From Nitrosomonas sp. (lineage in GTDB: Bacteria > Pseudomonadota > Gammaproteobacteria > Burkholderiales > Nitrosomonadaceae): a stretch of 64,000 nt of DNA. A program made the position numbers and the translations under genes. Location: assembly GCA_024281825.1 (NCBI GenBank), contig JAMWZY010000002.1, forward strand, positions 248,001 through 312,000, written 5' to 3'. Shown one piece after another: positions 1-64,000 of the stretch. The notes under the pieces are model-generated. The model searched no databases and was not told the DNA's origin. It saw nothing but the letters and a program-made list of their open reading frames with translations. Positions within the stretch are counted from its first letter, which is position 1; the number at the start of each line of letters is the position of its first letter.

Positions 1-1
1 A

Positions 2-1648
2 TTAGGCATAGAAGGACAACCCCCGCACGTACTGAACCAACGTGCTGCAGCCTATGGCAATAAAGGTGACTGGCTATCGGCACAAGGCAAGTTAGCGGAA
101 GCACTAGAGGCTTATCAAAATTTTTTATCTTTAATGAAGCGCACTACTTTGCATGAACCTCATGAGCCAATCTATCAAAATAATACTTCGATTTCACTGC
201 GCAAAATAGGCGATGTGCTGAACGCTCAAGGAAAACCCACGGAAGCCCTGCAACATTACCAAGACAGCCTAGTAATCAGAAAAACACTGACTGCACAGGA
301 TCCGGGTAACACAACGTGGCAGCGGGATGTATCCTTATCACTGGAAATAATGGGTGATGTGCTCGACGCCCAAGGAAGCCCTGCGGAAGCCCTGCAACAT
401 TATCAGGACAGTTTAGCGATCAGAAAAACACTGACCGCACAAGATCCGAGTAATACTACATGGCAGTGGGATGTATCCTTATCACTGACAAGAATAGGCA
501 ATGTACTCAATGCCCAAGGAAAGCCTGCGGAAGCCCTACAACACTACCAAGATGGTCTAGCAATTCTGCAGAAACTGACCGCACAGGATCCGAGTAATAC
601 CGCGTGGCAATGGGACTCATCCACATTACGGGCAAGAATGGGTGATCCGCTAAAAGCCCAAGGAAAACCCATGGAAGCCCTGCAACATTACCAAGACAGT
701 TTAGCAATTATGCAGAAGCTAGCCACACAAAATCCGAGTAATACCGCGTGGCAACGAGAGTTATCCGTATTACTGGAAAGAATAGGCGATGTGCTCAGCG
801 CCCAAGGAAAATCCGCGGAAGCCCTGCAACATTACCAAGACAGCCTAGTAATCAGAAAAACACTGACTGCACAGGATCCGGGTAACACAACGTGGCAGCG
901 AGAGTCATCCTTATCACTGGCAAGAATAGGCGATGTACTCAACACCCAAGGAAAACCCACAGAAGCCTTGCAACATTACCAGGACAGTTTAGCAATTATG
1001 CAAAAACTGATCGCACAGGATCCCAGTAATGCCGGATGGCAGTGGGAGTTATCCTTATCACTGACAAGAATAGGCGATGTGCTCAACACCCAAGGAAAAC
1101 CCACAGAAGCCCTGCAACATTACCAAGATGGTTTAGTAATTCTGCAGAAGCTGACTGCACAGAATCCGGGTAATAAGCAATGGCAAAAAGATCTCAATGC
1201 ACTTTATGAACGGGTGTCGTTGATATTATTTGAATTGAATCGCTTTAGCGAAGCAATTGATATCGCTCAAAGCTGGGTAACCTATTTGCGCCAACCAATG
1301 GCTGACAACCCTACTGACCCAGAAACCTTAGCTATCGCACATGCTCATCTAGCGTGGTGTGCGTTATTCAATCAGCAACCGAATCGCGCGATCGAAGCGA
1401 GCGAACAGGGTCTAGCGATCAATTCGGATGAATCGACAGAGGCAGTGCTTCATACCAATCTTGCACATGGCTATCTGTTCACCGATCAATACGAGCAAGC
1501 TCGGGCTATCTATCAACGGTACCAGGATATAGCGGTTGGTGATGGCCGCAGTTTCAAACAAGCCGTACTAGATGACTTTAAAGAGTTCCGTCAAAAAGGC
1601 CTTACACACGCTGACATGAAGAAAATTGAAGCTTTGTACCAGCAATGA
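2..1648 (+). CDS. TPR-repeat protein, 5' end cut by window edge
   Basis: The reading frame is open from base 2, so the ATG at 134 is probably internal and the true start lies outside the window. The protein has seven successive 48-residue tetratricopeptide units (encoded at 185-1192). Each carries a GDVLxAQGKPxEALQHYQDSL core and a TAQDPxNTxWQ linker, and a more degenerate unit precedes them (about 41-184). The C-terminal 150 residues hold less regular helical repeats (EAIDIAQSW, RAIEASEQG, EQARAIYQRY). TPR arrays are protein-interaction scaffolds; no catalytic domain is visible in this part. Such arrays often follow an N-terminal effector or caspase-like/NTPase domain, which cannot be seen here. 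The stop lies 25 bp from the convergent HNH gene. The TPR assignment is firm; the role is unknown. Confidence 0.85.
   Translation, partial: LGIEGQPPHVLNQRAAAYGNKGDWLSAQGKLAEALEAYQNFLSLMKRTTLHEPHEPIYQNNTSISLRKIGDVLNAQGKPTEALQHYQDSLVIRKTLTAQDPGNTTWQRDVSLSLEIMGDVLDAQGSPAEALQHYQDSLAIRKTLTAQDPSNTTWQWDVSLSLTRIGNVLNAQGKPAEALQHYQDGLAILQKLTAQDPSNTAWQWDSSTLRARMGDPLKAQGKPMEALQHYQDSLAIMQKLATQNPSNTAWQRELSVLLERIGDVLSAQGKSAEALQHYQDSLVIRKTLTAQDPGNTTWQRESSLSLARIGDVLNTQGKPTEALQHYQDSLAIMQKLIAQDPSNAGWQWELSLSLTRIGDVLNTQGKPTEALQHYQDGLVILQKLTAQNPGNKQWQKDLNALYERVSLILFELNRFSEAIDIAQSWVTYLRQPMADNPTDPETLAIAHAHLAWCALFNQQPNRAIEASEQGLAINSDESTEAVLHTNLAHGYLFTDQYEQARAIYQRYQDIAVGDGRSFKQAVLDDFKEFRQKGLTHADMKKIEALYQQ
185..1192 (+). 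repeat. Seven tandem 144-bp coding repeats
   Basis: Seven direct copies of exactly 144 bp (48 codons) without indels. The conserved core, around gaagccctgcaacattacca, recurs every 144 bp (about 242, 386, 530, 674 and so on). Adjacent and non-adjacent copies share long near-identical stretches; for example copies 1 and 5 match closely through the ATCAGAAAAACACTGAC part. This suggests recent duplication or gene conversion and possible copy-number variation. Confidence 0.9.
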
Positions 1649-1673
1649 CCGATCAGATCTGAACCCGTACCAA

Positions 1674-2033
1674 TCAGGACTTATTGTTCAGCCGATCCTT
1701 CAGATTGGCGAACGGATTAAAGGTGGCGTTTGTGCCTACTGAATCTCTACCTACTCTCCCGATGGCATCTTTTAATTTGGAATGTTCGTGTTCATGACAG
1801 TAGGTGCATAACAATTCCCAATTACTGCCATCGAGTGGATTATCATCATGATTGCTGTTTTTGTGGTGCACTTCCAGCAACTGGAGATTTTTATGATCGA
1901 AAGTCCGCGCACAACGCCCACATACCCATGGGAATAATTTCAGAGCCTGCTCTCGGTAGCCTTGCGCACGTTTTTCTGCTTGACGGCGTGCCTCCAGAAC
2001 GATTTTATCCAGCTTATTCAGGTCTTTTACCAT
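1674..2033 (-). CDS. yajD: HNH nuclease family protein, YajD-like
   Basis: A 119-residue protein with a compact HNH/treble-clef zinc module: Cys38-x2-Cys41, the His56-His57 pair (EVHHKNSNHDDNP), Asn71 (DGSNWELLC) and Cys76-x2-Cys79-His80. This is the layout and size of the YajD group of HNH proteins. The N-terminal 35 residues are a charged helix. HNH modules cut DNA with one metal ion, but the cellular role of YajD is not established. It is transcribed toward the TPR gene and begins 91 bp downstream of the acyl-CoA ligase, so it could be the last gene of that transcript. Family assignment is strong, function weak. Confidence 0.85.
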   Translation of the reverse strand: MVKDLNKLDKIVLEARRQAEKRAQGYREQALKLFPWVCGRCARTFDHKNLQLLEVHHKNSNHDDNPLDGSNWELLCTYCHEHEHSKLKDAIGRVGRDSVGTNATFNPFANLKDRLNNKS

Positions 2034-2124
2034 GTCAGTCGACTCCTTTTATACAACGCACGCAACTACATCATCTACAACTAAAAAGCATCCTAAATGC
2101 CTTAGCTAGTTTTTCAACGAACTG

Positions 2125-3969
2125 TTAGCGTCCAGCATAAAATTGATCAATCACTTCGCGATATTTTTCCATTACTTTGCCGCGCTTTAATTTCTGTGTC
2201 GGTGTTAATAATCCATTCTCCACAGTCCATGGTTCATCGATCAACGCTACCCGACGTATCCGCGCATAGCCAGGAAAACCACTCGTCTGACGCGTAACTC
2301 TATCCAGCAAGACTTCCTCAACACGATTTTTTTGCCCTTCTTGATTGAGTGCATGATCAAAACCGTATCGGGCCATGAACTTTTCTTTCGCTCCCGCATT
2401 ACATACGACCAAAACACTTAAGAAGGAACGCGCCTCCCCTACGATCATCACTTGTTCGAACAACGAATCTCGCTTAATCGCGGATTCCATATCAGCGGGA
2501 GGAATTTTTTCACCCGTCGATAACACGATGATCTCTTTTAAGCGACCGGTAATAAAAATATGACCTTGGTCATCAATGCGTGCAATATCACCAGAATTCA
2601 ACCATCCGTCTGAAGATATGACCTGTTTTGTTGCTTCCGGATTATTCCAATAACCCAACATGACGTTGGGACCACGAATCAGCAATGCATCCTGTTCTCC
2701 CAGTTTAACCTCGACCCCAGGGATTGTACGGCCGACACTCGCGGGGATATTATCATCAGGGCGGTTAACGCTCACAACGGGGCTACTTTCCGTCATTCCA
2801 TACCCTTGCAAAAGCGACAAACCCAAACCTATAAAAGTACGTGAGACGCTGGGTGATAATTCGGCCCCACCACTAATCACATAGAGCAATCGCCCACCCA
2901 GTTTATTTAATACCTTATCGGCCACTAACCTTTTTAAAACCGGCCATAATAAGTGCTTTGGATTCCAGGATCCCCTTCCTTGTTGACATTCAAAGTGGCT
3001 GTATCCCACATCGACAGCAAAATTAAATAACCAACGTGCGAACGCAGGCCCATCCGCAAGCTTTGCTTGAATACCAGAATTAATTCTTTCAAAGATGCGC
3101 GGCACAGAAAATATTAAGGTGGGCCGTATGATCAAGAAATCTTGCTGCAGCTCTGAAATAGCCCTGTTATAAGCCGTGGTCGCACCGGCCATCATCGCTA
3201 AATAATACCCCGAGGTGCGTTCAAAGGTATGTGATAGCGGTAAAAATGAAAGCAACAAGTCTTCTTGAGAGATTGCAATGACTTCAAGACTAGCATGTGC
3301 ATTGGTTAAAATATTATGATGACTCAGCATCACGCCTTTAGGAGGTCCGGACGTACCGGAGGTATAAACAATCGTCGCCAGACTGCGTGCATCTTCGTTG
3401 AGATGTTGCACATCACTGGCTTGCGCAGGTAACCAATCATGCACTGGTATGACCCGAGAATCCTTTGCATCGCTGCCTGTAGAACCTAATTCAGCAGAAT
3501 GCAATATCGCTATACGCTGCAATCCATCCGTTTGCTGTTTTATTTCTACAGGCAATGCAAGTAACTCGTTCCATTGTTTCAGATTATCAAGCAACAATAC
3601 TTTAGCGCCCGAATGCTGCAGAATATAGGCTGCATTTTCTGCCCGATCCTCGGTATACAAAGGCACCACCACCAAACCCAATCCAAGCGCCGCTTGCTCG
3701 AACATCACCCATTCGGGACAATTTCGCATCATGACCGCAACACGATCTCCCCGCACTAGTGTTTCTTGCCTTAAAGCCGCTTGCCAGCACGACACAAAGT
3801 GATTCATCTCGCTCCAGGTATAGCTGGCCCATTGCTCAGTAATGGCATTGAAATAGCGATACGCAACATTCTCAGGTGAACGTTGTACACGCTCTCTAAA
3901 AAGTCCGTCCAGTGTTTTGGCCTGCTCAACCGGAATTACATCAATCATACCTTGCGTTTTTGTCTGCAT
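2125..3969 (-). CDS. Long-chain acyl-CoA synthetase (AMP-forming)
   Basis: A 614-residue ANL-superfamily ligase that activates fatty acids to acyl-CoA through an acyl-adenylate. Seen: the AMP-binding P-loop TIVYTSGTSGPPKGVMLSH near residue 207, the LLSFLPLSHTFERT motif, GYGMTESSPVVS (adenine-binding), and the hinge/C-terminal GDIARIDDQGHIFITGRLKEII with the following STGEKIPPADME. Its length and the LSHTFERT motif place it with the FadD15/FAA1-like group rather than with E. coli FadD (561 aa). The ATG is preceded by a G-rich Shine-Dalgarno (AAGGGGGG) at good spacing. It begins 24 bp after fadE on the same strand, so the two are very likely co-transcribed and act successively on fatty acids. 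Confidence 0.92.
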   Translation of the reverse strand: MQTKTQGMIDVIPVEQAKTLDGLFRERVQRSPENVAYRYFNAITEQWASYTWSEMNHFVSCWQAALRQETLVRGDRVAVMMRNCPEWVMFEQAALGLGLVVVPLYTEDRAENAAYILQHSGAKVLLLDNLKQWNELLALPVEIKQQTDGLQRIAILHSAELGSTGSDAKDSRVIPVHDWLPAQASDVQHLNEDARSLATIVYTSGTSGPPKGVMLSHHNILTNAHASLEVIAISQEDLLLSFLPLSHTFERTSGYYLAMMAGATTAYNRAISELQQDFLIIRPTLIFSVPRIFERINSGIQAKLADGPAFARWLFNFAVDVGYSHFECQQGRGSWNPKHLLWPVLKRLVADKVLNKLGGRLLYVISGGAELSPSVSRTFIGLGLSLLQGYGMTESSPVVSVNRPDDNIPASVGRTIPGVEVKLGEQDALLIRGPNVMLGYWNNPEATKQVISSDGWLNSGDIARIDDQGHIFITGRLKEIIVLSTGEKIPPADMESAIKRDSLFEQVMIVGEARSFLSVLVVCNAGAKEKFMARYGFDHALNQEGQKNRVEEVLLDRVTRQTSGFPGYARIRRVALIDEPWTVENGLLTPTQKLKRGKVMEKYREVIDQFYAGR

Positions 3970-3993
3970 CGTCCCCCCTTAACTGATAAGCTG

Positions 3994-6336
3994 CTAGCCA
4001 AGTTTCTCTTCGACATCGGTACTAAAATCCGCTGCAAAGTCATCCACTTTGATGACCTTACTGCGTAATCCCTTCAAACGATGGAGCAAATCCGCTTCTG
4101 CATTCGTTATAAAATTCAACTGCAGCGCTTGTGCAATTCTTTCTTCACCACTCGCAGTAATGTGTTTCGATTTTACGCCTTCGCGTATTTTCGCTTCTGC
4201 CGTTTCACTATCAATAGCACATTGGAACGCCAGTTCCAAATCAGCTAACGGTTCATTATTGGTATCCGAATCACTTTTCGGTAAATATATTCCTGCCGTC
4301 AAACGGTCTCGTATAGCACCAGGTTTCATTAAAATCCTAGCGACTTGGTGCGACAATTCATCACTCGGCAATCGACAACGTTTACCTAATGGAAATACCA
4401 AAGCTTTTAGCAACCAAACGAAAACAATCGGCACGGGAAAATTCGTTAGAAATTCATCAAATGCGCGTTGCATGTGATACAACGCATCTTGCATCGACCA
4501 ATGCAGCAACGGCAGGTCAGCATCAGGACGGCCATCATCTTCAAAACGTTTTAACGTAGCCGAACACAGATACAACAAACTCAAAATATCGCCCAATCGC
4601 GCTGATAATCTTTCTCTGCGTTTGAGTGATCCCCCTAACCGCATTAGGGCAAAATCTGCGATACAGGCAAAACTGGCAGAAAAATGCGTCAGCTTACGGT
4701 AATAAGCCACAGTTTCCGGCGCGCAATTTTGTGGCGCTGCACCTTCCAGATAGTGACTCAACAAACCATAAATTAAGCTATTAGCAGTATTGCGCACAGT
4801 AAACTTGGCATGCCCGACCAACGCAGTATCAAATTCCATTAATGCTCGTTGCGAATCGCTATCGTAAGCAGCATGGACTTCTTTTAACAGATAAGGATGG
4901 CAGCGCATGGCCCCTTGGCCAAAGATAATCATGTTGCGTGTCAGTATATTCGCACCCTCCACTGTAATACTCACTGGGATTTGCTGATAGGTCCGGCCAA
5001 GATAGTTTCGCGGCCCAATACAAATCGCTTTGCCGCCATGAATGTCCATCGCATCATTGACTGCTTGTCGTCCACGTTCGGTCAAGTGATACTTAACAAT
5101 CGCTGAAGCGACTGATGGCTTCTCACCCAAATCTACTGAACTCGCCGTCATCACCCGCGCAGCATCCATCATATAGGTATTGCCGCCGATTCTCGCTAAC
5201 GCTTCTTCCACACCCTCAAAATAACCGATTGGAGTTTTGAACTGAACCCGTACCCTGCTATAGGCTCCACTCGTTCGAGCTGCCAGTTTTGCAGCCCCTA
5301 CGCCGGTTGCTGGCAATGAAATAGCACGACCCGCAGCCAAGCAATTCATCAACATGCGCCAACCTTGTCCGATTCCCTCTTGACCACCAATCACCCAATC
5401 CATTGGAATAAAAACATCTTTACCCGAATTGGGGCCATTTTGAAACACTGCATTCAAGGGATAATGGCGCCGTCCAATATTGACCCCTGGCGTATTCGTC
5501 GGGATAAGCGCCAGTGTAATACCGAGGTTTTCTTGGCTCCCCAACAACCGGTCCGGATCGTGCAATTTAAATGCCAAACCCAATAGGGTTGCGACCGGGC
5601 CTAATGTGATATAGCGTTTCTCCCAAGTAACTCGCATGCCCAGCACACCCGTTTGACCATCGTAATCCTGACGGCATACTACAGCGGAGTCTGGCATTGC
5701 TCCCGCGTCAGATCCTGCTTCTGGGGAGGTTAATGCAAAACATGGGATTTCTAATCCTTTGGCCAGTCGCGGAAGATAGTATTCCTTTTGTTTTTCGGTA
5801 CCGTAATGCAGCAATAATTCCGCCGGGCCAAGTGAGTTGGGTACCATTACGGTCACCGCTGCCGTGCCACTGCGTGATGCAAGCTTCATCACAACTTCAG
5901 AATGCATCAACGCAGAAAAACCATAACCGCCATACTGTTTGGGAATAATTAATCCAAAAAAGCCCTTGTCGCGAATGAATTGCCAAACTTCAGGCGGCAA
6001 GTCTTTTAATTCGTGCGTAATCTTCCATTCATTCAATAACGCACATAATTGTTCTGTAGGTCCATTCAGAAAAGCTTCTTCTTCTGCTGTCAGATGTGGC
6101 TTCGGATAGGCTAGCAATTTTTTCCAATCAGGCTTGCCACTGAACAAATCACCCTCCCACCATACCGTACCCGCATCCAACGCTTCCTGCTCAGTTTGCG
6201 AAATTTGTGGCAACATACGGCGAAAAATCTTCAACACTGGGTGCGATACCAAAGTCCGGCGCAATAGGGGTATCATCAGAACAACACTGATCAATGCAAC
6301 AACAATCAAAGTGACATAGAAGAGAAACGCTAGCAT
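3994..6336 (-). CDS. fadE: Acyl-CoA dehydrogenase, FadE type
   Basis: A 780-residue FAD-dependent acyl-CoA dehydrogenase of the long FadE type (E. coli FadE is 814 aa), catalysing the first oxidation of beta-oxidation. A hydrophobic N-terminal segment (residues 2-24) suggests membrane association. The core motifs include FGLIIPKQYGGYGFSALMHSEV, CFALTSPEAGSDAGAMPDS (FAD/substrate site), WEKRYITLGPVATLLG and the C-terminal ADH stretch IHGGKAICIGPRNYLGRTYQ. The last 280 residues match the DUF1974 extension of FadE proteins. GGAG lies 9 bp before the ATG. It heads a two-gene unit with the acyl-CoA ligase. Its presence in an apparent autotroph suggests lipid turnover or recycling. Confidence 0.92.
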   Translation of the reverse strand: MLAFLFYVTLIVVALISVVLMIPLLRRTLVSHPVLKIFRRMLPQISQTEQEALDAGTVWWEGDLFSGKPDWKKLLAYPKPHLTAEEEAFLNGPTEQLCALLNEWKITHELKDLPPEVWQFIRDKGFFGLIIPKQYGGYGFSALMHSEVVMKLASRSGTAAVTVMVPNSLGPAELLLHYGTEKQKEYYLPRLAKGLEIPCFALTSPEAGSDAGAMPDSAVVCRQDYDGQTGVLGMRVTWEKRYITLGPVATLLGLAFKLHDPDRLLGSQENLGITLALIPTNTPGVNIGRRHYPLNAVFQNGPNSGKDVFIPMDWVIGGQEGIGQGWRMLMNCLAAGRAISLPATGVGAAKLAARTSGAYSRVRVQFKTPIGYFEGVEEALARIGGNTYMMDAARVMTASSVDLGEKPSVASAIVKYHLTERGRQAVNDAMDIHGGKAICIGPRNYLGRTYQQIPVSITVEGANILTRNMIIFGQGAMRCHPYLLKEVHAAYDSDSQRALMEFDTALVGHAKFTVRNTANSLIYGLLSHYLEGAAPQNCAPETVAYYRKLTHFSASFACIADFALMRLGGSLKRRERLSARLGDILSLLYLCSATLKRFEDDGRPDADLPLLHWSMQDALYHMQRAFDEFLTNFPVPIVFVWLLKALVFPLGKRCRLPSDELSHQVARILMKPGAIRDRLTAGIYLPKSDSDTNNEPLADLELAFQCAIDSETAEAKIREGVKSKHITASGEERIAQALQLNFITNAEADLLHRLKGLRSKVIKVDDFAADFSTDVEEKLG

Positions 6337-6530
6337 AGTTATTTTCTCCGTAATGATTGGAATAGCCTGCGCACAACCACATGCTATGTGTGCAAAAATG
6401 GAACCGGCAGGTAAAATCCGGTTTCTATAAAACGCTTACACTTTCAAATGTACCTGATAATCGCTCAAAGCTCTATACTAGTCGCGTATTTTTACGCCAT
6501 GATGATAACTTTAAATGCCGCAGCGAGTGA

Positions 6531-7730
<1,200 letters not shown>

Positions 7731-7931
7731 ATCTAGAATGAGCAATCTACAAAAATAAACATAAATTCAATATCCTAAACAACTTAATCTAAATATTCGT
7801 GATTCATGTAGACACTATGTATACAAAAAGAACGAATAGGATATAAATTTGCCCGCGCTCCCCTGGACCTATCCGCACAGCAAGATCAAGGAAAACCACA
7901 TTCTTGAGTTTGTGATTTTTTCATAAATAAA

Positions 7932-7961
7932 TTGTGAACTTTTTGTGAATCATGCTATCTT
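7932..7961 (+). promoter_or_regulatory. Candidate sigma-70 promoter for the small membrane protein
   Basis: TTGTGA and TATCTT hexamers separated by 18 bp, about 60 bp before the ATG at 8022. Only sequence similarity supports it. Confidence 0.35.
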
Positions 7962-8021
7962 ATATACAGTAAGACCATAATATTTAAGTAGCTTCGATAA
8001 ACTTCCGACCAGGAGATTCAC

Positions 8022-8261
8022 ATGAAAACAAGTCAAAATACTATTTACACAGCCGCAAAAATCACTTTCGTTTTATTTGGCATCGTGCCTTTGATTGGGT
8101 TTATGATGTTTGGTGAATTACCTTCATTTTCAGTAATGCAAACTGAGGTAAACTGGATAGAAGCTGATATCGTTTTAGGAATTCTATTTTTTCTAGGCTA
8201 CCTTGTATTTGCTAGCATAGCTAATAAAACGCGTATTTCTCAGCAGAAAATTCATGCCTAA
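8022..8261 (+). CDS. Small two-helix membrane protein, unknown function
   Basis: A 79-residue protein. Two hydrophobic segments (about residues 12-30 and 49-66) are separated by a short polar loop with acidic residues (QTEVNWIEAD), and the tail is basic (NKTRISQQKIH). A good Shine-Dalgarno (AGGAG) lies 8 bp before the ATG, a candidate promoter is upstream, and a hairpin terminator follows directly, so it is a genuine monocistronic gene. I do not recognise a family. The predicted location is the inner membrane. Confidence 0.75.
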   Translation: MKTSQNTIYTAAKITFVLFGIVPLIGFMMFGELPSFSVMQTEVNWIEADIVLGILFFLGYLVFASIANKTRISQQKIHA

Positions 8262-8276
8262 ATTTTCGTAGGCTAA

Positions 8277-8317
8277 AAGGAGGCCAATGTTGTTATACAT
8301 TGGCCTTCTTCTATTTA
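8277..8317 (+). terminator. Rho-independent terminator after the small membrane gene
   Basis: A 14-bp stem (AAGGAGGCCAATGT paired with ACATTGGCCTTCTT, one G-T wobble) with a 6-nt loop at 8291-8296, followed by a T-rich tail. It starts 15 bp after the stop codon. Confidence 0.85.
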
Positions 8318-8539
8318 GAAACGAAGGAATGTGGAATTTCTTTGCAAGAATATTGCAGATATTTGTTCAATTGGTTTTCATAAACATTCTACATCGCTAG
8401 CCATTATTCGCCGAAGTGTAAAGTACAGGAAGAATGCAGCAACTGCGAGAAAATACCCACTTCAAGGCTCTGCTGACGCGTTACGGTATCGTCTGGGAAG
8501 AAACTTCTACATATATACATCAGAAACTTACAGCTAGGC

Positions 8540-8583
8540 TTCGTAATCAGTAGGCCGGGGGCTCGATTCCTCTCAACAGTACC
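8540..8583 (+). pseudogene. tRNA-Thr(CGT) 3'-half remnant, possible attachment-site scar
   Basis: The segment folds onto the canonical numbering of a tRNA 3' half. The anticodon loop TTCGTAA (anticodon CGT) is at 8540-8546, the 3' anticodon strand TCAGT at 8547-8551, and a five-base variable loop at 8552-8556. The T stem/loop GGGGG-CTCGATT-CCTCT is at 8557-8573 with G-T wobbles, followed by a 7-nt acceptor strand at 8574-8580 and then ACC. The 5' half is missing: the bases before the loop (TAGGC) do not pair with TCAGT, and no D arm is present. Half-tRNAs of this kind are typical of integration endpoints. It ends 6 bp before the stop of the RTX gene. Confidence 0.6.
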
Positions 8584-8589
8584 TCTTTT

Positions 8590-11130
8590 CTAGATCACCA
8601 CGATATCCGCATTGGTCATGTTCAAACCCGTGCCAACCGTAGTAATTTGTACGGCAGCACCACCACCATTACCATCGGCATCGTATAGCAATGCACCGGT
8701 AGCTTTATTGTAGATAATGAAATCATTTGCATCTAATGCTTTCGTGCCTAACTTAAATTGGCTAGCCGCCAGCATACCTGTTGCTGTTAATGACTTAAAC
8801 ACAGCATTTTCTAATTGAATGGTGTCATTCGTTACGTTAAAGTCGGTAATTATATCAATGTGACCTTTGGTCGTGAATTTAAAGACATCGTTACCTCTTC
8901 CACCCGTTAATTTATCGACACCAAGACCTCCATCAAGCGTGTCGTTCCCAGAGCCTCCATCTAATTGATTAGCAGCGCTATTTCCAGTGATGATATTATT
9001 CTGACTGTTACCGGTACCATTGATCGCAGCCACACCAGTCAAAGTAAGATTTTCCACATGAACGGGCAATGTGTAAATGACGTTACTACTGACAATGTCC
9101 GTTCCTTCGTTGAGTTTCTCGGTAACAATATCCTTCGCATTTTCAACAAAATAAGTATCATTACCCAACCCGCCAATCATGGTATCCGCACCAGACCATC
9201 CCCTTAGGGTGTCATTACCAGCTTTTCCATCCAAAACATTATTGAGTGTATTACCTGTTAGTCTGTCATTGAATGCGCTACCCGTCAGGTTTTCAATACT
9301 GATCAGCGTATCCAAACCGGCACCGACTGTATTTTGTTGCGAATTAATCAGTAGCGAAACAGTAATCGGCTTGGTAGCAGCCACATAACTAGCAGTATCG
9401 TTATTGGATGGTGTGCCCGTTAACGTATTATTCCCCGCGGTACTCACCAGGAGGAGGCCATTATTAACGAAGAATTGTGTATCGCCAGAACTATTACCCA
9501 CGAAAGCATCCAGATCGCCATCGCCATCGATATCCCCCAGAGCCGGCTGAGCCTTGTATCCTACATCGATCAAACCCAAAGCATTCTCGGCAGGAGCAAA
9601 TTTTGGATTATGCAGGGTACCTATATTCCTTTGAAATACCGTATTGCCATTCCAATTGCCTTGAAAAGCATCTAAATCGCCATCGTTGTCAATATCTACA
9701 AAGGAAGCCCCATTGATACCAAAGAAACTTAAACCATAAGGATTGTAATTACCAAACTCAAAGTGTGGCTCGTCGGCTGTTCCGGTATTTTCAAGAAAAC
9801 GCAGACTAGTATATTCTTTATACCTATATCCAACAAACACATCAAAATCACCGTCACTTTCTATATCCACCGGCGTGGGATTGACATCAAATCCAAAAAT
9901 AAGACCAAACAGGTTGTATTCTTCAGCAAATACTGGATTACTGACAGTTCCCGTATTTTTAAAAATAATGTTACCTACAAAAGCATCAAAATCCCCATCA
10001 CCGTCGATATCCGCAAAAGCAGGATTAGCTCCGTAACCTCCTCCATTATTTAAACCAAAAGGATCTGCTTTGGGAGGGGCAAAATTCGGATTGCTGGCAG
10101 TCCCCGTATTCCTAAAAAATAGTACATTACTATCAATATTACCTACAAAAGCATCTTGATCACCATCATCGTCTATATCCACAAAGGTGGGGCTAGCGGT
10201 ATCACCTACATCGCTTAAATTAAATGGATTAGTGACGGGAGTTGCAAAGAACGGGTTGTTGGCAGTCCCCATGTTTCTAAAAAACATCACATCGCCCGAT
10301 CCATTACCTATAAAAGCATCCTGATCGCCATCGCCGTCAATATCGACAAAGGTGGGTTCAGCGTTGTAGCCCACATCAATCAAGCTCATTGAATTGAAAC
10401 TCGCAGCAGCAAATATAGGATCACTTTTTGACCCTATATTTCTTTGAAAAACAGTATTTCCGCTCCCTTCTCCCAGAAAAGCATCTAGGTCTCCATCGCT
10501 GTCGATATCGGCGAAGGTGGGACTGGCATAATAACCCAAACCAATCAAACCAAATGGATTGGAGCTAGCAGTGGAAAACTTCGGGTTACTGACAGTTCCG
10601 ATATTTCTAAAAAACAGCGTGTTACCACCAAAGTATCCATTACCTATAAAAGCATCCAGATCTTTATCACCGTCGATATCCACAAAAGTGGGATTGGCTC
10701 CAAAACCAACATTGCTCAGGCCAAAAGGATTCGTAGTAGCCGCAGCAAATTTGGGATTACTGCTTGTTCCTATATTTCTAAAAAATAGCGTGTCACCGCC
10801 AAGGCTATCATAGTATCCATTGGATGAAGAAAAACCTCCATTGCCGACAAAAGCATCCAAATCCCCATCGCCATCGATATCTACAAAAGTAGGACTGGCC
10901 AAGGCACCTACATCGCTCAAACCAAAAGGATTGGTAGAGGGAGCTGCAAAAATTGGGCTATTGACTGTTCCTGTATTTCTGAAAAACGCTGTATTGCCAT
11001 CACCCTTTCCTACAAAAACATCCAAGTCTCTATCGCCATCAATATCAATCAGTGTAGAGCTGGCAAATGAGCCCACATTTCTCAAACCAAATGGGTTAGT
11101 GGAAGTTAAGGTAAAAATAGGGTCTGACAT
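8590..11130 (-). CDS. Secreted FG-GAP/VCBS-repeat protein with RTX C-terminus
   Basis: 846 residues with two parts. Residues about 12-557 contain ten tandem FG-GAP/VCBS-type units of 50-65 residues, each with a NPFGL...G start, a calcium-binding DIDGDGDLDAFVGN loop and an FFRNxGT...NPxFA end. The C-terminal 280 residues carry RTX/hemolysin-type nonapeptides (GNNTLTG, GKAGNDTLRG, GGSGNDTLDGGLGVDKLTG) and end in DADGNGGGAAVQI...NADIVVI, as in type I-secreted proteins. There is no N-terminal signal peptide, consistent with ABC-type secretion of an unfolded chain that folds in external calcium. No protease or lipase motif is visible, so an adhesin or surface-layer-like role is more likely. Its start is 19 bp after the stop of the TIGR03032-type gene, so it appears to be the last gene of the glycogen run. 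No type I secretion genes lie nearby. Confidence 0.88.
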   Translation of the reverse strand: MSDPIFTLTSTNPFGLRNVGSFASSTLIDIDGDRDLDVFVGKGDGNTAFFRNTGTVNSPIFAAPSTNPFGLSDVGALASPTFVDIDGDGDLDAFVGNGGFSSSNGYYDSLGGDTLFFRNIGTSSNPKFAAATTNPFGLSNVGFGANPTFVDIDGDKDLDAFIGNGYFGGNTLFFRNIGTVSNPKFSTASSNPFGLIGLGYYASPTFADIDSDGDLDAFLGEGSGNTVFQRNIGSKSDPIFAAASFNSMSLIDVGYNAEPTFVDIDGDGDQDAFIGNGSGDVMFFRNMGTANNPFFATPVTNPFNLSDVGDTASPTFVDIDDDGDQDAFVGNIDSNVLFFRNTGTASNPNFAPPKADPFGLNNGGGYGANPAFADIDGDGDFDAFVGNIIFKNTGTVSNPVFAEEYNLFGLIFGFDVNPTPVDIESDGDFDVFVGYRYKEYTSLRFLENTGTADEPHFEFGNYNPYGLSFFGINGASFVDIDNDGDLDAFQGNWNGNTVFQRNIGTLHNPKFAPAENALGLIDVGYKAQPALGDIDGDGDLDAFVGNSSGDTQFFVNNGLLLVSTAGNNTLTGTPSNNDTASYVAATKPITVSLLINSQQNTVGAGLDTLISIENLTGSAFNDRLTGNTLNNVLDGKAGNDTLRGWSGADTMIGGLGNDTYFVENAKDIVTEKLNEGTDIVSSNVIYTLPVHVENLTLTGVAAINGTGNSQNNIITGNSAANQLDGGSGNDTLDGGLGVDKLTGGRGNDVFKFTTKGHIDIITDFNVTNDTIQLENAVFKSLTATGMLAASQFKLGTKALDANDFIIYNKATGALLYDADGNGGGAAVQITTVGTGLNMTNADIVVI
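9460..11097 (-). repeat. Ten tandem FG-GAP coding repeats
   Basis: Ten diverged coding repeats of about 150-200 bp, each containing a DNA version of the D-I-D-G-D-G-D calcium loop and a C-x-F-F-R-N-like turn. They are diverged enough to indicate an old duplication, unlike the young TPR repeats at 185-1192. Confidence 0.8.
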
Positions 11131-11149
11131 GATAATTCTCCAAGAAACA

Positions 11150-12703
11150 TTAAGTATTTTTATTAGTTGTTAAGTGATCAACTGCACGTTGCAAATGCTG
11201 CTGTAGTTTCTTTTCAATCGGTTGATGACGGTAGGTAGGTACAACATACGATGACAATAATTCAATATGAGTTTGTTCATTTTCCTGCCAACATTCTGCG
11301 ATGGCCAAACCAATCATTTGGCCATCTATGGATGCGGATACACCGAATAATTCACCACGCTGCGGTCGAGTCTGCCAGCGGTTTCGTAAGCTCGGATTGG
11401 TCATTGCCTCATAAGGCAAAAGATTTTCTGGAGTCAGATTACAAATCTTTTGATATTTAACCGCGAGGTCCTCTGAATTTTCCATTTGCGGAGCACGTGG
11501 CAAGCCGGCTACTTGCGTCGCTCGACTTAAGCCAGGCCGATTAACGGTAGGCTTGGTGGTCATCATCCCCCCAGAGCCGGGAAATGAAATCAAGCGTTCG
11601 ATGTCATCATCCTGAAAACCCAACGCTCGGGGTTGACGAACACTTGGTAACACCACTACATCAAATAGTTCTTCGACTACACCTTCAATATGTAATGCGT
11701 GTATCTGGTTGCCCGTATTCAAATCGATAATACCCAAGGCACATTGGGCCGACATGTTTTTCTCTGCGAGACGCATCTCCAGGGGCAAGTCTGAAAAAGC
11801 TTTTGAACGAAGTTTTGATAATCCCACCAAGGCATAGTTTTTCCAGAACGCTAATCCTCGCACAAAACCTGGACAGAATGTCACAGGTACGAATTTCTCT
11901 TCATCCAAATAACCCAGCTCTCCCGTACCGGAATTGAGCAGCCATAGCCTGCCTTGATACCAGCGTGGCGAATGTGGCATGGATAAACCAGTGGCTATTA
12001 TTTCATTGCTAGGAATGTGCATCACGATGCCACCACTCGTACGATGGTTACGCCAGCCCGCTGCTTCGTCAGTCGCGCTACATGCCGTGACATAGGCAGG
12101 CTCACCTTCTTGCATAGCCAGGCCATTTAAATGACAACGATCTTCAGCCACAAGTTTGGATATAAAGGGTGGTTTCCAAACGGGAACAAAACTAAACCCA
12201 GTCTGCAAGGTAGCCAAGCAACTGAAATCCGTATTGATAAATAATACTTGATATTTTTTGTCGACGACGACATCGTGAATATTCAAGTCACCCGTGGTGT
12301 ATGATTGGCCGGGTACGTATAAACGATCACAGCCTTGATACCGCTCGTCTTTTGCCAAGCGATTTTCCAGTTGCCAAATCTGGTAGCGAGTTGCCATGTA
12401 GAGGCTTTCATCGCTTGCATATAAGCCCATCGGCTTATCAAACAAACGCTCGTTAACCGCCAAATGCCCATTTTCTTTACGTCCGACTAAAAACAGCCGG
12501 TTGGTTTGATAGGTCGTGAAAACAAGACTAACCTGTTCGCTATCCAGCCATTGATAAAGATGCTCAGAACCATGCATAATCACAGCAGCTTGGTCACTGG
12601 AAGCTTTTTGCTGGATCAGTGGCTTATTGCTCAAGGTTTCAATATCCAGTGTTTCAGTTTTAGTGGCATTACTATTTTTCTTTAAAGGCTGGCATGTAAG
12701 CAT
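11150..12703 (-). CDS. TIGR03032-type protein with a GNAT-like C-terminal extension
   Basis: The frame opens with a GTG at 12724, but the ATG at 12703 (MLTCQPLKKNS) with an upstream GGGAAA looks a better start; an ATG at 12574 is also possible. Residues about 50-360 resemble the TIGR03032 conserved family, a propeller-like fold with WLDSEQVSLVFTTYQTNRLFLVG, GLAMQEGEPAYVTACSATD, GLSMPHSPRWYQGRLWLLNSGTGELG and GFVRGLAFWKNYALVGLSKLR. The last 110 residues (RGELFGVSASIDGQMIGLAIAECW...LSSYVVPTYRHQPIEKKLQQHL) look like an acetyltransferase-type domain without a clear acetyl-CoA loop. Function is unknown. The 5' end overlaps the upstream pyrimidine-dimer glycosylase gene, implying translational coupling. 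Confidence 0.75.
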   Translation of the reverse strand: MLTCQPLKKNSNATKTETLDIETLSNKPLIQQKASSDQAAVIMHGSEHLYQWLDSEQVSLVFTTYQTNRLFLVGRKENGHLAVNERLFDKPMGLYASDESLYMATRYQIWQLENRLAKDERYQGCDRLYVPGQSYTTGDLNIHDVVVDKKYQVLFINTDFSCLATLQTGFSFVPVWKPPFISKLVAEDRCHLNGLAMQEGEPAYVTACSATDEAAGWRNHRTSGGIVMHIPSNEIIATGLSMPHSPRWYQGRLWLLNSGTGELGYLDEEKFVPVTFCPGFVRGLAFWKNYALVGLSKLRSKAFSDLPLEMRLAEKNMSAQCALGIIDLNTGNQIHALHIEGVVEELFDVVVLPSVRQPRALGFQDDDIERLISFPGSGGMMTTKPTVNRPGLSRATQVAGLPRAPQMENSEDLAVKYQKICNLTPENLLPYEAMTNPSLRNRWQTRPQRGELFGVSASIDGQMIGLAIAECWQENEQTHIELLSSYVVPTYRHQPIEKKLQQHLQRAVDHLTTNKNT

Positions 12704-13127
12704 TTTCCCAATCTGCGATTGCACCCGGTTTGGGTTGAAAGAGCGGATGAGTCTCCGGTCTATCTAGTTTTATCCAGGCTTGATAGGTCTCAGGGGAACG
12801 GATTTCTAACTTAGCCAGTAGATGCTGCCATTCATAGTCGAGTTGCCCAGTTGTTACGTGGATTAGTTTGGTTGTGGTTGAGATTGGTTCAAATTTCGAT
12901 TGATCAAAGTTATAGCCACGCTGCACAGATTCTGCGTGCACATGAAAAAGATAGGCATTAATAGCAGATCGGGGTGATTCGTGATCGTAGAAACGATCGA
13001 GTTGAGGATGATGTTTATAGCCTTTCGTAAGGCCACGAATGACTGCCTGGGCTAATAATGCTTCACGCCATAAAGCAACAAGACCTTTAGCATCTAGATA
13101 CCTTGGGTGAATCGTCCATAAGCGCAT
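12672..13127 (-). CDS. Pyrimidine-dimer DNA glycosylase family protein
   Basis: A 151-residue protein whose N-terminus (MRLWTIHPRYLDAKGLVALWREALLAQAV, HHPQLDRF) matches the Pyr_excise family (PF03013), related to phage T4 endonuclease V. That enzyme removes UV-induced cyclobutane dimers by glycosylase/AP-lyase action through its N-terminal residue. Members of this family in bacteria are often annotated from this similarity alone. The T4 enzyme uses Thr2 as nucleophile; here residue 2 is Arg, so activity is not assured. It begins 6 bp after glgA ends and overlaps the next gene. Confidence 0.75.
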   Translation of the reverse strand: MRLWTIHPRYLDAKGLVALWREALLAQAVIRGLTKGYKHHPQLDRFYDHESPRSAINAYLFHVHAESVQRGYNFDQSKFEPISTTTKLIHVTTGQLDYEWQHLLAKLEIRSPETYQAWIKLDRPETHPLFQPKPGAIADWENAYMPAFKEK

Positions 13128-13133
13128 GAGTTT

Positions 13134-14615
13134 CTAAGTTGAATGAACGAGCGATTGATAAATGTCTCGATACGCCATAGCACTGGCCTGCCAGCTAAAA
13201 TCTTTCGACATGGCATTTCTTTGTAATTTTTGCCAGGTTTTTTTATTTTGATAAGTATCGATTGCGAATTGAATCGCTTTCAATAGACTATCCACGGTAA
13301 TTGGATGAAACAGGAAACCACTCGCAGTGCCTTTGGCTAACGAGCTAGGTGTATAGTTAACAACCGTATCCAACAAACCACCCGTTGCATGGACGATAGG
13401 CAACGTACCATAGCATTGGCTATACATTTGATTCAAACCACAGGGTTCAAAGCGAGAAGGCATCAAAAAACAATCCGCGCCAGCTTCAATCAAATGCGAT
13501 AAAGCTTCATCAAAACCAGTTTGCACCGCAATTGCGTGTGGATACATTTTTGCCAAGAGTATGAGCTGCTGCTCTAACTCTACGTGATTACTACCAAGTA
13601 TGACGAGCTGTGCAGGTAACTTCACCAGTTCTGGAGCGATCTGAATCAGTAAATCAGTACCTTTCTGATAGCTTAAGCGGCTGATGACACCCAAAAGTGG
13701 GATATCGTTATCTATATCTAACCCCATGTGCTGCTGTAGCGCTTTTTTATTCGCGATCTTGCCCGATAACTTCTCGCGGCTATAGTTCTCTGCCAAATAG
13801 GTATCGGTTTTAGGATTCCATTTTTCGATATCAATGCCATTCACAATGCCGGTTAGCTTGTCATTGCGCATTGTGAGCAGACCTTGCATCCCAAAACCCA
13901 GCGGTTCACTCTGGATTTCCTTAGCATAATTCGGACTAACCGTGGTGATATGCTCAGCATAATAAACACCGGCTTTAAGAAAAGATAAATTACCATAATA
14001 TTCAACGCCATCCATGTTAAAGCTAGATGGTGGCAATCCGAGTTGAATAACCGTTCCAGGCGCAAAAACGCCTTGAAAAGCCAGATTGTGAATCGTCATC
14101 ACGGTTGCGGCTTTTTGGCCAGAATGGAAATGCAAATAAGCGGGGGTTAGACCGCTTTGCCAATCATTGCAATGCGCGATGTCTGGTCGCCATTTGAGTG
14201 GACTGATATCACTCGACAAAATCGCACCAATTTTTGACAACAAACCAAAGCGAAGTGAATTGTCCGGCCAATCACGACCCTGCGCATCCAAATAAGGCCC
14301 ACCTTCACGCACATACAACCCTGGGCAATCAATGACCAATACCGATAGGGATTCAGTCTTGCTTAAAGCAAGCTTTCCCGATAGCAACGTGGCCGGCGGA
14401 AAATGTTGCAGATCATTGAATTCATGTACGGCTTTCTTGTATTTAACACCCTGCAAAACAGATGGATAACCGGGTAGCAGTATTTTGATATCCGTTTGTA
14501 AATGCTGTAATGCCATCGGTAAGGCAGCGCTGACATCACCTAAACCACCGGTTTTACAGACAGGATAAATTTCCGATGTAATAAAAAGAACCCGTAATTT
14601 CTGTGTGCGTACCAT
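13134..14615 (-). CDS. glgA: Glycogen synthase (ADP-glucose, GT5)
   Basis: A 493-residue GT5 enzyme that transfers glucose from ADP-glucose to the growing alpha-1,4-glucan. The ADP-glucose-binding Lys21-Thr-Gly-Gly-Leu-Gly motif is present near the N-terminus, as are TIHNLAFQG, the TVSPNYAKEI catalytic region, RLSYQKGTDLL in the C-terminal Rossmann domain, and MPSRFEPCGLNQ with its conserved Glu. Length matches the bacterial family (E. coli 477 aa). It starts 5 bp after pgi ends, giving tight coupling, and uses the product of glgC encoded upstream in the same run. Confidence 0.95.
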   Translation of the reverse strand: MVRTQKLRVLFITSEIYPVCKTGGLGDVSAALPMALQHLQTDIKILLPGYPSVLQGVKYKKAVHEFNDLQHFPPATLLSGKLALSKTESLSVLVIDCPGLYVREGGPYLDAQGRDWPDNSLRFGLLSKIGAILSSDISPLKWRPDIAHCNDWQSGLTPAYLHFHSGQKAATVMTIHNLAFQGVFAPGTVIQLGLPPSSFNMDGVEYYGNLSFLKAGVYYAEHITTVSPNYAKEIQSEPLGFGMQGLLTMRNDKLTGIVNGIDIEKWNPKTDTYLAENYSREKLSGKIANKKALQQHMGLDIDNDIPLLGVISRLSYQKGTDLLIQIAPELVKLPAQLVILGSNHVELEQQLILLAKMYPHAIAVQTGFDEALSHLIEAGADCFLMPSRFEPCGLNQMYSQCYGTLPIVHATGGLLDTVVNYTPSSLAKGTASGFLFHPITVDSLLKAIQFAIDTYQNKKTWQKLQRNAMSKDFSWQASAMAYRDIYQSLVHST

Positions 14616-14620
14616 AAATA

Positions 14621-16255
14621 CTACTGATTGGCTTTGAAAAAATTGATCAAACCATTCGTGGAAGCATCGTGTGATGCGACTGGAACGTTTTGCTCGAGTT
14701 CAGACAAGATTTTTCCAGCCAATTGCTTGCCCAATTCAACGCCCCACTGATCGAAAGGATTGATGTTCCAAATAACACTTTGCACGAATACTTTGTGTTC
14801 ATAGAGTGCGATCAATGCGCCTAATGTACGCGGATCTAATTTCCTGAATAAAATCGACGTGGTAAAGCGATTACCAGGAAAAATCTTATGCGGTAGCAAC
14901 TGTGCAATGACATTGTTATCTTTACCTTGTATTTCAAGCTCAGCTCGTACTTCTTGTGCATTTTTCCCAGTCATCAGCGCTTCCGTTTGGGCAAAGAAGT
15001 TGGCCAACAACATGCGATGATGGAGACCAATCAAATGATGGCTTTGACAAGGCGCGAGAAAATCAGCTGAAACGGCTTGAGTACCTTGATGCAATAATTG
15101 ATAGAAAGCATGTTGTCCGTTGGTTCCTGGCTCTCCCCAGACAATCGCGCCAGTAGCATAGTCAACGATTTGCCCATCGCGCGTAATGCGTTTACCATTA
15201 CTTTCCATTTCTAACTGCTGTAAATACGCAGGAAAGCGGTGCATCGATTGATCATAAGGCAAGATGGCATGCGCTGAAATACCTAGAAAATTAATTTGCC
15301 AAACACCCACGAGCGCCAGCATGACAGGTAGATTTTTATCAAATGGCGCGGTGGCAAAGTGCTGGTCCATTTCGTGTGCGCCAGCTAATAATTCATAAAA
15401 ATGATCCATCCCTACCGTTAAAGCAATAGGTAAACCGATGGCTGACCATAAGGAATAACGTCCGCCTACCCAATCCCAAAACTCAAACATATTGTCAGGA
15501 TTGATGCCAAAACTCTCTACTGCAGATCGATTAGTCGATACCGCAACAAAATGTTTAGCAATGTCTTTTTCGCTACCGCCCTTTGATAGAAACCATTGCC
15601 TAGCTGAGCAGGCATTAGTAATAGTCTCAAGCGTGGTAAATGTTTTTGAAGCGACAACAAACAAGGTCGAAGCAGGGTCAAGGTGCTGCAATACATCGGC
15701 AAGCTGAGTACCGTCAATATTCGAAATAAAATGGGGCGTAATGCCCGGGAAGCGATACGGCTTAAGCGCTTCTGTCACCATGACCGGCCCCAAATCGGAG
15801 CCTCCGATACCAATATTGACAATATCCGTGAAGGTTTTTCCAGAATAACCAACCCGTTCGCCGCTTTGTACTTCGAAGGTCAACTTTTCCATTTGCTTCA
15901 GGACACGTTTCACCTCCGGCATAACGTCTACGCCATCGACATTAACCGAGTTTTGTCCACGTAAAGCAACATGCAGCGCAGCACGATGCTCTGTTGAATT
16001 AATTTTATCGCCTGAAAACATACGAGCTATCCAATCGGATAACTGCTGCTGATTGGCAAGATTAATCAACAGCCCAACCGTTTCACGATCAATTAATTGT
16101 TTGGAATAATCCAATAAAATACTATCAAACTGCAGTGACAACTCATTAAAACGTTGTGGGTTTTTTTGAAACAGATCGCGTAAATGTAATGGTGCGACTA
16201 TTTTCTGCTGGTTTTGCAATGCAAGCCAAGCGGGAGATTGTGTTAGCGATGACAT
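14621..16255 (-). CDS. pgi: Glucose-6-phosphate isomerase
   Basis: A 544-residue PGI interconverting fructose 6-phosphate and glucose 6-phosphate. Signatures seen: [54 protein letters not shown] (PGI family signature), the catalytic His in [14 protein letters not shown], and [15 protein letters not shown] at the C-terminal signature with its Lys. Lying between GH57 and glgA genes, it links gluconeogenic fructose 6-phosphate to ADP-glucose and glycogen. Confidence 0.96.
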
Positions 16256-16365
16256 ACCGTTAATGATATTTTCTAGTTATTGTAGAGAGTAATAATCTAT
16301 TGCTCATCAGAATCCAACATAAACTGACGAATTAATTTTCATGTACCAAGCACAATCATAAAGCA

Positions 16366-18381
16366 TTACACGCGATTTCTTGCATGAATTGCGAGCGTAA
16401 CAGTCAATTCTTGGGTACTAATCAGCCATTCCAACTCCAGTGTCACAGCCTGCATGATTTTTTCAAAACCACTTTCAGATTGCGATACCGAAAAATGCGG
16501 ATACGCTCGTAGATTCACGGGAGCAGAGGTTTTTAACACAACATGACCGCCTAACGTATCGTCATCCAGCGTAATTTCTGTTAAACCAGATAATTCGATC
16601 CATTGACCGAAACCACCTAAGATTTCTTGCTGGTACCGATAGCGCCCGCCCATACCGTCACAGCTAGGCATTGCGAGATTAATTTCGGTGCAGAATGTTT
16701 GCTTTGTTTTGGCGCCAAATCGATATAACACGTGCAACTGATTTTTCTCGAGTATAAAGAGTTTATGGACTATTCCTAGGTTGCTATGCGATACAAAATG
16801 TAAATTCTCTAGCGCGGAATTCTGTGAACTGTAAGAGACCGGATGATCATTCACAAAATCTACGAACAACCTCCTCGGATGATCGTCGGCGAGAATGTCT
16901 TGCGCGCTAATTGCATGTTTGAAACTGATCCGATCATGCGCCGAAGCAATCCCTCCGTCGTTTTGATGAGCTGCATCACGATGACCATCTTGAATTTTTT
17001 GATAATAATGCTCGGCCTGACGGCGTAACGTATCCGCAAAATTATGCTGCAATTCATAAGCATCGAACTCACAGACACTGGCGTATGAATCCAATTTGAC
17101 CACTACTTGTAGCGCTGCATTGCGTAGATAAGCTTCTTGTATGCCATCCAGATCAGTGTCTTCTACGAATGATTTAGGGCGAGATTTGCAGGCATCCAAC
17201 ATTACTTCCAGCGTCAGCATGGCATTGTAAATGGCACGTCGCAAGTGCGGCAGATACAACCCGCCAAACATGCCATGCCAATAAGCATCATTAGCCTGCG
17301 CCTCATAAAGCTTTTGCTGCATTTCTAGTGTTTGCTGCTTTTTGGGCAATTTTGCAAAACGCGCTGAAAGACTTAACATACGTTTATGCATCCAATTCGA
17401 TTCAGGATAACGGGAAAAGAAATTTTTCCAGATACCCCCACGTAGAAATGCTTTTTTTTGCTCATACCAACCTTGCGATTTTGCTTGTTGTGTCAATTCC
17501 CCATAAGCATGCGCGGCTGTAGCCGGTAAAGTCCATTCGTTCATTTCGATATAGGAAACCGTGGGAAGATAAACAATACCTCGCGTTCTTTCCGCAGCAT
17601 GATATTCACTGAAATGCTGCGTCGTAATAATATTGGAAGCTAGAACTTTCTGGATGAATTGTTCCAACCACCCTTTCTCATATACCCAATGATAGGTTTC
17701 AGGCCAGATACCAAATTTTTCGATATCATCAAAATAAATGGCCGCATTTTGTGTATGTGCGGTAGTTTGATTTACCAAAGACTCTAGGTAAGCGACCGTT
17801 TCTTCGGCCGGTGCGAAAGGGATTTTATAGCGTAGCGCCTCGGAAATTGGAAACAGATCAAGTTTCTGCGAGCCTTCTTCGGTAGTGAAATATCCGTTGA
17901 GCTCTGTGAGTGCTTTTCCAGCGCAAACAAAATGATAATCATCGACCGTTACATACCGAATACCACAATCGGCCAGCGCCGGAATAACCGTCGATTCCCA
18001 AACACGTTCCGTTAACCAAGCACCTTGTGGCCGCTGCCCAAGTTTCTGCGCTAACTTATCAGAAAAAGTTTGAATCTGTCCGATGCGATCCCGATTAGGG
18101 ATCACTGCCAGCACTGGCTCGGTATCGCCCGCACCAAAAAGCTCTACTTGGTTACGCGCCACCATCTGTTGTAACAGTGCCATGTCTTCCGGATAATTCG
18201 CTAAAAGATAATCCAGCAACCAACCGGATAAATGAATCGCAAAACGAAAATCTGGATAGCGATAAAGTACCTGCAAGAAAGGTTTATAACACCGCAGATG
18301 AGCGTCTATTAAGACGCTGGGAAAATTGCCTACAGGTTGGTGTGCATGCACACCAAAAAGTAACGATACACGTTGTGACAT
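16366..18381 (-). CDS. GH57 4-alpha-glucanotransferase / alpha-amylase
   Basis: A 671-residue GH57 enzyme of the amylomaltase type (as in Thermococcus litoralis). N-terminal LFGVHAHQPVGNFP is GH57 region 1. The nucleophile Glu125 sits in WLTERVWES and the acid Asp in YFDDIEKFG (Asp218-Asp219). GAGDTEPV is also present. The C-terminal 250 residues match the beta-rich DUF1925/DUF1926 parts of such enzymes (DTDLDGIQEAYLRN, EINLAMPSCDGMGGRY). Such enzymes disproportionate or trim linear alpha-1,4 glucans. It is followed after 110 bp by pgi. Whether the main activity is transfer or hydrolysis cannot be told from the sequence. Confidence 0.88.
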   Translation of the reverse strand: MSQRVSLLFGVHAHQPVGNFPSVLIDAHLRCYKPFLQVLYRYPDFRFAIHLSGWLLDYLLANYPEDMALLQQMVARNQVELFGAGDTEPVLAVIPNRDRIGQIQTFSDKLAQKLGQRPQGAWLTERVWESTVIPALADCGIRYVTVDDYHFVCAGKALTELNGYFTTEEGSQKLDLFPISEALRYKIPFAPAEETVAYLESLVNQTTAHTQNAAIYFDDIEKFGIWPETYHWVYEKGWLEQFIQKVLASNIITTQHFSEYHAAERTRGIVYLPTVSYIEMNEWTLPATAAHAYGELTQQAKSQGWYEQKKAFLRGGIWKNFFSRYPESNWMHKRMLSLSARFAKLPKKQQTLEMQQKLYEAQANDAYWHGMFGGLYLPHLRRAIYNAMLTLEVMLDACKSRPKSFVEDTDLDGIQEAYLRNAALQVVVKLDSYASVCEFDAYELQHNFADTLRRQAEHYYQKIQDGHRDAAHQNDGGIASAHDRISFKHAISAQDILADDHPRRLFVDFVNDHPVSYSSQNSALENLHFVSHSNLGIVHKLFILEKNQLHVLYRFGAKTKQTFCTEINLAMPSCDGMGGRYRYQQEILGGFGQWIELSGLTEITLDDDTLGGHVVLKTSAPVNLRAYPHFSVSQSESGFEKIMQAVTLELEWLISTQELTVTLAIHARNRV

Positions 18382-18467
18382 TTAATGATTCCCAGTTATT
18401 GTTCTAAAAATAAAATAACTACACCGCCGATCAAAACCTTATTTACCCCAATAATCCTGGGCAGTAT

Positions 18468-20171
18468 TTACGAAGATCGCCGCATAGCTCCTCCGTCTTG
18501 ACTCTCATTGTTACCTTTGCTGATGGGATCGAACAATTGGGGCGGTATTGGTGATTTGAGCAAACGATACAAATTCATGAGGTTTTTTCTAAACAATTGA
18601 TCAAAGCTGGCAACTGAATGAGCCGGATTATAATCACCAAACCACCAAAACCAGTCGGAGCTTTCACACGATGACAATTGACGGATAGCTAATTTTTTTT
18701 CTTCCTCCGTCAACACATTGTCTTCCATGACTTGATCAAAACAGCGTTTAGCCGCGCACAACAAATCCCAAGCGCTATTTTTTTCATAATCACCAATCCA
18801 GGTAGAGAAAGTTCCATACACCCAGCTTCCAGCAGTCAATTTACTTAAGGTTGTCGCTCGTTCGGTATTCTGGCTATCCGTAATATAATCACGATAGGTG
18901 GTGGTGCGGATAAACGGATGTTGTGCCAGTATTCGATAAACATCTTGCAAAAAATAATATCCATTATAAGGGTATGATTCCCAAGCATTTTCACCATCAA
19001 GTATAACACTGACAACAGGGTCTTGATCACCAAGGTCATTGTGATAGATATGTTCCAATTCTTGTACAAAGTTTTTTGCAGCATCCGGCGCAAACCATTT
19101 GGAATACTCAAAACCAATTAAGTCAGATAGCCGATCGTCACGAAAAAAACAAACCATAGATGATGCTTGACCGGCAATCCGATAAGGCTGGTACAAATAA
19201 TTATTTTTACCTGGTAGCGGCGTATCTGGAAAAGAAGCTCTAAAGCTATTGATCAAAACATTTTCTCCACTAGCGCTCCATTGGCAATCTTGTTGTGCCA
19301 TCATTTCAAGCAAAGCTGTCGACATTGCTCCCTCAGCAGGCCAGATACCACAAGGCTTATGATTAAAATAGCGTGTATGGCTTTGCAATGCGGAAGTCAA
19401 ATGAAAATCCACGCGATCATGTCCACCTGGATAACCCAAACAATCTGGCATCAAGATATCTGCTTGACTATCTTTTGCCGATGAGAAATCGATCATCAGC
19501 GGCGCCAAAGGATGATAATGCAATGTTGTCGATAGCTCGATTTGTCCAGATTCTACCAACTTGCGATAACGTGGAATCAAATCGCGAATCAAATCACCAA
19601 TCAAATTGAATAATTGCAAACGATCTTGATAACTGAACGCTTTGTTCTGTTCCAACAACTTCTGAACAAAAACATTATGTCGGCGTATACCCTCGCCCAT
19701 CCACACGATATGATACCAAACAAGGAGATCTGCAAAATACTGCCCGGATATATACCCTAATTCACTGTCATTGTATTTGCTAAAAACTTGACTGAGCTCA
19801 TACAATCGTTTGTAGCTTGGATATGGCTTTAGCATATTTTCATGATTGCTCAGAAAACAGCTATCAAGCAGGTAAATGCGCTCTTGTATGGAAATATCTT
19901 CAAGCCGAGGGTTCGACAATTGTTTTAATAACGGATTGCGCATTTCACCCGTGGAAAATTGCTGCACAAAGTCTTCTAACTGATCCAGCAAAATCGGCAC
20001 GAAATTAACTACAGCTTTTACCTGAGGATGCGTCTCAAGATGGTATGCCATATCCGTATAATCTTTGATAGCATGCAAATAAACCCACGGCAATACAAAT
20101 TCCTGTGTCGCGTAGTCGCGATAATCCGGTTGATGCATATGCCATAAGAAAACGAGATTCAGTTTTTTCAT
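18468..20171 (-). CDS. GH57 glycoside hydrolase (alpha-amylase/branching-type)
   Basis: A 567-residue second GH57 protein with a start distinct from the neighbouring one: LVFLWHMHQPDYRD (region 1), TTLHYHPLAP, GIWPAEGAMS with nucleophile Glu280, and VSVILDGENAWESYPYNG with acid Asp392, ending in WFWWFGDYNP, a motif of the larger GH57 amylases/amylopullulanases. Predicted role: alpha-glucan hydrolysis or rearrangement in the cytoplasm (no signal peptide). With glgC 42 bp upstream and the other GH57 86 bp downstream it belongs to the glycogen operon. No GH13 GlgB is visible, so either GH57 protein could supply branching; this is inference only. Confidence 0.88.
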   Translation of the reverse strand: MKKLNLVFLWHMHQPDYRDYATQEFVLPWVYLHAIKDYTDMAYHLETHPQVKAVVNFVPILLDQLEDFVQQFSTGEMRNPLLKQLSNPRLEDISIQERIYLLDSCFLSNHENMLKPYPSYKRLYELSQVFSKYNDSELGYISGQYFADLLVWYHIVWMGEGIRRHNVFVQKLLEQNKAFSYQDRLQLFNLIGDLIRDLIPRYRKLVESGQIELSTTLHYHPLAPLMIDFSSAKDSQADILMPDCLGYPGGHDRVDFHLTSALQSHTRYFNHKPCGIWPAEGAMSTALLEMMAQQDCQWSASGENVLINSFRASFPDTPLPGKNNYLYQPYRIAGQASSMVCFFRDDRLSDLIGFEYSKWFAPDAAKNFVQELEHIYHNDLGDQDPVVSVILDGENAWESYPYNGYYFLQDVYRILAQHPFIRTTTYRDYITDSQNTERATTLSKLTAGSWVYGTFSTWIGDYEKNSAWDLLCAAKRCFDQVMEDNVLTEEEKKLAIRQLSSCESSDWFWWFGDYNPAHSVASFDQLFRKNLMNLYRLLKSPIPPQLFDPISKGNNESQDGGAMRRSS

Positions 20172-20213
20172 TTGACGGATAAGTAATTGTTATTGAGCGA
20201 TAGATCAGAGAAA

Positions 20214-21524
20214 TTAGAGTTTTTGCGAGTACTCATATAAATTTTGCCCTAACATTTCTGATGTAATTAATGTAACGCCTCTTTCAGTAACACGAAATCG
20301 CTGTTGGTCTTCTTTGAGATCATAGCCAGCAACCAATCCCTCAGGGATGATACAACGTTTCTCAACCACCACCCTGCGTAGGCGGGCATTCCGGTGAATC
20401 ACTACATCGGGCAATATGACAGAATCCTCAATAACGCTGTAACTGTTCACTTTAACATTTGAAAACAATAGCGACCGGCGCACCGTCGCACCACTAATGA
20501 TGCACCCCCCTGATACGGAAGAATCTAATGCTTGTCCACGTCGATCATTATCATCAAACACAAATTTCGCTGGCGGTAATTGTTCCTGATGTGTCCAGAT
20601 AGGCCAGTCGACATCGTATAAATTCAATTGTGGCGTCACCGAAGTCAAATCCAAGTTAGCTTCCCAATATGCATCAATAGTTCCAACATCACGCCAATAG
20701 GGAATACCCGAGGACATGTTGACACAACTGTTGTAAAAACGGTGCGCAAAAACACGATAGCGTGGAACCATATAAGGAATCAGGTCCTTACCAAAATCAT
20801 GCGAAGACTCATTGACATGATGATCTCGAATCAGCTGCTGATATAAAAACTCAGCATTAAAAATATAGATTCCCATACTAACTAATGCCTTATCCGGACA
20901 CCCAGGAATCGGTATAGGATTATCCGGTTTCTCAGCAAAACTGGTAATTTGCCAATGATTATCCACGCCCATGACACCAAAAGCACTCGCTTCTTGCACC
21001 GGTACTTCGAGACAAGCCACCGTCATATCGGCTGATTGTTCGATATGTTCCGCTAATAGCTTACTGTAATCCATTTTGTACACATGATCGCCACCCAAAA
21101 TCAATACATATCTAGCATTGTGCCTCCTCAAAGTATCCATATTTTGAAATACTGCGTCTGCAGTGCCCTGATACCAAGTTTCTTCGGCCGTTTGCTGTTG
21201 CGCAGGCAGTAACTCGACAAATTCTTTAAACCGCCCATCGAGAAAACTCCAACCGTGCTGAATGTGTCGAATCAAGCTTTGTGCTTTGTATTGCGTCACC
21301 ACACCAATGCGCCGAATACCTGAATTGACGCAATTCGACAATGGAAAATCAATAATGCGGAACTTTCCACCAAAAGGAACGGCCGGTTTTGAACGCCAAT
21401 CGGTTAGCTGGTGCAGGCGACTGCCTCGCCCGCCCGCCAGAACCAGGGCAAGCGTATCATTATGCGCAGCATGTCTATAGTTGCGACCATCGGAAGAGCT
21501 ACTTGTACAAGACTGATTAATCAT
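20214..21524 (-). CDS. glgC: Glucose-1-phosphate adenylyltransferase
   Basis: Makes ADP-glucose from ATP and glucose 1-phosphate, the committed step of glycogen synthesis. Seen: the nucleotide loop [54 protein letters not shown], and a C-terminal left-handed beta-helix ([26 protein letters not shown]). The frame is open from 21557, but the ATG at 21524 has an AGGA 8 bp upstream and gives 436 residues, matching the family (E. coli 431). It is the first gene of the minus-strand glycogen run; a 300-bp spacer separates it from flgA. Confidence 0.96.
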
Positions 21525-21837
21525 ATACAGCGTCCTATCATATTTTATGGCTATCAAGCTCTATCATTAAATAACAAGCTCATCTATCTACTCGTGTATG
21601 GTATCGCATTATGGTAACTTCTAGTATCGGTAACCGGGTTTTAATAATGATTTTTCAGATTCTATCGAACTAGGGCATAAAACATACTAACAAGCTTGTT
21701 TGATCACTTCGATGAGGTACTACAGAAATTACAATCAACTAAGATACTGAGAACTCTGCTCATGCTTATTTTATTAAACACAAAAAACATAATCAGATAT
21801 TCATAGGAATTCTTGAAAAGATTAACCACAACCCACC

Positions 21838-22554
21838 TTAGGGCTGGATTTCAACAATTGCATTTATACGAGCAATTCCGCTGAGGATGCGCCCCGATTT
21901 ATTACGTACCTGAACGACCTGATTTTCTGCTGCATCGCTTAACGCATTTCCTTCTGAACTGATACTAAATCCCCGTCCCGTAACAACCAGACTGACTTTT
22001 TGTCCCCTTTGTATTACGTAAGGTGCTCGCAGCATATGCTGTCGAATAGGTTGACCAACAGTAAGATTAGCAGTAGCAACTTTGCCGATAATTTGGGAGG
22101 GGTTAGTAAATATGCCATTCGGCATTTGAGTTAGATTTACAATTTGCAAAGTTACATCATCGTAAGTTAAGGCGTGACCTGTTGAGACAGGTCGGGCGAC
22201 ATGTAATACCTCAGACATTACATTAATTTCTGCTTGAACGTAGATGGTCCAATTAGCGTCGTTATGATTGCAGCGAACACCGACAGATGTTTTCCCCCAC
22301 AAACGACTTCCAGGCGGAATAAAAGGTTGCAACTCTGAGCACTTTGGTAAAGTAAGATATTTATCGATTTTATCGACATTCACCGTAACCTGACCAGATA
22401 ATGTGGCTGTATTACGATAAACGAAATCTTCAATTGCACTTCGAATTAGTAATAAATCTTGATGCTGCTCTACAGCATTATGGTTTGATGCAAACATGGC
22501 ATCGTGCATAAGTATCAATATTAATAGAAACAGGCTTTTTGCTTTGTATTTCAT
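21838..22554 (-). CDS. flgA: Flagellar P-ring assembly chaperone FlgA
   Basis: Periplasmic protein that assists FlgI polymerisation into the P ring. The C-terminal SAF domain is clear: VARPVSTGHALTYDDVTLQ, IIGKVATANLTVGQPIRQHMLR and VQVRNKSGRILSGIAR. The open frame begins at 22620, but the signal peptide starts at the ATG at 22554 (MKYKAKSLFLLILILMHDAMFA), giving 238 residues versus 219 in E. coli; ATGs at 22569/22572 are alternatives. It is divergent from flgB, with about 200 bp of shared control region. Confidence 0.9.
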   Translation of the reverse strand: MKYKAKSLFLLILILMHDAMFASNHNAVEQHQDLLLIRSAIEDFVYRNTATLSGQVTVNVDKIDKYLTLPKCSELQPFIPPGSRLWGKTSVGVRCNHNDANWTIYVQAEINVMSEVLHVARPVSTGHALTYDDVTLQIVNLTQMPNGIFTNPSQIIGKVATANLTVGQPIRQHMLRAPYVIQRGQKVSLVVTGRGFSISSEGNALSDAAENQVVQVRNKSGRILSGIARINAIVEIQP

Positions 22555-22711
22555 CGTGATTTGATTCATCATTAAATTCTGCCGTAGGCGGCAAATATTG
22601 CCGTTACAAGAACCCATCATAAATGATTAATCAATAAGTTATCTATCAAGATAACCTTCTTTACCTGCTTTTATCATCAATTGAGTTATAGCTAAAAGTT
22701 TTTATCATATC

Positions 22712-22727
22712 TGGCACGCTAAATGCT
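22712..22727 (+). promoter_or_regulatory. Candidate sigma-54 promoter for flgB operon
   Basis: TGGCAC-GCTAA-ATGCT matches the sigma-54 consensus TGGCAC-N5-TTGC(A/T) at all but one base, with GG and GC separated by exactly 10 bp. It lies about 40 bp before the flgB ATG and points in the right direction. Confidence 0.65.
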
Positions 22728-22766
22728 AATAAAAAGAACGAGAAAATATTTTATTTGAGCTTAAAA

Positions 22767-23177
22767 ATGATTAATAAACTTGATAAAGAACTGAATTTTT
22801 ACCACCAAGCTTTGGGATTACGAGTTGCAAGGCAAGAATTGCTCTCAAGTAATGTGGCGAATGCAGACACTCCCAATTTTAAAGCAAAAGATATTGATTT
22901 TGCGAGCGTACTCAATCAAAAAATTGGATTAACCAACGCTTTTGGCAAGGTTGGTTTAAATACAACATCTCCATTACATATTAGTTCTACCGCAGCAAAC
23001 GCTCTTGCAGATAATCTACTCTACAGAACCCCCTTACAACCGAGTGTAGATGGTAACACTGTCGATATGGATATGGAGCGTACCCGATTCGCTGACAATG
23101 CAATCAAATATGACGCCAGCATATCATTTATTAATAACGAATTCAGAAACATCACACTAGCCATGCAGGAGAGATAG
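22767..23177 (+). CDS. flgB: Flagellar proximal rod protein FlgB
   Basis: A 136-residue rod protein (E. coli 138 aa), the first of the flg rod/hook operon. The N-terminal rod motif is LGLRVARQELLSSNVANADTPNFKAKDIDF. The frame is open from a TTG at 22755, but the ATG at 22767 gives the usual N-terminus (MINKLDKELNF). No signal peptide, as expected for type III export. FlgC follows after 3 bp. Confidence 0.95.
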   Translation: MINKLDKELNFYHQALGLRVARQELLSSNVANADTPNFKAKDIDFASVLNQKIGLTNAFGKVGLNTTSPLHISSTAANALADNLLYRTPLQPSVDGNTVDMDMERTRFADNAIKYDASISFINNEFRNITLAMQER

Positions 23178-23180
23178 AGA

Positions 23181-23585
23181 ATGTCCTTATTCAATGTATT
23201 TGGTATTGCAAGCTCATCGATGTCGGCTCAGTCGCAACGCTTAAATGTGGTTGCTAGCAATCTTTCAAACGCCGATAGTGTTACCAGCTCAACAGGCGAA
23301 CCTTATCGTGGCCGTCAGGTAGTTTTTAGTACATTGCAAGCTAACTTAAATGGCGCAAGCGGCGTTAAGGTTGCCGGTGTTGTTCACGATGCATCTCCGA
23401 TGAGGCAAATCTTTGAACCTACGCATCCTATGGCTAACAAAGACGGCTACGTGACGATGCCTAATGTGAATGTGGTTGATGAAATGGTTAATATGATGTC
23501 GGCATCGCGTTCATACCAAAATAGCATCGATATGATGAATACCACGAAATCGTTATTGCAAAAAACGCTCACCATCGGTCAATAA
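23181..23585 (+). CDS. flgC: Flagellar proximal rod protein FlgC
   Basis: A 134-residue rod protein (E. coli 134 aa). The N-terminal domain is FGIASSSMSAQSQRLNVVASNLSNADS, and the C-terminal flagellin-like helix is NVNVVDEMVNMMSASRSYQNSIDMMNTTKSLLQKTL. It follows flgB by 3 bp and precedes flgD by 11 bp; the three are co-translated parts of one operon. Confidence 0.97.
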   Translation: MSLFNVFGIASSSMSAQSQRLNVVASNLSNADSVTSSTGEPYRGRQVVFSTLQANLNGASGVKVAGVVHDASPMRQIFEPTHPMANKDGYVTMPNVNVVDEMVNMMSASRSYQNSIDMMNTTKSLLQKTLTIGQ

Positions 23586-23596
23586 AGGAGAAAAAA

Positions 23597-24259
23597 ATGA
23601 ACTCGGCACAACAAATTAGTACACAAGCGGCCTCTTCTAGTGCTACGACCAATGTTACCAAAAAGAGCGCTGAGAACCCCCAAGATCGTTTCCTGAAGCT
23701 GCTCGTTACACAAATGAAAAATCAAGATCCACTGAAACCACTGGATAATGCTGAAGTCACCAGCCAACTGGCACAAATCAGCACGGTCTCTGGAATCGAC
23801 AAACTAAATAACACACTTCAGCTCCTCAACTCGGATGTTGCGGAAAGCTTATCAATGGAAGCTACTAGAATGATTGGGCATAACGTTCTTGTACCAGGAT
23901 CAATGCTAACACTTGAACAAGGTGCTGCAGTTGCAGGAATCGAATTGGAGCAATCTGCTGATCAACTTAAAGTCACCATTCTTGATAACTCTGGATTACC
24001 TGTTCGTCATATAGATCTAAAAAACATGCCAGCCGGAGTTAATGCTATTCCCTGGGATGGAAAAACTGATAGCGGAGCTGTTGCTGCCGATGGCGAGTAT
24101 ACATTTGCCGTAACGGCCAATCAGGGTGGCAATGATGTTAAGGCCAATACATTATCACTGGGGCTAGTAAATAGCGTAACCCCCAATGAAAAAAATGCAC
24201 TTCTTGATATAGACAAGCTAGGGCTTGTCAATTTATCTGATATTAAACAAGTGTTTTAA
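23597..24259 (+). CDS. flgD: Flagellar hook-capping scaffold protein FlgD
   Basis: A 220-residue hook cap that directs FlgE polymerisation. The N-terminal region has FLKLLVTQMKNQDPLKPLDNAEVTSQLAQISTVSGI, the hallmark of FlgD, followed by an Ig-like/tudor part (MPAGVNAIPWDGKTDSG.VAADGEYTFAV). A strong AAAGGAG precedes the ATG. Length is close to E. coli (231 aa). Confidence 0.96.
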   Translation: MNSAQQISTQAASSSATTNVTKKSAENPQDRFLKLLVTQMKNQDPLKPLDNAEVTSQLAQISTVSGIDKLNNTLQLLNSDVAESLSMEATRMIGHNVLVPGSMLTLEQGAAVAGIELEQSADQLKVTILDNSGLPVRHIDLKNMPAGVNAIPWDGKTDSGAVAADGEYTFAVTANQGGNDVKANTLSLGLVNSVTPNEKNALLDIDKLGLVNLSDIKQVF

Positions 24260-24272
24260 TTAGGAGAATGTT

Positions 24273-25538
24273 ATGAGCTTTCAACATGGATTAAGCGGAT
24301 TGAGTGTAGCTTCCACCAATCTGGATGTGGTTGGTAATAATGTCGCAAATGCGAATACCATCGGATACAAACAATCACAAGCGCAGTTTACGGATATTTA
24401 CGCCAATTCATTGGCTGGGGCCGGCCACTCTCAAGTTGGTATTGGCTCAAAGGTAGCTGCAGTAGCGCAAGCTTTCAATCAAGGTGACATTTCACCGACT
24501 AGTAATCCATTAGATATTGCAATCAATGGGCAAGGTTTTTTTCGCATGAGCGATCAAGGTGTAATCAGTTACAGTAGGAACGGTCAATTTCAAATTGATA
24601 AAAATGGTTTCATAGTTGATTCGAAAGGAACCAATCTAACGGGATATGCCACAGATACCAATCAAAACATTGTTTCCAATCAACCTACAAACCTCAAGAT
24701 AACCACTTCTGATCTTCCCCCTAAAGTTACCTCAACATTTGAGTGGGGTTTTAATCTGGATTCACGCAAAAGCGGCCCCAGCATCGCAACTTTTAATGCA
24801 AATGATGCAAAAAGTTATACTAATACATCATCTGGAACTGTCATTGATAGCTTAGGCAATCCTCATACTTTAGCGATCTTTTTTCAGAAATCATCAAGCA
24901 CCCCCAATGCATGGCAAGCCTACGCAACAATAGATGGAAAGGTTGACGCAGCTGGTCTACCCATTGGTGTTACTTTAGATAGTTCTGGCTCAAAACCCAT
25001 GACCTTTAATGAAAAAGGTATTCTGACAGCACCTACTGGTTCGATTAATGTATCCGTTGATCTTAATGCAATTAATCCAACACTCGGTGCAGAATCTCCC
25101 TTTGACTTTACATTAGATTTAACTAAAACCACTCAATTTGGCTCAGATTTTGGCATCAATTCAATTACGCAAAATGGTTACACTTCCGGTCGATTGTCTA
25201 GCTTCCAAGCTTCAGCAGATGGAATTATTCAAGGTATTTATACAAATGGCCAAACAAGAACACTTGGCCAGGTCGTTCTAGCGAGCTTTGTTAATCCCCA
25301 TGGATTAAATCCAGTTGGTGATGGTCGTTGGCTAGAAACACCAGAATCAGGGCAACCTTTAGTAGGAATTCCCAAAACTGGCACTTTAGGAGTGCTGCAA
25401 CCATCAGCCGTCGAAGATGCAAACGTTGATTTAACAGCGGAATTGGTAAAAATGATTACAGCGCAGCGCATGTACCAAGCTAATGCAAAAACAATAGAAA
25501 CTCAGGATGCCATTTTACAAACTTTAGTTAATCTTTGA
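24273..25538 (+). CDS. flgE: Flagellar hook protein FlgE
   Basis: A 421-residue hook subunit (E. coli 402 aa). The N-terminal motif is GLSGLSVASTNLDVVGNNVANANTIGYKQSQAQF, and the middle D1/D2 domains are present (GVTLDSSGSKPMTFNEKG). The C-terminus is DANVDLTAELVKMITAQRMYQANAKTIETQDAILQTLVNL. A GGAG sits 7 bp before the start. It lies 13 bp after flgD and 30 bp before flgF. Confidence 0.97.
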   Translation: MSFQHGLSGLSVASTNLDVVGNNVANANTIGYKQSQAQFTDIYANSLAGAGHSQVGIGSKVAAVAQAFNQGDISPTSNPLDIAINGQGFFRMSDQGVISYSRNGQFQIDKNGFIVDSKGTNLTGYATDTNQNIVSNQPTNLKITTSDLPPKVTSTFEWGFNLDSRKSGPSIATFNANDAKSYTNTSSGTVIDSLGNPHTLAIFFQKSSSTPNAWQAYATIDGKVDAAGLPIGVTLDSSGSKPMTFNEKGILTAPTGSINVSVDLNAINPTLGAESPFDFTLDLTKTTQFGSDFGINSITQNGYTSGRLSSFQASADGIIQGIYTNGQTRTLGQVVLASFVNPHGLNPVGDGRWLETPESGQPLVGIPKTGTLGVLQPSAVEDANVDLTAELVKMITAQRMYQANAKTIETQDAILQTLVNL

Positions 25539-25568
25539 GTCAATTTTCGTAAATTCTGGTGAGATTAT

Positions 25569-26315
25569 ATGGACAGACTTATCTATACCTCAATGGCTGG
25601 TGCAAATCATACATTGCACCAACAAGCTACAGTTGCACATAATCTTGCGAATGTATCGACAAATGGTTATCGCGCTGAGAAAAATGCTTTTCGTGCAGTT
25701 CCTGTATTTGGAGATGGTTCGCCTACGCGGGCTTTTGTTGTCGACTCAACTACATCCGCAGACTTTACACCCGGCCCAATTCAAACTACTGGGCGCGACC
25801 TCGATGTTGCAATTCGTGGTTCTGGCTGGATCACTGTTCAACTCGATAATGGCGAAGAAGCCTATACGCGAAGCGGTAACTTACAAGTAAATCCTAATGG
25901 AATATTACTCACACAAAATGGGTTCAAAGTAAAGAACAGCGAAGGCGGCACCATTTCTGTTCCACCTGATACACGCATCACCATTGGGGTAGATGGAACA
26001 GTATCATCGGTACCCATTTTCCCTCAACCCAATACCGTCGCACCCGTGGCTCGAATTAAATTGGTTGATCCCCCAGAGGATCAATTGGTGAAGGGCGTAG
26101 ATGGCTTGTTCCGACTCAGAAGCGGTGGCATTGCACCTGTAGATGCAAGAGTCAGACTTGCAGATGGCGCATTAGAAGATGCTAACGTAAATGTTGTACA
26201 TGAAATGGTCAGCATGATAGCGCTCGCAAGGCAATTTGATATGCAAATGAAAATGCTCGAAAGTGCTCAGAATAATGCTCGTCAAGCCAGTGAAATAATG
26301 GTTCTAAGAGCCTAA
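25569..26315 (+). CDS. flgF: Flagellar distal rod protein FlgF
   Basis: A 248-residue rod protein (E. coli 251). Seen: the N-terminal [41 protein letters not shown] and the C-terminal DANVNVVHEMVSMIALARQFDMQMKMLESAQNNARQASEIM helix. It lies between flgE and flgG, the normal order. Confidence 0.96.
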   Translation: MDRLIYTSMAGANHTLHQQATVAHNLANVSTNGYRAEKNAFRAVPVFGDGSPTRAFVVDSTTSADFTPGPIQTTGRDLDVAIRGSGWITVQLDNGEEAYTRSGNLQVNPNGILLTQNGFKVKNSEGGTISVPPDTRITIGVDGTVSSVPIFPQPNTVAPVARIKLVDPPEDQLVKGVDGLFRLRSGGIAPVDARVRLADGALEDANVNVVHEMVSMIALARQFDMQMKMLESAQNNARQASEIMVLRA

Positions 26316-26341
26316 TTTGCATAAGATAAAGGTCAATAATC

Positions 26342-27124
26342 ATGATACGTTCGTTATGGATTTCTAAGACAGGCTTGAATGCACAACAAACCAAAATGGA
26401 TGTTATTGCCAATAACTTGGCAAACGTCAGTACCAACGGCTTTAAACGCTCTCGCGCTGTTTTTGAAGATTTAATGTATCAAACGATACGGCAACCCGGT
26501 GCACAATCATCACAACAAACACAATTACCGACAGGTTTACAATTAGGTACCGGTGTCAAACCAGTTGCTACTGAAAGCGTATTTATTCAAGGAGCCCCCC
26601 AACCCACAGATAATTCGCGTGATATTTTTATCAACGGTGCTGGTTTTTTTCAAATTTTGCTCCCTGATGGAACGACTGCATACACTCGCGATGGCGCCTT
26701 TCAGTCGGATATTAACGGGCAAGTTGTAACATCTAGTGGATATCCCGTTCAACCCGTCATTACTGTACCACCCAACGCAATTGATATAACAGTAGCTCGA
26801 GATGGCACGGTTTCTGCAACAATGCCTGGCACTGTTGCTCCTATTCAAGTTGGAAATATACAACTTGCGAGTTTTATCAATCCCGCAGGTTTGCAGAAAA
26901 TAGGTGAAAATCTCTATTTAGAAACGGCTTCCAGCGGAACACCGAATCAAAATTCTCCCGGTACCAACGGCCTAGGAACAGTGATGCAACGTTATGTTGA
27001 AGCATCTAATGTCAATGTAGTGGAAGAACTCGTTAATATGATTCAAACACAGCGTGCCTATGAAATGAACTCAAAATCCATTGAGACTTCGGATCAAATG
27101 TTGCAGAGATTGGCTCAACTATAA
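26342..27124 (+). CDS. flgG: Flagellar distal rod protein FlgG
   Basis: A 260-residue distal rod subunit, identical in length to E. coli FlgG (260). Characteristic: [53 protein letters not shown] at the N-terminus and [33 protein letters not shown] at the C-terminus. Confidence 0.98.
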
Positions 27125-27150
27125 CGTGGTGATTGAGTAAGGCTAATGCT

Positions 27151-27873
27151 ATGTTAACTATAATCAAAGAAAGTAAGAATCAATGTAACTGGATTTACAG
27201 ACTGCTAATTGCTTACTTTATGACAGGTTGCAATACACTTATGACTCCATCCACAGTGACATATCAACCCTACACATTAAGACCACCGCAACAGAGTGCC
27301 GTAGCAGCACAACCCAATGGTGCCATTGCTCAGTCTATCAATAGCACAGTCAATGGTGTCCGCTACACACCTCTTTTTGAAGATCGTCGAGCACGAGTAG
27401 TCGGAGATACTATTATTGTTAATCTCAGAGAAAGAACTAATGCAAGCAAAAGTTCTGAAAGCAATGTCGATCGGTCTGGAAGCATTGATTTCTCGGTACC
27501 CAATTTATTAGGCGTTCCTCTTACTCTCTTGTCAAAGAATGCCTCTATCAAAGCCAACAGCAGTAATAAATTTGATGGTGGCGGCGGTAGCTCAAGTAAA
27601 AATGATTTTAATGGCACGATTACAGTGACAGTAATTGAAGCATTACCTAACGGAAATCTGGTGGTCAGTGGCGAAAAACAAATAGGGATTAACCAAGGGC
27701 AAGAATTTATAAGACTCTCGGGCGTTTTAAATCCAACACATATCATAGGTAACACAATTTCTTCTACACAAATTGCTGATGCACGGATCGAATATAGAGG
27801 CAATGGATACGTTGACGAAGCACAAACGATGGGATGGTTATCTCGATTCTTCTTATCCATTTCTCCCTTCTAA
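27151..27873 (+). CDS. flgH: Flagellar L-ring lipoprotein FlgH
   Basis: A 240-residue outer-membrane L-ring subunit. The signal peptide ends in the lipobox M-T-G-C (FMTGCNTLM), so it is lipidated. The central domain has the usual LFEDRRARVVGDTIIVNLRERTNASKSS, followed by NGNLVVSGEKQIGINQGQEFIRLSGVL and the C-terminal DARIEYRGNGYVDEAQTMGWLSRFFLSISPF. The frame opens with TTG at 27133, but the ATG at 27151 has AAGG upstream and suits the signal peptide. Confidence 0.94.
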   Translation: MLTIIKESKNQCNWIYRLLIAYFMTGCNTLMTPSTVTYQPYTLRPPQQSAVAAQPNGAIAQSINSTVNGVRYTPLFEDRRARVVGDTIIVNLRERTNASKSSESNVDRSGSIDFSVPNLLGVPLTLLSKNASIKANSSNKFDGGGGSSSKNDFNGTITVTVIEALPNGNLVVSGEKQIGINQGQEFIRLSGVLNPTHIIGNTISSTQIADARIEYRGNGYVDEAQTMGWLSRFFLSISPF

Positions 27874-27916
27874 ATATAACCTTATTCGCACAAAACCCAT
27901 TATCACTAGCAATATT

Positions 27917-29026
27917 ATGAAAATACAACGAACTTTTATTCTATTGATACTTGCCTTTAGTTTTCTTTTGCCCGGATTATGCATGGCTGACCGCATAAAA
28001 GACTTGGCTTCAATTCAAGGAGTACGTAGCAACCAATTAATAGGTTATGGACTTGTAGTTGGGCTTGATGGCAGTGGTGATATGACGACACAAACACCAT
28101 TTACGGTGCAAAGTGTGATTACTATGTTAGGTCAGCTGGGTGTAAATTTGCCACCTGGTACTAATTTACAATTACGCAACGTTGCAGCAGTCATGGTAAC
28201 CGCGACATTACCTGCATTTACAAAACCTGGACAACAAATAGATGTCACAGTATCTTCTATGGGTAATGCAAAAAGTTTACGTGGAGGCACACTGTTGATG
28301 ACTCCACTCAAAGGTATCGACAATCAAGTTTATGCATTTGCTCAAGGAAATGTATTAGTAGGTGGTATCGGCGCAGCAGCCGGCGGCAGTAGCGTGCAAG
28401 TTAATCATTTAAGTGTAGGTCGTGTAACAGGTGGCGCTTTAGTGGAACGCGAAATACCAACAACTGTCGGACAAGGTGATTACATTAATTTGGAGCTAAA
28501 CTCGACAGATTTCACAACCGTTCATCGCATCGTTGATGCGATTAATCAGCTACACCCTTCCACTGCAACACCAATAGATGGTCGAATGGTGCAAATTAAA
28601 GCACCCACTGACAATAGCCAGCGCATTGCCTTTATCGCACAAATTGAAAGCTTAGATATCAATCCTGCGAAACCCACTGCTAAGGTTATTGTTAATTCTC
28701 GAACAGGCTCTGTAGTAATGAATCAGACTGTAACCCTGGAATCCAGCGCCATTGCACATGGCAATTTGTCGATCATCATAAATACAGAACCCGTTATTAG
28801 CCAACCAGGACCCTTTGCTCAGCGTGGAGAAACAGTCGTTACACAACGCTCACAGGTTGAAATACGTACGGACGAAGGAAATTTGATGCTACTACCTAAC
28901 GGCGCTAATCTAGGTGAGGTTGTAAAAGCTCTAACAGCCATTGGCGCAACCACACAGGACTTGCTTTCTATATTACAAGCATTAAAGGCTGCCGGCTCTT
29001 TGCGTGCAGATCTGGAAATAATCTAA
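27917..29026 (+). CDS. flgI: Flagellar P-ring protein FlgI
   Basis: A 369-residue periplasmic P-ring subunit (E. coli 365) with a signal peptide (MKIQRTFILLILAFSFLLPGLCMA). Seen: DRIKDLASIQGVRSNQLIGYGLVVGLDGSGD and IDGRMVQIKAPTDNSQRIAFIAQIESLDINP, plus LPNGANLGEVVKALTAIGATTQDLLSILQALKAAGSL at the C-terminus. The open frame reaches back into flgH (27773), but the ATG at 27917 is the signal-peptide start, 43 bp after the flgH stop. Confidence 0.96.
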   Translation: MKIQRTFILLILAFSFLLPGLCMADRIKDLASIQGVRSNQLIGYGLVVGLDGSGDMTTQTPFTVQSVITMLGQLGVNLPPGTNLQLRNVAAVMVTATLPAFTKPGQQIDVTVSSMGNAKSLRGGTLLMTPLKGIDNQVYAFAQGNVLVGGIGAAAGGSSVQVNHLSVGRVTGGALVEREIPTTVGQGDYINLELNSTDFTTVHRIVDAINQLHPSTATPIDGRMVQIKAPTDNSQRIAFIAQIESLDINPAKPTAKVIVNSRTGSVVMNQTVTLESSAIAHGNLSIIINTEPVISQPGPFAQRGETVVTQRSQVEIRTDEGNLMLLPNGANLGEVVKALTAIGATTQDLLSILQALKAAGSLRADLEII

Positions 29027-29052
29027 TCTCATTTTTATAAGGATAAGCAACT

Positions 29053-30060
29053 ATGATTATTTCACCTGACATCTCTAGTAGGCTCGCAATTGATGCCAGA
29101 AGCATTGATGAATTACAAGTACTAGCCAAAAGAAATCCAGATGATGCTTTACAAAAAGTTGCACAACAATTTGAGGGGCTATTTATGCACATGCTCTTAA
29201 AAAGCATGCGCGAAGCCACTCCCAAAGATGGATTATTTGATAGCCAACAAACACAATTCTTTACTCAAATGTATGACCAGCAATTGGCACAACATATATC
29301 AAAAAGGGGTATCGGTATCGCAGACATGATGATAAAGCAACTATCACGATCCCATGCATTAGGAATTTCCATTCCTAATAAGGCCGACTCAATACCATCA
29401 GCGATCTATTCAGATAAAGGGTTACCCGTTATTCCGGGCATGCATCCCAATGATGTATCGCCGCAGCTATGGCCTACGTCAAAAAATTCTTTAAATATTA
29501 GCCCTATCAACACGACCAATGTAGTTAATACTCGTATGGAATCTCTTCCCTTCTTGAGACAGCCGGAACTAACAAACAATAAGCTATCGAATCAAGTCAG
29601 CAATTTTATCGACAAGCTTTTGCCTCATGCAAGAATTGCCACTCAATCAACGGGTATCCCTTCTCAATTTATTCTAGCACAAGCAGCCTTGGAGAGCGGC
29701 TGGGGAAAACATGAGATCCGGCGTACAGACAATAAACCTAGTTATAACCTATTTGGCATTAAAGCTGGGGGAAATTGGAAAGGAGAAGTAATCGAGACGG
29801 TAACAACTGAATTCATCAACGGCACTCCGCAAAGAGTTGTTGAAAGGTTTCGCGCCTATAATTCGTATGCAGAAGGATTCAGCGATTACGCAAAGTTGTT
29901 ATCAGAAAATCCACGGTATGCCAAAGTCGTAAGAAATACTGATGCCATTGCATTTGCAAATGGCTTGCAACAAGCAGGCTATGCAACAGATCCACTCTAT
30001 GCCAATAAATTAATTAAGATAATTAATAATGAAGCAATGCAAAGCCGGAAATTTATTTGA
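29053..30060 (+). CDS. flgJ: FlgJ: rod-cap domain fused to a peptidoglycan hydrolase
   Basis: 335 residues (E. coli 313). Residues about 1-100 are the rod-scaffold domain (QQFEGLFMHMLLKSMREATPKDGLFDSQQTQFFTQMYDQQLA). Residues about 180-330 are a glucosaminidase-type domain (ILAQAALESGWGKHEIR with the catalytic Glu, SYNLFGIKAGGNWKG, ERFRAYNSYAEGFSDYAKLL) that opens the peptidoglycan for the rod. The fusion is the usual beta/gammaproteobacterial form. Confidence 0.95.
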   Translation: MIISPDISSRLAIDARSIDELQVLAKRNPDDALQKVAQQFEGLFMHMLLKSMREATPKDGLFDSQQTQFFTQMYDQQLAQHISKRGIGIADMMIKQLSRSHALGISIPNKADSIPSAIYSDKGLPVIPGMHPNDVSPQLWPTSKNSLNISPINTTNVVNTRMESLPFLRQPELTNNKLSNQVSNFIDKLLPHARIATQSTGIPSQFILAQAALESGWGKHEIRRTDNKPSYNLFGIKAGGNWKGEVIETVTTEFINGTPQRVVERFRAYNSYAEGFSDYAKLLSENPRYAKVVRNTDAIAFANGLQQAGYATDPLYANKLIKIINNEAMQSRKFI

Positions 30061-30074
30061 TTATTTGAATCTTC

Positions 30075-30101
30075 TTAATACTTTTTTTATCACGTCGATA
30101 T
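30075..30101 (+). promoter_or_regulatory. Candidate sigma-28 promoter for flgKL
   Basis: TTAA at 30075-30078, a 15-bp spacer, then GTCGATAT at 30094-30101, resembling TAAA-N15-GCCGATAA. It lies in the 81-bp gap before flgK, where a late promoter is often found. Suggestive only. Confidence 0.45.
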
Positions 30102-30141
30102 AACAAATATGGCTTTCTAAAATACAGGCTTAAATAATGTT

Positions 30142-32058
30142 ATGGGAAATAATATCCTAAATATTGGTATCTCTGGTCTTCTAACTGCACAAAATCAGTT
30201 ACAGACAACCAGTCATAATATAAGTAACGCCACCACACCTGGCTTTAAGCGGCAAGAGGTGCTACAAGGTACAAACACGCCTCAATCATCAGGAGCCGGA
30301 TTTGTAGGAAAGGGCGTTCATACAAATACAGTACAACGCATATATAGCCAATTTCTTGTGTCGCAATCACTACAAGTTCAAACACAAAGTCAATCACTGG
30401 AAACTAATTATTCAGAAATCAAGCAGCTTGACAATATGCTAGCCGAAGCAACTTCAGGTTTATCGCCAACATTGCAGAAATTTTTTAGCGCCATACAAGA
30501 TGTTGCTACAAACCCTTCCGTAGTATCCTCGCGTCAATCCATATTAAGTAATTCAGAGGCCCTTGTCTCGCGCTTCCAAAGCTTGGATCAACGGATGTCT
30601 CAGATTAGAAGCGGTGTAAATGAGCAAGTGACCAGTCATATTAACGAAATAAATTCCTTATCGAAACAGATTGCCGAAGTCAATCATCGAATTTTACTAG
30701 CAGAAGGCGCTGCGGCAGGCCAACCTGCCAATGATTTGCTAGATCAAAGAGACGATCTTATCAATCAATTAAGCAAATTTATAAACACAGACACTGTAAA
30801 GCAAAGCGACGGAAGTATGAATGTTTATATTGGTAATGGTCAGGCAATCGTTGTTGGTTCCAGGTCTCTGTCACTCGTAGCAATGAAATCTCCTGATAAT
30901 CCAGACAATTTAACAGTAGGTCTGGATAATGGCGGGAATATTATCCAATTACCCGAAGAACAAATAACCGGAGGAGCCCTAGGGGGGCTTTTCTCTTTTC
31001 GTAACGATACTCTAGACAAGACCCAAAACTCATTTGGGAGAATTGCAATTGCATTAGCTCAAACTTTTAATGAGCAACACCGATTAGGAATGGATCTCAA
31101 TGGAGAAATGGGAACTGATTTTTTTACCATATCCTCACCAAAAGTTATTTCCTCTTTAATGAATAGTGGAACGTCAAGCGTCTCAGCTGTTATTACTGAT
31201 TCCGGGGCTCTAACAACGAGTAATTATCAATTCTCTTTTGATGGTACGAATTACACGCTGATGAGATTATCGGACAACATCTCCATCAGTACATCTCTAG
31301 CACCTTCATCAAGCACCCCATTAACACTTGATGGTGTAGCCGTCACTGGTGCAACAATTCTTGCTAATGAAAGATTTTTAATTCAGCCAACGATTAATGG
31401 TGCCAAAGATATTGCGGTTAACATTAAAGACACCTCTAAAATCGCTGCAGCAGGTCCTAATCGCACGAGTTCTACATTATCTAATACTGGTACGGGTACT
31501 ATTAGTGCAGGAACGGTTACCACATCGCCTGTTGATTCTAATCTCCAACAGCCACTGACAATTACATTTCAAACACCTTATAACGGTCTGTATGATGTAA
31601 CTGGTATTGGTACAGGACTGCCGGCAACTAATCAAGTTTATACCTCTGGAGCTGATATTACATTTAATGGATATACTTTCCAAATTAGCGGGGAACCAGC
31701 TGCTGGAGATATTTTCACAATAACTCCTAATCATAACGGTTCAGCAGACAATCGAAACGCACTTTTACTGGGTACTTTGCAGACAAAAAATACTCTAGAA
31801 AGTGGCTCAGCCACTTATCAATCTTCTTACGGACAATTGGTCTCACAGATAGGTAACAAAACCCGTGAACTAGAAGTTACGAGTAAAGCCCAAGCAAATC
31901 TATTGACTCAAACTAAAAAATCAATGGAATCTATCTCGGGTGTTAATCTTGATGAAGAAGCCGCTAACCTGATGAAATTCCAGCAGGCATTTCAAGCATC
32001 AAGTAAGGTTATTGAAATCAGCGAAAAATTATTTAGTTCAATTTTGCAACTTGGTTAG
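30142..32058 (+). CDS. flgK: Flagellar hook-filament junction protein FlgK (HAP1)
   Basis: A 638-residue hook-associated protein (E. coli 547 aa, so the middle is longer). The N-terminus is NILNIGISGLLTAQNQLQTTSHNISNATTPGFKRQEVLQG. A coiled D1 region follows, with QIAEVNHRIL and DLLDQRDDLINQLSKFI. The Ser/Thr-rich middle is typical of an exposed variable domain, and the C-terminus has VNLDEEAANLMKFQQAFQASSKVIEISEKLFSSILQLG. The gap after flgJ (81 bp) and the sigma-28-like promoter fit late expression; flgL follows. Confidence 0.96.
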   Translation: MGNNILNIGISGLLTAQNQLQTTSHNISNATTPGFKRQEVLQGTNTPQSSGAGFVGKGVHTNTVQRIYSQFLVSQSLQVQTQSQSLETNYSEIKQLDNMLAEATSGLSPTLQKFFSAIQDVATNPSVVSSRQSILSNSEALVSRFQSLDQRMSQIRSGVNEQVTSHINEINSLSKQIAEVNHRILLAEGAAAGQPANDLLDQRDDLINQLSKFINTDTVKQSDGSMNVYIGNGQAIVVGSRSLSLVAMKSPDNPDNLTVGLDNGGNIIQLPEEQITGGALGGLFSFRNDTLDKTQNSFGRIAIALAQTFNEQHRLGMDLNGEMGTDFFTISSPKVISSLMNSGTSSVSAVITDSGALTTSNYQFSFDGTNYTLMRLSDNISISTSLAPSSSTPLTLDGVAVTGATILANERFLIQPTINGAKDIAVNIKDTSKIAAAGPNRTSSTLSNTGTGTISAGTVTTSPVDSNLQQPLTITFQTPYNGLYDVTGIGTGLPATNQVYTSGADITFNGYTFQISGEPAAGDIFTITPNHNGSADNRNALLLGTLQTKNTLESGSATYQSSYGQLVSQIGNKTRELEVTSKAQANLLTQTKKSMESISGVNLDEEAANLMKFQQAFQASSKVIEISEKLFSSILQLG

Positions 32059-32081
32059 TTTTTCTGAAATTCAGGAGCAAT

Positions 32082-33296
32082 ATGATGCGTATCAGTTCAA
32101 ATACTATCTATGAAACAGGAACGAACTTAATGCTTCATCAGCAAGACACATTAATTAAGACACAACAGCAACTTTCAACTGGGAGACGAATTCTTACACC
32201 TGCAGATGACCCTATTGCAGCTGCACAAGCATTGAGTATCAGTCAATCAATATCACTTAATAAACAATACTCAACTAATCGTACAACAGCCGAATCCTCG
32301 TTAAAACTTGAAGAAAACATATTGAGGAAAGTTACATCACTACTGCAAGATGTACATGAATCTGCGATACGAGCAGGAACAGCCTCATTTACTGATGCAG
32401 ATCGAACAATCGTTGCAAAGGAAGTACGAAGCCAGCTGGAGTCTCTTGTCGGTTTAGCGAACACAACCGATGAAAAAGGTCAATTTTTATTTTCCGGATA
32501 TCAGGCAACTACAAAACCTTTTAGTCAAGCCGGACTAAATGTGCAGTATCTAGGTGATCAAGGCCAAAGACTGAGTCAAGTGGGTCCTTCTCGTCAAATA
32601 GCTGTAAGTGATCCCGGAATTGACATTTTTGAGCGAATCAAAAACGGTAATGGCGTATTTACCACTGCAGCCCACTCTCTGAATGAAGGAACAGGAGTCA
32701 TTGATATTGGATCTGTAGTGAATCCAGCCAGCTTAACTGGAAATAGCTATGAAATAAACTTTTCAATTACTGCGGGTGTTACAACTTATAATGTGATAAA
32801 CACGACAACATCAACAACAATTTCATCTGGTAATTCCTATAGTAACAATACCAGCACAATTAATTTTGACGGAATGCAATTTAGTATTAAAGGGAACCCT
32901 GCCAATGGCGATAAATTTACTGTTTCTCCTAGTAATAACAAAAGCATGTTCCAAACTATTAGTGACTTAGTTGTAGCACTCGAAAAACCTGCCAGCAGTC
33001 AATCTGGCGGCACTCGATTCGCAAATGCTTTAAGCTCTTCCTTACAAAGCATAAATAATAGTCTGGAAAATGTATTAACCAAACAGTCATCTATCGGTGC
33101 AAGACTTCAAGAGATCGATGCTTTAGAAAGCGTAGGAGGCGATCAAGAAATTCAATTTGAAAGCTTATTGTCAAATCTGCAAGATGTCGATTTCGCAAAA
33201 GCGATATCAGATTTACAGCGACAGCAACTTTACCTTCAAGCTGCACAGCAATCATACGTAAAAATTTCTGGCTTATCCTTATTTAATTATATATAG
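32082..33296 (+). CDS. flgL: Flagellar hook-filament junction protein FlgL (HAP3)
   Basis: A 404-residue junction protein (E. coli 317, again with an enlarged middle). N-terminal RISSNTIYETGTNLMLHQQDTLIKTQQQLSTGRRILTPADDPIAAAQALSI is the flagellin-type start. The C-terminal helix reads SLLSNLQDVDFAKAISDLQRQQLYLQAAQQSYVKISGLSLFNYI. It is the last gene of the flg run and is convergent with purD, with only 12 bp between. Confidence 0.95.
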   Translation: MMRISSNTIYETGTNLMLHQQDTLIKTQQQLSTGRRILTPADDPIAAAQALSISQSISLNKQYSTNRTTAESSLKLEENILRKVTSLLQDVHESAIRAGTASFTDADRTIVAKEVRSQLESLVGLANTTDEKGQFLFSGYQATTKPFSQAGLNVQYLGDQGQRLSQVGPSRQIAVSDPGIDIFERIKNGNGVFTTAAHSLNEGTGVIDIGSVVNPASLTGNSYEINFSITAGVTTYNVINTTTSTTISSGNSYSNNTSTINFDGMQFSIKGNPANGDKFTVSPSNNKSMFQTISDLVVALEKPASSQSGGTRFANALSSSLQSINNSLENVLTKQSSIGARLQEIDALESVGGDQEIQFESLLSNLQDVDFAKAISDLQRQQLYLQAAQQSYVKISGLSLFNYI

Positions 33297-33308
33297 CTCA
33301 GAGTAATT

Positions 33309-34613
33309 CTAACTTGAGCAATGAATACTCTGGTAACCAATATCTTGACGAAACTGACAGCCTTTGAAGAAAATTTTGCTCACTAATTGATAACTATTTT
33401 TCTGTGCAGCTTCTATTGTTTCCCCTAATGATGTAACGCATAAAACACGACCTCCGGCAGTAACAATCTCTTCGTTATTATCATTTTTCCGAATGACAGT
33501 ACCAGAATGAAAAATATGAAAATCATGATTACTTTTTTGCTCAAGCATTAATCCTGTTAATCCTTGAACGACATCATTTTTCCTTGGATTCTCTGGATAG
33601 CCATGCGCAGCAACTACAATACCTAATGCAGCACGCAAATCCCATTCGATAAGTGCTTTATCCAACGTTTGGTTAACAGCATGCTCTATGATTGAGAAAA
33701 AGTCACTCTTCAGTCGCAGCATAATTGGTTGTGTTTCAGGATCACCAAGGCGGCAGTTAAATTCCAAAACCTTAGGTTGTCCATTCGGAGTAATCATGAG
33801 CCCAGCATACAAAAAACCAAGATAATGAATATCTTCTTGTCTCATTCCATCAATCGCTGGATGTATGATTTCCTGCATAATCTTTTCATGAAGCTCAGAT
33901 GATACAAAAGGTGTAGGTGAATATGCGCCCATCCCACCAGTATTAGGACCTTGATCTCCATCATAAAGCCGTTTGTGATCTTGACTATTCGCTAACGGCA
34001 ATACATGTTGCCCATCCGTCATAACAATAAAACTAATCTCTGTGCCTTGAAGAAATTCTTCGATGATAATTTCGTTTCCTGCTTTCCCTAAATTTTTAGC
34101 AACCAGAATGGTGTCCACGGCAGAATGTGCTTGTTCTTTTGTCTCTGCAACCACCACTCCCTTCCCGGAAGCCAAACCATTTGCTTTGATAACAAGTGGC
34201 ACAGAATTCTCATTAATATAACGATGAGCACATAAAGCATCGTTAAAACGTACATACCCCGCTGTCGGAATTTTATGTCGCAACATGAATTCCTTAGCAA
34301 AAATTTTTGACGTCTCAAGTTGCGCAGCTTGCCAAGTCGGGCCAAAAATTTTTAATTGGGTCTTCTGAAATGCATTGACAATACCATCAGCCAATGGCGC
34401 CTCAGGGCCAACGATAGTAATGGCTATAGGTTCTTTTTGTGCAAATTCAATAAGCTCAGGAATCTCGGTTATTTCAACATTTTCAATGCCAGGCTCTAAT
34501 GCAGTACCCGCATTACCTGGCGCCACAAATACTTTGTCAACACGAGGAGATTGTCTTAACTTCCACGCAATTGCATGCTCCCTACCACCGCCGCCAATAA
34601 CCAATACTTTCAT
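33309..34613 (-). CDS. purD: Phosphoribosylamine-glycine ligase
   Basis: Second step of de novo purine synthesis: 5-phosphoribosylamine plus glycine and ATP to GAR. Seen: MKVLVIGGGGREHAIAWKLRQSPRV, GPEAPLADGIVNAFQ, ATP-grasp parts VIKANGLASGKGVVVAETKEQA and EFLQGTEISFIVMTDG, DGDQGPNTGGMGAYSPTP and EFNCRLGDPETQPIMLRL. The frame has ATGs at 34619 and 34613; the second gives the conserved N-terminus (434 residues). It follows purH closely (16 bp), a conserved purHD pair. Confidence 0.96.
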   Translation of the reverse strand: MKVLVIGGGGREHAIAWKLRQSPRVDKVFVAPGNAGTALEPGIENVEITEIPELIEFAQKEPIAITIVGPEAPLADGIVNAFQKTQLKIFGPTWQAAQLETSKIFAKEFMLRHKIPTAGYVRFNDALCAHRYINENSVPLVIKANGLASGKGVVVAETKEQAHSAVDTILVAKNLGKAGNEIIIEEFLQGTEISFIVMTDGQHVLPLANSQDHKRLYDGDQGPNTGGMGAYSPTPFVSSELHEKIMQEIIHPAIDGMRQEDIHYLGFLYAGLMITPNGQPKVLEFNCRLGDPETQPIMLRLKSDFFSIIEHAVNQTLDKALIEWDLRAALGIVVAAHGYPENPRKNDVVQGLTGLMLEQKSNHDFHIFHSGTVIRKNDNNEEIVTAGGRVLCVTSLGETIEAAQKNSYQLVSKIFFKGCQFRQDIGYQSIHCSS

Positions 34614-34628
34614 AATCATTAAAACAAA

Positions 34629-36173
34629 TTAGTGCCTGAAATGGCGAATATTTGTAAATACCATCGCAATACCTTGTTCATCGGCTGCCGCAATGACTTC
34701 GTTATCTCGAATACTGCCACCTGGTTGAATTACTGCAATTGCACCAACTTGTGCCACAACATCTAAGCCATCTCGAAAAGGGAAAAAAGCATCCGAAGCA
34801 ACAACAGAACCTGATAATGAAAAATCAGCTTGTTGAGCTTTAATAGAAGCAATGCGCGCACTATCTACACGACTCATTTGTCCAGCGCCGATGCCCACAG
34901 TTTGACCATTACGACAAAACACAATGGCATTCGATTTAATAAATTTCGCTACACGCCACGCAAATAATAAATCAGCAAATTGCTGTGACGTTGGTTTTAC
35001 CTGTGTCACTATCTGTAAATCTGTGTCTGCAATGTTCTTCATATCTGGTGTTTGCACCAAAATTCCCCCACCAATTCGTTTTAAATCATATTGATGAAAG
35101 TGATTTTCTAATGGCGCAATCAAAATGCGAATATTGTTCTTTTGCCCCAAGAGTTGTTGTGCTTCAGATGAAATTTGTGGCGCAATAATGACTTCAACAA
35201 ATTGCTTTAGAATGATTTCGGCCGTTTCTTTGTCGATCGGTCGATTGAATGCAATAATACCGCCGAAAGCAGAAACAGGATCTGTAGCAAAAGCACGTTG
35301 ATAGGCTTGCAATGTTGTTTCTGCAATTGCCACACCACAAGGATTTGCATGCTTGACAATCACACAAGCTGGTTGATGAAAAGTCTTGACACATTCCCAC
35401 GCAGCATCTGTGTCTGCAATATTGTTATAAGATAATTCTTTGCCTTGTAGCTGCTTATAATTTGCCAAGCCACCTAACACGACCACCTCATCACGATAGA
35501 AAGCCGCTTTCTGATGAGGATTCTCACCATAGCGCAACTCCTGAACAAGATGAAAATTCAAATTGAGAGATTCAGGGAAATTTTTGTCAACACCGGTAAG
35601 ATAATTGCTAATAGCGCTATCATAAGAGGCTGTATGAGAAAATGCTTTTTGTGCCAAATTGAAACGAGTTGTCTCACTAATCTTCCCACGACACGCTTCC
35701 AATTCTTCGCAAACAGAAGAATAATCAAGTGGATCAGTAACAACAGCAACCTTTTGATAGTTCTTTGCAGCCGCTCTTATCATGGTCGGACCACCGATAT
35801 CAATATTTTCAATCGCCTCACTCAAACTGCAACTTGGTTTTGCAATAGTTTGTTTAAACGGATAAAGATTAACAACAACCAAATCAATATTGGGGATTCC
35901 TGACCCTTCAAGTGCTTGTTGGTGCTCTGCTAAATCGTTACGAGCCAATATCCCTGCATGGATTTTTGGATGCAAAGTTTTAACACGACCATCCAGCATT
36001 TCAGGAAAGCCAGTATGATCACTAACCTCAGTAACGGTTAATCCTTTTTCTCGCAATAATTGGGCAGTGCCGCCTGTAGATAGTATCTTAATACCACTCT
36101 GAATCAATCGCTGAGCGAAATCTACTATTCCTGTTTTATCGGACACACTCAGGAGTGCATATTGAATAGTCAT
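34629..36173 (-). CDS. purH: Bifunctional AICAR transformylase / IMP cyclohydrolase
   Basis: A 514-residue enzyme catalysing the last two steps to IMP. The N-terminal MGS-like cyclohydrolase domain has [30 protein letters not shown] and [20 protein letters not shown]. The C-terminal transformylase has the KHANPCGVA catalytic motif, [18 protein letters not shown] and the [11 protein letters not shown] motif. The start ATG at 36173 overlaps the fis stop by 4 bp. Confidence 0.97.
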
Positions 36174-36412
36174 TTAATTTGATATTGTTTCATTTTTTGG
36201 CGTAATGTATTACGGTTTATTCCAAGCAATTCCGCTGCCTGGGTTTGATTACCTCTAGTATGTTGAATCGCTATTTCAATCAAAGGTCTCTCAACGCTAT
36301 GAATGACCATATTGTATAATTCCCCCGGCTTCTCTCCGTCCAAATCATCCAGATAAGTACCAATAGCTTTGCGGATACACGTTGCAATTTCATTCTCCTT
36401 GACTGTGTTCAT
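36170..36412 (-). CDS. fis: DNA-binding protein Fis
   Basis: An 80-residue nucleoid protein and global regulator. The C-terminal helix-turn-helix [27 protein letters not shown] is the Fis/NtrC signature. The N-terminal half ([12 protein letters not shown]) forms the dimer core. It is shorter than E. coli Fis (98 aa), as in other betaproteobacteria, where it lies between dusB and purH. Its start overlaps dusB by 23 bp and its stop overlaps purH by 4 bp, indicating coupled translation. Confidence 0.95.
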
Positions 36413-37421
36413 GAACTGATTCCTCTCCTTCTATATAACTCAATCTTTGGCCTTTTTCGGCTAATTCAGAAAAAAATAGATTTATTTCGAAGATTTGCTG
36501 TTCACTGGTCTGCAATTGATTCATGTTATGCCGGAAACCGGCAGAACCAACTAATCCTTTGGTATACCAGGATATATGTTTGCGTGCGATACGCACACCG
36601 GAGTATTCCCCGTAGAAATCATACAAGTCATGTAAGTGGTTAATGAGAATTTGGTGTATTTCAGAGACCTTAGGTGATGGTAACTCAGCCTTATTTTGTA
36701 AATATTGATCTATCTCACGAAATATCCAAGGACGTCCTTGAGCCGCGCGTCCTATCATAATCGCATCGGCTTTAGTGTATGTAAGTACCCGCTCTGCTTT
36801 TTCAGGTGTTGTAATATCGCCGTTCGCTATGATCGGGATTTTGACATCAGCTTTAACTGCCGCAATAGTGTCATATTCAGCATTACCAGTATATGCACAA
36901 GCACGGGTTCGGCCATGAATAGCCAGAGCTTGTATTCCAGAATCTTCAGCAATATGTGCAATAGCCAAAGCATTTTTATGTTGTTTATCCCAACCTGTGC
37001 GTATTTTAAGTGTTACCGGAATATCAACTGCTTTAACAACGGTATCAAGAATCTTTCTAACAAGTAACTCATTTTGCAATAAAGCCGAACCCGCCATGAC
37101 ATTACATATCTTCTTGGCAGGGCAACCCATATTGATATCAATGATCTCAGCACCCCTTTCAACATTGTAACGTGCTGCATCTGCCAGCATTTGGGGGTCA
37201 GAGCCCGCAATCTGAACGGAAATCGGAGATACTTCACCTTCGTGGTTAGCGCGACGTTCAGTCTTTTTCGAACCCCACAACAGCGAATTACTGGAGACCA
37301 TTTCAGAAACCGCCATGCCAGCACCCATTTTTTTACATAGCTGTCGAAAAGGCCGATCTGTAACGCCAGCCATTGGTGCGACAATAAGTTTATTTTTAAA
37401 AATATAAGAACCGATCTGCAT
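36390..37421 (-). CDS. dusB: tRNA-dihydrouridine synthase B
   Basis: A 343-residue FMN enzyme reducing uridine to dihydrouridine in the tRNA D loop. Seen: LIVAPMAGVTDRPFRQLCKKMGAGMAVSEMVSS, IDINMGCPAKKICNVMAGSALL with the catalytic Cys, TLKIRTGWD, AIHGRTRACAYTGNAEYDTI and IIANGDITTPEKAERVL. First gene of dusB-fis-purH-purD. Confidence 0.96.
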   Translation of the reverse strand: MQIGSYIFKNKLIVAPMAGVTDRPFRQLCKKMGAGMAVSEMVSSNSLLWGSKKTERRANHEGEVSPISVQIAGSDPQMLADAARYNVERGAEIIDINMGCPAKKICNVMAGSALLQNELLVRKILDTVVKAVDIPVTLKIRTGWDKQHKNALAIAHIAEDSGIQALAIHGRTRACAYTGNAEYDTIAAVKADVKIPIIANGDITTPEKAERVLTYTKADAIMIGRAAQGRPWIFREIDQYLQNKAELPSPKVSEIHQILINHLHDLYDFYGEYSGVRIARKHISWYTKGLVGSAGFRHNMNQLQTSEQQIFEINLFFSELAEKGQRLSYIEGEESVHEHSQGE

Positions 37422-37522
37422 TTAGGTCAAATATGTTTCAAAGACAAAAAGTATTTTAAGCAAGCGATTTTTATGAAAAAAAACAGCTACCAGAAACCAC
37501 ATTATTTTTAGAGAAGTATCTA

Positions 37523-37542
37523 GCCATTTTTTAAAAAATGGC
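37523..37542. repeat. Perfect 20-bp palindrome between dusB and the ubiH-like gene
   Basis: GCCATTTTTT followed directly by its exact reverse complement, so no loop bases lie between the arms. It lies downstream of the ubiH-like gene and upstream of dusB, so it could be a short terminator stem for the former or an operator for the latter. No T-run follows on either strand outside the palindrome, which weakens the terminator reading. Confidence 0.5.
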
Positions 37543-37594
37543 CGGTGTGAATTATAGCGCTTTGATCACTGACAAAGTAGCAACATGTAATAAA

Positions 37595-38776
37595 TTACCC
37601 CCCTGCCCCAAAAATCATACGACGAGAAACAAATCTTTTCAGAGGTGAGACACAATCTAAAGCACTTAAACCAAGTCCACAGGCAGATTTTAACAATGCA
37701 TGCTCGTTGGAAAAGAGTTTAATAAGCATATCTGTAAAAATCATACCTCCATAGCTATCGATCTTTCTCTTTTCACTATATTTCGTTAACATAGCAGATG
37801 TACCGACTTTATTGATCGTATTGTTCATAATCGATACTTCTCTTGATAATTCATAGGCATCACGCAATCCCAAGTTAAATCCTTGCCCTGCAACTGGATG
37901 TAATGTTTGAGCAGCATTACCTATCAGAACTATTCTTTGCGCTGTAATCGAGGAAGCATATTTTAACATGAGCGGAAAAGCAGATCTCTCTCCCGTTGCA
38001 ACAAACTGACCTAGCCTACCCCCAAAATGATGATGCAAACACTTAAGGAAGGTTATATCATCAAACTCACAAATTTCTTTAGCCATTGAAGACGGCGCTG
38101 TCCAAACCAAAGCAAAATCCTCCTTATTAGGTAATAATGCTATCGGTCCATCAGAAGTAAATCGCTCATACGCAACACCAGCTTGCTTTTTCTCGGCCTC
38201 GATATTAGCTATGACTGCCCATTGTTGATAATCGTGAGTTTTATACACGATATCTGGAATAAATTGCGTCAACTTACCACCATCAGCTAGTACCAGCATT
38301 TGTGCATCGACTCTTACTTCCTTACTTTGATAGTCAAAATATACCGTACCAAAATTATCAGAAGTTTCTAATTGGGTTACCGTGGCTCCCGCAATATAAT
38401 CAATATTATCTGTAGTTTTTTCCACCAACTCTTGATACATGGAACGATACAAATCGAAATAGCTGACCACATATCCCAATACCGGAACATTGGCATCTTC
38501 CGGCGTAATCAATGTTTGACCTAGGCTGCTCCTGTTAGAGATATGAATGGATGTAATAGGTGTTTTTTGATTTAATCGATCCCAAACTCCTAACCGCCGT
38601 AATATCAATTGACTACCATACGATAATGCTAAAGGCCTAGGATCCCCAACTTCTTCGGGTATACCGCGAGCCTCCAATAACAATACCGAAGTATTTGTAT
38701 TGTGCAAGGCTATTGCTAACGCCATACCAACAGGACCGCCTCCAATAATGACAATGTCGTAATGATCGTTAGTCAT
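37595..38776 (-). CDS. UbiH/UbiF/COQ6-family FAD-dependent hydroxylase
   Basis: A 393-residue flavoprotein monooxygenase likely acting in ubiquinone ring hydroxylation. The N-terminal FAD fold is YDIVIIGGGPVGMALAIAL. The DPRPLALSYGSQLILRRLGVW motif is typical of the UbiH/VisC family, and RIVLIGNAAQTLHPVAGQGFNLGLRDAYEL is the ribose-binding and family motif. Which ring position it hydroxylates cannot be told. It is separated from dusB by 170 bp including the palindrome. Confidence 0.88.
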   Translation of the reverse strand: MTNDHYDIVIIGGGPVGMALAIALHNTNTSVLLLEARGIPEEVGDPRPLALSYGSQLILRRLGVWDRLNQKTPITSIHISNRSSLGQTLITPEDANVPVLGYVVSYFDLYRSMYQELVEKTTDNIDYIAGATVTQLETSDNFGTVYFDYQSKEVRVDAQMLVLADGGKLTQFIPDIVYKTHDYQQWAVIANIEAEKKQAGVAYERFTSDGPIALLPNKEDFALVWTAPSSMAKEICEFDDITFLKCLHHHFGGRLGQFVATGERSAFPLMLKYASSITAQRIVLIGNAAQTLHPVAGQGFNLGLRDAYELSREVSIMNNTINKVGTSAMLTKYSEKRKIDSYGGMIFTDMLIKLFSNEHALLKSACGLGLSALDCVSPLKRFVSRRMIFGAGG

Positions 38777-38957
38777 TTCAATTGATTGATAACCGATTAT
38801 GAAATTGAGATAAAAATTAAACTCAAGAAATTTGTATTGTTTGAACTGGCACCATTATAGACTAACATGCACGGTATAAAGTAATTAACAAACGGTAAGA
38901 TGATCGCACGAGAAACCAATGGCATAATTCGTTTTTTTAATTTATTACTATCAATAT

Positions 38958-39719
38958 ATGAATAATAGTAAGGTAAAATTTCTAACACTTAAATTGGCGA
39001 AATTTACATTGCCATTGCTTTTAGTAAACTCCAGTTTTGCAACCGCACTAACTGACAGCGAGCTTGTAAATGCGGCGAATAAAGGCAACATTCGATTGGT
39101 AAAGCAAATCCTTGACGAAAAACAAATTCAGCTAGAAGAACTCAACACAGCATTTTTAGCTTCGGTAAAAAAAGGGCATACAGAAATAGTTGAGCGCTTT
39201 TTACAAGGAGGAGTGAATGTCAGTAGCAAAAATGACGATGACTATACGCCGCTCATGCAAGCCGCACATGATGGCCGTAATGAAATCGTGAGGCTTTTGT
39301 TGAAAACAGGCGCAGATGTAAATGCTGTAAATGATGAAAAGGACACCGCTTTAATTTTGGCTGCAGGCAAAAATCGGAAACAGGCAGTCGAATTGTTATT
39401 GGCTGCGCATGCTAATGTAAATTCCAAAAGAATCAATGGTATGACAGCATTATTACTAGCTGCACAAGAAGGACATCAACAAATCATTCAAATACTGCTA
39501 GATGCGAATGCCGAAAAAGACTATCAATTGGAAAACGGTGCTACTGCATTGATGATTGCAGCACAACACGGTCATTTACGAACTGTATATACCCTTATTG
39601 CAGCAAAAGTGAATTTAAACTTAAAAACCAGTAACGGGATGACTGCATTAATGCTAGCTGAGCGATACCGATTTAGTGAAGTAGCGGAGATATTGAGAAA
39701 ATCTGGCGCCATAAAATAA
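38958..39719 (+). CDS. Periplasmic ankyrin-repeat protein
   Basis: 253 residues with an N-terminal signal peptide (KFTLPLLLVNSSFATA, cut near residue 30) and about six ankyrin repeats (DDDYTPLMQAAHDGRNEIVRLLLKTGADVNAVND, GMTALLLAAQEGHQQIIQILLDANAEKD and similar). Ankyrin repeats bind proteins; a periplasmic role is unusual but known. The next gene on the same strand, about 100 bp on, encodes a Sel1-repeat lipoprotein, also an interaction-repeat envelope protein. Confidence 0.85.
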   Translation: MNNSKVKFLTLKLAKFTLPLLLVNSSFATALTDSELVNAANKGNIRLVKQILDEKQIQLEELNTAFLASVKKGHTEIVERFLQGGVNVSSKNDDDYTPLMQAAHDGRNEIVRLLLKTGADVNAVNDEKDTALILAAGKNRKQAVELLLAAHANVNSKRINGMTALLLAAQEGHQQIIQILLDANAEKDYQLENGATALMIAAQHGHLRTVYTLIAAKVNLNLKTSNGMTALMLAERYRFSEVAEILRKSGAIK

Positions 39720-39822
39720 ATCCACGATCATATCAATAGAAACGCGCTCATCAAATAGCGCATATTAACTCGACTCAGTTCCGCGCTATAAATCACTTTT
39801 TTATTTAATTAGGAAAATAATT

Positions 39823-40497
39823 ATGAAAACAGTATCTTGTATTTTTTTTGTTGTAACTATTAGCTTGATTGTTGGTTGCGACAATAATTCCGTGACCGAT
39901 AAATCCGACACTCAGACCAAAGCAACTGTTTCGGATGAAATCACGCATTTAGGAGAGATCCCTTCTTCACTTTCAGAAGGCTTATCGGATGAAGAAAAAA
40001 GTGAATTAAAGAAACAAATCTTCCCACAAGAATTAGATAATGATTCTGAAGCAGCTGAAAAAAAATTTAAGGCACTAGTAGAAAATGCAAAAGCAGGGAA
40101 TGCAGAAGCACAAAACAATCTAGGTGTAATGTACTATACCGGCGAAGCCATCTCAAAAAGCCCCTCAGGAAAAATTCTCGATAATGATCCAGAACTCGCA
40201 GCTGGATGGTTTTATCGTGCAGCAGAACAAGGATATGCCGACGCTCAATTCAATTTAGGATTGATGTATGTAAACGGGGAAGGCGTTGAAAAAGATATGA
40301 ATCGAGCGGTTGAATTATTTAAAAAAGCAGCCGAACAAGGCCATGTAGATGCACAAAATAATTTGGGTGCAATGTATTTTACTGGGGAGGGTATCAGTAG
40401 AGATGAAAAAGAAGCCATCAAATGGTTTGAGAAAGCAGCATCACAAGGCAATTCGGATGCCCAAGCTAATCTTGATGCAATCAAAGCAAACCAATAA
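39823..40497 (+). CDS. Sel1-repeat lipoprotein
   Basis: 224 residues. The signal peptide ends in the lipobox L-I-V-G-C (VGCDNNS). The acidic linker (residues 25-75) is followed by about three Sel1-like repeats: AEAQNNLGVMYYTGEA, ADAQFNLGLMYVNGEGVEKDMNRAVELFKKAAEQG and VDAQNNLGAMYFTGEGISRDEKEAIKWFEKAASQG. Likely an outer-membrane or periplasm-anchored interaction protein. Shine-Dalgarno is weak (AGGA 12 bp upstream). Confidence 0.85.
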   Translation: MKTVSCIFFVVTISLIVGCDNNSVTDKSDTQTKATVSDEITHLGEIPSSLSEGLSDEEKSELKKQIFPQELDNDSEAAEKKFKALVENAKAGNAEAQNNLGVMYYTGEAISKSPSGKILDNDPELAAGWFYRAAEQGYADAQFNLGLMYVNGEGVEKDMNRAVELFKKAAEQGHVDAQNNLGAMYFTGEGISRDEKEAIKWFEKAASQGNSDAQANLDAIKANQ

Positions 40498-40635
40498 CAC
40501 TCATTCTAAAGTTATTACTAATAAAATTAGCTAATTCCAAACGCTATGGCTTTTGCAACACTCTATTTAAATAATAACAAGCTGCTAAAAAACTAAAAAA
40601 GAGTCTTGCAAAGCCCTCATTCATAAACAATGAAC

Positions 40636-42027
40636 TCAATACGCGTTATCCTTACGAACAACAGTCCAAATTGTTCGAATAATAATCCAAAAATCAAGCC
40701 AAATTGACCAATTCTTCAGATAATACAAGTCATGTTCAATACGAGCCTTCATTTTCTCTAAAACCTCAGTTTCTCCACGCCAGCCATTGACTTGCGCCCA
40801 ACCCGTGATTCCCGGTTTCGCTTTGTGACGTAACATATAACCTTTAATTAGCTTTCGATACAACTCGTTATGTGCAACCGCATGAGGGCGTGGACCGACA
40901 ATACTCATACGCCCTTGTAGCACATTGATAAATTGTGGCAATTCATCTAACGAAGTACGGCGCAAAAAACCACCAATCTTTGTAAAACGTTGATCATCTT
41001 TCGTTGCTTGTGTCACATTAGAACCATCTTCAGCAACAGTCATCGAACGAAATTTATACACAATAATTTCTTCACCATTTAAACCATAGCGTCGCTGCCT
41101 GAAAATAATCGGACCAGGTGAAGTCAATTTCACCGCAATTGCAATGCCCAGCATTAGCGGTAATAAAAGGATCAAAATAATGATCGAAAGAATGAAGTCA
41201 CTGGTATTCTTCACTACCCCATCAACACCAACGAACGGTGATTCATTCATGGATACAACCGGAGCATCCCCAAAATAATCAAATCGAGCTTGCATTAAAT
41301 CGAAAACATAAATATCGGGAAGAAAATACACAGAAGCTGTGGTATCAGGAATTTCGTCCATCAATTTCTGAATGCGCGGCTGTGAAGACATCGGCAAGCT
41401 GATGAATACCATCTCAATATTATATTTATGAATATAAGCAATCACATCGCCGAGACTGCCCAAGTGTCGACCAAAACAGTTATCAGGCGAATCGATAATA
41501 CGTGAGTTATCACGCTCATCGAAATAACCGTGATAACTAATCAATAAAAAAGGTATTTCTTCGATATGTTTAATGAAATCAAGGCTTGTCTCATTGGCAC
41601 CTATAACGATTGCTGAGCGAAGATGGTCTTTCGCGTAGAGCCACGAAATGATACTGCGCCCGATGACATGACTAATAATGAGTGTAATAGGCGTCACAAC
41701 AAACCAAGTAAGCAGTACTTGATGAGAAAATTGATCGTGAAATTTAGTTGCATACCCCAGAAAGGTAATAATCACTACGATCATCATCCATCCAATTAAA
41801 GTATCGCGCACATAAGCAAGTAATCTGCCTTTACGCCAATTTCGATAAACCAGGGTACGTTCGTATATATAAGACGAAATAAAAAATGTGATAATCACCA
41901 ACACAAGGTAATAACTCGTAAAATCTTCATCATAGAGCCATGTTGTTAGTATCAACATACCCCATATAATAAAAGGGTCAAGCAGGTGCTTGAAAAAAGC
42001 TACTATCGGTAAATCGTTACTTGTCAT
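40636..42027 (-). CDS. Undecaprenyl-phosphate sugar-1-phosphate transferase (WcaJ-type)
   Basis: A 463-residue membrane enzyme that transfers a sugar phosphate (usually glucose) to undecaprenyl phosphate to begin exopolysaccharide synthesis. Four N-terminal membrane segments (roughly residues 10-125), a CoA-binding-like cytoplasmic part, a fifth membrane segment (FILSIIILILLLPLMLGIAIAV) and the C-terminal bacterial sugar-transferase domain (FRSMTVAEDGSNVTQ, TSLDELPQFINVLQGRMSIVGPRP, KPGITGWAQVNGWRGET) match TIGR03023/TIGR03025. Its start overlaps the beta-barrel gene stop by 4 bp. Confidence 0.93.
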   Translation of the reverse strand: MTSNDLPIVAFFKHLLDPFIIWGMLILTTWLYDEDFTSYYLVLVIITFFISSYIYERTLVYRNWRKGRLLAYVRDTLIGWMMIVVIITFLGYATKFHDQFSHQVLLTWFVVTPITLIISHVIGRSIISWLYAKDHLRSAIVIGANETSLDFIKHIEEIPFLLISYHGYFDERDNSRIIDSPDNCFGRHLGSLGDVIAYIHKYNIEMVFISLPMSSQPRIQKLMDEIPDTTASVYFLPDIYVFDLMQARFDYFGDAPVVSMNESPFVGVDGVVKNTSDFILSIIILILLLPLMLGIAIAVKLTSPGPIIFRQRRYGLNGEEIIVYKFRSMTVAEDGSNVTQATKDDQRFTKIGGFLRRTSLDELPQFINVLQGRMSIVGPRPHAVAHNELYRKLIKGYMLRHKAKPGITGWAQVNGWRGETEVLEKMKARIEHDLYYLKNWSIWLDFWIIIRTIWTVVRKDNAY

Positions 42028-43340
42028 CGTTTTCCATACACATACTGCAAATTAGCGGTCACACCATTTGCGTTAAAGCCACCCGCTGTAGCATCAGTAC
42101 TTAAATCAGAGTGAAAAATAGAAGTACTTAATAACAAGCTAGGGTGAGGCATATAAATCGCTCTTAAGGTTGCATTACGAAAGGTATTTTTTCTACCAAC
42201 AAGCTGCGCATTGTCAAAAAACGCTGTAAATCGATCAAAGTTCCTTTTTTCGTAAGAGAAATCTCCTTCAAACCGAATTCTCTCCGTAATCTGCCAATAA
42301 GGCTGCACACTAACACCCGTGTTCAAGCTAAAGTTTGCGGTTAGGTTATTCATGGAAGAAGTCACACGCCAACCGTTAATGCTTAACCCTAGTTTTTCTG
42401 TCACTTGCCAAGTATAAGTACCACGTGCATTAAATCCATCAAAATTACGTGCCGTAACATCTTTATTTAAACGCTCGATCCAACCGCCTGTTACCAAGAA
42501 CCGAGATTTCTCGGTAATGGCCCAGTTCACCTTCCCCATCACTTCTTTTTGATCAAAATCACTACTTAATGGAAGTCCGGTATTGGGATCAATGCTAGCC
42601 GCCCTGGAAAAATCTCCCATGATGTACCGGAAAAGCACGCCAATGGTATTTTTACCTGGCGTAACATAATCGATTCCACCTTCAAATCGATCTTCGGTAC
42701 GCGCTAGATTGGCTGCTCGTTGAGATTTACCTACATCCAAATCATAGCGCAGATATTCACCATTTAAACGCCATCGCGGATGGATGGTCCATGCACCATT
42801 AGCAAATTGCGTTTGTTCAGTGCGCAAAATTTTTGTACCTGGTTGAAATAAAAATGGCATCAATGACTCGTTGTAAGTCACCCCCACATTGCCTTCCAAT
42901 CTTTTACCAACCACCCAATTCCAATTACCAGCGGCATTTTTGAAATCGTTACTCATATCGCTAAATCTTTCGAATTTGTTATAAGCCCAATTCAAATCAC
43001 CCGTGAATCGTTGGCGACTGATTACTTTATTGAGGAGAACCCCCCCTGTAAAACGATTGGAGATATCGGAAAAATTACCTTTTAGAGCTTCATCTTTTAT
43101 TTGAGAGTCAGGCAAAGTACTTGGATTTGCCTTTGATCCATCGCGAGTTCTCATCATGTTGTCATCATAGACAAACATATAGTTAAAATAAGGCTGAATG
43201 AGTTTACTAGAAGCCGATGGTTGTAGGAACTTATTAGGATCCATTGCAACAGCACTTGAAATGACAAACATCGATAATAGTGCTATTGGAACACACAATC
43301 GCAACAGATATGAAAGCATACTGCAGAACCCATTAGACAT
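42024..43340 (-). CDS. Exopolysaccharide-associated outer-membrane beta-barrel protein (EpsL-like)
   Basis: About 440 residues: a signal peptide (LRLCVPIALLSMFVISSAVA) followed by many short amphipathic strands alternating aromatic and charged residues (WRLNGEYLRYDLDVGKSQRA, GLSINGWRVTSSMN, FEGDFSYEKRNFDRFTAFF), ending in a terminal strand, YVYGKR. The pattern and position next to the WcaJ-type transferase resemble EpsL-type proteins of betaproteobacterial EPS clusters, but identity is not proven. The start is uncertain; ATGs at 43340 and 43319 both suit the signal peptide, and the open frame reaches 43430. Its stop overlaps the next gene (ATGA). Confidence 0.75.
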   Translation of the reverse strand: MSNGFCSMLSYLLRLCVPIALLSMFVISSAVAMDPNKFLQPSASSKLIQPYFNYMFVYDDNMMRTRDGSKANPSTLPDSQIKDEALKGNFSDISNRFTGGVLLNKVISRQRFTGDLNWAYNKFERFSDMSNDFKNAAGNWNWVVGKRLEGNVGVTYNESLMPFLFQPGTKILRTEQTQFANGAWTIHPRWRLNGEYLRYDLDVGKSQRAANLARTEDRFEGGIDYVTPGKNTIGVLFRYIMGDFSRAASIDPNTGLPLSSDFDQKEVMGKVNWAITEKSRFLVTGGWIERLNKDVTARNFDGFNARGTYTWQVTEKLGLSINGWRVTSSMNNLTANFSLNTGVSVQPYWQITERIRFEGDFSYEKRNFDRFTAFFDNAQLVGRKNTFRNATLRAIYMPHPSLLLSTSIFHSDLSTDATAGGFNANGVTANLQYVYGKR

Positions 43341-43733
43341 ATATTTTGAGGTATATAAAAAAACGATTTGGAACTTCACTTTCCTGCCTTTCTTTTTAAA
43401 TCTACGAATCTTTTCAACGCTAAACATCATTTCTTATAACACTCTTGCACTCAGCATATTCTCATAAAATTATTGTAAACAATATTTTTTCTAAATGTTT
43501 TCAGAAAAATCACTTAAATCGTTTGTTATTTTTACCAATCAAAAATTATTATTATTGATTAGCAAGAAAAATATCTCCCAATCTTCATAACTAAGAAACT
43601 GTAAAACAAGGCATGGAATAGCAATTTACAGTCGATCATTCTCTATATTCGGAGGTTCGTATAAAAACTTGCATTTCCTAGAAAATAAATTATAATGATA
43701 ATCATTCTCATTAACAAGTATGATTACTATATT
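43341..43733. other. Divergent control region between EPS genes and hemP
   Basis: An AT-rich spacer of about 390 bp between the beta-barrel gene (minus) and hemP (plus). It holds the Fur box and poly-T/A tracts; no gene or RNA could be supported apart from the Fur site. Short open frames here lack homology and Shine-Dalgarno sites. Confidence 0.6.
43691..43709 (+). promoter_or_regulatory. Fur box upstream of hemP
   Basis: A 19-bp site matching the Fur consensus GATAATGATAATCATTATC at 17 of 19 positions. It lies 25 bp before the hemP ATG, overlapping the expected promoter, so Fur-iron would block transcription. Its position inside the longer open frame shows that frame is not translated from 43695. 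Confidence 0.85.
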
Positions 43734-43928
43734 ATGAATAAAATACATACCCCCCAACTTATTGACATAGATTCTAATTTTTATTCAAAAGGTTCAACAG
43801 AGAGCATCCAAAAAACTCTGGATAGCGAGTGGTTATTTAAAAATGGTGACATCGTGTTGATATCGCATAAAGGAGAGCAGTATTCATTGCGATGCACGCG
43901 TAATGGCAAGCTACTTTTGAACAAATAG
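43734..43928 (+). CDS. hemP: Hemin uptake protein HemP
   Basis: A 64-residue protein of the HemP family, small iron-regulated proteins found beside heme and iron uptake genes. The conserved C-terminal motif is visible: VLISHKGEQYSLRCTRNGKLLLNK. The frame is open from 43695, but that ATG sits inside the Fur box; the ATG at 43734 is 25 bp after it, so this start is preferred. Bacterioferritin follows. Confidence 0.85.
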   Translation: MNKIHTPQLIDIDSNFYSKGSTESIQKTLDSEWLFKNGDIVLISHKGEQYSLRCTRNGKLLLNK

Positions 43929-44121
43929 TACGTGGATTTAAAGTGGTAATCAGGTATATTAACATTGTGAACGAATCCATGAGTAGCATGGTAATTTTTA
44001 TTAACTTTTTCGAAATGATGAATAACCATTACACTATTCAAACCTCAACACAATCTTCATCATGCATTTTGATGTTTACATACCCGTGCTTTTACCCTTT
44101 TACCTGTATTAGGAGACAACC

Positions 44122-44586
44122 ATGAAAGGTAACATAGAGATTATCCGTCACTTAAACCAGCAACTACTGCATGAATTAACCGCTATTAATCAATATTTTC
44201 TACATGCTCGTATGTATAAAAACTGGGGGTTTCATAGTCTTGGCAAACATGAATTCGAAGAATCCTGCGAAGAAATGAAACATGCAGATGAATTAATTGA
44301 GCGGATTCTTTTTTTGGAAGGCTTACCCAATTTACAAGATCTAGGAAAATTAATGATCGGCGAAAATGCACAAGAATGCATTGCTTGCGATCTAAAACTT
44401 GAAATCAGCGCAAGAGAATCATTATTAAAAGCCATTGCAGCTTGTGAAACCGCAAACGATTTTATTTCTCGTGAATTATTTAAACATATACTTGAAGATA
44501 CTGAAGAACACATCGATTGGTTAGAAACACAGCTCGATGTCATGCAAAAAGTCGGCATTCAAAATTGGTTGCAAAGCCAGATGTAA
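44122..44586 (+). CDS. bfr: Bacterioferritin
   Basis: A 154-residue heme-binding iron-storage protein that oxidises Fe(II) and stores it in a 24-mer shell. Seen: Glu18, Glu51, Met52 (heme axial ligand), His54, Glu94 and His130 at the E. coli Bfr positions. The fifth acid ligand Glu127 is replaced by Thr (DTEEH versus xEExH), so one ferroxidase iron site is altered. A strong AGGAG precedes the ATG and an intrinsic terminator follows. It is downstream of the Fur-boxed hemP but 190 bp away, so it probably has its own promoter. Confidence 0.95.
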
Positions 44587-44599
44587 ATTTTTTCCAACA

Positions 44600-44633
44600 C
44601 TGCTGGAGTTCTCTTCCTTCTCCAGCAGTTTAT
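44600..44633 (+). terminator. Rho-independent terminator after bfr
   Basis: A perfect 9-bp stem (CTGCTGGAG / CTCCAGCAG) with an 11-nt loop, followed by TTTATT. It starts 14 bp after the bfr stop and separates bfr from the DUF2325/bufferin genes. Confidence 0.92.
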
Positions 44634-44710
44634 TGAGCCAGCCAGCCTAATCCTCCCAGGTCAGCAAGCGATTTTTTTACTCATGAAATAAAATTTCAGG
44701 AGGCTTGATC

Positions 44711-45418
44711 ATGAGAACCTTAAAAAACCCTGTGTTAGCAATCAGTAATGTATTTCAATCGATTACTACTAATCGACCTTCTGCATTCATCGATACTTTT
44801 TTAGTGTCTTGCCTTCAGAATCTCGAACTCCGTGCGTCACAAACCATAAAATTTTTGCTCTCCTATCAAAAATTAAATATTTCAAGTAAGTATCTCAGTC
44901 AGGATGATCCTGAAAAGCTGCTGTTCAAAAATACGCAACATAAAAAATCCACTCGAAATTCATTGCAATTAAAATCACAACCTAGACTGATCAAAACTTT
45001 GCCGGCAGAAAAATACAACATCATCAGACCAGTTAGCGCTCAGGATGAACATAATCTGTCAGGGCAATCTGTTTTATGTATTGGTGGCCGCATAAGCCTC
45101 TATACAGAATATGAACAATTTACTCATAAAATGGGAGCTCATTTTATGTCCTTTCACGGCGCACCGGATGACATACCTATTGAACGGCTACTACAGCTTT
45201 TGGAAAAAACAGATATGATTGTATGCCCGATTGACTGCATCAATCACCAAGTGTTCATTATTGTCAAATGCTATTGTCAGCTCTCTGAAAAACCTTGCGT
45301 TTTACTAGACAAATCGACATTGACTGCCTTTCAACAAGGGATTCACACATTGGCAAACTGGGCAAGCGGATTTTCCGATCTAACACAGAAAAAAATGAAA
45401 CACATCATTAGATTTTAA
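44711..45418 (+). CDS. DUF2325-family protein, first gene of the bufferin run
   Basis: 235 residues. A strong AGGAGG 7 bp before the ATG at 44711 fixes the start (a TTG at 44705 is less likely). The C-terminal third matches DUF2325: VLCIGGRISLYTEYEQFTHKMGAHFMSFHGAPDDIPIERLLQLLEKTDMIVCPIDCINHQVFIIVKCYCQ, with a Rossmann-like GG turn and three Cys (CPIDC, CYC) that could bind metal or respond to redox. The N-terminal 100 residues are basic and helical. Function is unknown. It is separated from bfr by a terminator and lies only 44 bp before the bufferin precursor, suggesting co-transcription. Confidence 0.8.
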   Translation: MRTLKNPVLAISNVFQSITTNRPSAFIDTFLVSCLQNLELRASQTIKFLLSYQKLNISSKYLSQDDPEKLLFKNTQHKKSTRNSLQLKSQPRLIKTLPAEKYNIIRPVSAQDEHNLSGQSVLCIGGRISLYTEYEQFTHKMGAHFMSFHGAPDDIPIERLLQLLEKTDMIVCPIDCINHQVFIIVKCYCQLSEKPCVLLDKSTLTAFQQGIHTLANWASGFSDLTQKKMKHIIRF

Positions 45419-45462
45419 CGTTATGATTTGGAGTTTCAATCTTAATTCTCAAAGGAAAATTT

Positions 45463-45801
45463 ATGTCTAAAAAAACGACAAAATCAGTTTCAATTGTATT
45501 AGGTACTGCTTTTGTTTCCACTCTGGCGATAAGCAATCTGTCAGCCAATACAGAAACGAATAATGCGAACCCTTTTGCAATGAAAGAGCTATCGGGTGGT
45601 TATATGCAATTAGCCCAAGCCGATGCCGCTGATAAATCCAAGCACGAAGATAAAAAACCGGCTCAGGAAGGTAAATGCGGTGAAGGAAAATGTGGCAACA
45701 AAGATGAAATGAAAAAGAATATGGAAGGTAAGTGTGGCGATAAGAAATCCGAAAAAGAAGGTAAATGCGGTGAAGGAAAATGCGGAAGCAATAAGAAATA
45801 A
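45463..45801 (+). CDS. bufA2: Bufferin-type RiPP precursor (HvfA/BufA2-like)
   Basis: 112 residues. An N-terminal signal peptide (ending LAISNLSA, about residue 28) precedes a Lys/Asp-rich spacer and a C-terminal region with five EGKCG motifs at residues 69-73, 74-78, 88-92, 99-103 and 104-108 (Cys72, 77, 91, 102, 107). In HvfA and bufferins an MNIO enzyme converts the Cys of such motifs to thio-oxazole/oxazolone-type groups that bind copper. The protein has no other Cys, so every Cys is a candidate core residue. A 26-bp coding repeat (45667-45692 and 45757-45782) underlies two of the motif pairs. The Shine-Dalgarno is AAAGGAAAA. hvfB and hvfC follow directly. Confidence 0.92.
45667..45782 (+). 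repeat. 26-bp direct repeat inside the bufferin core
   Basis: The 26-bp stretches 45667-45692 and 45757-45782 are identical and each encodes the double [10 protein letters not shown] motif. The single motif between them (88-92) is more diverged. Confidence 0.9.
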
Positions 45802-45830
45802 TCCAATTACTCAAATCCTTGCGCGATAAT

Positions 45831-46682
45831 ATGAGCTATCCTGTTCATGGTGCAGGGCTAGGACTACGGCGAGCGTTTATACGCTCGCTTTCGGATCATT
45901 CAACTGATAGCGTTAATTTCTGGGAAATTGCACCCGAGAACTGGGTAGGTGTGGGCGGTTATTTTGGCAAAAAACTTCACGAACTGACGGAAAAACACCC
46001 CTTCATTTGCCACGGCCTGTCACTCTCGATCGGCGGCCCTACTCCGCTCGATCAAGCATTTTTGCAGAAACTAAAGAAATTCCTGCATGAACACAATATT
46101 CTCTATTACAGCGAGCATCTGAGTTATTGCAGTGATGATGGTCATCTGTATGATTTGATGCCAATTCCATTCACCGAACAAGCGGTTCACTATGTTGCGA
46201 ATCGAATCAAGCAAGTACAAGAACAGTTAGAACAACGTATCGCAATCGAAAACGTCTCGTATTACGCCGCGCCGGGTCAAGAAATGGAAGAAATCGATTT
46301 TCTGAATGCGGTATTGCAAGAAGCCGATTGCGATCTGTTACTGGATGTCAATAATATCTATGTTAACAGTGTCAACCACGGTTATGACGCTCATACTTTT
46401 CTACAACGACTGCCTGCCGAACGTATTGCCTATATCCATATCGCCGGACATTACAATGAAGCCAAAGATCTGATAATTGACACACATGGCGCCAATGTAG
46501 TAGAACCAGTGTGGCAATTATTGAACAGTGCTTATCAACATTTTGGAATCATTCCGACCTTATTGGAGCGAGATTTCAACATACCATCGCTGCCAGAATT
46601 ATTGGGAGAAGTTGCTAGCATTCAAGCTATGCAAGCTAAATGGCAAGAAGAAAATCGTGAATATCATAAACGACGAGACTGA
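45831..46682 (+). CDS. bufB: MNIO (DUF692) multinuclear iron enzyme, HvfB/BufB
   Basis: A 283-residue TIM-barrel enzyme of the MNIO family that installs metal-binding groups on Cys residues of the precursor using a multi-iron centre and O2. Conserved metal-ligand motifs are visible: [53 protein letters not shown] and LLERDFNIP. The start is the ATG at 45831 (MSYPVHGAG), 29 bp after the precursor; the open frame extends to a TTG at 45819. The end overlaps the next gene by 26 bp. Confidence 0.95.
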
Positions 46683-47442
46683 CCGTAATAATTTTACCGC
46701 CCTACAATACGCTTTTGCAGCCTATATCCGCGATCCGCAAAAGAACTCTTGCCCTAAAGATATAGATCCACGACGTATGGATGTATACAGCGACTTATTT
46801 TATCGCAATATAGACGATTTTATCGCAAACACCTACCCAATATTGCGTCAAATTTTGCCGGATAACCACTGGCACGCCATGATACGTGATTATTTTTCCA
46901 ATCACTTAGCACATACGCCGTTATTTCCTGAAATGCCGCGGGAATTTCTTAAATATCTACAATATGAGCGTCATGCTTCTCCTGACGATCCCCCCTTCAT
47001 ATTGGAATTGGCGCATTACGAATGGATTGAACTCGCGATTTCTACCTTGGATGTAGAAATCGAACAAACAATTTTTGATCCTAATGGTGATTTGTTAACA
47101 GGCACCCCTGTGATTTCTCCATTAGCTTGGATGCTCAGCTACCACTTCCCAGTCCATCAAATCAGTCCTACTTTTCAACCACAAACCCCCTATAAAGAGC
47201 CTATTCATTTGATCGTTTATCGTGACGAAGATTTTGCCGTGCATTTTATGGAAGTTAATGTTGTCACTGCCCGTTTAATACAATTACTCAATAATACTCG
47301 TGAATCGAGTAAGTATTTATTACAACAAATTGCTGTTGAATTGAACCACCCAAACCCTGAAATAGTGATTCAAGGCGGCCTAGAAATCATAAAAAATTTG
47401 CAAGCACATCAAATAATTCTTGGCACAAAACATCTTCTTTAA
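46657..47442 (+). CDS. bufC: DUF2063 MNIO partner protein, HvfC/BufC
   Basis: About 261 residues. It matches the DUF2063 N-terminal domain: [79 protein letters not shown] and [13 protein letters not shown], followed by a C-terminal helical bundle. In characterised systems this partner recognises the precursor and helps the MNIO. The best start is the GTG at 46657 (VNIINDETD, preceded by AAGAAG), overlapping bufB by 26 bp; the open frame goes back to 46528. No HvfD/DoxX gene follows; the next gene is a GTPase after 227 bp. Confidence 0.88.
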
Positions 47443-47669
47443 GCAGAAAATACCTCAAATAGCAGTCTTTTTTACACAATCCAACCCCAATAATTTGTGG
47501 TGAAACGAAGCGATAGATTCTGCGTACAAACAACACAAGAAGCGTCCCTGACCTCTCCCCCAATCGGACATGCCATAACAAGCTGTTTGCCCTAACCGTT
47601 TTAATACTATGCTAGCGACCCACACTATTTTGAATTTTAGCCATTTCCCAGAAATGTTAAGATGGAATA

Positions 47670-48905
47670 ATGAAATGGAATGATTTAGAAAACTGGAGCG
47701 GTTACTGGGAGCAGTTGCGCGCGGCATTTACATCACCGAAAGTCGATCCTGACGTTCTGGATGCTTCTTTGCGCGCCGCACGCCAGCACATTCCGGTGCC
47801 GGTTCTATGGTTACTCGGTAAAACCCAAGCTGGCAAAACTTCGATCATCAAGGCATTGACGGGTAATGAAACAGCTGAAATCGGCAATGGATTCCAGCCG
47901 TGCACGCGAACCTCACAGTTTTACGATTTCCCTACACCAGCACCGATCGTACGGTTCCTCGATACGCGCGGCCTTGGCGAAGTTTCGTATGATCCCAGCG
48001 ATGACATCCGCTATTGCGAAGCGCAAGCACATTTGCTAATTGCCGTAGTGAAAGTAATTGATCTCAGTCAAGCCAGTGTTTTTGACGTGCTGCACACGAT
48101 TCGCAAACGCCATCCCGAATGGCCAGTATTGATCGTGCAAACTGGATTGCATGATCTATATCCTGACGACTTCGCGCATATCCTGCCTTGGCCTTACGAC
48201 GATGACCCACTGCCGGGTAGTATTCCACTGGATTTACGCCGTGCATTACAGGCACAACGTAATAGCCTCAAGCCATTACCCGGCTTCGCACCAGTACAGT
48301 GGGTCGCAGTGGACCTGACCTTGCCGGAAGATGGTTTTAGTCCTATAGAATATGGCCTGGAAGCACTCTGGCAAAGAATAGAAGCGTTATCTTCCTTGGG
48401 CCTGCAGTATCAACTCAGTGGTGGCAGAGAAGTACGCGATATCTATGCACGTGCCGCACATCAACACATCATCGGTTATACCTTCACTGCGGCAGGTCTG
48501 GGTGCTTTACCAGTAGTCGATCTAGTTAGCGTTTCGGCCGTTCAAGCAAAGATGCTGCACGGCTTGGCCAAACTGTATGGACAACATTGGGATCAAAGTA
48601 CCATCAGTGAATTTCTGGGATTGATGGGCGTAGGCATCGCATCGAATTACTTGACTCGGTGGTTAACCCGCACTGCGGTAAAGATCATCCCAGTTTGGGG
48701 TCAAACAATCGGCACTCTATGGAGCGTTGCTTCGACAGGTTCTTCCACATATGCATTGGGGAAAGCAGCAATTTATTTCTTTGCGCGACGAAAGAATGGT
48801 TTGAATATTGACCCCGATTCACTACGCCGGTTGTATGCTGAGGAATTAAAACGCGGCGCTTTGATTTTAAAGCAACGCTTACACAAGCCGAACAAGCCCG
48901 AATGA
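47670..48905 (+). CDS. P-loop GTPase with DUF697-like C-terminal domain
   Basis: 411 residues. The Walker A/P-loop GKTQAGKTS (residues 50-58) and the G3 motif DTRG (98-101) are clear; G4 may be QTGLHD. The C-terminal 150 residues (GYTFTAAGLGALPVVDLVSVSAVQAKMLHGLAKLYG) match DUF697, found in YcjF-type membrane-linked proteins, with possible membrane-inserting helices. Cellular role is unknown; such GTPases are linked to stress responses in enterobacteria. It overlaps the next GTPase gene (ATGA), so the two are likely translated together. Confidence 0.85.
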   Translation: MKWNDLENWSGYWEQLRAAFTSPKVDPDVLDASLRAARQHIPVPVLWLLGKTQAGKTSIIKALTGNETAEIGNGFQPCTRTSQFYDFPTPAPIVRFLDTRGLGEVSYDPSDDIRYCEAQAHLLIAVVKVIDLSQASVFDVLHTIRKRHPEWPVLIVQTGLHDLYPDDFAHILPWPYDDDPLPGSIPLDLRRALQAQRNSLKPLPGFAPVQWVAVDLTLPEDGFSPIEYGLEALWQRIEALSSLGLQYQLSGGREVRDIYARAAHQHIIGYTFTAAGLGALPVVDLVSVSAVQAKMLHGLAKLYGQHWDQSTISEFLGLMGVGIASNYLTRWLTRTAVKIIPVWGQTIGTLWSVASTGSSTYALGKAAIYFFARRKNGLNIDPDSLRRLYAEELKRGALILKQRLHKPNKPE

Positions 48906-50452
48906 AGTATTTTTCGTTGTTCAATCCGCTTAGGATGTTGATACTTTTGTTACTCATTTTACCAATACTGGCGTTACTTAGTTTTGGCGTCATATGGTTG
49001 TGGCAAAGTGACTATTTAGTAGATTGGTTGATCGCGCTTGCAGCATGTAGTGTATTGAGTTATGGCTTACAATCTTGGCTTGTGCAACGTGAAAGTAAAC
49101 TATTACGCGATGCCTCCACAACCCCCAATCCAACTTGGCCGCCCAATACCGATACAGTGTGGAAGCAGGTAGAAGCATTGGCGGAAAGCACACACCCCGA
49201 AGATTGGCCATTGGAAAATGGCACATGGACATTACAACTCGCGCAACAAACTTTGCAAACGGTCGCGCACAATTATCACCCAGATGTTGAAAAACCGTTA
49301 TTGGAACTGACCATCCCCCATACATTGCTGATTATTGAACGTGCTAGCCGTGATTTACGCCAGGATATAGCGGAAAAAATCCCTTTCAGTCACCGTCTAA
49401 CGATCGGTGATTTATTTCGGATTCAACGCTGGAAAGTTAAAGCAGAACAACTGTTCAACATCTATCGGGCTGGCAACATCATCGTTAACCCTGTCAATGC
49501 ACTGCTCAGCGAAACTTGGCGTCATTTGCGTGAACGCAGCTTCATACTGGCGAAAGATGAATTGCATCGATGGTTTTTACGTACCTATGTACGCAAAGTC
49601 GGTTACTACGCAATCGATCTTTATAGTGGACGCTTGTCATTGGGTATCGAACATCCCGACTCAGCCACCTCTATTTCCGAAATCGATCTGAAACAAGCAG
49701 CCGATACGTTAACAAAACAGCGCGATGAGCCCTTGCGTATTTTAGTTTTAGGTCGCTCAAATGCTGGAAAATCGAGCTTGATCAATATATTATTCGGTGA
49801 ATTCATTACCGCAACAGACACCCTGCCGGATACTACGGATACCATCAAACCGTTTGTTCTGACACACAAGGGCTTATCACAAGCGATTATCTTCGATAGC
49901 CCCGGCTGTGATAGTCCGCTATTCAGCCAAGAACAGATGCTAACGGCCGCTGGCGAATCGGATTTGATTCTGTGGGTAACACCGGCTAATCGCCCGGATC
50001 GACAAATCGAGCGCGATAATCTCGATGCGCTGCGTGCATTCCAAGCTATGCGCACGCACCGACCCCCGCCACCTTTATTGGTCGCTATCAGCTTCATTGA
50101 TCGCTTGCGACCCATCAATGAATGGCAGCCACCCTATGATTTAAACGATACTGACAATCCCAAATCACTCAACATCGATCACGCAATACAAGCAGTTGTC
50201 AACGATCTTGCGGTACCAATTGAACGTGTTATCCCTGTAAGCCTGGCCGAAGGCAAAATCTATAACGTGGATGATGCACTGTGGTCTGCAATATTAAGCA
50301 TGCAAAGCGAAGCGCTGCGTGTACGTTTGATGCGCTGCCTGGATGCACAAAAAAATGCTGAGAACTGGAACATGCTGCAACACCAAATGGTCAGTACCGG
50401 GCGATTTCTTAAAAAATTACCGGACTTGCTGATGACTAAAAACAAGAAATAA
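48902..50452 (+). CDS. Membrane-anchored Era-like GTPase
   Basis: 516 residues. Two membrane segments near the N-terminus (residues about 11-34 and 41-59), a helical middle, and a GTPase domain with P-loop RSNAGKSS near residue 284, G3 DSPG and a G4-like SFID. It resembles the Era/YeeP-like GTPases found beside DUF697 GTPases. The partner gene overlaps by 4 bp. The substrate or target is unknown. Confidence 0.85.
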   Translation: MKYFSLFNPLRMLILLLLILPILALLSFGVIWLWQSDYLVDWLIALAACSVLSYGLQSWLVQRESKLLRDASTTPNPTWPPNTDTVWKQVEALAESTHPEDWPLENGTWTLQLAQQTLQTVAHNYHPDVEKPLLELTIPHTLLIIERASRDLRQDIAEKIPFSHRLTIGDLFRIQRWKVKAEQLFNIYRAGNIIVNPVNALLSETWRHLRERSFILAKDELHRWFLRTYVRKVGYYAIDLYSGRLSLGIEHPDSATSISEIDLKQAADTLTKQRDEPLRILVLGRSNAGKSSLINILFGEFITATDTLPDTTDTIKPFVLTHKGLSQAIIFDSPGCDSPLFSQEQMLTAAGESDLILWVTPANRPDRQIERDNLDALRAFQAMRTHRPPPPLLVAISFIDRLRPINEWQPPYDLNDTDNPKSLNIDHAIQAVVNDLAVPIERVIPVSLAEGKIYNVDDALWSAILSMQSEALRVRLMRCLDAQKNAENWNMLQHQMVSTGRFLKKLPDLLMTKNKK

Positions 50453-50517
50453 TGCCTTCGAATATCAGTGTTCTCAAAACATCTCCAACTTTTATCTATC
50501 CTTTGATTTGACCTGCT

Positions 50518-51255
50518 ATGAAGCCTGTTTATTCCTTATTTTTTCCGCTGTTTCTGTTATGGATTCTATTTTTTACTCATTCGGTACATGCACAATACTG
50601 GTGGAATGCAAGCCGAGAACCCGCCGGGTTGGCGCCCGATCCTACTACCACACCAGAAGCAATCATCCAAGTGTATGGCGCACGTACATTCAGTTGGCGA
50701 GGATACTTTGGGATTCACACTTGGATTGCAGTAAAACCAACGCAAGCAAAAAACTATACCGTGTATGAAGTGATTGGTTGGCTACAACGTCGAAAACTAT
50801 CAGTGGTATCGATCCATCAAAATGCCCCTGACCGATACTGGTATGGTAATTTACCAGAAGTTTTGTTAGAAAAGCGCGGCAACGGCGTGGATGCAATGAT
50901 TAAAAAAATCGATCAGGCCGCACGCACTTATCCTTATTCCAATAGCTATACCATTTGGCCAGGTCCGAATTCCAATACTTTTATCGCTTGGATCTCTCGG
51001 GCAATTCCCGAGCTTCAATTGGATTTACCGCCGACCGCAATCGGCAAAGATTATCTCAGCCCATGGTTTTTCTCACGCGCCCCAAGCGGCAGCGGTTATC
51101 AGTTTTCGTTATTTGGACTAGTCGGCATACTGGTCAGCCCCATAGAAGGCTTTGAATTGAATTTTCTGGGACTAACTTTTGGTTTTGATCTTGATCCCCT
51201 TGCAATCAAACTTCCTCTGATCGGTCGTAAAAACTTTTCGCCTCTCGCTTCTTAA
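50518..51255 (+). CDS. DUF3750-family exported protein
   Basis: 245 residues with an N-terminal signal/anchor (FFPLFLLWILFFTHSVHA). The body matches DUF3750: EAIIQVYGARTFSWRGYFGIHTWIAVKP, YPYSNSYTIWPGPNSNTFIAWISRAIPEL, ending in GFELNFLGLTFGFDLDPLAIKLPLIGR. The Tyr, His, Trp, Pro and Asn motifs look like a papain-like or NlpC-type fold. Function is unknown. It lies 65 bp after the GTPase pair on the same strand. Confidence 0.85.
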   Translation: MKPVYSLFFPLFLLWILFFTHSVHAQYWWNASREPAGLAPDPTTTPEAIIQVYGARTFSWRGYFGIHTWIAVKPTQAKNYTVYEVIGWLQRRKLSVVSIHQNAPDRYWYGNLPEVLLEKRGNGVDAMIKKIDQAARTYPYSNSYTIWPGPNSNTFIAWISRAIPELQLDLPPTAIGKDYLSPWFFSRAPSGSGYQFSLFGLVGILVSPIEGFELNFLGLTFGFDLDPLAIKLPLIGRKNFSPLAS

Positions 51256-51296
51256 CTTTACGCGCTGGATTGATAAAAATACCACTGGATTTAATT

Positions 51297-51315
51297 GATA
51301 ACTATTCCTATTCAT
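51297..51315 (+). promoter_or_regulatory. Weak Fur-like site before the iron ABC transporter
   Basis: A 19-bp site with about 10 of 19 matches to the Fur consensus (GATAA at its start, ATT near the end), 90 bp before the substrate-binding protein gene. Weak; listed because of the iron context. Confidence 0.25.
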
Positions 51316-51404
51316 ACTATAGTGATTGACAAATTTATTACCAAACGACAAATAAGCTATTTTTAACAAAACCATTTAATTTACTCATCATTTCGAATTC
51401 TTTT

Positions 51405-52415
51405 ATGTTTAAACTCAATATGAACCGCTTTATCCTCGCCTTAGTCTGCTTCTTTACGTGGTCCGTGCAGTCGACACAGGCACAGGAGGTCGTTGTTTAC
51501 TCTGCCCGTATCGAACAACTGATCAAACCGATGTTTGATGCATTCACCAAAGAAACTGGCATCAAAGTAAAATACACCACAGACAATGAAGGCGCGCTGC
51601 TCGCCAAACTTGAAGCGGAAGGCAAAAATACGCCTGCAGATATGTTGGTGACTTCCGATGCTGGAAATCTTTGGGCTGCTGCTCAAGCAGAGCTACTAAA
51701 ACCCATCAAATCCAGCGTCCTTGCGCACAACATTCCTGCCCACCTGCGTGATCCGCAACATCAATGGTTCGGCTTATCAATTCGTGCCAGGACTTTGGTT
51801 TACAACACAAAAAAAGTCAGGCCAGAAGAACTTTCATCCTATGAAAGCCTGGCTGATCCGAAATGGAAAAATCGGTTATGCTTGCGTTCATCCAAAAAAG
51901 TTTATAACCAATCATTGGTCGCGATGATGATTGCAGAGCATGGCGAAGCCAAAACAGAAGAGATCGTCAAAGGCTGGGTCGCCAATCTGGCGACGGATCC
52001 GCTCTCTGATGACACCAAAGCATTGGAATATGTCGCTGCAGGAAAATGCGACGTGACCTTAGTAAACACTTATTACTTCGGTCGTTTGATGAAAAAAGAC
52101 CCGAACCTGCCGCTAGCAATCTTCTGGCCCAATCAGGATAAAAACGGTGTTCACGTAAATGTTTCTGGCGCAGGCATCACCCGTTACAGCCGTAATGAGG
52201 AAGCTGCAATCAAATTACTTGAATTCTTGTCCTCTGAGAAAGCCCAAAATCTATTTGCTGATGTGAACATGGAGTATCCAGTCAATCCAGCCATTGATGC
52301 CGACCCATTTGTTGAAAGTTGGGGTGAGTTTAAACAAAACCCAATGAATTTGGTAAAAGCCGGCGAACTGCAAACAACTGCAGTAAAACTCATGGATCGC
52401 GTCGGGTACCGCTGA
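51405..52415 (+). CDS. fbpA: Ferric iron ABC transporter, substrate-binding protein
   Basis: A 336-residue periplasmic binding protein of the FbpA/AfuA/FutA family. The signal peptide ends near VQSTQAQ. The mature start VVVYSARIEQLIKPMFDAFTKETGIKVKYTTDNEG is typical, and the Fe(III)-binding Tyr-Tyr pair sits in VNTYYFGRLM. Other motifs are GAGITRYSRNEEAAIKLLEFLSSEKAQNLFADVNMEYPVNP. A second ATG at 51420 is also possible. Followed by permease and ATPase genes; together they import ferric iron. Confidence 0.9.
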   Translation: MFKLNMNRFILALVCFFTWSVQSTQAQEVVVYSARIEQLIKPMFDAFTKETGIKVKYTTDNEGALLAKLEAEGKNTPADMLVTSDAGNLWAAAQAELLKPIKSSVLAHNIPAHLRDPQHQWFGLSIRARTLVYNTKKVRPEELSSYESLADPKWKNRLCLRSSKKVYNQSLVAMMIAEHGEAKTEEIVKGWVANLATDPLSDDTKALEYVAAGKCDVTLVNTYYFGRLMKKDPNLPLAIFWPNQDKNGVHVNVSGAGITRYSRNEEAAIKLLEFLSSEKAQNLFADVNMEYPVNPAIDADPFVESWGEFKQNPMNLVKAGELQTTAVKLMDRVGYR

Positions 52416-52504
52416 TGCATAAATGGAACATGAAGCGCTGCCAATAGCAATACTAATAACTCGCTTCATGTTTTCTTTGTTTTACTTTTAATCTTTGCAG
52501 TACG

Positions 52505-54103
52505 ATGCTCGTCTGGCGTTTAATTCCTTTTCTAGCTGCAATATTAGTATTAGCGCCTGTTGGTGTAGTTGTTTCATCATTACTCGCCCCAACCAGCGAT
52601 ATTTGGCAACATTTAATCGCAACATCGCTACCACTTTTATTGCATAATACTTTTTGGCTTGCGTGCGGCGTTATCGCTGGCACAGCGATATTAGGCACCA
52701 GTTTGGCCTGGATAACCGCAATATATGATTTTCCTGGACGTGGCTTTTTCTCTTGGGCGTTATTACTGCCTATGGCTATGCCAGCGTATGTTACTGCGTT
52801 TGTTGCACTAGGCTTGTTCGATTTTACCGGTCCTATCCAAACCACGCTGCGCAACGCACTCGACAGCGATTTATCTTGGTTTCCCGAGATACGCGGTCGC
52901 ATGGGGGTTATCGCCGTAATGTCCTTGGCTTTTTACCCTTATGTATACCTACTTGCGCGCAATGCATTTTTGACGCAAGGCAAGCGCTCACTGGAAGTCG
53001 CTCAATCGTTAGGCCTTAACCGAACACAAGGATTTCTCCGTGTTGCATTGCCGATGGCCCGCCCCTGGATTGCCGGCGGCCTGATGCTGGTGCTCATGGA
53101 AACATTAGCAGACTTCGGCACAGTCGCCGTTTTTAACTACAATACCTTTACCACCGCAATTTACAAAGCCTGGTTCAATATGTTCTCCCTGCAAGCTGCT
53201 TCGCAACTGGCTTCATTATTGATCATCGTCGTTTTTATCGTAATCGTGATCGAACAGCGCTTGCGTTTGCGCATGCGTTACGCGGAAACAAAAGTGAGCG
53301 GCCGAGCCCAGCGCATTCAACTAACCGGATGGCAAAATGTACTCACTATAGGCTTCATAGCATGTATTTTAATCTTGGCATTTGCATTGCCTGTCGCACA
53401 ACTTGCACTCTGGTCTATTGAGGCTTTTTCACAAGATTTTGATATCGCGCGTTATTTGGGATTTTTGTCGCATTCAATATTGCTATCCGGTTTAGCTGCC
53501 GTGCTCACTTGCTCCGTAGTAACCTTGATGATTTATAGCGTGCGCCGTCATCCGGATATTGCCACACGCAATGCTGTTCGCATTGCAACAATTGGCTATG
53601 CACTGCCGGGCACTGTCCTAGCCATCGGTGTTTACGTACCCTTGACGTGGTTGGATGGCCAATTGTCGACAGGATTGGAGCAATGGCTTCAGATAGAAAT
53701 CGGGCCGATCATTCAAGGTACCATTGTTTTAATGTTGATCGCCTACTTGATACGCTTCATGGCTGTGAGTCACTATGCCATTGACAGTGCAATGCGCCGA
53801 ATAACGACCAGTATTGATGAAGCGGCCATGAGCCTTGGATTGAGCGGATGGTCGATCATTGGCAAAGTGCACATACCTATACTCAAATCGGGCTTATTTA
53901 CCGCAATGACCTTAGTATTTGTCGATGTCATGAAAGAAATGCCAATTACGCTGATGACACGACCTTTTGGTTGGGATACCCTCGCAGTACGTATCTATCA
54001 AATGACTTCCGAAGGACAATGGGAGCAAGCTGCAATTCCTGCGTTGACGCTGGTATTAGCAGGTTTGATACCTATTTTCCTATTCATGCGCCAAACTGAG
54101 TAA
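52505..54103 (+). CDS. fbpB: Ferric iron ABC transporter, permease
   Basis: A 532-residue fused permease with two sets of six membrane segments. Each half has an EAA-type loop: SLEVAQSLGLNRTQGFLRVALPMARPWI and IDEAAMSLGLSGWSIIGKVHIPILKSGL. It follows fbpA by 89 bp and is followed 5 bp later by the ATPase gene. Confidence 0.95.
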   Translation: MLVWRLIPFLAAILVLAPVGVVVSSLLAPTSDIWQHLIATSLPLLLHNTFWLACGVIAGTAILGTSLAWITAIYDFPGRGFFSWALLLPMAMPAYVTAFVALGLFDFTGPIQTTLRNALDSDLSWFPEIRGRMGVIAVMSLAFYPYVYLLARNAFLTQGKRSLEVAQSLGLNRTQGFLRVALPMARPWIAGGLMLVLMETLADFGTVAVFNYNTFTTAIYKAWFNMFSLQAASQLASLLIIVVFIVIVIEQRLRLRMRYAETKVSGRAQRIQLTGWQNVLTIGFIACILILAFALPVAQLALWSIEAFSQDFDIARYLGFLSHSILLSGLAAVLTCSVVTLMIYSVRRHPDIATRNAVRIATIGYALPGTVLAIGVYVPLTWLDGQLSTGLEQWLQIEIGPIIQGTIVLMLIAYLIRFMAVSHYAIDSAMRRITTSIDEAAMSLGLSGWSIIGKVHIPILKSGLFTAMTLVFVDVMKEMPITLMTRPFGWDTLAVRIYQMTSEGQWEQAAIPALTLVLAGLIPIFLFMRQTE

Positions 54104-54108
54104 TAACG

Positions 54109-55173
54109 ATGAGTCACCCATTTTTACAACTTAGCACGATTCAACAAGCATATGGAGGTCGTATTGTCGTAGATGCGCTGACACTAGCACTCAAACAAGG
54201 AACAATCGGTTGTTTATTGGGCCCGAGTGGATGCGGGAAAACCACCGTATTGAGATGCATTGCTGGCTTTGAGAAAATCACCGCAGGTGAAATCCGACTG
54301 GATGACGTTTTACTGTGCAGCGCACATCACTTTGTCCCTCCCGAACAAAGACACATCGGTATGGTTTTCCAAGACTATGCTTTATTTCCTCATCTCAGTG
54401 TTGCAGATAATATCCGCTTCGGTTTGAATCATTTGAACAAAATCGAGAAACAACAGCGCGTGCATGAATTACTCGACACCATGCACTTGACGGATTCGGT
54501 TAACAAATTTCCACATGAACTATCAGGTGGACAGCAACAACGTGTTGCTTTAGCGCGCGCACTCGCCCCTAGACCGAAACTATTATTACTTGATGAGCCA
54601 TTCTCGAACTTGGATGTGAATTTACGTGAACGCCTCAGTATGGAAGTACGTGATATTCTCAAACAACAACATATTACCGCCATTCTAGTCACCCACGATC
54701 AAGCCGAAGCATTTACGATTGCCGACCAAATCGGTGTCATGTACCAAGGTGCTATTCAACAATGGGGTACTGCGGATAATCTCTATCACCACCCTATCAA
54801 TCGATTTGTAGCACATTTTATTGGACAAGGCTCGCTGTTGCCCGGAATTATGCGGGATTCTTATCATGTAGAAACCGAGCTGGGTGTTTTACCGACATCA
54901 TTAACGTCACAAGAAACTAGTACGAACTCTCACGTCGTCGACGTTTTTTTGCGTCCTTCCGATATCGAATTCGACGAAAACAGTAATACATACGCGACAA
55001 TAACCCACAAAGCTTTTCTAGGTGCAGAAATCCTCTATACTATTCATCTAGACAGCGGTATAACATTACTTTTACTCGCTTCTAGCTACGTCAATAGAAC
55101 CATAGGAAATCGCATTGGAGTTAGATTACGCTCCTACCCCACTAAAAAGGCCATAGTTTTCAGTCGCCCATAA
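54109..55173 (+). CDS. fbpC: Ferric iron ABC transporter, ATP-binding protein
   Basis: A 354-residue ATPase. Walker A GPSGCGKTT, Q loop QDYALFPHLSV, signature LSGGQQQRVALARAL, Walker B LLLLDEPFSNLD and the H-loop THDQAEAFTIAD are all intact. The C-terminal 110 residues form a TOBE-like regulatory domain. It energises the permease encoded 5 bp upstream. Confidence 0.95.
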   Translation: MSHPFLQLSTIQQAYGGRIVVDALTLALKQGTIGCLLGPSGCGKTTVLRCIAGFEKITAGEIRLDDVLLCSAHHFVPPEQRHIGMVFQDYALFPHLSVADNIRFGLNHLNKIEKQQRVHELLDTMHLTDSVNKFPHELSGGQQQRVALARALAPRPKLLLLDEPFSNLDVNLRERLSMEVRDILKQQHITAILVTHDQAEAFTIADQIGVMYQGAIQQWGTADNLYHHPINRFVAHFIGQGSLLPGIMRDSYHVETELGVLPTSLTSQETSTNSHVVDVFLRPSDIEFDENSNTYATITHKAFLGAEILYTIHLDSGITLLLLASSYVNRTIGNRIGVRLRSYPTKKAIVFSRP

Positions 55174-55358
55174 TCACCACCATTTTTTAGATTTGGTGCT
55201 TCACATTTGACTGTTTTTTCTATAGCATAGCAAAATAAGTTGTTTTACAACCTTTCAACAAATTTAATCCCAAACTTCAGTCAGCTAATTGATTCCCAGA
55301 TTTTCAACGATAGTGTTGGGTTTATGCTTTTACAATCACTTATTTAACAGAGGACTAT

Positions 55359-55685
55359 ATGAGTCAGCATATTCATCATGTTACGGATGCTAGTTTTGAT
55401 GCAGAAGTTTTACAATCAGCTACGCCTGTTTTAGTAGATTATTGGGCAGAGTGGTGCGGCCCTTGTAAAATGATTGCGCCGGTACTGGATGAGGTTGCGA
55501 ATGAATACGGAGACAAACTAAAAGTAGTCAAACTCAACATTGACGAAAACCAGTCTACGCCCCCTAAATATGGCATTCGCGGCATTCCTACTTTGATGTT
55601 ATTCAAAAATGGTAATATCGAAGCAACAAAAGTCGGTGCTCTATCGAAGTCACAACTTACCGCATTTATTGACAGTCACATCTAA
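55359..55685 (+). CDS. trxA: Thioredoxin
   Basis: A 108-residue thioredoxin (E. coli 109). The redox motif WCGPC (Cys33, Cys36) lies in [20 protein letters not shown], and the cis-Pro motif [14 protein letters not shown] is present. Reduces protein disulfides in the cytoplasm. Good AGAGGA Shine-Dalgarno. Upstream of rho, the usual trxA-rho order in proteobacteria. Confidence 0.97.
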
Positions 55686-55827
55686 ACCGATTAGTCTTAC
55701 GCGCCTATGGATGTGGATCATGTGGGATTCTTTCTTAACTACATTATCCACTTGAGCAATTCCACCTGTAACCTTTTCCTTCCCTATTTCATCGTTCATT
55801 TGATTATCCTTTATCACGAGTACCCTC

Positions 55828-57087
55828 ATGCGCTTATCTGATTTAAAAAATCTTCATGTTACCGAGTTAGTCAAAATGGCCGTCGAATATGAAATTGATG
55901 GCGCCAATCGAATGCGCAAACAGGATTTAATTTTTGCTCTATTAAAGAATCAAGCGCGAAAAGGCGAAACCATTTATGGACATGGAACGTTAGAGATACT
56001 ACAAGATGGCTTTGGCTTTTTACGATCCCCTGATACATCTTATTTGGCTGGTCCAGATGATATTTATATTTCACCCAGTCAAATTCGGCGTTTCAATTTA
56101 CATACAGGTGATTCGGTTGATGGAGAAATCCGCCCCCCTAAGGATGGTGAACGGTACTTTGCATTAGTTAAAGTTGATAAAGTCAATAGCGAACCACCAG
56201 AAAACTCCAAACAAAAGATTTTATTCGAGAACCTTACCCCTCTATTTCCCAATGAGCGCCTTATATTAGAACGTGATATTAGAGCCGAAGAAAACATAAC
56301 CGGCCGCATCATTGATTTAATTGCGCCTATCGGAAAAGGACAACGTGGTTTATTGGTTGCCAGTCCAAAATCAGGAAAAACCGTGATGCTTCAACATATT
56401 GCACATTCTATTGAGGCGAATTATCCAGACGTTATTCTGATAGTTTTACTTATTGACGAACGTCCTGAGGAAGTGACTGAAATGACTCGTTCGGTACGTG
56501 GCGAGGTAATATCCTCTACTTTTGACGAAGCCGCAACACGTCACGTACAAGTAGCTGACATGGTCATTGAAAAAGCGAAACGCTTAGTTGAACATAAAAA
56601 AGATGTAGTCATATTGCTTGATTCTATTACTCGATTGGCACGCGCCTATAATACTGTGGTTCCTGCTTCAGGCAAGGTACTGACCGGGGGTGTCGATGCC
56701 AGCGCGTTACAGCGCCCAAAACGCTTTTTCGGCGCTGCAAGAAATATTGAGGAAGGCGGTTCTTTAACGATTATCGCAACTGCATTGATTGATACCGGAT
56801 CGCGTATGGATGACGTTATTTATGAGGAATTCAAGGGTACCGGCAATATGGAGATCCATTTAGATCGACGCATGGCAGAAAAGCGTATTTATCCAGCCAT
56901 CAATGTCAACCGCTCTGGAACCCGCCGCGAGGAGCTCCTCATATCCGCTGAGATTTTACAAAAAATTTGGGTTTTGCGTAAATTACTGCATCCAATGGAT
57001 GATATGGATGCTATGGCTTTTCTGCTCGACAAAGTTAAAGGAACTAAAAACAATTCTGATTTTTTTGACTCGATGAAACGCGTTTAA
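55828..57087 (+). CDS. rho: Transcription termination factor Rho
   Basis: A 419-residue hexameric RNA helicase, the same length as E. coli Rho. The N-terminal RNA-binding (Rho N / cold-shock) part includes [18 protein letters not shown] and [18 protein letters not shown]. The ATPase P-loop is [18 protein letters not shown], followed by [35 protein letters not shown] and the family end [13 protein letters not shown]. Intergenic distance to trxA is 142 bp. Confidence 0.98.
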
Positions 57088-57091
57088 ATTT

Positions 57092-57113
57092 ATAGCCTTT
57101 AAGAAAAAGCTAT
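57092..57113. terminator. Short hairpin between convergent rho and GT25 genes
   Basis: ATAGC (57092-57096) and GCTAT (57109-57113) frame an AT-rich loop just after rho, with a pyrimidine-rich tract following. A weak bidirectional terminator candidate. Confidence 0.3.
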
Positions 57114-57980
57114 TCATTTCTTCTCTTGTGTTCGATCAAGAATATCGCTTGCGAAGCGAAAATTCTTGGCATCTTTGGCATTGCTACACTCAACGACCAA
57201 TTCTTGACGAGAGCAATAGCAATTGATCAATCCTTTCTCATTCAGTTGGCTGATCATATCATCAGCACTCATATGAATGGGAATAGTTAATCCAAGTAAT
57301 TTTTTCGCTCCATTTTTAGTCAAGAAATAGGCTGTAAGCCCCCAGAAGCGCCCCACAAATTTTGACACATACGGATTGATGTGTTGTATTTTATTTTTTC
57401 TATGATTAATAAAAAAAATATCCGCATCCTCTGGAATATAGTGAGTAAATTTTTGTAACGTAGCCGTATCGCATTGAATCAATGCATCGTCTTCAAGAAT
57501 GAAAGTGATCTTATTGACTGAATTGGCTGCTTTCTCCCAGAGCGCATGATGAGAAAGATATACCCCTATTTGTGCTAAAGAAAGGGCATTTCCAGAACCG
57601 AGATCCTTATTATCGGGTGAAAGTATACCTTGCTTGATGAGATCCTCCGTATCAATGGTCGCGCCATCAACCGCAGGAAACATGCTCAAATTAAAATTTA
57701 CATTATCAAACTGATCTTCAATAAATTTTTTCTTATCGGTCCTACGAAGAAGATTGATGCAATGCGTTTCAAAATGAATGTACTCACTTTGCCTGAATAA
57801 TCTTTTTGTACTGTCTTGCTGGAAAGAAAATAAAAAATAATCAACGGTTAATAACGCAGCAGAAAAAAAAGATTGAAGCGAGTCTTTAATATAAAAAAAA
57901 ACCTTCCATAACATGGATTGACTACTCCAACGTGAACGAACAAATTTTCTTAGAAAGCTTGTAGTATGGTCGTTTTCCAT
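57114..57980 (-). CDS. Glycosyltransferase family 25 protein
   Basis: 288 residues from the ATG at 57980; the open frame extends to a TTG at 58001. The GT25 core is visible: HCINLLRRTDKKKFIEDQFDNVNFNLSMFPAVDGATIDTEDL, LSLAQIGVYLSHHALWEKA, ITFILEDDALI (DxD-like metal site) and GLTAYFLTKNGAKKLL. GT25 enzymes add hexoses to LPS core or proteins in the cytoplasm; the acceptor is unknown. The N-terminal 60 residues form an extra helical part. It lies next to a secreted TIM-barrel gene and the tviBC-like genes, suggesting envelope polysaccharide work. Confidence 0.88.
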   Translation of the reverse strand: MENDHTTSFLRKFVRSRWSSQSMLWKVFFYIKDSLQSFFSAALLTVDYFLFSFQQDSTKRLFRQSEYIHFETHCINLLRRTDKKKFIEDQFDNVNFNLSMFPAVDGATIDTEDLIKQGILSPDNKDLGSGNALSLAQIGVYLSHHALWEKAANSVNKITFILEDDALIQCDTATLQKFTHYIPEDADIFFINHRKNKIQHINPYVSKFVGRFWGLTAYFLTKNGAKKLLGLTIPIHMSADDMISQLNEKGLINCYCSRQELVVECSNAKDAKNFRFASDILDRTQEKK

Positions 57981-58279
57981 AAGAAACCCAATCAAAAGCA
58001 ATTAATCGACTCAAATAATATTTTTGAAGTCTATCAAAACTCGAGTTTCTCATCACCTAAAGAAAAGCCGATTTTATTAGGCTATTCGATAATAAAAATA
58101 AATTTATCACTTGTGGTACGTACCTAATTTTAGAAAAATAATTGCAAAACCGCTATTGCATTTGAGCCAATTCAATTTCTATCAACAAAAGCTGAACAAG
58201 GATACATACTAAATTATATAGCAGTATCCTTGTTTGCAAGCCACAATATTTTATTAAAAAATATCTTTAAATTAACTTG
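57981..58279. other. AT-rich spacer upstream of GT25
   Basis: About 300 bp with no open frame with homology or a good ribosome site. It probably carries the GT25 promoter; nothing further is recognisable. Confidence 0.5.
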
Positions 58280-59419
58280 TTAGTCTGTTTTACAAGATGG
58301 AAATGCACTCGGGCAATTTGAACGTAGTCCCCCAGAGAATGCTGTTGCCTGCGCTTTGAATCTTAGAAATTCAAGAATTTTATCTTTATATTGTGGAAGT
58401 CTGGTCCAAAAAATATAATTAACATCTAATTCATTCTTGGCAAAATTATTCAGTTGAGCCATCGTCGGCACAAATCCTGTGTTGTCATGACGGGTATTGA
58501 GGTAATTGGCGTGCTCAATTTGTACCATTAAAGGCAACACACCATTATTCTTACGATAATAGCTATAAATCCCTGTTGGATGATTCACACCCGGATCTTC
58601 CAAAAACACATCAGGACAGCCTATTCCAGTATCAGACTGTTTAAATTTCCCAATCAATTCCGCCAATTGATCTCGCGGATAGTTCAAATAATGAAATGTC
58701 ACGGTATTTGGAAACGCTACGCGAATTTTTTGATGTAGGATAGCCAAATTATCAAACCAGCCATTTTCTTGAGCATCCGTCATACTTGGCAATGCATTTC
58801 CAAGAGCGGTTTCATTCATTGTAATGCCTTCAAAATAGGGATGTGAGTTATAGCGCTTCCCCATTGCAGCAAATAACGCTGCCAAGCGATCCCTAACCTT
58901 TGGATTCCAAAGCTTTACATTGCGACCCTTCGGTGTTTTTGAACCAGATTTCGCCCAAGTAAACTGGCCACCCTCGTATTCAGGCACTTTCATGTAATTA
59001 GGAACAACATTTCCCTCAAGATCAAATGATTTTAACCCTACATGAACAAAAAGTCGTTTTTTCCGACTGGATAACTGTGCAAGAAGCTTATCAATCAATG
59101 CAAAGTTATAAACGCCTTTTGAAGGTTCTAGTTCTGGCCATGAAAAGCGCGCTTGCACTCCCCGTAAGGCCGGTGTACTTTGCATTTCGTCATAAACCAT
59201 ATTCATGTACGAATCAATCGATTTTTGCTTAGGTGTAAGTATATAGTAGTGGCCAGGGTGCCATTTCATTGCACCTGCAGCATTTACTGCTCCCAAAGGA
59301 ATTAAACTCATACCTATGACAAAAGTTATCCCAAAAATTAAATTACAAGCTCGTTTGATTTTAAGCGAGAATTTATCGTCTTGTGTATTATTCATTTCGT
59401 AGTTAAAACATTTCTTCAT
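58280..59419 (-). CDS. Exported TIM-barrel, glycoside-hydrolase-like protein
   Basis: 379 residues. Residues about 24-47 form a signal/anchor (LIFGITFVIGMSLIPLGAVNAAG). The body resembles a glycoside-hydrolase barrel (GH42/GH5-like): GVQARFSWPELEPSKGVYNFALIDKLLAQLSSRKKRLFVHVGLK, KLWNPKVRDRLAALFAAMGKRYNSHPYFEGITMNETALG (a likely acid Glu in MNETALG) and GCPDVFLEDPG. Substrate and activity are unassigned. A Shine-Dalgarno AAGGAA precedes the ATG. Close to GT25 and tviBC-like genes, so processing of exopolysaccharide is a plausible role. Confidence 0.7.
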   Translation of the reverse strand: MKKCFNYEMNNTQDDKFSLKIKRACNLIFGITFVIGMSLIPLGAVNAAGAMKWHPGHYYILTPKQKSIDSYMNMVYDEMQSTPALRGVQARFSWPELEPSKGVYNFALIDKLLAQLSSRKKRLFVHVGLKSFDLEGNVVPNYMKVPEYEGGQFTWAKSGSKTPKGRNVKLWNPKVRDRLAALFAAMGKRYNSHPYFEGITMNETALGNALPSMTDAQENGWFDNLAILHQKIRVAFPNTVTFHYLNYPRDQLAELIGKFKQSDTGIGCPDVFLEDPGVNHPTGIYSYYRKNNGVLPLMVQIEHANYLNTRHDNTGFVPTMAQLNNFAKNELDVNYIFWTRLPQYKDKILEFLRFKAQATAFSGGLRSNCPSAFPSCKTD

Positions 59420-60418
59420 TAAAAGTTCCTTTTGTTATCTTGATTAAAATCAATTATGTCGGTTCGATTACCATTGTTTTGTCGCTTTAAGTACGACTTT
59501 GTAAAACTTATGCACATTTACTACACAGCTTCAAATCGCTGATAAAAGATCCGTCCTAAATCACATTGAATCGATCTTGCTATCCTCCAATTTTTCATTA
59601 TGACGTTTTGAAAAAAAATTTCTTATTGTCTGATTAACAACAAGAAATCCGTAGAACCCTACTCAATCAAAGCCATTTCACTCGACTTGAGATTTTTTTA
59701 GGGTGTACTGCAAAAAATTACAAAATTCTGACTCAGAAGAAAACATCGAAATTATTTCGTGTGATTATTTCCCCCTCTTAAAAATATACGTGGGAAAAAA
59801 TACCATGTCAATCATTGTTTCATAAAATTGCAGCTAACAAATAAACCATCCTAGCTTGTATCCCAATATCCATGAGGCTTCACATGGAATCCAATATGAA
59901 TTTCAAATAAAACCGATGAAATGGTTATCGGAAACAAGAGAATGAGATCTGAAGAAACATATGGCGATTGTAGAGGTGGCACACGTTACGAAGCATGACA
60001 ACTACGTCGATTTCAACAACATCAAACTGCAAGATTGCTGTGATCAGCATCAATGTCACAACGTGAAGACAAAGGTGACTGTACTCGCTATAAGAGTGAC
60101 ACGTCCTAGCCTTATGCAAACTAACTATGAAAAGATATTAATTACAAGGATATTTCAATAAAACTGATAACACATGCCAATCGTCCCTTCAACAAGACCT
60201 ACCCTCATATTTTCTGGGATCGTTAAATATGCTAAAATGCAAGACCGTTCATTCAGTTGAAATTAAGTATCTTTTTTATAAGCTTATTTCCGAATAATTG
60301 CTGTTTTTGCCCAAATTCCCATGAATAAGTAATTATCTAATTGATATCTACAAAATCTACTATCTATTCTGGATATCAATACTCGAAAAACTTGCTTATC
60401 AACAACTTAAGAATATCT
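59420..60418. other. Gene-free 1 kb region upstream of the tviB-like gene
   Basis: The longest non-coding stretch in the window. It is AT-rich with no homologous open frame; the frames at 59925-60161 overlap on both strands and have no recognisable domain. No terminator, tRNA or riboswitch fold could be supported. It must hold the divergent promoters for the TIM-barrel gene and tviB. Confidence 0.6.
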
Positions 60419-61708
60419 ATGTATCAATCACTTCTCAACAAAGAAAATACACTTGCAGTTATTGGGCTAGGCTATGTAGGATTACCTATCGCATTATCAT
60501 TTGCTAAAAAAATCAAGGTAATAGGATTTGATATCCATGCACATAGATTAGAAATGATGCGTAACAACATTGATCCTAGCAACGAGTTGACTAGAGATGA
60601 TTTCATTGATTGCGATATCGAATTCACAAACGATTTAAATGTTTTAAAAAAGGCAAAATTTTTTATTGTGGCTGTACCTACCCCTGTTGACTCACATAAC
60701 GTTCCTGATTTAACAGCTGTTTTAAGAGCCTCCGAAACAGTCGGAAAAGTTATTAAAAAAGGCGACTATGTAGTATATGAATCAACGGTATACCCCGGAT
60801 GCACCGAAGAAGATTGCTTGCCTGTTATAGAGAAATCATCCGGATTGAAAGCCGGTATTGATTTTAAATATGGATATTCACCTGAAAGGATCAATCCCGG
60901 CGACAAACTTCATACACTGGAAACTATCGTAAAAGTAGTATCTGGAAATGATGCGGAAGCTCTTGATCAAATTGCGAAGGTTTATCATTTGGTAGTAAAG
61001 GCGGGCATACATCAAGCTAGCTCAGTGAAGGTAGCCGAAGCGGCAAAGATTATTGAAAATACACAACGCGATTTAAATATCGCCCTCATGAATGAGCTAT
61101 CAATCATTTTCGATAAAATGAATATCAATACTTTTGAGGTACTTGAAGCAGCCGGAACCAAATGGAATTTTCTGAAGTTTTTTCCTGGACTCGTTGGAGG
61201 CCATTGTATCGGTGTAGATCCATACTATCTTACTTACAAATCGCAACAACTCGGTTATAACAGTCGCGTCATTTTATCCGGCAGAACAATTAATGACGAA
61301 ATGGCTAATCATGTTGCAAAAAAAACAGTTCAAGCCATCATTAAATCCGGCGTCAATGTAGCGCAAGCTAAAGTACTCATCATGGGGTGCACATTCAAAG
61401 AAAACGTATCGGATATTCGCAATTCAAAAGTAGCCGATGTATATAATGAGCTGGTTGCATACCAGGTACAAGTAGATGTATCCGATCCTCGCGCGAATAG
61501 TGACGAAGTCAAACATGAATATGGCTTTAGTCTATGTGAAAAAATAGGAACAAGTTATGACGCAGTCATTGCAACAGTTAATCACAATGACTACAAAGAT
61601 TTAACTGAGGAATACTTCAAGTCACTGTTAAAACCCAATGGCATTTTAGTTGATATCAAAGGCCAATTCAGAAACAAGATTCAGAACTTGAAATACTGGA
61701 GCCTTTAA
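60419..61708 (+). CDS. tviB: UDP-sugar 6-dehydrogenase, TviB/WbpA-like
   Basis: 429 residues from the ATG at 60419; the open frame runs back to 60341. NAD-dependent oxidation of UDP-HexNAc to the uronic acid (UDP-GlcNAcA), as in Vi-antigen synthesis. The Rossmann motif is VIGLGYVGLP near residue 14. Other motifs are IVAVPTPVDSHNVPDLTAV, YESTVYPGCTEEDC, the catalytic Cys263 in GGHCIGVDPYYLT, and GCTFKENVSDIRNSKV. It overlaps tviC by one base. Confidence 0.9.
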   Translation: MYQSLLNKENTLAVIGLGYVGLPIALSFAKKIKVIGFDIHAHRLEMMRNNIDPSNELTRDDFIDCDIEFTNDLNVLKKAKFFIVAVPTPVDSHNVPDLTAVLRASETVGKVIKKGDYVVYESTVYPGCTEEDCLPVIEKSSGLKAGIDFKYGYSPERINPGDKLHTLETIVKVVSGNDAEALDQIAKVYHLVVKAGIHQASSVKVAEAAKIIENTQRDLNIALMNELSIIFDKMNINTFEVLEAAGTKWNFLKFFPGLVGGHCIGVDPYYLTYKSQQLGYNSRVILSGRTINDEMANHVAKKTVQAIIKSGVNVAQAKVLIMGCTFKENVSDIRNSKVADVYNELVAYQVQVDVSDPRANSDEVKHEYGFSLCEKIGTSYDAVIATVNHNDYKDLTEEYFKSLLKPNGILVDIKGQFRNKIQNLKYWSL

Positions 61709-62691
61709 TGACTTCATTTCATTCGAATTCGCTTGATCAGCATACTTTTCTTATCACTGGCGGAGCTGGCTTCATCGGTTCGCATATCGTTGAATATCTG
61801 TTAAATAATAAAGCTAAAAAAGTCAGAGTATTGGATAACCTGAGTACAGGTCTACAAAAGAACATAGATCTCTTTAGTAATCATCCAGCTTTTGAATTCA
61901 TTCAAGGTGATATCCGAGATTTTGCTATTTGTCAGAAAGCCTGCGCAGGAATAGATTATGTTTCTCACCAAGCAGCATTGGGCTCGGTTCCTCGCTCGAT
62001 AAAAGACCCACTCACTACCAATGAAGTCAATATTACTGGCTTCGTTAACATGATCACTGCTGCAAAAGACGCACACATTAAAACATTTGTATACGCTTCA
62101 TCGTCTTCTGTTTACGGCAGTGAACCCACGCTACCCAAAATTGAAAATCGCGTAGGAGAGCCGCTCTCACCTTATGCGGTAACAAAAAAAACAAATGAGC
62201 TATATGCCTCTGTCTTTCATGAGCTATATGGCATGCAAGTCATTGGTTTTAGATATTTTAATGTATTTGGACCAAGACAAGATCCAAATGGTCCCTATGC
62301 AGCTGTTATACCACTTTTCATCAAAGGCATACTCGACAAAACACCTGTTTATATCAATGGTGATGGTGAACAAACTCGTGACTTTACGTTTGTGGATAAT
62401 GCCGTACAAGCCAATATTCGCGGCCTGTTTTGTGAAAATCAGCAAGCTTTTGGTAAAGTGATCAATGTAGCTGTGGGTGAAAAATTTACCGTAAACTATA
62501 TGTACGATGCAATCAAGGGTATGTTGCAATCTCAGCACGAAGCAACTCATCGTGCTCCACGTGCTGGAGATATCCGCAATTCCTTAGCAGATACTTCATT
62601 AGCTCATGCCTTGATTGGATATACCCCAACACATCGTTTTATGGATGGATTGAAAGAAACCGTAAATTTCTTTGTAAAAATTTATCAGTAG
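61708..62691 (+). CDS. tviC: UDP-sugar 4-epimerase, TviC-like
   Basis: A 327-residue short-chain dehydrogenase family epimerase. It has the N-terminal nucleotide motif LITGGAGFIGSHIVEYLL, SSSVYGSEPTLPK, the catalytic YAVTK motif and FNVFGPRQDPNGPYAAVIP. It acts after TviB to convert UDP-GlcNAcA to UDP-GalNAcA. Its start is the A of the tviB TAATG stop/start, so the two enzymes are coupled. Confidence 0.9.
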   Translation: MTSFHSNSLDQHTFLITGGAGFIGSHIVEYLLNNKAKKVRVLDNLSTGLQKNIDLFSNHPAFEFIQGDIRDFAICQKACAGIDYVSHQAALGSVPRSIKDPLTTNEVNITGFVNMITAAKDAHIKTFVYASSSSVYGSEPTLPKIENRVGEPLSPYAVTKKTNELYASVFHELYGMQVIGFRYFNVFGPRQDPNGPYAAVIPLFIKGILDKTPVYINGDGEQTRDFTFVDNAVQANIRGLFCENQQAFGKVINVAVGEKFTVNYMYDAIKGMLQSQHEATHRAPRAGDIRNSLADTSLAHALIGYTPTHRFMDGLKETVNFFVKIYQ

Positions 62692-62707
62692 CTTCTTAAG
62701 CCAGAAA

Positions 62708-62724
62708 CCTCGTTTAAATCGAGG
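62708..62724. terminator. Small hairpin between tviC and smbP
   Basis: CCTCG and CGAGG around TTTAAAT, 17 bp after tviC and downstream of the convergent smbP gene. No T-run follows, so terminator function is uncertain. Confidence 0.35.
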
Positions 62725-62744
62725 GATCTAGCTTGGATTTAAAA

Positions 62745-63098
62745 TTAACTGCCAGCAGATTGTTGTAAGTGAATCAAAGCTTCACTCACATGCTTGGTAG
62801 CTTCATCTGCATGATTTTGTTTGGCGTGCTCAATAGCTTCATTCAGATGCTTAACAGATTCAGAAGCGTGTTGTTTATTGGCACCTGAAAGTTCATTCTC
62901 TGCAGCTTCTGCATGTTTCAAACTTTCTTCTGCATGCTCCAACAACACTTTAGTATGACCTGCTTTCCCATGAGTTTGGGCAGATTCTGCATGCTTTATT
63001 GCTTCTGCAGTATGTGGATTGATATCTGCAGCAACCAGCGGAAAACTAATAAGAAGTGTGATGATCGGGATTATCAGTAATGATTTAATGCGTTTCAT
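62745..63098 (-). CDS. smbP: Small His-rich periplasmic metal-binding protein SmbP
   Basis: 117 residues from the ATG at 63098, preceded by AAGGATAGG; the open frame extends to 63149. The signal peptide is KRIKSLLIIPIITLLISFPLVAA, cut about residue 23-24. The mature chain has 12 His at residues 29, 36, 43, 48, 55, 62, 77, 84, 91, 96, 103 and 110, mostly in heptads of the HAxxxxx type. This is the SmbP pattern of Nitrosomonas europaea, a periplasmic protein that binds copper and other divalent metals. The spacing repeats as 7-7-5-7-7 twice, showing an internal duplication. Confidence 0.92.
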   Translation of the reverse strand: MKRIKSLLIIPIITLLISFPLVAADINPHTAEAIKHAESAQTHGKAGHTKVLLEHAEESLKHAEAAENELSGANKQHASESVKHLNEAIEHAKQNHADEATKHVSEALIHLQQSAGS

Positions 63099-63248
63099 AA
63101 GCCTATCCTTTTTATACTCGGTTATTGAAAGAAAGAATTCGCTATTCAACCTCCTAACTCACAGTGAACAGTGTAATTCTATAGAAATAGACTAATATGA
63201 TTAACAGTAGTTCAAATTAATTTCCCATAACCCATTCAATATTAACCA

Positions 63249-63998
63249 TTATTTTAACAAGCCATTAAGAATATCGTAATCAATCCATTGCTGTTTGAAG
63301 GTTTTTCCACTGATTTGTATAAACGGTTTTTCTGGCTCACCTAAATCTGACAAAATTGCTAGCGCGCCAGAAAAATTTTGCGAATGCGTGTAACTGTTGA
63401 CTGTAATCAATGTTAGCAGATTTGCCGCCATTGCTGACTTTAAACCATTCTCAGAATCTTCAATTGCAATACATTGCTGCGCATCTAATTTAAGCTGGTT
63501 CAATACCCAGTGATAAATATCAGGAGCAGGTTTCTTCATCGGCACAATATCTCCGGCACCAATCACATCAAACCAATCAATGGATCCTTCTCCAAGGGTG
63601 GATTTTAGTAATGAAGTAACATTTTCCAGCGTGGTGGTTGTAGCGATGGCTAACATTATTTTTTTGTCACGCAGCTCATGGATCAATCGGACCACTCCTG
63701 GCCGTAGCGGAATACTGCCTTTTTCCATGAGCATTTCATAAAACCCTGTTTTGGCTTTATGCAAGTGTGCGATCCAATCTTTCAAATCATTTCTGTCCAA
63801 TAATCCCGGGGAGTATTTTTCAATGTAATAGCGAATACGTTCTTTACCACCCGTTATTTGTAACAATTCACCATAAAGCTCGATACTCCACTGCCAGTTC
63901 AACCCATTTTCTTTGAATGCCTGATTAAAAGCGACACGATGACCATCTTGTTCGGTATCCGCTAGAGTTCCATCAACGTCAAATAAAACAGCTTGCAA
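63249..63998 (-). CDS. CbbY-like HAD-superfamily phosphatase
   Basis: A 249-residue HAD hydrolase. The nucleophile Asp7 and acid Asp9 lie in LFDVDGTLADTE; motif II is LAIATTTTLE and motifs III/IV are KKPAPDIY and AIEDSENGLKSA. The helical cap (YGELLQITGGKERIRYYIEKY) matches the CbbY family, whose characterised members dephosphorylate xylulose 1,5-bisphosphate, an inhibitor of RuBisCO. That role would fit a Calvin-cycle autotroph, but the substrate is not proven. The start codon is 2 bp inside the right window edge; the N-terminus MQAVLFDVDG is the family start, so it is probably complete. Confidence 0.85.
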   Translation of the reverse strand: MQAVLFDVDGTLADTEQDGHRVAFNQAFKENGLNWQWSIELYGELLQITGGKERIRYYIEKYSPGLLDRNDLKDWIAHLHKAKTGFYEMLMEKGSIPLRPGVVRLIHELRDKKIMLAIATTTTLENVTSLLKSTLGEGSIDWFDVIGAGDIVPMKKPAPDIYHWVLNQLKLDAQQCIAIEDSENGLKSAMAANLLTLITVNSYTHSQNFSGALAILSDLGEPEKPFIQISGKTFKQQWIDYDILNGLLK

Positions 63999-64000
63999 AG

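Follow-up and report, generated by a model that had tools for sequence, protein, structure and literature searches.

The DUF2325 gene that stands directly before an HvfABC-type peptide operon in the window (the whole stretch of 64,000 nucleotides of Nitrosomonas sp. DNA analysed here) is best explained as a member of another unit: hemP, bfr, an RNA element, DUF2325 and, in some relatives, a multicopper oxidase gene would make up a Fur-boxed iron-starvation locus, behind which hvfABC is a later arrival in three Nitrosomonas clades. We give this reading a probability of about two in three. It is built on gene order, Fur boxes, the conservation and covariation of the RNA, a deletion scar and distribution; from these we infer how the locus may be transcribed and processed, what its targets may be and what its proteins may do.

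All features of the locus lie on the forward strand. A Fur box (TATAATGATAATCATTCTC, 43691..43709), matching the consensus at 17/19 positions, precedes hemP (43734..43928, start codon chosen by hand; PF10636, 52.4 bits, cut-off 25), and there follow in order bfr, for bacterioferritin (44122..44586; TIGR00754, 236 bits, cut-off 125.55; PF00210), a candidate Fur-controlled, BrrF-like small RNA (44594..44678), the gene of the 235-aa DUF2325 protein (44711..45418; PF10087, 61.1 bits, cut-off 33.6), hvfA (45463..45801), hvfB (45831..46682) and hvfC (46657..47442). Profile matches and translation place the last four genes where the first-pass annotation had them, and the spacing that it gave (44 bp from DUF2325 to the precursor gene, 29 bp from there to the MNIO gene, a 26-bp MNIO/DUF2063 overlap) was borne out, as was the strong Shine-Dalgarno sequence of DUF2325 (AGGAGG). 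It was also right to place bfr upstream, but the terminator said to isolate bfr did not stand up, and hemP, further upstream, had gone unmentioned.

DUF2325 was found in 118 of the 125 Nitrosomonadaceae genomes, including genomes that have no hvfB. In the 41 loci laid out, which were selected by hand, hemP lies upstream of it without exception, and bfr in 34. Twenty of these loci read hemP-bfr-DUF2325, eight the same with hvfABC added and four with both oxidase and hvfABC added; further orders are hemP-DUF2325 (4), hemP-DUF2325-oxidase (3) and hemP-bfr-DUF2325-oxidase (2). When named genomes were scanned with the DUF2325 alignment, 69 loci came up. Two are from Anderseniella; the others bear the names Nitrosomonas, Nitrosospira, Nitrosovibrio or Nitrosomonadaceae, apart from four with a higher rank only (L132, L140, L151, L180). 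Of the 69, hemP lies upstream on the same strand in 55, in 12 it does not, and in two no DUF2325 was called. The neighbours of DUF2325 in Anderseniella are imelysin and di-haem genes, and a long DUF2325 paralogue of N. europaea adjoins a CbiX/ferrochelatase-like gene and a TonB receptor gene.

Fur boxes are distributed in keeping with this arrangement. A box of at least 15/19 is present upstream of hemP in 60 of 75 distinct regions (shuffled mean, 11.7), and none of that quality upstream of bfr (59 regions), the oxidase gene (21) or hvfA (32). DUF2325 has such a box of its own in 6 of 78 upstream regions (L142, L164, L165, L170, L172, L179), and in all six of these loci it is not downstream of hemP. 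Elsewhere in the order, 18 of 34 DUF2325 loci of other families have a box that scores 14/19 or more, against shuffled means of 9.0 to 11.8. The presence of hemP upstream in all loci laid out, the boxes at hemP, the separate boxes where hemP is not upstream and the boxes in other families all argue for an iron locus, as does the setting of cj1384c, a DUF2325 gene of Campylobacter jejuni which, according to the accessible part of PMC9426514, is PerR-regulated and lies beside katA and a haem-trafficking gene. Common to the two is a DUF2325 protein in a setting of iron or haem and oxidative stress; cj1384c differs from the window gene in its length (104 aa), its place beside katA and its PerR control. 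DUF2325 had been presented as the head of the peptide operon; its place is instead in a hemP-(bfr)-DUF2325-(multicopper oxidase) locus of Nitrosomonadaceae that has a Fur box at its head.

The DUF2325 protein comprises a variable N-terminal part and an alpha/beta domain (alignments of 26 and 59 rows), and its structure model is confident over about residues 111-220. Cys123, Cys172, Asp175, Cys176 and His179 are invariant over the 59 rows; a (W)APLIK-like motif, diverged in the window protein, is found in most of the 26 aligned N-termini. The protein is probably cytosolic, with a C-x3-C-x2-H cluster that binds metal, haem or a reactive thiol partner, and this is the weakest step of the interpretation. 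According to a figure legend in the accessible part of PMC6934571, an encapsulin system of anammox bacteria may carry DUF2325 as secondary cargo.

The RNA element consists of a CU-rich stem-loop (44599..44629, -16.3 kcal/mol, tail TTATTGAGCC), a box (AGCCAGCCAGCC), a small hairpin, a second box that has diverged in the window, and a T-run; the run, of seven T, occupies 44672-44678, and the second hairpin, which is small and conserved, lies shortly before it. Boxes of the form AGCCAGCC are carried by the conserved element as a whole (44594-44678). Over 45 distinct aligned rows, pairing holds in 97.1% of cells and 11 of 17 pairs have changed on both sides; none of 500 shuffles reaches any of the five measures, and sliding the partners destroys the signal. 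Only the first helix is well tested in this way, the second being nearly invariant. A model of the element, R1, matches exactly once ahead of DUF2325 in every one of the 41 loci, and it matches 116 of the 125 family genomes, once in G000 (the window's genome) and up to six times in the Nitrosospira group. Among the seven loci scanned no Rfam family reached its gathering score, the best overlap in the window being LhrC, over the stem-loop, at 20.1 of the 110 bits needed; PrrF scored 18.7 of 90 bits on the opposite strand, at the Fur box.

DUF2325 is preceded by an interval of 114-125 nt in 37 of the 41 loci, whether bfr or hemP comes before it, and one of the four outliers stems from a hand-picked start codon. 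Such regularity, the single match upstream of each DUF2325 gene, the end of the RNA 32 bp before DUF2325 in the window and a loop UCUCC complementary to GGAGA are what a cis-acting leader would lead one to expect: an attenuator or translational switch of DUF2325, in which the loop pairs with AGGAG, or the T-run stops transcription, according to iron status. We regard this as the alternative with most to commend it and still as doubtful; its odds overlap with those of the iron-starvation locus, since it is compatible with the iron-locus part of that reading. What it explains poorly are copies of the RNA found apart from DUF2325. Thirteen copies of the Nitrosospira group were examined, some of them near-duplicates; in 11 a Fur box scoring 14/19 or better lies no more than 300 nt upstream, and 12 have no hemP, bfr or DUF2325 recognised (by BLAST with the window's proteins) within about 1.8 kb. 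Two of the Nitrosospira-group copies in L344-L354 sit just before a gene of 720-753 aa. In Nitrosomonas and in other families further copies follow bfr or hemP, some with no DUF2325 recognised next to them, and the loop is kept in several loci that have no GGAG ribosome site.

The stem-loop directly downstream of bfr had been taken for a terminator. Were it an ordinary terminator, DUF2325 and hvfABC would form a separate operon with its own promoter, a possibility for which the position and stability of the stem (-16.3 kcal/mol) speak but which we judge improbable. No T-run follows the hairpin, the run of seven T starting 42 nt further on; the conserved loop and boxes exceed what a terminator needs; and the same element lies behind hemP in the 7 of 41 loci that have no bfr. 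The terminator scan did not report hairpin 44599-44629, whose loop of 11 nt is above the limit of 8 set in the scan. It is better read as the 5' stem of the conserved, covarying RNA.

Signs of the RNA extend beyond the family. R1 matches 32 of 200 genomes of the order sample at E 0.1; six belong to the window's genus, and the rest match mostly weakly. Ten of the extra-family matches start within or just after a same-strand hemP match, as compared by eye. Of 26 readable loci, 15 have twin AGCCAGC boxes in the 200 nt that follow hemP, as do 13 of the 24 outside the window's genus; none of 1300 dinucleotide shuffles and none of 1430 other sequence windows shows the pattern, which was defined after inspection of the regions downstream of hemP. 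Loci of other Burkholderiales families with twin boxes behind hemP are L365-L393.

RyhB and PrrF are Fur-repressed, iron-sparing RNAs with a Fur box of their own, and most of the Nitrosospira-group copies resemble them in having one; the window RNA differs from them in matching Rfam models only weakly, with none at gathering score. Both are also cited in the accessible part of PMC7377471, whose subject, BrrF (ncS63) of Burkholderia cenocepacia, offers the closer precedent: it is described there as cleaved from hemP mRNA, linked to Fur, ending in a U-run with no preceding stem-loop, and lowering the mRNAs of iron proteins. That text gives it as conserved, in every case behind hemP, in Burkholderia, Paraburkholderia, Pandoraea and Cupriavidus, with nothing similar reported outside Burkholderiales. 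Common to BrrF and the window RNA, so far as the source describes the former, are a Fur-boxed hemP upstream, a position 3' of hemP and a U-run, here at the putative end; the window RNA differs in lying behind bfr (as in most loci), in its core of about 85 nt against 126, in the DUF2325 gene that follows and in the separate Fur-boxed copies of the Nitrosospira group. The window RNA occupies a BrrF-type position, downstream of a hemP with a Fur box before it, with bfr between. Since place, control and, putatively, kind of end are common to both, the RNA likely works like BrrF, an analogy with an RNA known to us by description. The strings AGCCAGC and CCAGCC are absent from the main text of PMC7377471 in its accessible part, figures excluded. 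The literature on DUF2325, on Fur, iron or small RNAs (psRNAs included) of N. europaea, on oxidase, bfr and iron limitation in Nitrosomonas and on BrrF or hemP did not yield the RNA at the level of titles and opening lines of abstracts, subscription papers lying mostly outside this coverage. The occurrence of the RNA in most of the family genomes, its covariation, the Fur-boxed Nitrosospira copies, the twin boxes after hemP and the BrrF precedent together support its reading as a Fur-controlled small RNA.

The iron-starvation locus could then operate as follows. When iron is scarce Fur would leave the hemP box, and transcription of hemP-bfr would give rise to the RNA (44594-44678) by processing or by ending at the T-run, on the analogy of BrrF; the RNA would lower the levels of iron-rich proteins. 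Read-through would allow expression of DUF2325 and, in this lineage, of HvfABC, the terminator scan having reported nothing between them. HvfB and HvfC would turn the EGKCG cysteines of HvfA into a copper-binding peptide, as is known for their relatives, and DUF2325 may act under iron or oxidative stress through its C-x3-C-x2-H cluster.

Several observations weaken this explanation. A storage protein such as bacterioferritin is unusual in a Fur-repressed unit, and bfr would sit in one. Predicted pairing of the RNA with sodB starts lies below that of shuffles (1/100 as low) in 2 of the 10 genomes computed, and in G000 90/100 shuffles are as low; exact TGGCTGGCT sites are at background level in the genome (16, one of which is the RNA's own antisense, against 15 for the reversed pattern), and no iron genes were seen at them. 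None of six short Nitrosomonas DUF2325 paralogues examined has a Fur box of at least 14, and 9 of the 125 family genomes have no R1 match. The second, short DUF2325 gene of G000 (C5:144871-145128, L276) likewise has no box of at least 14.

The operon downstream is genuinely of the HvfABC type, as the first-pass annotation had it. HvfB, the MNIO enzyme (NF003818, 447 bits, cut-off 360; PF05114), and HvfC, its DUF2063 partner (NF050145, 299.8 bits, cut-off 142), exceed their profile cut-offs, and the translated precursor has KCG units, namely five EGKCG, and passes NF050137 (47.1 bits, cut-off 19.5); it scores 32.2 bits, below the cut-off of 95, with the HvfA equivalog NF050188, and its N-terminus, judged by eye, resembles a signal peptide. 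As had been noted, no HvfD/DoxX gene adjoins hvfABC, the next two genes encoding GTPases; two DoxX genes lie elsewhere in the genome. DoxX is not obligatory for such an operon, since the core genes occur 'in various combinations' according to the accessible part of PMC12452194; the EGKCG products of MNIO/DUF2063 pairs contain 5-thiooxazoles and bind copper, as set out in the corresponding part of PMC13097082. With the HvfABC(D), EGKCG bufferin and captophorin operons of these papers the window operon has in common the EGKCG precursor, the MNIO enzyme, the DUF2063 partner and their order; it differs in its want of an adjoining DoxX gene and in its place behind an iron locus. DUF2325 does not appear in the main text of either paper as far as this was accessible. 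A conserved gene of 240 aa adjoins hvfABC in 29 of the 62 loci of the tree set, with murJ next where the stretch is long enough. Its product (L104:3834-4556 and relatives), encoded divergently from hvfABC and next to murJ, has no Pfam match at E 0.01. Several Nitrosomonas loci have, after hvfC, genes for a histidine-kinase-like ATPase protein and a response-regulator/TPR protein (L104:6848-9283), possibly a sensor pair of the peptide operon.

Proximity of DUF2325 to this operon recurs in relatives and is not limited to the window's genome. HvfB-type matches were found in 97 of the 125 family genomes (91 above cut-off), and in at least 12 of the 97 no more than 2 kb separates DUF2325 from hvfB on the same contig (G000, G027, G029, G050, G062, G065, G067, G068, G069, G079, G081, G082), a minimum taken from coordinates, with weak DUF2325 matches left out and hvfB sometimes at the end of a contig; G036, where contig ends break the locus, is a likely thirteenth. 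Co-location is not regular: outside the family it is found in none of the 26 genomes with both genes in an order sample of 120, where HvfB matches are mostly below cut-off and the nearest pair on one contig is about 91 kb apart. The 13 linked genomes lie in three clades of the HvfB+HvfC tree, and the AU test retains a single clade (p 0.148 for HvfB+HvfC, 0.287 for Bfr+DUF2325).

The closeness of the junction itself has a history. DUF2325 and hvfA are separated by a gene for a two-domain multicopper oxidase in G062 (locus L070); G065 (L065) has a 146-bp gap in which a piece of the oxidase gene's 3' part survives; and in the window the last DUF2325 codons and the 44-bp gap (45384..45462) align locally to the 3' end of the L070 oxidase gene and the gap downstream of it. 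From this series it follows that a deletion brought DUF2325 directly next to hvfA, and that the 44-bp junction is, on alignment evidence, the scar left by loss of the oxidase gene in this lineage. The genome retains another oxidase elsewhere, at 47-49% identity. The scar supports the view of hvfABC as a later neighbour. That DUF2325 instead serves the peptide system as a sensor, chaperone or receptor for the HvfA-derived product, as originally suggested, could draw on its place directly before hvfA, or one oxidase gene away, in three clades and on the compatibility of a single origin of the linkage with the AU test, but is very improbable: it is unsupported given the genomes without hvfB, the hemP upstream in all 41 loci and the six loci with a Fur box of their own, there is no such adjacency by coordinates in the other 85 of the 97 family genomes nor in the 26 genomes of other families, and the close junction came of the oxidase deletion.

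A broader proposal, which we rate somewhat short of even odds, is that Fur-controlled small RNAs with twin AGCCAGC boxes in the hemP 3' region make up a family spanning the order, to which this RNA belongs. In ammonia oxidisers it would have become separated from hemP, come to lie behind bfr as the leader of DUF2325, and multiplied as Fur-boxed genes in the Nitrosospira group; hvfABC, placed behind it in three Nitrosomonas clades, would tie copper buffering to iron starvation.

The iron and copper requirements of ammonia oxidisers are high, and the RNA, if it is a Fur-controlled small RNA, would be a candidate iron-sparing regulator of these organisms. The reading of DUF2325 as a gene of a peptide pathway is corrected, its consistent setting being that of iron starvation. 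If the RNA is indeed a Fur-controlled small RNA, the hemP-linked RNA described for four genera in the accessible part of PMC7377471 would extend to further families.
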